Below, piece by piece: positions 1 through 34,567 of a stretch of DNA of 34,567 nucleotides. The stretch's first letter is position 1. Every line of letters begins with the position of its first letter. This DNA is from an uncultured Bacilli bacterium (GTDB lineage: Bacteria > Bacillota_I > Bacilli_A > RF39 > UBA660), in contig CANQHJ010000008.1 in NCBI GenBank assembly GCA_947623665.1, positions 1 through 34,567 of the forward strand. The letters are read 5' to 3'. Both the position numbers and the translations under genes were made by a program. Under the pieces are notes generated by a model that saw nothing but the letters and a program-made list of their open reading frames with translations, was not told the origin of the DNA and ran no database searches.

Positions 1-36
1 TAATTTTATCTTCATAAGTTAATTTTCCCATACAAA

Positions 37-70
37 AACCTCGTTTCTATTTTGTCCAAGAAACGGGGTT
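37..70 (-). terminator. Rho-independent terminator downstream of the surface protein gene
   Basis: 12-bp stem (one G-T wobble) aacctcgtttct / agaaacggggtt, 10-nt loop, followed by a T-run on the minus strand. Confidence 0.7.
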
Positions 71-108
71 CATATCAATTTATTTAGACCTATTTTCTCT
101 TCTTAAAA

Positions 109-1299
109 TTAATTAAATCTTTTTCTAACAGTATAACCAAGTCCTAATCCACTTAAAGTTATAAGACTAATTAACATTAATAAATTAATATCTGCGGTAT
201 CTGGGTTTTTAGCATCTTCTTTTGGTGTATCTACGATATCTGCAGATGTTGGATTAATTACTTTTCCATTTTTATCTTGTTGTAATCCTTCTTTTATATA
301 TAAAGAAATATCTGCTGGAGTATCTCCACTTAAGAAAGTACCACCTTCAATACTTTTTTCTTTTGTAAGTATTTTATCAAAAGGAACTGAAACATCAAAT
401 ACTTCTTTCCCATCTGCAGCTTGAAAAGTACCTTCAGTAATATGAAGTCTACTTACTGCACTAGCATCACTTACTCCTTCTTTTGGATATTCTAAAAATA
501 CTACATTTGATTTACTTGTATAAGTACCACCATTAATTTCGATATCTATATTTCCATTATATGCATTATTAGTCTCCATTTGGATTGTAGCACCAGTTGA
601 TGTCATACCACCACTTCTTGGTGATGCCTCTTCTATAGCACCAGTTGCTTTAACAGTTGTACCATTAAGTACTAAATTTCCTGCTTTAGTACCAATTCCA
701 GATTCTCCCTCAATAGTTGCTTTACCAATTGTAATTTTAGAGTTCCCTGCTTGATAAATAGCAAAATCATTTTCACATTTTACAAAAGCACCATCTTCGA
801 TATTGATCTCAGGAATAGAAACAGCATCTTTAATTAAACCATTAACAGTCAAACCAACATTATTTGTAGCTGAAACAACAGCTCCACTTTTAATTGTTAA
901 ACTAGACTTGTTCTTTCCACTATTAACCTCTGGAAAATTAATAGCAGTATATGTAGCATTAACTTTAGCATTAGTACCAACTTCAACAGTTGATTCTTTG
1001 ATATTTAAAGCAATTCCTGTTGCATTAGTATTATCAATAGTACCATTTATAATATTTACTGTACTATTTGTTACTGTTAAAGTAATATTTTGACTTGATG
1101 TTAAAGTTTTTCCACCAAGGTCTAATGTAATATCCTTTCCATTAATAGTAATAGTAGTGTTTGCTGTAACAGGATCTCCACTATCCATTGTAAATTTAAC
1201 AATATCTCCCTCTCCTGCTGTATCAATTGTATTTTGTAAACTATCAATACTACTTACAGGTTTTTCACTACCTGCAGCATACACGTTTGGCATAAACAT
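109..1299 (-). CDS. Cell-wall-anchored surface protein, repetitive beta-helix-like, with sortase-like C-terminus (NPDTAD + TM + RKR tail)
   Basis: 396-aa ORF; C-terminus NPDTADINLLMLISLITLSGLGLGYTVRKRFN; N-terminus begins inside an apparent signal peptide (MFMPNVYAAG). Confidence 0.7.
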   Translation of the reverse strand: MFMPNVYAAGSEKPVSSIDSLQNTIDTAGEGDIVKFTMDSGDPVTANTTITINGKDITLDLGGKTLTSSQNITLTVTNSTVNIINGTIDNTNATGIALNIKESTVEVGTNAKVNATYTAINFPEVNSGKNKSSLTIKSGAVVSATNNVGLTVNGLIKDAVSIPEINIEDGAFVKCENDFAIYQAGNSKITIGKATIEGESGIGTKAGNLVLNGTTVKATGAIEEASPRSGGMTSTGATIQMETNNAYNGNIDIEINGGTYTSKSNVVFLEYPKEGVSDASAVSRLHITEGTFQAADGKEVFDVSVPFDKILTKEKSIEGGTFLSGDTPADISLYIKEGLQQDKNGKVINPTSADIVDTPKEDAKNPDTADINLLMLISLITLSGLGLGYTVRKRFN

Positions 1300-1349
1300 T
1301 AACCCAAAAATTTACAACACAAAAAAAGAAGTAAAAACGTCTGTCTTTA

Positions 1350-1892
1350 CTACTTATAATTTTCACTACGAACTTCCATAAAACTTTGTTTATGTGCACA
1401 TACTGGACATACTTCTAAAGCATCACGTCCTGTATAAACATGCCCACAGTTACGGCAAATCCAAATCTTATCTCCATCTTTATGGAATACTCTATCATCT
1501 TCAACATTCTTAAGTAATGTTAAATATCTTTCTTCATGTTCTTTTTCAATCTTTCCTACTTCTTCAAATAAGTAAGCAATATGATCGAATCCTTCTTCTT
1601 TTGCAACTTCAGCAAACTCTTTATACATTTCAGTCCACTCATAGTTTTCACCACCAGCAGCATCTTTTAAGTTTTCCTCAGTTGTAGGAATTCCTCCATC
1701 ATGAAGTTGTTTAAACCAAAGTTTAGCATGTTCCTTTTCATTATTTGCAGTCTCTTCAAAGATTGCAGCAATTTGTTCATAACCATCTTTTTTAGCTTTA
1801 CTAGCATAAAAAGTATATTTGTTTCTTGCTTGACTTTCTCCAGCAAATGCTGTCATTAAATTTTGTTCAGTTTTTGATCCTTTTAATTCCAT
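1350..1892 (-). CDS. rbr: Rubrerythrin
   Basis: Ferritin-like N-terminal domain ([16 protein letters not shown]...EKEHAKLW) and C-terminal rubredoxin CxxC...CPVC. Confidence 0.93.
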
Positions 1893-3241
1893 AATTTCTC
1901 CTTCTTTCTACTACGTTTATTTTTATCTATATCAAAAGAATTATCTTCTTTTAATACCCTCTTTTTCTTGAAGCTTCTATGAAGAATTTTTTCTGCTTTT
2001 TCTCCCAGAACATCTCCCATATAGCTTCTATATAATTCACTAATATTTTTATTGGCATAAGAGAACTTAACATCAACCTCATCATTTTCTTTATATAAAG
2101 CATCACTACGTCTTTTATTAATATCATCAACCTTAGCAATCACTCCTAAAGGTTGTCCTCCACCACCAATACAGCCACCAGGACAATTCATAACTTCTAT
2201 AAAGTCATAATTAATCCTACCATTCTCAATATCTTGTAAAATATCTTCTATATGTTTAAGTCCATGACAAACTAAAATTCTAAATTCATCATCTTTAATT
2301 TTAACAGTGGCTTCTTTTAGATTATCATAACCTCTAACTTTTTTAAAGTCTAAAAATTGTTTTGTAGGTCTTCTTCCTGTCAATACGTAATAACAATTAC
2401 GAAAAACAGATTCACAAACACCTCCACTAGTACCAAATATAACTCCACCACTGCTTCCTCTTCCCATTAAAGCATCAGCTTCACTATCTTTTAAGTTTTC
2501 AAAATCAATACCACACTCTTTAATCATTAAAGCAGCCTCTACTGTTGTAAGAGAAAAATCTCCATCTTTAAAATCCTTTTGCATACACTCTGCTTTTTTA
2601 GCAGTACAAGGTGCAATAGATACTGTGATTATATTTTCTGGATCTATTTCTTCCATCTCGCTAAAATAAGTCTTTATACATGAGTTTTGCATACCAATTG
2701 GACTCTTACAAGTTGATAAGTTATCAATTAACGAAGGGTGAAACGTTTCTACATATTTAACCCAAGCTGGACAACAACTAGTAAATTGTGGAAGTCTTTT
2801 TTTATTTTTATAACGAATAACAAATTCACTTGCTTCTTCTACAACTGTAAGATCAGCTCCAAAAGTAGTATCAAACACATAATCAAAACCTACTTTTTTT
2901 AATGCTGTAACTATCTTACCCTCAACATTTTCTCCAAAATTCATACCAAATGCTTCACCTAAAGATACTCTAACAGAAGGTGCAATATGACATACAACGC
3001 ATTTCTCTGTATCATTTATATAATCTAGTACCTTCTTATAATTATATTTTGTAACTAAAGCACCTGTTGGACAATTAATAATACACTGCCCACAATTAAG
3101 ACATACATGCTTATCTTTTGGAACTCCAACAACTTCACTACAAATATAACTACATCTACCACATTTAATACATCTAGACTCTACTCTTGCAATTGATGGA
3201 TTATCACTTTTAATAACAACCGGCTTTTTATTACTTTTCAT
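1883..3241 (-). CDS. hydA: [FeFe] hydrogenase with two N-terminal [4Fe-4S] clusters
   Basis: CxxCxxC ferredoxin motifs; H-cluster motifs [29 protein letters not shown]. Confidence 0.93.
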
Positions 3242-3620
3242 ATTTCAAACACTTATCACAAATACCCTTAAATAAAACAGTACAATCATCTATTTTAATA
3301 GAGTATTCCTCCTCCATTCTTCTAGTTAACTTCATATATTTATCATCGTAAATGTCCATAATCCTACCACATTTACTACACTCTAAATGATAATGGTTAT
3401 TACAATCACAATCATATCTAATACCACTATCAGTAATTATCCTTTTTATTTTACCTTCATCCAAAAGTTTATTAACATTTCTATATACAGTTGCTTGTCC
3501 AATACTAGGATCAACTTCTTTTACTTCTTCATATAAATCTGAAATAGTTGGATGATTCTTTTCTCTTTTTATTACTTCTAAAATAAGTTGTTTTTGTTTA
3601 GTGTTACGACCAAGTTCCAT
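3231..3620 (-). CDS. perR: Fur-family regulator, probably PerR
   Basis: Winged helix (TISDLYEEV...GQATVYRNVNKLLDEG), HYHLECSKCG and CDKC metal motifs; overlaps hydA. Confidence 0.85.
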   Translation of the reverse strand: MELGRNTKQKQLILEVIKREKNHPTISDLYEEVKEVDPSIGQATVYRNVNKLLDEGKIKRIITDSGIRYDCDCNNHYHLECSKCGRIMDIYDDKYMKLTRRMEEEYSIKIDDCTVLFKGICDKCLKYEK

Positions 3621-3639
3621 AAATCACCTCAATTCTTAT

Positions 3640-3654
3640 TGATAACTATTATCA
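3640..3654. promoter_or_regulatory. Candidate Fur/PerR box upstream of perR-hydA-rbr
   Basis: TGATAAC-T-ATTATCA 7-1-7 inverted repeat (one mismatch) next to a minus-strand TATAAT. Confidence 0.55.
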
Positions 3655-3720
3655 TTATAACACAAGTTTTAAATATACATCAAGAAAGTTTTTTAAATTA
3701 ACAAAAAAAGAAATTTATTT

Positions 3721-4215
3721 TTATTTCTTTTCTTTAACAGGTTTTAATTTATTAGAACCACACTCTAAACCATTAACTTTATAACTTATCTTTTTATTTT
3801 TAATACTACTATCCTTTTTAGAAACTGTTCTTGTCTCTGTAATCGTTATACTAACAGCATCAGGATTTATACTAGTATTACACTTCTTTTTACTACCTCT
3901 TTCAGTCGGAGAAAAATCTTTAATATAATTAGCACTAACTAAATCAGAATAATTTATTTTAGCTTCTACCACATCTTTTCTTGTATTAGCATCAATATTA
4001 GTAGAACTAACATTATTCCATCCACTTATATCATCATATTTTTGTCTATAATAAAGTTTAGCACCATACACAATAGATTCCATATACTCTTGATATTCTT
4101 CATCTTGTGTATCACCACTAATATTATTAATAGATGGTATTGCCATTATCAAAATAAGTGCTGAAATTGCCAAAACAACTAAAAGTTCAACTAATGTAAA
4201 TCCTTTATTATTCAT
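3721..4215 (-). CDS. Type IV prepilin/pseudopilin-like protein
   Basis: N-terminal MNNKGFTLVELLVVLAISALILIMAIP prepilin motif. Confidence 0.85.
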   Translation of the reverse strand: MNNKGFTLVELLVVLAISALILIMAIPSINNISGDTQDEEYQEYMESIVYGAKLYYRQKYDDISGWNNVSSTNIDANTRKDVVEAKINYSDLVSANYIKDFSPTERGSKKKCNTSINPDAVSITITETRTVSKKDSSIKNKKISYKVNGLECGSNKLKPVKEKK

Positions 4216-4314
4216 ATAATCACTTCCATAATCTTATATTTATTATACACTATTTTTAATATATTTTTCTAAATTTTTATAACAAAAGACAATATTTAAC
4301 ATAAAATATTATAG

Positions 4315-4542
4315 GTGAATATAATGTTTAAAGGATCTAAACACTCATTTTTTTGTAGATGCTCATCTTGTAAACAAAAAAGAAGAAGTTCTATCTTCTA
4401 TTTAGCACTTATAGGTATAACTTTTATAGTATCACTATATCAAATGATTTTAATTATTTTTATAACTACTAGAATAAACGCTATTATATTGTTATTTTTA
4501 TTCTGTTTGTGTTACTTTTTCATATTTCTGGTTCTGTTTTGA
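4315..4542 (+). CDS. Small membrane protein with Cys-rich N-terminus (tentative)
   Basis: 75-aa ORF with CRCSSC motif and hydrophobic segments; aggtg before an ATG at 4324; 3' end overlaps the converging gene. Confidence 0.35.
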   Translation: MNIMFKGSKHSFFCRCSSCKQKRRSSIFYLALIGITFIVSLYQMILIIFITTRINAIILLFLFCLCYFFIFLVLF

Positions 4543-5403
4543 AATAAGCTCATTACATTTTTCCAAATATTCAACCCATTCATAAACTTTTATACATCCA
4601 TCTAAAGTATTATCAATAGTAATCTTCCAAGATATTGTAATCTTAGCAAAAAATAAAAGTTCTTCTTCTTTTGTAAATTTGTATCTACTTTGATATATCT
4701 CATAAAGCCTAGAAGTATCTACATTTAAATATTCGTTTTTAAAAAAATCTAAAAAATCATATATAACCATACCAAATCTAGCTTTATCCCAACTAATAAA
4801 ATATTGTACATCACGCCCTATTAAAAAATGATCTAAACATACATTACCATGAAGTAGAACATAACGAGAACTTTTTTGCCTAACTTTTTCTTCATACCAA
4901 AGGGTTATAGTCCTACGAGAAAATTCAAGAGATTTGTATACTTTACTAATATTTCTAATAAGTAAATATTCAGAAGGAGACATATATTCACGTCTTTCAA
5001 TAGAATCTTGTAAATCCAAATAATACTTATTTAAACTATCAATTTCTTTTAAAGTATCTTCGTATATTTTTTTAATATCATCTAAATTATTCTCTTTATA
5101 AAAAGTTGTCTTAACATGTAAAAAGGAAAGCATTACAATTAAATCCATAGCTTTAGCATCTTTCATAACAGAAACTTCTTCTATATAAGGATACACTTCA
5201 AAATCTCTATATTCTCTATTGCAAAGTAAAAAATGATTAAATTTACGAGAAAGAAGATAATTATATATTTTATTTTTATCTTTCTTTTTTTCTTTAATCA
5301 CCACTTTACCCTCTTTAGTATCTAATATTCTAGTATTATTTTTGTATGTATAAACATCAGAATATAAATTATACTTATCAATTATATCTTTTATATTACT
5401 CAT
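4498..5403 (-). CDS. CotS/YsxE-like spore coat protein (kinase-like fold)
   Basis: LLHGNVCLDHFL...ISWDKARFGMVIYDFLDFFKNEY; directly downstream of the SpoVID-like gene, as ysxE is next to spoVID in B. subtilis. Confidence 0.7.
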   Translation of the reverse strand: MSNIKDIIDKYNLYSDVYTYKNNTRILDTKEGKVVIKEKKKDKNKIYNYLLSRKFNHFLLCNREYRDFEVYPYIEEVSVMKDAKAMDLIVMLSFLHVKTTFYKENNLDDIKKIYEDTLKEIDSLNKYYLDLQDSIERREYMSPSEYLLIRNISKVYKSLEFSRRTITLWYEEKVRQKSSRYVLLHGNVCLDHFLIGRDVQYFISWDKARFGMVIYDFLDFFKNEYLNVDTSRLYEIYQSRYKFTKEEELLFFAKITISWKITIDNTLDGCIKVYEWVEYLEKCNELISKQNQKYEKVTQTE

Positions 5404-6106
5404 TACTACAAGGAATAATCAATTTACTACCTATCTCTATAGAATCTAAATCATTATAATTAGAAAGTTCTTCACGTGTTATACCATACATGTCTAATAC
5501 TTTTTCAATAGAATCATTTTTTCTCATAATATAAACAAGATATGTAGAGAATGTTTCATCTTCTTCAGTAAGACTCATAAAAAGAGAATTTATAGATTTA
5601 CTCTGTTCTTCTACTTTTTCTTCTGTATTAGAAATTTTAATATCTTCTTTTTCATCACTATCTAATATTTCTATATTATTATCAACTGGAACAACTTCTT
5701 TTACTTCTTCTTTCAAAGGAATTTCTTCATCTTTTTCCTCTTCTCCATCACATTCACGAACCTCTTCTTTTTCTACTAACACTTCTTCTACTCCCTCAAG
5801 CAAAATATCAATCTTTACACTAAGAGTATCGTCTCCTACAACTTCATAAGAAAAATCATCTATTTCAACTTCAGAAGTTGATAAAACATAATTCTGCGTA
5901 GTAGTAATCGAAACAGGAATTTTATATTCAAACTCTTCTTCTAATCTACTAGCCTCAGTCATTTTATAAGTTCCACTAAGAACTAAATCTCCCTCAATAC
6001 TATTATTTGATACAAACTTCAAAGTATGATCAAGACAAATACTAGTAATTTCTTTAATCATAGTTGTAAAAGATATTTCTCTATCAATAGATATTATTTT
6101 CTTCAT
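5396..6106 (-). CDS. SpoVID-like spore coat assembly protein with C-terminal LysM
   Basis: N-terminal beta-rich region, acidic linker, C-terminal LysM-like TYLVYIMRKNDSIEKVLDMYGITREELSNYNDL...IIP. Confidence 0.65.
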   Translation of the reverse strand: MKKIISIDREISFTTMIKEITSICLDHTLKFVSNNSIEGDLVLSGTYKMTEASRLEEEFEYKIPVSITTTQNYVLSTSEVEIDDFSYEVVGDDTLSVKIDILLEGVEEVLVEKEEVRECDGEEEKDEEIPLKEEVKEVVPVDNNIEILDSDEKEDIKISNTEEKVEEQSKSINSLFMSLTEEDETFSTYLVYIMRKNDSIEKVLDMYGITREELSNYNDLDSIEIGSKLIIPCSNE

Positions 6107-6107
6107 A

Positions 6108-6152
6108 AAAAATCTCCTTTTCTATTTCATAATATGAAAAAAGGAGATTTTT
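6108..6152 (-). terminator. Perfect 14-bp intergenic hairpin between parC and the spoVID-like gene; 3' arm contains the downstream SD
   Basis: aaaaatctcctttt / aaaaggagattttt with T-run on the minus strand. Confidence 0.75.
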
Positions 6153-6160
6153 ATACCTAA

Positions 6161-8677
6161 TTAATTTAGGAAATCATCAATTGTCATTAATTTATCATCT
6201 ATTTCATTTAAATCTATAGTTTTCTTTTTTACTGGTTTAACTTCTTCTTTTGGTATTTCTTCATGTTCTTCTTCTAAAGAGACAACAATAGAAGCATCAC
6301 TTAAATTACTCTTAGATATTTCTTTACCAGTAGAATAACGATCAGCAATAGATAAAGCAGTTAATTTAATTTCTTCTAAAGAACCATTCTTTAAAACTAA
6401 ATGATTACGACTATCAGTAATAAATGTCTTTAATACTTTATAAGGATTAGTCTTAACTTCACGAATAATTAAAAGTCCTCTACGTGCTCTTGATGAGAGA
6501 TCAAACTCATTAAGTCTAATTCTCTTACCAGTACCTCTATCTGTTATAACAGTTAAAAATTCATCTTCTGTATAAGAGAAATTATTAGCAGATACCACTA
6601 AATCATCTTTTAATTTAATACCTTTAACACCTTTAGCTTTAACACCAACAATAGGAATATCAGAAGCACTAAAAGCAAGTCCATAACCAGAATCGGTTGC
6701 TAAGAAAACATTTGGCTTATTATTTACAAAAGCACTAACTAATTTGTCTGTCAAATCTATTTTCATACATAAAGTAGGACGAGAATATCTTGTAATATTA
6801 AAGTCTTTTACTTTAGTTCTCTTAACCAAACCTTTACTAGATACCAATACTATCTCTTCATCACTATTAAAGTCATATACAGGAATACTAGAAATAATCT
6901 CTTCTCCTTCACTTAAAGGTATAACATTACTAACATGTTTTCCCATATCTTTATATTTCATATCTGGTATAGTATGAACAGGTAAGAATAAATAATTACC
7001 TAAATTAGTAAACAGTAATAATGTATTTAAAGTACTCATCTTAACAAGACCAAGTAAATAATCTCCCTCTTTTATATCCATTCCATCTGTTGTAGATGAA
7101 TAACTTCTAAGACTACTTCTTTTTATATAACCATCTTTAGTAATAGATACTATAACATCTTCTTCATTAATCATAGAAGTCTTATCTATTTTAATATCTT
7201 CTATCTCATCTCTTACCTCAGTAAGTCTTTCTGTTTTATATTCATGTTTTACTTTACGAAGTTCATCTTTCATAACCTTCTTAAGTATTTCTTCATCATT
7301 TAATATTCTACTAAGACCATCAATAATCTTTTTTAACATATCCATCTCTTCTTGTAAAGAGACAACATCTGTATTAGTAAGTCTATAAAGTCTTAAAGTA
7401 ACAATAGCCTCAGCCTGTTCTTCACTAAAAGCAAATTCTTTAACTAAATTATCTTTAGCATCTCCTTTATTTTTACTTTTCCTAATAACTCTAATAACCT
7501 CATCTAATATAGAAATACACTTAATAAGACCTTCTACTATATGAAGTCTTGCCTTAGCATGATTTAAATCAAATTCAGTTCTTTTTCTAATAACTATTTT
7601 TTGATGTGCAATAAAAGCATCGAGTGCTTCTTTAAGTCCTAAAAGTTTAGGACGACGATTAACAATAGATACAACATTAAAGTTATAACTTATTTGTAAA
7701 TTAGTATTTTTAAGTAAGTATGCCTCTATTAACTCTTTATTACAATCTTTCTTTAAATCAATTACAATTCTAACATCATCAGTAGATTCATCTCTAACTT
7801 CTACTATTCCATCTATTTTTTTATCAATACGTATATCATCTATTTTCTTAACTAAAAGAGCTTTATTAACCTCATATGGAATTTCAGTAATAATCATATG
7901 ATTACCACTAAACTCATATCTACTTTTTATAACAACTCTACCTCTTCCACTTTTATATGCATCATTAAGTCCTTCTCTTCCACATACAATACCACCAGTT
8001 GGAAAATCAGGTCCTTTTACATATTCCATTAAAGTCTCAAGTCTACAATTAGGATTATCAATTCTATGAACTGTAGCATCTATTACCTCAGCTAAATTAT
8101 GAGGAGGAATATTTGTTGCATATCCAGCAGAAATTCCTTGTGCTCCATAAACTAAAAGAGCTGGAAATCTAGCAGGAAGTACAGTAGGTTCTTTAGTAGT
8201 ATCATCAAAGTTGGGTGCAAATAAAACTGTATTTTTATCTATATCACGAAGCATTTCATTAGAAATTTTAGAAAGTCTAGCCTCAGTATAACGATAAGCA
8301 GCAGGACTATCTCCATCTATTGATCCATTATTACCATGCATATCAATATAAGGAAGTCTAGTCTTCCAAGACTGACTCATTCTAACCATGGCATCATATA
8401 TAGAAGTATCTCCATGTGGATGATAATTACCTATAACATCTCCAACAGTTTTAGCACTCTTTCTATATCCCCTATCATATGTATTTTTCTCTTTATACAT
8501 TGAATATAAAATTCTTCTTTGAACAGGTTTTAATCCATCTCTAGCATCCGGTATAGCTCTATCTTGAATAATATATTTAGAATAACTACCAAACCTCTCA
8601 CCCATTATATCTTCAAGTGTATAATCAAAAATCTTTTCAATAACTTTTTCTGTTTCAGTTTTCTTTTTTGCCATCAT
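6161..8677 (-). CDS. parC: DNA topoisomerase IV subunit A
   Basis: RFGSYSKYIIQDRAIPDARDGLKPVQRRILYSM, RKSAKTVGDVIGNYHPHGDTSIYDAMVRMSQ. Confidence 0.92.
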   Translation of the reverse strand: MMAKKKTETEKVIEKIFDYTLEDIMGERFGSYSKYIIQDRAIPDARDGLKPVQRRILYSMYKEKNTYDRGYRKSAKTVGDVIGNYHPHGDTSIYDAMVRMSQSWKTRLPYIDMHGNNGSIDGDSPAAYRYTEARLSKISNEMLRDIDKNTVLFAPNFDDTTKEPTVLPARFPALLVYGAQGISAGYATNIPPHNLAEVIDATVHRIDNPNCRLETLMEYVKGPDFPTGGIVCGREGLNDAYKSGRGRVVIKSRYEFSGNHMIITEIPYEVNKALLVKKIDDIRIDKKIDGIVEVRDESTDDVRIVIDLKKDCNKELIEAYLLKNTNLQISYNFNVVSIVNRRPKLLGLKEALDAFIAHQKIVIRKRTEFDLNHAKARLHIVEGLIKCISILDEVIRVIRKSKNKGDAKDNLVKEFAFSEEQAEAIVTLRLYRLTNTDVVSLQEEMDMLKKIIDGLSRILNDEEILKKVMKDELRKVKHEYKTERLTEVRDEIEDIKIDKTSMINEEDVIVSITKDGYIKRSSLRSYSSTTDGMDIKEGDYLLGLVKMSTLNTLLLFTNLGNYLFLPVHTIPDMKYKDMGKHVSNVIPLSEGEEIISSIPVYDFNSDEEIVLVSSKGLVKRTKVKDFNITRYSRPTLCMKIDLTDKLVSAFVNNKPNVFLATDSGYGLAFSASDIPIVGVKAKGVKGIKLKDDLVVSANNFSYTEDEFLTVITDRGTGKRIRLNEFDLSSRARRGLLIIREVKTNPYKVLKTFITDSRNHLVLKNGSLEEIKLTALSIADRYSTGKEISKSNLSDASIVVSLEEEHEEIPKEEVKPVKKKTIDLNEIDDKLMTIDDFLN

Positions 8678-8694
8678 ATCACCTACTTTTTGTC

Positions 8695-10602
8695 TTAAGC
8701 AATTTCATAATCATCTTCTAGTGAGAATTCAACATTCTCTTCAATCCATTCCTTACGAGGAGGAACATCATCTCCCATAAGTATAGAAACACGTTTTTCT
8801 GCTAGTTGTGCATCTTCAATATTTACTCTAATTAAAGTTCTAGAACCAGGTTTCATTGTAGTCTCACATAACTGATCAGCATTCATCTCACCAAGTCCTT
8901 TATAACGCTGTATTTCACACTTCTTACCATTTGACTTTTCTTTCATTTCTTCAACTGTATAAGCATATTCAATATTCTTACCACTTTGTATTTTAAATAG
9001 TGGTGGAAGTGCCACAAAAAGTCTACCATCTTCAATTAAAGGTCTCATATAACGATAAAAGAATGTAAGAAGTAAACATTGAATATGTCCACCATCTTCA
9101 TCAGCATCACTCATGATAATAACTTTAGAATACTCACAATCATGAATATCAAAATTAGCACCATATCCAGCCCCAATAGTATATATCATTGTATTTAATT
9201 CTTCATTTTTTAAAATATCTTCTTCACGAGTTTTCTCAGTATTTAAAACTTTACCACGTAAAGGAAGTATTGCTTGATATTTACGATCACGTCCTTGTTT
9301 AGCAGACCCACCTGCAGAATCTCCCTCCACTAAGAATAACTCTTTTTTACTTTTATCTTTACTTTGAGCAGGAGTAAGTTTACCAGAAAGAGCCCTCTCT
9401 TTAGTAGTTCTATTCTTACCCTTACGAGCCTCTTCTCTAGCACGTCTAGCAGCCTCTCTTGCCACTTTACTTTTTAAAGATTTCTCAATAACTTCTATCG
9501 CGATAGATTTATTCTCTTCTAAATAAACTCTCAATTGTTCACTAGTAATAGCCTCCACTATAGTCCTAGCCTTAGGAGTACCAAGTTTTCCTTTAGTTTG
9601 TCCTTCAAATTGTAATAAATCCTCAGGTATCTTAAGAGAAATAACCGCTGTAAGTCCTTCTCTAACATCACTACCCTCTAAAGATTTATCTTTAGCCTTT
9701 AAAAAACCATTACTCTTAGCATAATCATTAAACACACGAGTTAACGCTGTTTTAAATCCAACTTCATGACTACCACCATCAACAGTCTTAACATTATTTA
9801 CAAAACTAACAATAGTATCATTATAAGTATCAGTATACTGCATCGCAATATCTACTTCTATCTTATCCTTAACACCATTCATATTAAGAACTTTATGTAA
9901 AGTATTCTTACCCTTATTTAAATCTTCAACAAACTCTTCAATTCCTCTCTCATAACAATATACAACATCTTTTTCATCTTCTTCATCAACTACTTCAATA
10001 GTAATTCCTTTTAAAAGAAAAGCACTCTCTTGCATTCTCTCACAGATTGTTGTGAATGAAAAATTAGTATGAGAAAAAATAGTATCATCTGGTAAGAATC
10101 TAACTTTAGTACCAGTACGATTAGTAGTACCTATCTTTTTAAGTCCACCATCTACAACATGACCACCATCTTCAAAACGAATAAAATATTCTCCCTTATC
10201 ATGTTTAATAGTAACTTCACACCATTTAGACAAAGCATTAACAACACTAGCACCCACACCATGAAGTCCACCAGATACTTTATATCCACCAGACTCAAAC
10301 TTACCACCAGCATGAAGTACAGTAAAAATAACCTCAGGCGTACTCTTACCAGTTTTATGGACACCAACAGGAAGACCACGACCAAAGTCCTCAACACTTA
10401 TACTCTTATCACGATGTATAACTATTTTTATATAATCTCCAAAGCCATTAATAGCCTCATCAATAGAATTATCAACTATCTCCCACACTAAATGATGAAG
10501 CCCTCTTTTATCAGTAGACCCAATATACATACCAGGTCTCTTACGTACAGCCTCTAACCCTTCTAAAACTTTTATAGAATTTTCATCATATTTTAAAGCC
10601 AT
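8695..10602 (-). CDS. parE: DNA topoisomerase IV subunit B
   Basis: GHKL ATPase (RKRPGMYIGSTDKRGLHHLVWEIVDNSIDEA), TOPRIM (LFLVEGDSAGGSAKQGRDRKYQAILPLRGK); paired with parC. Confidence 0.92.
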   Translation of the reverse strand: MALKYDENSIKVLEGLEAVRKRPGMYIGSTDKRGLHHLVWEIVDNSIDEAINGFGDYIKIVIHRDKSISVEDFGRGLPVGVHKTGKSTPEVIFTVLHAGGKFESGGYKVSGGLHGVGASVVNALSKWCEVTIKHDKGEYFIRFEDGGHVVDGGLKKIGTTNRTGTKVRFLPDDTIFSHTNFSFTTICERMQESAFLLKGITIEVVDEEDEKDVVYCYERGIEEFVEDLNKGKNTLHKVLNMNGVKDKIEVDIAMQYTDTYNDTIVSFVNNVKTVDGGSHEVGFKTALTRVFNDYAKSNGFLKAKDKSLEGSDVREGLTAVISLKIPEDLLQFEGQTKGKLGTPKARTIVEAITSEQLRVYLEENKSIAIEVIEKSLKSKVAREAARRAREEARKGKNRTTKERALSGKLTPAQSKDKSKKELFLVEGDSAGGSAKQGRDRKYQAILPLRGKVLNTEKTREEDILKNEELNTMIYTIGAGYGANFDIHDCEYSKVIIMSDADEDGGHIQCLLLTFFYRYMRPLIEDGRLFVALPPLFKIQSGKNIEYAYTVEEMKEKSNGKKCEIQRYKGLGEMNADQLCETTMKPGSRTLIRVNIEDAQLAEKRVSILMGDDVPPRKEWIEENVEFSLEDDYEIA

Positions 10603-10692
10603 TTATTATCACGTCCTTACTCTCAATAATAATTATATCAAAAATTGTCAAAGTCTTTCAATTAATTTTACTAATTTTTACACATAGAAAAA

Positions 10693-10713
10693 GAATAGTA
10701 ATTATAACTATTC
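10693..10713 (-). terminator. Terminator of the LysM-SleC-like operon
   Basis: gaatagt...actattc hairpin followed by T-run on the minus strand; overlaps the stop codon at 10708. Confidence 0.7.
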
Positions 10714-12057
10714 CCTTGATAATTCTACTATAGACTTCCAAGTAGAGGGATTAATAACACCAGTTTGTTCATAACCAAATCTCTTTTGTAAATCTATAAC
10801 AGACTCTCTTGTTAATTCATCAAAATCCCCATTAATAACAACACCAGGAATACTTTTAGTTTTAATACATATTTGATAAAGTAACATTTGAAGACGAATT
10901 ACATCTTCTCCTCTCATACCATAAAGTAAATATCTTCCTGGAAAAAATAAATCTTCATATTCTCTATATTCAAAAGGAAGTGTATCTACAATATCTTTAT
11001 ATACTTCTTTTAACTTAATCCAAACAGCAGCATCAACAACACCATCAGCCTCAAGTCCATTAGCATTCTGAAAAGCAATAACCATAGTCTTCAAATTATC
11101 ATCAAACACTTCATCACTAACTTCTAAATAAGGAACATCAGGATTAAAGTATGCAACTGCTTGTAGATAATAAGCAAGAGAATTTATATAATCTCCTGTA
11201 TCTCCATATTTTAAAGACGATGGATACTTCTTAGTAGCCTCTTCTACACTAATACCCTCAGAATAAATATCACTTATTTTTTTTACACTATTATAAACAT
11301 ATTTTATCTTATACCAAGTAGCACTATCAACAACTCCTGTAACATTTAAGTTAAAAACCTCTTGAAAAGCCTTTATACTATCTTCAAGATCCTTAGTAAA
11401 ATAAATATTCTCCTCTTCTATTACTGGAATAGCTGGATAATTTTGAGAAATCCTATTAAGTTCTCTTTTCAACTCTAAAACCATATCCCCAGCAATTCCT
11501 TCTTTTACCTCATATCCAGGGTAAGACTGCGTTCTATCTTCAAGTGGAGCATTATAAAAGAAATTAAGATCATCTCCATAATAATATTTAAGTATTTCTT
11601 GAAAAGATTTCCCTTGATTTGCAAGTTCTACACTACCCCATTGAGAAAGTCCATCACACATAATAACCTTACCATCACAATAAGAAGCAAAAAAAGGTTG
11701 TACTTGATCTCCTTTAGTAAAATAAGTATTAAAAAGTTCATCTACTAATTTAGATATAGTATCATATACCTCTCTATCTTTAATATAAGTTTGATCATAA
11801 TTAGGAAGAGATGTTATATCAAAGTTATAACCATTAGATCTATACCATTCATTATAAACTCTATTAAGAGCAAAATTAATTTGTGCTAAAATATTTGCTT
11901 TAAGAGCATCAATAGGCCAATTAGCATACAACTCACTGGATGCTACATTTTTTATATAATCTCTAAATGACACTGTAACGTTTTCTACCGCCTCATTAGG
12001 TTCTCCTAAATGAACAGTAATATTTTTAGGAATAGTAGGATAATCAATTCTAGCCAT
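10708..12057 (-). CDS. SleC-like spore cortex-lytic protein, SpoIID/LytB-like domain plus three peptidoglycan-binding repeats
   Basis: CDGLSQWGSVELANQGKSFQEILKYYYGDDL SpoIID-like motif; three PG_binding_1-like repeats. Start trimmed from the ORF track: the upstream 28 codons lie out of frame in the preceding conserved ORF, and MARIDYPTIPKNITVHLGEP fits as N-terminus. Confidence 0.75.
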   Translation of the reverse strand: MARIDYPTIPKNITVHLGEPNEAVENVTVSFRDYIKNVASSELYANWPIDALKANILAQINFALNRVYNEWYRSNGYNFDITSLPNYDQTYIKDREVYDTISKLVDELFNTYFTKGDQVQPFFASYCDGKVIMCDGLSQWGSVELANQGKSFQEILKYYYGDDLNFFYNAPLEDRTQSYPGYEVKEGIAGDMVLELKRELNRISQNYPAIPVIEEENIYFTKDLEDSIKAFQEVFNLNVTGVVDSATWYKIKYVYNSVKKISDIYSEGISVEEATKKYPSSLKYGDTGDYINSLAYYLQAVAYFNPDVPYLEVSDEVFDDNLKTMVIAFQNANGLEADGVVDAAVWIKLKEVYKDIVDTLPFEYREYEDLFFPGRYLLYGMRGEDVIRLQMLLYQICIKTKSIPGVVINGDFDELTRESVIDLQKRFGYEQTGVINPSTWKSIVELSRE

Positions 12058-12454
12058 CAACACCACCACTAGGTACAATATTAACATTTTGTATTGCCTT
12101 AACATCACCATAAGCTTGCAATACAAACTCTTTAATAACATTATGTTTTTTACAAATAATACTTAAATCATAATCAGTATGGCCAGGAAACTCTTTAAAA
12201 GAAAAATCCGTTATTGATTTGGGTGCTGGTACTTTAATATTATCAATCATTCCACTATCATCAGTCTCTCCTTTAAAAAATAAAACTTTCTTACCATTAA
12301 TATCTTTAGTAACTAAAACCTCAACACCATCAACAGGAATACCCCCACTTCCCATACTAACTTGTACTTTAAAGTTTCCTAAACTAGGATTATCTTTTAT
12401 AAAACTCTCATAATCATCACTATCTTTAAACTCATCAAATGTAATAAAATTCAC
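12050..12454 (-). CDS. SleC N-terminal-domain-like protein
   Basis: VQVSMGSGGIPVDGVEVLVT...GHTDYDLSI...YGDVKAIQNVNIVPS; overlaps the SpoIID-like ORF by ATGGCTAG. Confidence 0.6.
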   Translation of the reverse strand: MNFITFDEFKDSDDYESFIKDNPSLGNFKVQVSMGSGGIPVDGVEVLVTKDINGKKVLFFKGETDDSGMIDNIKVPAPKSITDFSFKEFPGHTDYDLSIICKKHNVIKEFVLQAYGDVKAIQNVNIVPSGGVDG

Positions 12455-12455
12455 A

Positions 12456-13292
12456 TCAAGACCCCTTTCTTATTTTTAATATTTGACCTATATCTAAATC
12501 ATCACTTTTTAAATCATTAATCTCTTTAATACTATTAACTGAAGTAGAATATTTACTAGCAATAGAATATAAGTCATCCCCTTTTTTAACTATATAAGTA
12601 ATCAAATCAGAATCATTCCCATAACAAGAAAGCCCTAAAACACTATCAGGTATAAATATTCCAATAAGTAATACCTCTCCAATAGTTAAATTATTATTAT
12701 CGAGTTTATTAACTTTTTTAATATCATCAACTGATACTCCAAAAGACTGGGCAATCGAATATAAATTATCTCCTGGCTTAACAGTATATTCTTTATAATT
12801 TTTCTTAAATATTGAAACTTCATCTACTAACACTGTAGGAATTTTAATAACCTCTCCAATACTTAAATCAGAACTTTTAAGATTATTTAATGATTTAATT
12901 GCATCTACTGTTGTATTATAAGTACTTGCTAAATCATATAAATTATCTCCTTTTTTAATTTTATAATTTATAAAAGAAGGATTACTTCCACTAGATGGTA
13001 TAGTAAGTATCTCTCCTATCATTAACATATCACCATTCAAATCATTAGCATTTATTATCTCATCTGTTGTTACTCCAAAATTTCTAGCAATAGAATAAAT
13101 ACTATCACCAGACTTTACTGTATATGTTGAAACAGAAGTATCAGGAATAATCATAACAGAGCCTAACGTAACAACATTATCAGTCATATCATTTGCTTTT
13201 TTCAAATCATTAACAGAAACTCCAAATTGTTTACTAATACCATATAAAGTATCCCCAGGTTTTACTGTATACTCTTTATCCAAAAAATCCAC
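12456..13292 (-). CDS. Spore-associated protein with five LysM domains
   Basis: Five repeats of YTVKxGDxLYxIAxxFxVSVxxIKxxN; no signal peptide. Track start is GTG; TTG (+3 codons) after AGAGGTGGA is also plausible. Confidence 0.85.
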   Translation of the reverse strand: MDFLDKEYTVKPGDTLYGISKQFGVSVNDLKKANDMTDNVVTLGSVMIIPDTSVSTYTVKSGDSIYSIARNFGVTTDEIINANDLNGDMLMIGEILTIPSSGSNPSFINYKIKKGDNLYDLASTYNTTVDAIKSLNNLKSSDLSIGEVIKIPTVLVDEVSIFKKNYKEYTVKPGDNLYSIAQSFGVSVDDIKKVNKLDNNNLTIGEVLLIGIFIPDSVLGLSCYGNDSDLITYIVKKGDDLYSIASKYSTSVNSIKEINDLKSDDLDIGQILKIRKGS

Positions 13293-13330
13293 CTCTATAC
13301 ATTATATGTAAAGCCAAAAGAAAAAGACAA
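13259..13330. repeat. 72-bp exact direct repeat, copy 1 (left flank of R-M island)
   Basis: Identical to 17775-17846; contains LysM gene 5' codons, RBS and upstream region. Confidence 0.97.
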
Positions 13331-13340
13331 CCTATTGTCT
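13325..13340 (-). terminator. Weak terminator of the R-M operon
   Basis: agacaa-ccta-ttgtct hairpin, T-rich on the minus strand, next to the dpnII stop at 13332. Confidence 0.5.
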
Positions 13341-14195
13341 AATTACTTTTTCTAAAACTCCATTTTCAAGATCACTAATATTATACATAGTATCTAATTC
13401 ATTAAATGTTTCTTCCAAATTCTTTCTAGCATTTTTCCAACCTATACCATCAGTAAACCATATAAAAGTTACACCATCAACATTTTTAGCCTCTTGTGCT
13501 AACATTTTATAGCTTCTAGCAGTCTCGTTTAATTTAGAACCACCACTAGAATAAAAATTAGTTTCTATTACATAAACCTGTTTATCTGTTTTTATTACAA
13601 AATCAAACCTTTTAGTAGATGTATTATTTCCTGACATAGCACTCAAATCAAGATTCCACTTTTTTTCTATATCTTTTAAATACATCTCTTTAAAATAATT
13701 AATATCTTTTTTATAACCTGCTTTAATTATATATGACTCAACCAAATTTTCCATAAGATGTCCACCACGATTTTTTCTACCATTTGAATCAAGACCTACT
13801 TCAATCCCCAAAACATAATCATATAGATTATTTATAATATGATTTTGTAACAGATCAAATAATCCACTTTCTTTCATAAATCTAATATAATCATTCATAG
13901 AATATACTATTTTATCAAATTTAAATAAATATTCATTTATTTCATCTTTTATAAATATTTCTCTCGAGCGCACCGCAAGCAATAATGGTATGCATTCTAA
14001 TGTTTCAGGATATTTTATAACAATATTTTTAAACTCTTCTTCTATATTATTACTTCCAACTAAAGAATTCAAAATATTAAGTTCAACTTTTACTTTATCA
14101 ATATTTTTATATATTTTTTCAAAATCAACATAATATGTATAATCTGATATACTAGTTTTAAATTTACTAAGCCATTTATTAAAATCTCTATTCAC
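13332..14195 (-). CDS. dpnII: DpnII/MboI-family type II restriction endonuclease (predicted GATC)
   Basis: GLDSNGRKNRGGHLMENLVESYI, ETNFYSSGGSKLNETARSYKMLA, IWFTDGIGWKNARKNLEETF. Confidence 0.92.
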   Translation of the reverse strand: MNRDFNKWLSKFKTSISDYTYYVDFEKIYKNIDKVKVELNILNSLVGSNNIEEEFKNIVIKYPETLECIPLLLAVRSREIFIKDEINEYLFKFDKIVYSMNDYIRFMKESGLFDLLQNHIINNLYDYVLGIEVGLDSNGRKNRGGHLMENLVESYIIKAGYKKDINYFKEMYLKDIEKKWNLDLSAMSGNNTSTKRFDFVIKTDKQVYVIETNFYSSGGSKLNETARSYKMLAQEAKNVDGVTFIWFTDGIGWKNARKNLEETFNELDTMYNISDLENGVLEKVIRQ

Positions 14196-14738
14196 TTAAA
14201 ATCTACCTCCAAAGCCTGATGCCGACATTATTGCAAAAATATCCAATTCATCTTCCAAAAGAGAATCTAATACTTTTCCAAACATATATGCATCCTTTCT
14301 ATTGGTTTTTTCTTGAGTCATCAACAATACCATCAATACAGTTAAAAATTCAACATCGTATTCTCCATAATTACTAATTTTCCTATATTTTGATACATCA
14401 GTTATCTCAACATAATTATCAACTAATGTCACTAACGTCATGTAATCATTACTATTTAATGGCTTACAATCCTGCCATTCCTTTCGTATTTCCTTAATAA
14501 AACTTCTCGTTAACTCTCTTTCGGCTTGCAATTTTAACAATAAATCTACAGCCCAATGAATATGTTTAGGAGTTCTAAGCCTTCGTCCTTTTTCAGAATA
14601 TTTAATTATTATATCATTTTCACTCAAACCACCTTGGAAAACATATATTACATATTTATTATCAAAAATAATATCTATTATTGATGTTAATTCATTTCCT
14701 CTTATTTTATTATTTTTTGTACCCTTAATTACTTTCAT
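14196..14738 (-). CDS. Uncharacterised 180-aa protein inside the R-M operon
   Basis: ORF overlaps dpnA by 14 nt and abuts dpnII with no gap; RRLRTPKHIHWAVDLLLKLQ; no family recognised. Confidence 0.8.
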   Translation of the reverse strand: MKVIKGTKNNKIRGNELTSIIDIIFDNKYVIYVFQGGLSENDIIIKYSEKGRRLRTPKHIHWAVDLLLKLQAERELTRSFIKEIRKEWQDCKPLNSNDYMTLVTLVDNYVEITDVSKYRKISNYGEYDVEFLTVLMVLLMTQEKTNRKDAYMFGKVLDSLLEDELDIFAIMSASGFGGRF

Positions 14739-15510
14739 AAATTCTCCTTTTAGTTAAATCCAAAAATTCTTTTTCTTTTTCAATCCCAATATACTTTCTT
14801 TTTAATTTTTTCGCAACAACTCCTGTTGTTCCACTACCATTAAATGGATCTAATATCAAATCTCCTTCATCAGTAGACGAAAGAATAACTTTTTCAAGTA
14901 TAGCTATTGGCTTTTGTGTTGGATGCTTACCACATTTTTTCTCACTAGGTTTAGTAAGTGAAGTTTCCCAAACATCCTTAGCTTGCTTACCACCATTCAT
15001 CTCTTTCATTAAAGAGTAATTAAATTTATGTTTAGCTTTCTTACTATTTTTCTTAGCCCAAAGAATAGTCTCTGTAGAATGAACAAAATATCTACAGCTC
15101 ATATTAGGAGGTGGATTTAACTTTTTCCAAGTTATATTATTAATTATCTTAAACCCTTCTTGTTCAAGTGCCATACCTATTGAATAAATATTATGCATAG
15201 TGCCACTAATCCATATAGTACCATCATCTTTTAAAACTTTATGACAAAGTCTAATCCATTCTCTATTAAATTTATGTTTTTCTTCTATACTAATAGACTT
15301 ATCCCAATCTCCTTTATTAACAGATACAATTTTTCCACCACTACAAGTTATTCCTCCACTAGACAAAAAGTAAGGAGGATCTGCAAAAATCATATCAACA
15401 CTTTTAGATTCAATATTTTTCAACACTTCAAAAGAGTCACCTTGTATAAGTTTAAAATCTTTATCTTCATAATAACATTCTAAATTTTTCATAATAAATC
15501 CTCCCTCCAC
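14725..15510 (-). CDS. dpnA: DpnA-like DNA adenine methyltransferase
   Basis: ADPPYFLSSGGITCSGGKIVSVNKGDWDKS (DPPY) and DPFNGSGTTGVVAKKLKRKYIGIE. Confidence 0.9.
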   Translation of the reverse strand: MEGGFIMKNLECYYEDKDFKLIQGDSFEVLKNIESKSVDMIFADPPYFLSSGGITCSGGKIVSVNKGDWDKSISIEEKHKFNREWIRLCHKVLKDDGTIWISGTMHNIYSIGMALEQEGFKIINNITWKKLNPPPNMSCRYFVHSTETILWAKKNSKKAKHKFNYSLMKEMNGGKQAKDVWETSLTKPSEKKCGKHPTQKPIAILEKVILSSTDEGDLILDPFNGSGTTGVVAKKLKRKYIGIEKEKEFLDLTKRRIYESN

Positions 15511-15543
15511 TTATATTATAATAGTTTTTTTTTAAATTTTTTT

Positions 15544-16389
15544 CTATTTTTCAAAATTTGTAATAATAACTTCTTCTACTTTACCCCTTTTACTTCCATT
15601 TGCATTAATATTTCTTTTTGCTTTAATAACATGTATATTAAAATCTTTATACAACTCATTCACAAGTTTCGTATTATGATTAGAAAGCATCACAAAACAA
15701 CCTTTATTAGACAAATTTCTAAACACTTTGGAAAGCCTAATTTGCTCTTCTTTACCAAATCCATTTTCAGTATAACTATTAAATGTAGTAGTATCAGAAT
15801 CGTATGGAGGATCAAAATAAACAAAATCATTCTTTTTAGCATCTTTTACTGCCTCTTCAAAATCTACTGAAAGTATTTTTATATTATTATAATTAAGATA
15901 TCCACAAATAACACCTAAGTTCTGTCCTTCATAAGTATTTACTTTTTCTTTTTTTCCAAATGGTACATTAAATTCATTTTTACTATTAACTCTATAAAGT
16001 CCATTAAAACATGCTTTATTTAAATAAATTGTACGTGCTGCCCTTTTATAATCAGAAAGCCTATTAAATCTATTTTTATCTCTGTCTAGATCTCTAATTT
16101 TATAATAATATTCTTCACAGTGTTCTCTTTCATGCTTATTTAATTCATGACACATCAAATCAAACTTTTTATCATCTTTAATGCACATATAAACATTCAT
16201 AAGTTCTTTATTAGAATCATTTATAACCGCATTTTTAGGAGATAATTCAAATAGTAATGCTCCTCCACCTACAAATGGTTCATAATAAGCATTAAATTCA
16301 TCTGGAACATATTGTTTTAATTTATCTATTATTTGTCTTTTTCCACCAGCCCATTTTACAAATGGTTTTCCCTTAATCATTGTTCTCAC
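15544..16389 (-). CDS. dpnM: DpnM-like Dam DNA adenine methyltransferase
   Basis: KPFVKWAGGKRQIIDKL, YYEPFVGGGALLFEL, FVYFDPPYDSDT. Confidence 0.92.
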   Translation of the reverse strand: MRTMIKGKPFVKWAGGKRQIIDKLKQYVPDEFNAYYEPFVGGGALLFELSPKNAVINDSNKELMNVYMCIKDDKKFDLMCHELNKHEREHCEEYYYKIRDLDRDKNRFNRLSDYKRAARTIYLNKACFNGLYRVNSKNEFNVPFGKKEKVNTYEGQNLGVICGYLNYNNIKILSVDFEEAVKDAKKNDFVYFDPPYDSDTTTFNSYTENGFGKEEQIRLSKVFRNLSNKGCFVMLSNHNTKLVNELYKDFNIHVIKAKRNINANGSKRGKVEEVIITNFEK

Positions 16390-17635
16390 TTCCTATTTTA
16401 TCATAACTAATGACACCAAATTGCTCCCTAAATATTTTAATAATTTCTTCTTTAGATATTTTTTTATTTAAAAAATCTTCATAAATGTTTAAAAATGTTG
16501 GGGTATCTATAATTAAAGTATTATTCCTTTTTGCTATCGTTTCTTGTCTAGAATTAATCTTCTTTCGTTCGTTTATAGTCTTTTTTCGTTCCCCTGCAAC
16601 AAAAAACAAACATTTTGTATTTTCTTTTCTATTTTCCTTTTCTAATTTATCTTCATAAATGGTTAAATGAGAGAATGCATCTGTAACATTTTGACCTGAT
16701 ACTTCATTATTCAATCCTTTTGTTTCTACTATAAATGTAGTATTATCACTTATGAATTTATAATCCTCTTCGAAAACATCTTCAAAATCATTATGTTCTT
16801 TTAGAATATCCTCTAAAATATTAACAATTTCTTCATTTAACTCATTACCAGTTTTATATAAAATACTCTTTATTTTATTATTTTTTTCTAATTTTAATCG
16901 ATTTTCTTGTATTTCTTTTTCTAATTTTTTTATTTCATTTTTTGAATGTTCTATTTTATCAATATATAATCCATCATCAAAAAAAATTATGTCGTCTATC
17001 CAAGATGGGGGTATTTCTTGACTTTCACCCTTAAATATAACATTAATAAATGAGTTCAATCTTTCATAAGCATTTTCTTTCATTTTTAAATCAAATAAAT
17101 TAATTGTAGTTATTACTACATTATTATCGATATAAGTATTTACCTTATTACCATTATTAGAAACTAATAATTCTTTTTCTTTATCAATATTGCTAAAATA
17201 AAAATCTGAATCAAATATAAAACCATTAATTGTAGTTTTACATTTGTCGTAAGTGTACTTCAAAATTTCATCAGAAATATATTCATTTAGTAATTTAGTT
17301 ATTTCTATATTTAAATTTTTTAATTCTTTACTATTATAAAACTGTTTTCTATAAGAAGAATAATCATAATATAAAGTATAATTAATTGGCATTGCAATTA
17401 CAGTTTTAGTATTGCTTGACTTAATAGACTGTTTTAAAGGAATCAAATCGTCTTTTATATTTAGTTTTGTAATTTTTGAATTATTACATTTCCAAATATC
17501 AGGCGAATTTAAATTAAGAATATTAATATCATACATATCAAATGATTGATAATCAGAAAAAGTATTAACTATTATATCTTTATTATCCAAATAAATGTTT
17601 TTTAAATTATCATATGAAGAAATTATTTGTATCAT
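16373..17635 (-). CDS. Coiled-coil protein with candidate PD-(D/E)XK nuclease-like C-terminal domain; first gene of the R-M operon
   Basis: Coiled coil KIEHSKNEIKKLEKEIQENRLKLEKNNK, then LYKTGNELNEEIVNILEDIL...EEDYKFISDNTTFIVETKG...KCLFFVAGERK...LIIDTPTFLNIYEDF; overlaps dpnM by 17 nt. Confidence 0.6.
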   Translation of the reverse strand: MIQIISSYDNLKNIYLDNKDIIVNTFSDYQSFDMYDINILNLNSPDIWKCNNSKITKLNIKDDLIPLKQSIKSSNTKTVIAMPINYTLYYDYSSYRKQFYNSKELKNLNIEITKLLNEYISDEILKYTYDKCKTTINGFIFDSDFYFSNIDKEKELLVSNNGNKVNTYIDNNVVITTINLFDLKMKENAYERLNSFINVIFKGESQEIPPSWIDDIIFFDDGLYIDKIEHSKNEIKKLEKEIQENRLKLEKNNKIKSILYKTGNELNEEIVNILEDILKEHNDFEDVFEEDYKFISDNTTFIVETKGLNNEVSGQNVTDAFSHLTIYEDKLEKENRKENTKCLFFVAGERKKTINERKKINSRQETIAKRNNTLIIDTPTFLNIYEDFLNKKISKEEIIKIFREQFGVISYDKIGSENND

Positions 17636-17672
17636 TTTATTACCTCCCTGATAGTTTCTATTAACATTAAAT

Positions 17673-17702
17673 ATTATATCATATAAAAAGGCATTTTTTC
17701 AA
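17673..17702 (-). promoter_or_regulatory. Predicted promoter of the R-M operon
   Basis: Minus strand TTGAAA-N18-TATAAT, followed by GGGAGG SD before ATG at 17635. Confidence 0.6.
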
Positions 17703-17710
17703 AATGCCTT
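17688..17710. terminator. Hairpin upstream of the R-M operon, overlapping the predicted -35
   Basis: Perfect 10-bp stem aaggcatttt-ttc-aaaatgcctt with T-run on the minus strand. Confidence 0.65.
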
Positions 17711-17774
17711 AAATTTTAACAATATTTTTATACTATACTCATTATTCCTTATAAAAAATGTTGTCCCCCCCAAA

Positions 17775-17846
17775 GTTTTACTGTATACTCTTTATCCAAA
17801 AAATCCACCTCTATACATTATATGTAAAGCCAAAAGAAAAAGACAA
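17775..17846. repeat. 72-bp exact direct repeat, copy 2 (right flank of R-M island)
   Basis: Identical to 13259-13330. Confidence 0.97.
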
Positions 17847-17856
17847 TAACTTGTCT
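17841..17856 (-). terminator. Weak terminator of the ASCH gene
   Basis: agacaa-taac-ttgtct hairpin, T-rich on the minus strand, at the stop codon. Confidence 0.5.
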
Positions 17857-18197
17857 CAAATCAATTCTATTCTTATTCCTAAAACTCCATATTTCTCTTG
17901 CTTCTCTTTAGTATAAAATTTTTCTAAAACAGAAATTAATTCTTCTTTAGTCATAGAGCTGTCTGCTAAAACAGAAATATCAAAATCTTTAAACATATCT
18001 TCAAAAGTATCATATCTTAACAAACCAATAACTTTCACTTTAAAAGATTCTTTAAGTTCAGGTTCTTTTAAAAATTTAATAGTATCTCCAATTTTAATTT
18101 GCCTTCTTTTCTCATCATTAAGTCTAATTTCAATTCTTTTTGTACCATTAAGTATAAAATCATAATACTCAGGTTGTAATTTCATTTCATGTTCCAT
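17856..18197 (-). CDS. ASCH-domain protein
   Basis: MKLQPEYYDFILNGTKRIEIRLNDEKRRQIKIGDTIKF; start trimmed to MEHEMKL preceded by AAGGA. Confidence 0.75.
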   Translation of the reverse strand: MEHEMKLQPEYYDFILNGTKRIEIRLNDEKRRQIKIGDTIKFLKEPELKESFKVKVIGLLRYDTFEDMFKDFDISVLADSSMTKEELISVLEKFYTKEKQEKYGVLGIRIELI

Positions 18198-18258
18198 ATT
18201 ATTTTTCCTTTCTTTTTTATCCACTATATTATCTCTCACGAACATATTGTAACATAAT

Positions 18259-18287
18259 TTGACATACTTTGCAAAATATAGTATTAT
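18259..18287 (+). promoter_or_regulatory. Sigma-A-type promoter of the GNAT gene
   Basis: TTGACA-N17-TATTAT. Confidence 0.75.
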
Positions 18288-18319
18288 ATTTGCAATTTCA
18301 AGAAAGGGGGAGAAAAAAT

Positions 18320-18889
18320 ATGATAAAAGTAGAAAGTTTAAAAGATTATCTTGGAATTATAAGTGATGAAGAGTTTATTAATTTAGCAACAAGAATTTAT
18401 ATGATAACTGACTTTATTTGTGAAGACTATCCAAAACATAAAGAATGGTATTTTACAAAACAACTACCTGCAATATCTGGTGAAGAAAGAAATATTTTAT
18501 TTGTTAGAAATCTAAAAAATCAAAATGAAATTATTTCAATGGCATGTTTGAAAAAAGATGAAGAAGAACAAAAAATATGTACTTTATATGTTTCAGATAA
18601 GTGTAGAGGATTAGGAGTAGGAACAGCTATTGTAGAAAAATCTATGAAATGGTTAGGAACAACAAAACCATTTATAACATTAGCAGATTATAAACTAGAA
18701 ATGTTTAAACCAATAATAAATAAATATAATTGGGAGTTAACAGAAATTGTTTCTGGATTATATAATGATAGATCACAAGAACTATGTTTTAATGGAACTC
18801 TTACTAAAAATAATGAAACCACTTTAGAACAACAATTACATAAAAAACTAATAAGAATACTAGAATGTAAAAAAAATCAAAAAAAATAA
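18320..18889 (+). CDS. GNAT family N-acetyltransferase
   Basis: CTLYVSDKCRGLGVGTAIVEKSMKWL acetyl-CoA motif; AAGGGGGAG SD; ORF-track start at 18269 lies inside the promoter. Confidence 0.75.
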   Translation: MIKVESLKDYLGIISDEEFINLATRIYMITDFICEDYPKHKEWYFTKQLPAISGEERNILFVRNLKNQNEIISMACLKKDEEEQKICTLYVSDKCRGLGVGTAIVEKSMKWLGTTKPFITLADYKLEMFKPIINKYNWELTEIVSGLYNDRSQELCFNGTLTKNNETTLEQQLHKKLIRILECKKNQKK

Positions 18890-18893
18890 TTTG

Positions 18894-18919
18894 AGTAAGT
18901 ATTAAATATTATACTTACT
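18894..18919 (+). terminator. Terminator of the GNAT gene
   Basis: agtaagtat / atacttact 9-bp stem followed by tttta. Confidence 0.65.
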
Positions 18920-18954
18920 TTTATTATTCATTATTTCTAATAAAAATACCCCTT

Positions 18955-19000
18955 AAAAATCTCCTATATACATTTATAAAGCAAAAAAAGACAATAACTT
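18955..19000. repeat. Degenerate third copy of the R-M-flanking repeat
   Basis: aaaaatctcctatatacatttataaagcaaaaaaagacaataactt; shares the 16-mer aaaaagacaataactt with copy 2 plus gapped similarity upstream. Confidence 0.5.
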
Positions 19001-19067
19001 ATATTTCATTAATTATTTTAGTATCATTAAATATGAATAATTATTTTTTCTTCTAAATACCTCAGTA

Positions 19068-20069
19068 TTAATTTAAAATGTCTATTATATTGTTTAATAT
19101 ATCATTTTTTATTTTATCATAATAAACAATATGATTTATTGTCTCTTCAACTTCTTTTATACCTATTTCCTGTTCTTCTTTTGTATCACACTCTATCATT
19201 AATGATCTTTTAATATTAAACTCTAACCATTCTAATCTACCATTATTAGCATAATAAATACTTTCCCAATCTATATTCTTATCTAAATCAATATTATCAA
19301 AATATATTTTAAAAAATGTTTTAAATAAATCAAAATCTATATTACATTTCTCATAACCAGACCAACATAAAGCAATCTCATATAATTCCAAATAAGGATT
19401 AGAATACCCTAAACATTCTAAATCAATTATTTTATATTGATCATTCAACCACATTACATTTTTACTATCCAAATCATTATGACATATTGCCCTAACTTTA
19501 TCTAACTTAGAAATTGCAATATTACCTTTATTAATACTTTCATTTAATATATCTAATTTATCATATAGCATTTCATAAATTAAAGAATTTTCATCTTTTG
19601 CAAGATTAATATAATATTCAAAATCTATATATTTCTTTTTTAGTTCTACTCCTTTATGTTTTAAATCTATTTTGTGAATGCTTGCTAATGCTTTTCCTAT
19701 TTTTTCACAATGATATTTAGTTATTTCATCATCTTTTAAAACTTTACCATCAAACCAATCATAAACATAAAAATATCTACCATCTATATTTTGCATTTTT
19801 CTATCATTAAATTTTAAAGAATATATAGCCTTAATATTATTATCTTTTAATATTTCCTCAAATTTTTCTGCTTTATTAAAATTATCCATAGCAGTAGTTC
19901 TTTTCATAATATTAGGATTTAATAACTTAACAATATATTTTCCTTTATCAGTAACAACTTTAAACATACGATGGGTTAAACCACCAGTAACCTTTAAAGG
20001 CTTTTCAATTATATTACCCAAATCAAGTTCTTTAACCATCTTATTAAAAAATAAATCCATATCATTCAC
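19068..20069 (-). CDS. APH/choline-kinase-family phosphotransferase
   Basis: VTGGLTHRMFKVVTDKGKYIVKLLNP; CHNDLDSKNVMW; KIIDLECLGYSNPYLEL. Confidence 0.85.
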   Translation of the reverse strand: MNDMDLFFNKMVKELDLGNIIEKPLKVTGGLTHRMFKVVTDKGKYIVKLLNPNIMKRTTAMDNFNKAEKFEEILKDNNIKAIYSLKFNDRKMQNIDGRYFYVYDWFDGKVLKDDEITKYHCEKIGKALASIHKIDLKHKGVELKKKYIDFEYYINLAKDENSLIYEMLYDKLDILNESINKGNIAISKLDKVRAICHNDLDSKNVMWLNDQYKIIDLECLGYSNPYLELYEIALCWSGYEKCNIDFDLFKTFFKIYFDNIDLDKNIDWESIYYANNGRLEWLEFNIKRSLMIECDTKEEQEIGIKEVEETINHIVYYDKIKNDILNNIIDILN

Positions 20070-20078
20070 CTTTTAAAT

Positions 20079-21077
20079 TTAATCTTTATAATACATCTGA
20101 TTACTACTATTAGGTTTATCTGGAATAGTTAATTTAACTAAACCTTGTTCTATAGCAGGATGTAAATACTTATTTCTTAAAGTATCTTTTGACTTAATAT
20201 TTAACTTATCCATTATTTCATTAGCACTAAGTGGAATATTCTTTTCTAAACAATCTAACAATTTATTTATATTAATTGTCTCTTGATTTATTGGCTCAAT
20301 AGGAACTTTCAAAACCTCTTCAATTGTCTCATCTATCATTTTAAGCATAAACTCTATAAATTCAGTAGAATCCCCTTTACTATTACAATTAGCAATAGCC
20401 CTATAATAATCATCTTGATATTTATGAATTTGAGATTCTATCGGTAAATATAAGAAAATATCTTTCCAATTATAAAGTAAAATATTTTGCCATAACCTTA
20501 CTGTTCTACCATTACCATCAGAAAAAGGATGAATAAAAACAAATTCATAATGAAACACAGTTGATAATATTAAAGGATGTATTTTATCTTTATTTTCTCT
20601 CATCCAACTAAATAATTGCCTCATCAAATCATCCACTAACTTAGGCAAAGGACACATAAAAATACATTTATCGTTATCAAAAACACCCTCGTTACCACTT
20701 CTAAATTTTCCTGCTTCTTCAACAGTTAAAAAAGTCATAACACCATGTACCTTTTTTAAATCTCTAATAGAATATGGATTAACTTCCATTATCATATCAT
20801 AAGCCTTATAAGCATTCTTAACTTCTTGTATATCTTTTTTAGATCCCATTACTAATTTTCCATCAATAACATCTTTAACTTGTTCTAATGTTAAATCATT
20901 ATTTTCTATTGCCAGTGATGAATGAATAGAATTAATTTTAGTTTGTTTCATGAAATGTGGTTTTTTATTAAAATTAGAAAAATTATCTAACTTAGTAACT
21001 TTTTCAGAAATTTCAGCCACTCTCAATAACATTTCTTGTGTTATTTCAAATGGTGGAAAATACTTATCTTTTTTCAT
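20079..21077 (-). CDS. Fic-domain protein with N-terminal inhibitory motif and C-terminal winged helix
   Basis: HPFSDGNGRTVR (HxFx[D/E]GNGRxxR); SLAIEN fits [S/T]xxxE[G/N]; start trimmed to MKKDKYF after AAAGGTGAG. Confidence 0.9.
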   Translation of the reverse strand: MKKDKYFPPFEITQEMLLRVAEISEKVTKLDNFSNFNKKPHFMKQTKINSIHSSLAIENNDLTLEQVKDVIDGKLVMGSKKDIQEVKNAYKAYDMIMEVNPYSIRDLKKVHGVMTFLTVEEAGKFRSGNEGVFDNDKCIFMCPLPKLVDDLMRQLFSWMRENKDKIHPLILSTVFHYEFVFIHPFSDGNGRTVRLWQNILLYNWKDIFLYLPIESQIHKYQDDYYRAIANCNSKGDSTEFIEFMLKMIDETIEEVLKVPIEPINQETININKLLDCLEKNIPLSANEIMDKLNIKSKDTLRNKYLHPAIEQGLVKLTIPDKPNSSNQMYYKD

Positions 21078-21169
21078 AAAACTCACCTTTTTCTCTACAT
21101 ATATTATACTACTAATAGTAATTTTATTCAATACGGCTTGCATAAAACTTACCTAATTTAATAACAGAA

Positions 21170-21191
21170 AAAGCAGAAATAAATCTGCTTT
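21170..21191 (-). terminator. Terminator of the TetR operon
   Basis: aaagcaga / tctgcttt perfect 8-bp stem, T-run on the minus strand. Confidence 0.7.
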
Positions 21192-21206
21192 CCTTTTATT
21201 ATAAAT

Positions 21207-22013
21207 TTAATTATTACTATTCTGTTGAACTGCCGCAATTAACTCTAAAACCCTATAAATGAATTCTAGTAATGCTATAACCATATTGTTTACATATTCT
21301 ATATTATATAGTTTAAATAATTCTTTTAGCATTTCCAATTCTTCATCAGTTGCCATATCATTATTCTTTAAAATTTCATATGCTCTATTTTGAGCTTTAA
21401 TTTCAGTCTTTAATACTTTTAAAGACATAACAAACGCTATTAAATAAAGTAATAATCCTAAAACTGTACAAATAATAGTAAATGTTGCTGTTCCACTTCT
21501 TAAAACTAAAAAGTCTAAAATTATACCTATAATAACTAAAGGAATAAATAAAAGTGGTCCAAAATAAATAAATGGTGTTAACCTAATTCTAGTTTTCATA
21601 TCTGGATCTTTTTCTTTATCTAATATTGCAAGAGCTGACTTTTGTGAAGCCATTGCAAGAGATGCAACAGAGTTTTTCTTCCAAGTAAGTCTTCTCAATC
21701 TAACTTTTTTAAAGAAATGACTATAACTATTACCAAAAAGAATTGACCCACTACATTTAACTTTAATTTTTTCAAGTCCATTATCATCAAGTATTTTTCT
21801 TGCTATATTTTCTCCAGTCATATCTATATTATTTTTCTTTTTATTATATTTATGATATTTAATTGCTAAATATATTTGCACACACAATGCAAAAACAGAT
21901 ACGATTAAAATCAATACTGCAACAATCATCATTGAACAAATAACAACATCTGATACATTACTTAAACTAACATCATATGATGCCTCTAATATTTTTCTAA
22001 ATTCCTCTACCAT
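21207..22013 (-). CDS. YugP-like membrane zinc-metallopeptidase homolog lacking HEXXH (predicted pseudoprotease)
   Basis: MTGENIARKILDDNGLEKIKV...NSVASLAMASQKSALAI...LKTEIKAQNRAYEIL...EYVNNMVIALLEFIYRVLEL matches the YugP-family layout with HEVGH replaced by QKSAL. Confidence 0.7.
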   Translation of the reverse strand: MVEEFRKILEASYDVSLSNVSDVVICSMMIVAVLILIVSVFALCVQIYLAIKYHKYNKKKNNIDMTGENIARKILDDNGLEKIKVKCSGSILFGNSYSHFFKKVRLRRLTWKKNSVASLAMASQKSALAILDKEKDPDMKTRIRLTPFIYFGPLLFIPLVIIGIILDFLVLRSGTATFTIICTVLGLLLYLIAFVMSLKVLKTEIKAQNRAYEILKNNDMATDEELEMLKELFKLYNIEYVNNMVIALLEFIYRVLELIAAVQQNSNN

Positions 22014-22065
22014 TTTACTACCTCTTTTTAAATATGTTTAAAAACAAATTTTTACTTGCTTTATT

Positions 22066-22257
22066 TTATTTTTTATTATTTTTATTTCTAATTCTTATAT
22101 ATTCTACAATTGCAAAAGCAACCCAAATAATTCCATCCCATAAAATAGAACTATTTTTTTGATTGCAAGCAAATTCTACAAAAAACCAAATTGCTGCACA
22201 TAATTGCCATAATACTATTTCATATTTCTCACAAAATTCATTAAATTTGTCCATCAC
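22066..22257 (-). CDS. Small (63-aa) two-TM protein
   Basis: LWQLCAAIWFFVEFACN...ILWDGIIWVAFAIVEYIRIRNKNNKK; lies between TetR and the YugP-like gene. Confidence 0.65.
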   Translation of the reverse strand: MMDKFNEFCEKYEIVLWQLCAAIWFFVEFACNQKNSSILWDGIIWVAFAIVEYIRIRNKNNKK

Positions 22258-22306
22258 TCTTTACTCCTTCCTTTATATTTTATAGTTAGTATAGGATAAT
22301 TCAGTT

Positions 22307-22873
22307 TTATTTATTTTCTAGACTCTTCATACTATTTATAAGTATATCTATCGATAAATCAAAGCTTTCCTTTATCGATAATGAATCTCCAAAAGCATCA
22401 TTATCTTCTAGTAAAGCAAATCCTTCTAAAAAACTTCTCATTAATCTAATACAATGTTTCACATTTTTTTTACTAATATTTAATGGTTCTACTATTTTAA
22501 ATATAACTTCATGTAATTTTTTTGTAGCTTCAAGACTAACTTCATTATCATACATGTTATACCACAACATTGCACTAAATATACCTTTATTATTAGAAAC
22601 ATAATCATAAAAAGCATAACACATATTTCTTATAGAATCATAACCAACAACGCCTACAGTTGACTCTATCATTTTACTTCCTACACTCATCCATCCATAA
22701 ATCATAATCTTTTCTCTGATATCACTTAAACTAGAAAAATGATTATATAAAGATGGAGATTTTATACCTAACTGTGATGCAATCATTTTCAAAGATAAAT
22801 TATCAAGTCCTACTTTATTTGCAAGCATTGCAGAAACTTCAATAATATCATCATCACTAATGCGTTTTTTCAA
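22307..22873 (-). CDS. TetR/AcrR-family regulator
   Basis: N-terminal HTH VGLDNLSLKMIASQLGIKSPSLYNHFSSLSDIREKIM. Confidence 0.88.
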   Translation of the reverse strand: MKKRISDDDIIEVSAMLANKVGLDNLSLKMIASQLGIKSPSLYNHFSSLSDIREKIMIYGWMSVGSKMIESTVGVVGYDSIRNMCYAFYDYVSNNKGIFSAMLWYNMYDNEVSLEATKKLHEVIFKIVEPLNISKKNVKHCIRLMRSFLEGFALLEDNDAFGDSLSIKESFDLSIDILINSMKSLENK

Positions 22874-22903
22874 GCAATCTCCCTCCTAACTAATTACATT
22901 AAT

Positions 22904-22932
22904 ATTATAACTAATCAGATTAGTTATGTCAA
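22904..22932 (-). promoter_or_regulatory. Consensus promoter with embedded operator of the TetR operon
   Basis: Minus strand TTGACA-N17-TATAAT; perfect palindrome ATAACTAATC-A-GATTAGTTAT at 22907-22927; extra half-site taactaat at 22887-22894. Confidence 0.88.
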
Positions 22933-22967
22933 TTAAACCAATAAATAATATTTCAACTTAGAATACA

Positions 22968-24026
22968 TTATCTATTAATTTTTTCAAATTCTTTACTTAA
23001 AACTTTAATAATACCATCTTGTTTTATATTCATTCCTGTAAGTAAACTAGCATCTTTACATCTATAATGTAATCTATTAAATTTACCAAGCTCTTCTATA
23101 TTACAATTAGTTAAATAAACACCCATCATTTTACCATACGCATATAAAATCTCATGAAATGGATTAATTTTAAAACTCGAAACATCATCTTTATGTTCAA
23201 AAGATAAATATGCATTTTTCATTCTATAAGATAGCGTTCTAAGAAAGCTATATTTAAAATACTTAGACATATCAGGTTCAATATTATTATTTAACATAAA
23301 ATCATACATAGAATTTTGAAGCATATGTCCAGATGCTTCAACGAAAGCCGAAGTAGAAATATAAACTGTTTTATCAAATGAATTTAAATACATTGCATCT
23401 TCAATATGCCCTAATTCATGTGCAACACTACAACATTTTTTATAATTATTAAAGTAATTATTATCAAGTAAAATATAATCATTATTACCACAAAAATCAA
23501 AATAGGTAATACCCTTATAATCATCTACTACATTACCATTTAATATTCTTCCTTCCATCAACATTCTATTAAATGTATCTATATCCTTTACATAAATACT
23601 ATGTTTTAAAAAGTCATTTATAAAATCTTTAGAATCTTCTTCTGAAATATCTCTATAAAATTTTTCTTTTACATTACATCTATCTAAATTATAATCTAAA
23701 TATTCTATAATTTTAGGAAATTCTTCTAAAGTAAATTTCTCTAAAGATAAAAAGTTATAAATAATAATATCATGTAAAAAATCATTATATTTTATTGCAC
23801 TATTATAAAAGTTTGGTCTTAGTACTTGAAATAATCTTTCATCAAATATATTTTCACCAGTAATAGATTTATGCAAATCATCAAATCCACATAAACTAAG
23901 ATAAGCCCTCTCAACATCTTCTCCTCTATAAAGTTTTGCTTCATAACTTGCCATTAAATACTCTAATTTTTCTAAGGCTTCTTTACTATACATACTTAAT
24001 ACACCTTTACTTTCTAACTTTTTCAA
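22968..24026 (-). CDS. Predicted gluzincin-type metallopeptidase, paralog 1
   Basis: CSVAHELGHIEDAM...AFVEASGHMLQN (HExGH + downstream E); likely start MYSKEAL near 23993. Confidence 0.6.
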   Translation of the reverse strand: MKKLESKGVLSMYSKEALEKLEYLMASYEAKLYRGEDVERAYLSLCGFDDLHKSITGENIFDERLFQVLRPNFYNSAIKYNDFLHDIIIYNFLSLEKFTLEEFPKIIEYLDYNLDRCNVKEKFYRDISEEDSKDFINDFLKHSIYVKDIDTFNRMLMEGRILNGNVVDDYKGITYFDFCGNNDYILLDNNYFNNYKKCCSVAHELGHIEDAMYLNSFDKTVYISTSAFVEASGHMLQNSMYDFMLNNNIEPDMSKYFKYSFLRTLSYRMKNAYLSFEHKDDVSSFKINPFHEILYAYGKMMGVYLTNCNIEELGKFNRLHYRCKDASLLTGMNIKQDGIIKVLSKEFEKINR

Positions 24027-25032
24027 TTTCCTTAGACAATACCTTTATCATTTTATCTTTATTAAAATCTATTTGCTTAAATAATCCTATATTAAAATTA
24101 TCATAATGAAGTCTTCTAAATAATTCATACTCTTCTTTACTACAATTATTTAAATAAAAACCTAACATCATACCACAAGAATAAACAACTTCTTGAACTG
24201 GGTTAATTTCTTCTCCACTAATATTAGAAAAATATCTAATACTATTCATAGAATGATTAAGTAAACAACTAATTGCATTACTCTTTAAAAGTTGTCCTGT
24301 ATCTTTAGAAATACCTTCTTCTATCAAGAAATCATGCATTAAAAATTCCCAACTATGAGAAAAGCTTTCTTTATAAGGAGACAAATCTAAAAATCTAGAT
24401 TTAACTGGTAAATCAATTCCTAACAATTCATCTACATGTCCTGACTCATGAACAATAGAACAACCCTTCTGATAATTATTACTATGTTCTCCAATACATA
24501 CATAATCATTATTTTTAGAATAACTATCAAAAAAAGTAATTCCAGAAAAACCATTTAATCTACCATCCATTATTCTTTTTTCTCTACATAACCTATCAAA
24601 TATATCTTTATTACCTATTTTAGGATTATATCTAAAAAAATCATTAACCAAAACTCTAACATATTTATTTTCTATATCCTTAGTTTGTTTTTCTTCTAAA
24701 TTATCAAAATTTCTAGCAATAAACTCACAAACAGATAAAACATCATTTAAATAAAATTCTCTAAAACTATCTATATTATTATTTAATATTATATTATTTT
24801 CTAAACTTATATTATTAATATGTTCTGCAAAACTCATATGTTTAAAAACAAAATCATCATAATCAAACATATACCCAAAGCCACAAGAATTATGCATCTC
24901 ATCAAGTCCTAAAAGTGAGAACATAAGTCTATCAGAATATTCTCCATTATAAAGTTTTTCCTTATAATTTAATATACTACTTTCTAATTTTTTTAAAAAT
25001 TCTTTTTCATATTCAAAATTCATATAAATCAC
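24007..25032 (-). CDS. Predicted gluzincin-type metallopeptidase, paralog 2
   Basis: CSIVHESGHVDELLG...YKESFSHSWEFLMHDFL; aligns with paralogs 1 and 3. Confidence 0.6.
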   Translation of the reverse strand: MIYMNFEYEKEFLKKLESSILNYKEKLYNGEYSDRLMFSLLGLDEMHNSCGFGYMFDYDDFVFKHMSFAEHINNISLENNIILNNNIDSFREFYLNDVLSVCEFIARNFDNLEEKQTKDIENKYVRVLVNDFFRYNPKIGNKDIFDRLCREKRIMDGRLNGFSGITFFDSYSKNNDYVCIGEHSNNYQKGCSIVHESGHVDELLGIDLPVKSRFLDLSPYKESFSHSWEFLMHDFLIEEGISKDTGQLLKSNAISCLLNHSMNSIRYFSNISGEEINPVQEVVYSCGMMLGFYLNNCSKEEYELFRRLHYDNFNIGLFKQIDFNKDKMIKVLSKEIEKVRK

Positions 25033-26048
25033 CTATCTAACTTTCGTATTTCTTTTTTTAAACTCTTAACAAGTTTTTCTTTATTAATATCCATTTCTTC
25101 AAATAATTTGAAATCGTATACACTACGATGAAGTACATCAAACTTTAAGAAATTCTTCTCATCACTATTACAAAAATACAAAGCAAGCAAAATCCCATAA
25201 CTATAAAGTACAGCTTCTTTCATTTCCTCATATTTTCCTTCATTTAAAAGTTTTAAATAATCATTTGAAAAATCATACAAATCTTTTAACAATTCTATCT
25301 TATTAGAAATAGCCTCTTCTTTAATAATATTTTTTCTTATCAAAAAATCATAAGCTTTATTTTCAAAATAATGTGATTCTACTTCACTAAATAAAGATAA
25401 CATATCATATTCTAATTTCAAATCACCATCCATTTCTAATTCTTCATAAAAATGCCCATCTTCATGAAAAAAATCAAAAGCATTTTCATTATTATCACCA
25501 TTACTATCAATATAAATAAAATCATTACCTCTAATATAATCAGATAAAGTTTCAGAACAGCCAAAATATACTGCATCATGTCCTGTTATAATCTTTAAAT
25601 CTTTAACCATTTTATTCAAATGATTTTTATCAATATGCATCTCTTCTTCACTAAACTCTTTTATAATATCAATCCATTGTTCTCTAGAAAGTTCATCATT
25701 TAAAACAACTTCTCTATTTAGCAAATCAGAATAATCATCTAAAACTTCTAAAATAGCAGGAAAAACTTCTAAAGAAAACTCATCTAAAGATTTAATATTT
25801 TCAATATAATTACCTCTATATTTATCACTTTCTCTCATAACCATTCTATAAATTATAGGACTCTTATTTTTAAGTATAATATCATTAAATAATTCATAAC
25901 CAGTAATATAACTATAAATATCATTTAAATTTGTCAAAGACAAATAAGCCTTATAAGTATCTTGATTCCTATAAAGCTTATTTTCATATAAATATATTAA
26001 AAATTTTATTCTATCAAAAACATTTTTTCTATACACAACCTTACCCAC
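25029..26048 (-). CDS. Predicted gluzincin-type metallopeptidase, paralog 3 (most divergent)
   Basis: FDFFHEDGHFYEELEMDG...FSEVESHYFENKAYDFL; ATGA overlap with paralog 2. Confidence 0.55.
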   Translation of the reverse strand: MGKVVYRKNVFDRIKFLIYLYENKLYRNQDTYKAYLSLTNLNDIYSYITGYELFNDIILKNKSPIIYRMVMRESDKYRGNYIENIKSLDEFSLEVFPAILEVLDDYSDLLNREVVLNDELSREQWIDIIKEFSEEEMHIDKNHLNKMVKDLKIITGHDAVYFGCSETLSDYIRGNDFIYIDSNGDNNENAFDFFHEDGHFYEELEMDGDLKLEYDMLSLFSEVESHYFENKAYDFLIRKNIIKEEAISNKIELLKDLYDFSNDYLKLLNEGKYEEMKEAVLYSYGILLALYFCNSDEKNFLKFDVLHRSVYDFKLFEEMDINKEKLVKSLKKEIRKLDR

Positions 26049-26054
26049 CTATTA

Positions 26055-27356
26055 TTAATTATCTAAATTATAAATATCTTCTAATACTTCATCTGTTGAT
26101 TTTTCTTCTAAATAATAAATTAAAGCATCTAAATTAATAATTTCCTCTTCTTTTGTTTTATTATTTTTTATCTTTATTTCATTATTATCTAAATCATTAC
26201 TATTTAACACACTAATAAATTTACTTTTTAATCTATCTGCTTGTCTAAATTGTGCTTTTAATGATCTATTTAAATATTCTGTTTCAACAATAAATCCACT
26301 CATACGTAATTCTTGAGCTAAATAAAGAGCATAGTTTTTTTCTGTATCATTAACATAAAGTAAAAATAAATCTATATCATCTCTAATATCAAGTTCAACT
26401 TCTTCCGACTCGAGTGCTAAAAGAACTCTAGAAATTCCTGAAGCAAAACCAACTGCAGGTATATCTCTACCACCAAGTTCATTAACGAGATTATTATATC
26501 TTCCTCCACCACCAAGTACATTAGCATTACCTTCCATAGAATTATCTACAAATTCAAACACAGTATGATCATAATAATCAAGTCCACGAACAATACTTGA
26601 ATTAATAGAATAAGGAACTTGTAATACATCCAAATATTCACATACCTTATCAAAATGTTTACGAGATTTCTTATTCAAACTATCCAAAATTTTTGGAGCG
26701 TTCTTCATTATTTTGCTATCTTTATCAACCTTACAATCAAGTATTCTAAGAGGATTACTATCAAGTCTTCTCTTACAATCATCACATAAACTATCTATAT
26801 GAGGAGTAAAATAATCTACTATCAACTTTCTATAATTATCCCTTGATTCAGTATCCCCCAAAGAATTAATATTTACAACAACATTAGAAAGGCCTAACAT
26901 TTTATAAATATTATAAGCAAGAGAAATAACCTCTGCATCAACAAGCGCATCATCACTACCTAAAACTTCAACACCAAATTGAGAAAATTGTCTATCTCTT
27001 CCTGCTTGAGGTCTTTCATATCTAAACATAGGACCATTATAATAAAGTTTAATAGGTTGATCTGCCATACCATACATTTTATTTTCAATATAACTTCTTA
27101 CAACACCTGCAGTTCCTTCAGGTCTTAAAGTCATTTCTCTTCCTCCACGGTCAGTAAAGTCATATGTTTCTTTAGTAACTATATCTGAGACTTCTCCAAC
27201 ACTTCTATGATATAATTCAGTAGATTCAAATATTGGAGTATCAATATAATTATAATTGTATTTCTCCATTACTTCATCAATAATATTTTCAATATATTTT
27301 ATTTTTTTAGCATCAGAAAAAATTATATCTTCACAGCCCTTAGGTTTTTTTATCAT
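26055..27356 (-). CDS. hisS: Histidyl-tRNA synthetase
   Basis: KPKGCEDII, TLRPEGTAGVVRSYIE, GRDRQFSQFGVEVLG, VRGLDYYDHTVFEF. Confidence 0.95.
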   Translation of the reverse strand: MIKKPKGCEDIIFSDAKKIKYIENIIDEVMEKYNYNYIDTPIFESTELYHRSVGEVSDIVTKETYDFTDRGGREMTLRPEGTAGVVRSYIENKMYGMADQPIKLYYNGPMFRYERPQAGRDRQFSQFGVEVLGSDDALVDAEVISLAYNIYKMLGLSNVVVNINSLGDTESRDNYRKLIVDYFTPHIDSLCDDCKRRLDSNPLRILDCKVDKDSKIMKNAPKILDSLNKKSRKHFDKVCEYLDVLQVPYSINSSIVRGLDYYDHTVFEFVDNSMEGNANVLGGGGRYNNLVNELGGRDIPAVGFASGISRVLLALESEEVELDIRDDIDLFLLYVNDTEKNYALYLAQELRMSGFIVETEYLNRSLKAQFRQADRLKSKFISVLNSNDLDNNEIKIKNNKTKEEEIINLDALIYYLEEKSTDEVLEDIYNLDN

Positions 27357-27367
27357 AATTTACACCT

Positions 27368-28417
27368 CTATTCTTCTTTCAATTTTTTAGATACTTCTTT
27401 AATATCACTTTTAAAGAAATGATAAGTACTTCTAATAAGCAAATAAACTGGAAGTGCCGCAATTATTCCTAGAACTCCAGCAAGACTTCCCCCAATAGAT
27501 ACAGCCATAATTGTAATTAAAGGATTAACATTATTAGTTTTACCATAAATTTTAGGTGATATAAAATATCCATCTAATTGTGGGAAAATTAAACATATAA
27601 TTATTGTTCCAATAAATACTTGAGTAGATACAACAGAGCCTGTAATAACTGCAATTATATTAGTAACGAGTCCACCAAAATAAGGAATAACTGTTGTAAC
27701 GGATGCAAGTATTCCAAGAAGTAACCAGTTAGGATGTCCAACTAAGAAAAACACAAGTGAATATTCAAAAAGTTGAATAACCATAAATATAACTAGTCCT
27801 CTTAAATAATTACCAATCTCTACATCCAAACATTTCAAATAATTATAAGTTTTCTCTTTTGTACTTTTAAGAGTATCTCTTAATAATTTTCTAATTTTTT
27901 GCATATCTAAAAGAAAGTATATCCATGCAATAAAGCCTACTATAATAGTACCAATAACACTAACAGAAGAAAAAACAAAATCAATTGCACCATCAGATAC
28001 AAAATCCCCTAGTTTTTCTAAATAAACTTCTATATACTTATCAACTTCAAACGTAAACTTACCAATAGTAATACTACCTTGCATATCATTAGTAAGTTCT
28101 AATATTATTTCATACAAAGATGAAAGCTGATCATAAACAAGTGGCAAAGTTACAGCTACCAACGAAATTAAGAACAATAAAATGGCAACTACAACAATAG
28201 TAACGGCTAAACCATGCTTAATATTTTTTTCTTCCAGCCATCTAACAACAGGAGATAAAGCATAAGCAAGAACAAATGCTACTAAAAATGGCATAAGTAC
28301 TGTAATAACTTTATCTAACACACCTATCCATAATCCAACATTAGAAAGACCAATATATAAAAATAACATCAAAACAGTTAAATTTATAAGTTTATAATTA
28401 AGCTTACTTTTAAGCAT
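27368..28417 (-). CDS. AI-2E family transporter/permease
   Basis: Multi-TM; LVGHPNWLLLGILASVTTVIPYFGGLV, PLITIMAVSIGGSLAGVLGIIAALPVYLLI. Confidence 0.88.
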   Translation of the reverse strand: MLKSKLNYKLINLTVLMLFLYIGLSNVGLWIGVLDKVITVLMPFLVAFVLAYALSPVVRWLEEKNIKHGLAVTIVVVAILLFLISLVAVTLPLVYDQLSSLYEIILELTNDMQGSITIGKFTFEVDKYIEVYLEKLGDFVSDGAIDFVFSSVSVIGTIIVGFIAWIYFLLDMQKIRKLLRDTLKSTKEKTYNYLKCLDVEIGNYLRGLVIFMVIQLFEYSLVFFLVGHPNWLLLGILASVTTVIPYFGGLVTNIIAVITGSVVSTQVFIGTIIICLIFPQLDGYFISPKIYGKTNNVNPLITIMAVSIGGSLAGVLGIIAALPVYLLIRSTYHFFKSDIKEVSKKLKEE

Positions 28418-28422
28418 TCATC

Positions 28423-28857
28423 TCACCTCTCTAATATAATTGTTGTTGGTCCAATATTGCAAATACTAACATTCATATCAGATCCAAACTTTCCTGTTAC
28501 AACATCACAGTACTTAGAAAGTTCCTTATTAAACTCATCATATAATAAAGATGCCTCATCTCCACCCAATGCCTTCATATAACTAGGACGATTACCTTTC
28601 TTACAATCTGCATATAAAGTAAATTGTGAAATAGATAAAATACTTCCTCCAAAATCAAGTAGTGATTTATTCATAACATCATTATCATCAGGAAATATTC
28701 TAAGATTAACTATCTTTTTTGCTAAATAAACTATTTTACTAATATCATCTCCATCAGTAAAACCAACAAATACTACAAGTCCAGAAGAAATACCTTTTTC
28801 TTCTTTACCATCTATCAAAACAGAAGCTTCACTACTTCTTTGTATTAAAACTCTCAT
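28423..28857 (-). CDS. dtd: D-aminoacyl-tRNA deacylase
   Basis: MRVLIQRSSEASVLIDG, SQFTLYADCKKGNRPSY, NVSICNIGPTTIILE. Confidence 0.92.
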   Translation of the reverse strand: MRVLIQRSSEASVLIDGKEEKGISSGLVVFVGFTDGDDISKIVYLAKKIVNLRIFPDDNDVMNKSLLDFGGSILSISQFTLYADCKKGNRPSYMKALGGDEASLLYDEFNKELSKYCDVVTGKFGSDMNVSICNIGPTTIILER

Positions 28858-31001
28858 CTTATTAACCTCTCTACTTTATCAATATATGAGATTTTATCAA
28901 GTTGAAGTAACAAATTATTTAACTGTTTTAATCCACTAACATAAACAGTTATTTCGTATACTGCAACTTCTTGTTGAAAAACCATATTAATTCTTTCTAT
29001 ATTAATATCTTGCTTACTAATTTTTTGAACCAAATCTACCATATTATTATCACGACTATTAGAATATATAACCAAATTAGAAACATATTTTTTATTAGTA
29101 TTTTCATTCCAACTAACATTAACAGTCCTATCATCAAGTGCTGCTAAATTATGACAATTACTTCTATGAACAGTTATTCCATTTCCTTTAGTAATATATC
29201 CTATAATATCATCTCCTAAAATAGGATTACAACAATTTGCAAGTGATACTTTAACATTATCTATACCAGATACTATAACATCTGCATTATTATCTATTTT
29301 TAAAGATGGTTTTTTCTTTATATTTTTCTCTTCAGGTTTATAAATTATATGAATAACAGAATTAACAGATGTTTTTCCATTACCTATATTAAGATATAAA
29401 TCATCAAGTTTTTGTATCTTTAACTCATCAAATATAATCTTAGTATTTTCTGTACTAAACATCTCATTAAAAGGTATCTTCTTTTTACGAAGAGCCTTTT
29501 CAACAAGATACTTACCTCTTTCTATATATACTTCTCTTTCATTTTTTGTAAAAAAGCTTTTAATTCTATTTCTTGCACCAGCTGTTTTAACAAAATTAAT
29601 CCATTCTTTAGAAGGTGTAGAATTCTTATTAGTATTTATTTTAACTATATCATTATTTTGAAGTTCATAATTAAGAGGTACTATACAATTATTAACAATT
29701 GCACCTACTGTAGTCTCTCCTACTTTAGTATGAACTTTATAAGCAAAATCAATAGGAGTTGCCCCACGAGGAAGTTCAATAACATCTCCCTTTGGAGTAA
29801 ATACATAAATATTATTATTTAAAACTTCTTCTTTAACACTATTAACAAACTCTTCATTACTTAACTTCTCATTAGAAAGTTCCATAATAGCCTTAAAGAA
29901 TTGTAACTTCTGTTCAGTAGTAGACTTCATTGCTTCTTTAGCATCTTTTTGTTCCTTATATGCCCAATGGCTTGCAATACCATTTTCTGCAACCTCATCC
30001 ATCTCATGAGTTCTAATCTGAATCTCAAATAAATATCCATCTATACCAAAAACAGTAGTATGTAAAGATTGATACATATTAGGTTTAGGCATTGCAATAT
30101 AATCCTTAAAACGCTTAGGAAGAGGTCTAAATTTAGAATGAATAATACCTAAAGCAAGATAACATTCTTGTTCTGTATTAACTATAATTCTAAGAGCAAG
30201 TAAATCATAAATATCACTAAACTTTTTACCCCTATTAAGTTTATTATAAATACTATAAATACTCTTAGCACGTCCCTTAATCTCATGATTAATCTCATGT
30301 TTATTTAAAAGATTAGAAACCTCTTGAAGCATCTCATTAACAGTAGCATTCCTCTCTAACTTCGACTTATTAAGTTTTTCTGCAATATCATAAAATACTT
30401 CTCCTTTTAAATAACGTAAAGATAAATCTTCTAACTCACTTTTAATTTTATGAATTCCTAAATGATCTGCAATAGGAGCTAAAATCTCAAGAGCCTCACG
30501 TGCTTTTACTTTTTGACGTTCTTTAGAAAGAGCCCATAAAGTTTTCATATTATGAAGACTATCCGCAAGTTTTATAATAATTACTCTAACATCCTCACTC
30601 ATACCTACAATTATTTTTTTATAATAATCTATTAAATATTCATTCTCAGTTGAAAAATGAATATTAGAAAGTTTAGTTACACCCAAAACTAAAGATGTAA
30701 CCTCACGTCCAAATTCACGTTCCAACTCTTCAGCACTACAATTACAATCTTGTTCTAAAACATCATGCAAAAAAGCCGCTTGTAAAGTCTCAACATCAGC
30801 AAAAACTCCAGTTAGTATCTTAACAACATTAAGAGGGTGAGATATATAATCTTCACCCGTTTTACGAACTTGACCAGTATGTTTTTCTTTAGCATATAAA
30901 TAAGCATTTTTAATTTTTAAAAAGTCATCTTCATCTGTAATATACTTTTTTATTGCTTCCATAACTTCTTTTGATGTAATACGGTCTCTTGTTTTAGTCA
31001 T
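28854..31001 (-). CDS. relA: RelA/SpoT-family (p)ppGpp synthetase/hydrolase
   Basis: HD domain (YISHPLNV...AAFLHDVLEQD), synthetase (GRAKSIYSIYNKL, YQSLHTTV, EIQIRTHEMDEVAENGIASHW), TGS, C-terminal ACT-like. Confidence 0.93.
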   Translation of the reverse strand: MTKTRDRITSKEVMEAIKKYITDEDDFLKIKNAYLYAKEKHTGQVRKTGEDYISHPLNVVKILTGVFADVETLQAAFLHDVLEQDCNCSAEELEREFGREVTSLVLGVTKLSNIHFSTENEYLIDYYKKIIVGMSEDVRVIIIKLADSLHNMKTLWALSKERQKVKAREALEILAPIADHLGIHKIKSELEDLSLRYLKGEVFYDIAEKLNKSKLERNATVNEMLQEVSNLLNKHEINHEIKGRAKSIYSIYNKLNRGKKFSDIYDLLALRIIVNTEQECYLALGIIHSKFRPLPKRFKDYIAMPKPNMYQSLHTTVFGIDGYLFEIQIRTHEMDEVAENGIASHWAYKEQKDAKEAMKSTTEQKLQFFKAIMELSNEKLSNEEFVNSVKEEVLNNNIYVFTPKGDVIELPRGATPIDFAYKVHTKVGETTVGAIVNNCIVPLNYELQNNDIVKINTNKNSTPSKEWINFVKTAGARNRIKSFFTKNEREVYIERGKYLVEKALRKKKIPFNEMFSTENTKIIFDELKIQKLDDLYLNIGNGKTSVNSVIHIIYKPEEKNIKKKPSLKIDNNADVIVSGIDNVKVSLANCCNPILGDDIIGYITKGNGITVHRSNCHNLAALDDRTVNVSWNENTNKKYVSNLVIYSNSRDNNMVDLVQKISKQDINIERINMVFQQEVAVYEITVYVSGLKQLNNLLLQLDKISYIDKVERLIR

Positions 31002-31022
31002 ATATCTTACACCCTCTCTTTT

Positions 31023-33329
31023 CTAACAATTAACTCCTTTTATTTTTTTCTCTTCAATATCATCAGTATAAATCTTTTTAGGTTTACGCTTTTTACCTAC
31101 ATTCTTTCTTTCTAATAATAAGAAAATATAACTTGCAATAAAAAGTGATGAATAAGTTCCTGCAATAAGTCCAAATAACATTGCTAAATTAAATGTAAGT
31201 ATTCCACTAGATGCAAATATTATTAAAGCAAGAACAGGAAGTAAAGTTGTAAGTGATGTATAAATTGAACGTAAGAATGTATCTGCAATACTCTTATTAG
31301 CAGCCTCATATAATTTTTCTCGTGTAAGTTTTTTATCATCTATCTTACTTAAGTTTTCTCGAATTCTATCAAAAGTAACAATAGTATTATTTATAGAATA
31401 TCCAATGATTGCTAAAATAGCTGCAATAAACATAACAGATATTTCAAGTCTAAATATACTAAACAAAGCAAATATCACTAAAACATCATGTACAAGAGCA
31501 CTAACTGATGCTATTGCGTAACTAAATTTAAAACGAATTGAAATATAAATAATTATACCAATCATAGAAATAAGTACTGAAAGTATAGCATTCTTAGTAA
31601 GTTCCTCTTTAACTATATTACTTATAACACTAATATCAACTTTAGCCTCATACTTATCCTCAAAATGTTTAGTTACATCTTTAATGTCTTTAGCATCAAG
31701 AACATCTTTAACATTCATTGTAACTTCATCATCATTTCTTTCAATATCACGAACATTTAACTTTAATTCTTTTAAATCATTTTTTAATTTATTATTAGAA
31801 ACTTTATCTTTAGTAACAACTGTAATATCACTACCAGCTTGATAATCAATTCCTAAATTAAATCCCTTAACAGCAAAGAATATTCCACCTATAACAATTA
31901 TAACAATTGAAAACATAGTAAACTTAGGACCAAATTTAACAAAATCTATCTTATCTATTTTTCTATCTACTACTTTTTCTCCCTTACTTACATTAGGAAC
32001 TTTCTTAGGATCTACATTTATAAATAATTTTAATTTATCATTAAAGTAACCATTCTTAACAAAAAGTCTCATAATAACTCTAGTAAGTAAAACCATTGTA
32101 AACATTGTTACAATAACAGTAATAATTAACATAGTAGCAAACCCTTTAACACTACTCTCACCAAATATAAACATAATTATTGCAACAAGTAATGTTGTAA
32201 GATTTGAATCAAGTATAGTTCTAAAACTTGACTTGCTTCCGTTTTTAAATGCTAATTGTAAATCTCTACCATGATAAAGTTCATCTTGAATTCTAGAGAA
32301 AAGTAATACATTAGCATCCACTGCCATTCCAATACCTAAAACAAGTGCCGCAATACCTGGAAGAGTCAAAACACTTCCAATAACCCAACTTGTAAAGAAT
32401 ACTAAGAATGTATAAAATACAAGTGAAAATGCTGATATAACTCCAGAAAAATGATAAATAATAATTAATAAAAGAAATATAAGAACAATTCCTACTACAC
32501 CAGCAGTAAATGTTTTCTCTAAAGTCTGATCTCCAAAAGATGCCCCTACTGTTTTAGATGAAACTTCTGTAAGTTTAGAAGGAAGTGAACCAGAATTAAT
32601 TAAATCAACTAAATTTTCTACTTCTTCTTTCGTAAAATCACCTTGAATTATAACATCACTAGCAAATCCTTGTGAAACAGCAGCAGCTGATAAACAATTA
32701 GATTCACTAGTTCCACAAGAACTACCCTCAGCAGCATAACTATTTTCTTTTTCATCATAATCAAGCCAAATAACCATTAATTTATCATCTTGTTTAGAAA
32801 GCTTATTAGTAGCAGCAAAAAATTTATCTTTATCTTTTACAGAAAGTGCAACAGCAGGATTACCATTTGCATCTTGACCAACTTTAGCACCACCAGCTTT
32901 TAATACATTAGATTCCATTAAAAGATTATCTTTTGTATCTCTAAAAGAAAGTGTAGCCACTGTAGAAAGTTGTTTTCTTGCACTATCAGCATCCTTAACA
33001 CCAGCAAGTTTAACACGTATCTTATCCCCTTCAATAATTATCTCAGGTTCATTAACACCCAAACTATCAATTCTTTTACTCAAAGTTTTATAAGTTGCAG
33101 TAACTTTCTCACTTGTCATAGGAGAACCATCAACACTCTCAACTTTATATAAAACTTCAAAACCACCCTTTAAATCAAGTCCAAACTTTAAATCTTTAAA
33201 TATAGGAATAAGACATAAACAAACTCCAATACATAAAGCCAAAACCATTAAAGTAGTACTAATAACACCCTTTTTATTTCCATTATTTTTTGTCTTTTTC
33301 TTGCTTTTTTCTTCTTTCATTTTTATCAC
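31023..33329 (-). CDS. secDF: SecDF fused protein translocase subunit
   Basis: FGLDLKGG, GIGMAVDANVLLFSRIQDEL, FNLGIDYQAGSDI, AIIGYSINNTIVTFDRIREN. Confidence 0.93.
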   Translation of the reverse strand: MIKMKEEKSKKKTKNNGNKKGVISTTLMVLALCIGVCLCLIPIFKDLKFGLDLKGGFEVLYKVESVDGSPMTSEKVTATYKTLSKRIDSLGVNEPEIIIEGDKIRVKLAGVKDADSARKQLSTVATLSFRDTKDNLLMESNVLKAGGAKVGQDANGNPAVALSVKDKDKFFAATNKLSKQDDKLMVIWLDYDEKENSYAAEGSSCGTSESNCLSAAAVSQGFASDVIIQGDFTKEEVENLVDLINSGSLPSKLTEVSSKTVGASFGDQTLEKTFTAGVVGIVLIFLLLIIIYHFSGVISAFSLVFYTFLVFFTSWVIGSVLTLPGIAALVLGIGMAVDANVLLFSRIQDELYHGRDLQLAFKNGSKSSFRTILDSNLTTLLVAIIMFIFGESSVKGFATMLIITVIVTMFTMVLLTRVIMRLFVKNGYFNDKLKLFINVDPKKVPNVSKGEKVVDRKIDKIDFVKFGPKFTMFSIVIIVIGGIFFAVKGFNLGIDYQAGSDITVVTKDKVSNNKLKNDLKELKLNVRDIERNDDEVTMNVKDVLDAKDIKDVTKHFEDKYEAKVDISVISNIVKEELTKNAILSVLISMIGIIIYISIRFKFSYAIASVSALVHDVLVIFALFSIFRLEISVMFIAAILAIIGYSINNTIVTFDRIRENLSKIDDKKLTREKLYEAANKSIADTFLRSIYTSLTTLLPVLALIIFASSGILTFNLAMLFGLIAGTYSSLFIASYIFLLLERKNVGKKRKPKKIYTDDIEEKKIKGVNC

Positions 33330-33582
33330 TTCTTCCTCTTCTTGTTTTTCTAACTATTAAATAAGAATTAAATCTTTTATTATCAACATGTAATATATCA
33401 CTAACTACATCAGATAACATTAAATCACGACCAGATGACCATTTAACATTAATTAAATAATTCCAAATATCTTCTATTTTAACATTTCTTACACCCAATC
33501 TATTTAATTCTACTTTCTTTGCTTCCAAAGCTGGTTTTACTCTTTTAAATAACTCTTCTTGACTATTAAATTCAAAATCCAT
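33283..33582 (-). CDS. ComN/YrzD-like post-transcriptional regulator
   Basis: LGVRNVKIEDIWNYLINVKW...LMLSDVVSDIL; adjacent to secDF as in B. subtilis. Confidence 0.7.
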   Translation of the reverse strand: MDFEFNSQEELFKRVKPALEAKKVELNRLGVRNVKIEDIWNYLINVKWSSGRDLMLSDVVSDILHVDNKRFNSYLIVRKTRRGRSDKNERRKKQEKDKK

Positions 33583-33649
33583 AAAACCACTTCCTTTGAA
33601 CTAAAAATATTATACTAAAAAATAAGAAAAATTAAAAGTAAAACAGAAA

Positions 33650-33684
33650 AAATCTCTTAATTCTTAAACAAGAATAAGAGATTT
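33650..33684 (-). terminator. Terminator of the 252-aa gene
   Basis: aaatctcttaattctt / aagaataagagattt stem (one bulge), T-run on the minus strand. Confidence 0.75.
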
Positions 33685-33693
33685 ATATCAATA

Positions 33694-34452
33694 TTATTTA
33701 ACTGTTTTTCTATTTTTTATTGCATCTAGAGCTTTAGCTTCTTCTTCTTTTGCATCCCTTACAGTATAACCAGCAACCTTATCAATACTAATTCCATTTT
33801 CTTTTACTGTTTGTAATAATGCAGAGAAAACACTTAAATCTTGAGCTTGTGTCCATTCATCTAATTCATTATAAGGAACTTTTAAACTATCATTAGGATG
33901 TTCTGGATTTCTTTTTAACCAATCAGCATGAATAGCAACACCTATTTGCTCTTTTATTTTTGGATCATTTTCCATAGAAGAAACACTAACACCTGCTTTT
34001 GAATAATCTTCAAAAACATTATAAGCACCAATTGCAGCATCTAAATTTTCTTTCTTAGAATCACCAGATAATTCAAGAAAAGATCTTAAAATATTTTCTC
34101 CCTTTTCTAAATCGTAATTTCCAGTAGGTAAATCTCTTACAATTTCCTCATCCGTTAAATCTCTTTTTGCAAATCTTTTTACAGTAATATCCCCTGACTT
34201 AACTGCTTTCATAAAATTATCAAAACTATCTAAACAACTCTCAGGAAACTTACCATCCTTAACAGATACTTCATTTCTAACTTCGTCTCCCTTTATACAA
34301 GCATATAACAAAGCTTCTCCTTCATTTTTACCTTCTTTTACTGCAGCAACTGCTCTATTATAGTATCCTTCTAATTCTCCATTACACCACTCTTCATGAA
34401 CTTTAGAAGCTGCTCCTATAATTAATTCATCTTTTATTTCATTATTTTTCAT
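33694..34452 (-). CDS. Hypothetical protein with two RyR-repeat-like segments
   Basis: ASKVHEEWCNGELEGYYNRA and VAIHADWLKRNPEHPNDSLKVPYNELDEWTQAQD. Confidence 0.55.
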   Translation of the reverse strand: MKNNEIKDELIIGAASKVHEEWCNGELEGYYNRAVAAVKEGKNEGEALLYACIKGDEVRNEVSVKDGKFPESCLDSFDNFMKAVKSGDITVKRFAKRDLTDEEIVRDLPTGNYDLEKGENILRSFLELSGDSKKENLDAAIGAYNVFEDYSKAGVSVSSMENDPKIKEQIGVAIHADWLKRNPEHPNDSLKVPYNELDEWTQAQDLSVFSALLQTVKENGISIDKVAGYTVRDAKEEEAKALDAIKNRKTVK

Positions 34453-34473
34453 ATTATACCTCCATTAAAATAA

Positions 34474-34496
34474 TACGTCCTATATTATAGCACGTA
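34474..34496. promoter_or_regulatory. Near-perfect palindrome overlapping an extended -10 (TGCTATAAT) upstream of the 252-aa gene
   Basis: TACGTGCTATAATATAGGACGTA on the minus strand, one mismatch between 10-nt arms. Confidence 0.45.
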
Positions 34497-34567
34497 TAAT
34501 ACTGATTAGTAAATAGATGAAGTTGCAAGTCATTTATTTATTAGTATAATATTATTACTCTTTTGAG

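Follow-up and report, generated by a model that had tools for sequence, protein, structure and literature searches.

In B. subtilis, YugP is a putative inner-spore-membrane metalloprotease, and spores lacking both yugP and htrC are slightly delayed in germination (PMC13393411). Its family, PF04298, has been called uncharacterised (PMC3650047). Metallopeptidase relatives without activity have been reviewed, with ADAM2, ADAM22 and ADAM23, FtsHi1-5 and Gone early among the examples given (PMC11266112). In that review's account of them HExxH is replaced, often with His changed to Gln (QLLSL in ADAM2), the fold is kept and the role is non-catalytic; the examples that we consulted in its tables belong to M1, M12, M13, M14, M16, M24 and M41, and none of these examples is from PF04298. 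The protein described here resembles them in its replaced HExxH and retained fold and differs from those covered in that account in that its family is bacterial and membrane-bound and strongly conserves the motif that replaces HExxH. Both pseudopeptidases and TetR operons under autoregulation have been described before; of a HExxH-less subfamily of PF04298 we found no description in the open-licence literature searched.

The window, the whole 34,567-nucleotide stretch of DNA that was analysed, carries three same-strand genes in the order TetR, small membrane protein and YugP-like protein, with intergenic gaps of 49 and 52 nt (Table 1). The initial annotation had described this trio as sharing ~50-nt gaps, a single promoter/operator and a single terminator, and all of these are present in the sequence. 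The TTGACA-17-TATAAT element at 22932..22904 was the sole 12/12 sigma-70-type promoter in a 3-kb scan, where the remaining promoter-like sites all scored below 12/12 and the number observed was that of shuffled sequence (26 vs 25.8). Terminators numbered 3 against 0.3 expected, and the hairpin behind pseudo-YugP is also found downstream of pseudo-YugP in a sister species (locus L032).

Table 1. Features of the TetR/pseudo-YugP operon, in coordinates of the window.
Feature	Position	Strand	Details
tetR, TetR/AcrR repressor with TetR_C_33 (WHG) ligand domain	22307..22873	-	188 aa, TTG start; PF00440 5.4e-8, PF13305 1.1e-8
Small two-TM membrane protein	22066..22257	-	62-63 aa, GTG or ATG start; without Pfam family
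Pseudo-YugP, PF04298 membrane peptidase fold	21207..22013	-	268 aa; HExxH replaced by QKSAL
Promoter TTGACA-17-TATAAT	22904..22932	-	12/12 consensus
Putative TetR operator	22908..22926	.	perfect palindrome TAACTAATC-t-GATTAGTTA, overlaps spacer and -10 box
Rho-independent terminator	21168..21193	-	26-nt hairpin, 10-bp stem, T-rich tail

Several neighbors of the operon deserve mention in their own right. Immediately upstream lie three tandem paralogues of ~340-350 aa (22968-24026, 24007-25032 and 25029-26048, all on the minus strand), each with an HExxH motif (HELGH, HESGH and HEDGH); two of the three weakly resemble IrrE/Peptidase_M78, with scores that do not reach the Pfam cut-off, and two ORFs related to them stand upstream of the same operon in L032. 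A Fic-domain protein, for which the closest PADLOC model is SoFic (E=1.8e-42), is encoded just downstream (20079-21143, minus strand). Farther away, a DpnII-type restriction endonuclease (PF04556, E=5.5e-109) and two adjoining DNA methyltransferase genes make up a DpnII-like restriction-modification cluster (13332-16389, minus strand). That the operon itself is a defence system or phage cargo was rejected: PADLOC returned no match for its three proteins, PHROG returned none for pseudo-YugP, and viral, phage and plasmid collections gave only 26-30% matches.

The YugP-like protein matches Zn_peptidase_2 (PF04298) over nearly the full length of the profile (E=2.6e-34, 119.1 bits vs a cut-off of 27, profile positions 3-215 of 218), which upholds the YugP assignment of the initial annotation, and the catalytic motif it had reported as lost is indeed replaced, HExxH having become Q124-K-S-A-L128. 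All 41 members of a mixed alignment match PF04298 and no other family. A genome scan for pseudo-YugP recovered 38 related loci from uncultured gut Bacillota of rabbit, ruminants and horse, and a class-wide scan found it in 13 of 395 genomes, across seven families. HExxH is absent from all 36 aligned relatives and from 10 further rows from other families, a set of ~44 distinct sequences (two of the 10 are apparent duplicates) at 39-94% identity. The motif of the pseudo clade is [QE]Kxx[LF], whereas canonical YugP of the same bacterial family has HEcGH or HEvGH in every row. In a tree with canonical YugP, 27 pseudo rows fall on one side of a 100/100 branch; since this tree is unrooted, it agrees with one origin of the clade but does not prove it. 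The gene is under purifying selection (dN/dS 0.12-0.24). Local pseudogene decay was rejected, as there is no frameshift, dN/dS is low and the motif loss is subfamily-wide.

AlphaFold2 models of pseudo-YugP and canonical YugP (pLDDT 91.3 and 93.5) have their helices and strands in the same order, with an extra N-terminal helix in pseudo-YugP. A fold search with either model found no solved structure at E<=0.001; the minigluzincins jannalysin, selecase and abylysin appeared as weak matches. Pseudo-YugP also shares with YugP the Glu of an ExxA[S/Q] motif: the residue corresponding to the third-ligand-like Glu of canonical PVExxAS is retained as an invariant E204 in the context LKxExKAQ. The two differ in that identity is only ~24-34%, in the absence of HExxH from every subfamily member and in the sequence GNSYSHxFKKxRLRR where canonical YugP has DHYDPRxKVVRLS. 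With its catalytic residues lost, its fold apparently retained in the predicted model and its sequence under purifying selection, the protein would be classed as a pseudopeptidase.

Within the pseudo clade, conservation is highest at the surface of the former active site. Site entropy is 0.62 bits in the GNSYSH region and 0.72 in the former-HExxH region vs 1.16 overall, and G94-H99 (GNSYSH), K125, E204, K206, A207 and Q208 are invariant. The low entropy and invariant residues around the former active site argue that this surface was rebuilt and serves some function, and a binding, scaffold or other non-proteolytic role is possible. Alternatively, the rebuilt site (S96/S98/H99, K125, E204, K206 and Q208) could support new non-peptidase chemistry or bind a small ligand or lipid in place of a protein client. 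We consider this rather unlikely: the conservation of this face and the replacement of the catalytic Glu by Lys (K125) in 37 of 37 rows are unlike neutral decay, but such invariance would fit a protein-binding surface too, and we know of no precedent for new non-peptidase chemistry in the PF04298 fold. Conversely, if these residues share a pocket, its conservation would agree with a new enzymatic activity no less than with a binding role, which counts against the binding model favored below. A broader and equally tentative proposal is that the HExxH-less clade constitutes a new membrane family whose rebuilt site (GNSYSH, Lys for Glu, ExKAQ) has its own ligand or chemistry and which, in this genus, a ligand-responsive TetR switch now controls along with a small partner.

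A different role was envisioned by the initial annotation, in which the protein could be an inhibitor, decoy or scaffold for the real YugP or for another membrane target. An analogy for action on a catalytic YugP would be the iRhoms, rhomboid pseudoproteases that act in rhomboid-dependent signalling. Like them, the protein described here is a pseudoprotease of the membrane, and it is proposed to hold its clients without cleaving them; the protease family of the iRhoms is unrelated to YugP and, for the protein described here, an active paralogue was not found in the window genome. The suggested check for an intact YugP elsewhere in that genome (90.9% complete) returned the pseudo copy as the only PF04298 gene, and no second YugP match was found in the two congeners G001 and G002. 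A YugP with HExxH, checked in each case, does reside alongside pseudo-YugP in 13 of 38 genomes, as an inhibitor or decoy would need, but the other 25 carriers are without one. Among rabbit-gut genomes, carriers have the catalytic copy somewhat less often than same-family non-carriers (12/23 vs 43/55, Fisher p=0.03), in a rough test whose groups were scored by different searches and in which family membership is unproven for some of the 23. Carriers are incomplete metagenome assemblies, and a real YugP could therefore be missing from an assembly. Nonetheless, that no intact copy was found in any of the three genomes of the genus makes inhibition or decoying of the cell's own YugP quite improbable in our judgment.

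How is the operon controlled? The regulator matches TetR_N (E=5.4e-8) and TetR_C_33 (E=1.1e-8), both above cut-offs, and tetR has a dN/dS of 0.20-0.30. The palindrome TAACTAATCtGATTAGTTA lies within the promoter spacer and is the genome's only copy at <3 mismatches. Compared with the window, the 29-bp promoter/operator has 1 mismatch in L032 and 3 in L036, two congeners have TetRs 67 and 89% identical to the window's, and the operator is conserved before TetR in three congeners and in twelve other loci looked at. The autoregulation claimed at the outset has its expected signature in this palindrome, which sits inside the core promoter and is conserved within the genus; an HTH and a ligand domain in the protein and a conserved operator in its own promoter would place the locus among autoregulated TetR operons.

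The same kind of switch is found outside the genus. When 376 genomes of the family were scanned for the 29-bp promoter/operator, 15 of them contained 16 sites with 0-1 mismatch; matches to the reversed pattern, used as a control, were scattered and had up to 3 mismatches, a count not split by mismatch. We looked at 13 extra-genus loci with 0-2 mismatches, and in 12 of them, from ten genera, a TetR starts shortly after the operator site; the six of the twelve that were aligned are 54-65% identical to the window's. The gene after TetR encodes a GNAT-YoaP protein (acetyltransferase/YoaP) in all ten loci that reach far enough, representing eight genera, and in five of these ten an ORF begins behind it that we call radical-SAM-like solely for its CxxxCxxC motif. 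At the thirteenth locus, in G189, the small TM gene follows the operator site without an intact tetR. GNAT-YoaP had no match in the window genome in a single-genome search run without a positive control. Because TetR and operator are shared while the genes that follow them differ, the switch has changed targets: related genera combine a similar promoter/operator and TetR with GNAT-YoaP, in several cases followed by the radical-SAM-like ORF, whereas here the targets are the small two-TM gene and pseudo-YugP. Separately, a Priestia megaterium plasmid (L188:2474-3427) encodes a WHG-domain TetR with 33.5% identity, and behind it lies a gene of the YrdB family with a 103-aa product.

The order TetR-small protein-YugP recurs, with the operator, in the sister species (L032/G001). 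In a third species (L036/G002) TetR and YugP follow a similar operator with no small gene between them and with different flanking genes. The search for conserved clusters that the initial annotation called for thus turned up an arrangement that is not unique to one genome and is limited to one genus; a three-gene system conserved across families was rejected on this ground. In nearly all other relatives pseudo-YugP occurs without TetR or the small gene. The palindrome operator is absent before these free-standing genes, most of which have TTGACTAA...TATAAT promoters; near-consensus promoters, mostly starting with TTGACTAA, precede pseudo-YugP in L033, L034, L037, L039-L043, L046-L050, L053 and L069, which suggests strong constitutive expression. 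Since most pseudo-YugP genes lack a TetR and many have their own near-consensus promoter, induction does not appear to be intrinsic to the role of the protein. No fixed partner gene emerged among 36 loci; ABC ATPases lie nearby in 11 of the 36, a frequency judged, without a formal test, to be about chance.

The small gene also occurs apart from the operon. The encoded protein, annotated initially as a 63-aa two-TM protein, has hydrophobic segments at 12-32 and 36-56 and a length of 62-63 aa, as claimed. It has no family in Pfam and forms one of its own, with 10 members aligned (consensus MxKFNxFCEKYE..LWQ..AAIWFFVEY...SLLGDGVFW..FAIxEFIR..KKK). At E<=0.01 it turned up in 13 of the 388 genomes searched in the family, where its neighbors are usually neither TetR nor pseudo-YugP. 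In G001:C13 and G189:C8 the same operator-bearing promoter stands directly upstream of a lone small gene, and the TetR of the G001 operon may thus also control a second copy that is not linked to it; the window genome also has a second copy (C4), split across two frames. We considered and discarded the idea that the leaders of free-standing small genes contain the remains of a tetR: in L113 promoter, operator and ribosome-site region align, but between them the alignment does not reach significance, which leaves a shared leader only. A cyclophilin-like (PF18050), putatively membrane-anchored protein (L123:576-1034, L124:854-1351) is encoded beside the small gene where it stands free in the sister species, as well as beside the split copy in the window genome, and a Fic-like ORF adjoins the free-standing small gene in L123.

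With pseudo-YugP free-standing, the small gene found alone elsewhere and TetR and operator driving a different operon in other genera, the case for a dedicated three-gene system is weak. At the extreme, TetR and the small protein could be the module, and pseudo-YugP an ordinary membrane gene captured by their promoter through rearrangement. The small gene is tied to the same operator without pseudo-YugP at two loci, and almost everywhere else pseudo-YugP stands free of TetR, often with a promoter of its own; against such a capture, the third species has kept TetR and pseudo-YugP linked without the intervening small gene and amid other flanking genes. We therefore regard an incidental operon as unlikely.

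The model we favor, although we put it no higher than evenly balanced, is that of an inducible operon for membrane proteins in which the YugP scaffold has been repurposed, with its own binding or new function, and is not an antagonist of a same-cell YugP. We envision that the WHG-domain TetR represses its own promoter through the palindrome of 19 bp that lies between the -35 box and the -10 box, and that binding of a small molecule to TetR would allow the operon to be transcribed. Derepression would then yield two membrane proteins, the two-TM small protein and a YugP-fold protein without catalytic zinc-site residues, which may act jointly. Pseudo-YugP would derive from an old subfamily in which the former active-site face was rebuilt and kept under strong selection, and it would most likely bind a membrane client or ligand through this site as a non-proteolytic adaptor or sensor. 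In this genus a gene that is free-standing elsewhere would have been placed under a TetR/operator module that serves other genes in related genera.

Pseudo-YugP has dozens of members that form one clade, in which the motif that took the place of HExxH varies less than the remainder of the sequence. As we found no established YugP substrate in the literature, a means of separating the function of the YugP fold from cleavage by the YugP protease is useful. The exchange of TetR targets, in turn, offers a route to the inducer, since the genera in which this kind of TetR precedes an acetyltransferase gene could be tested with the same compounds.
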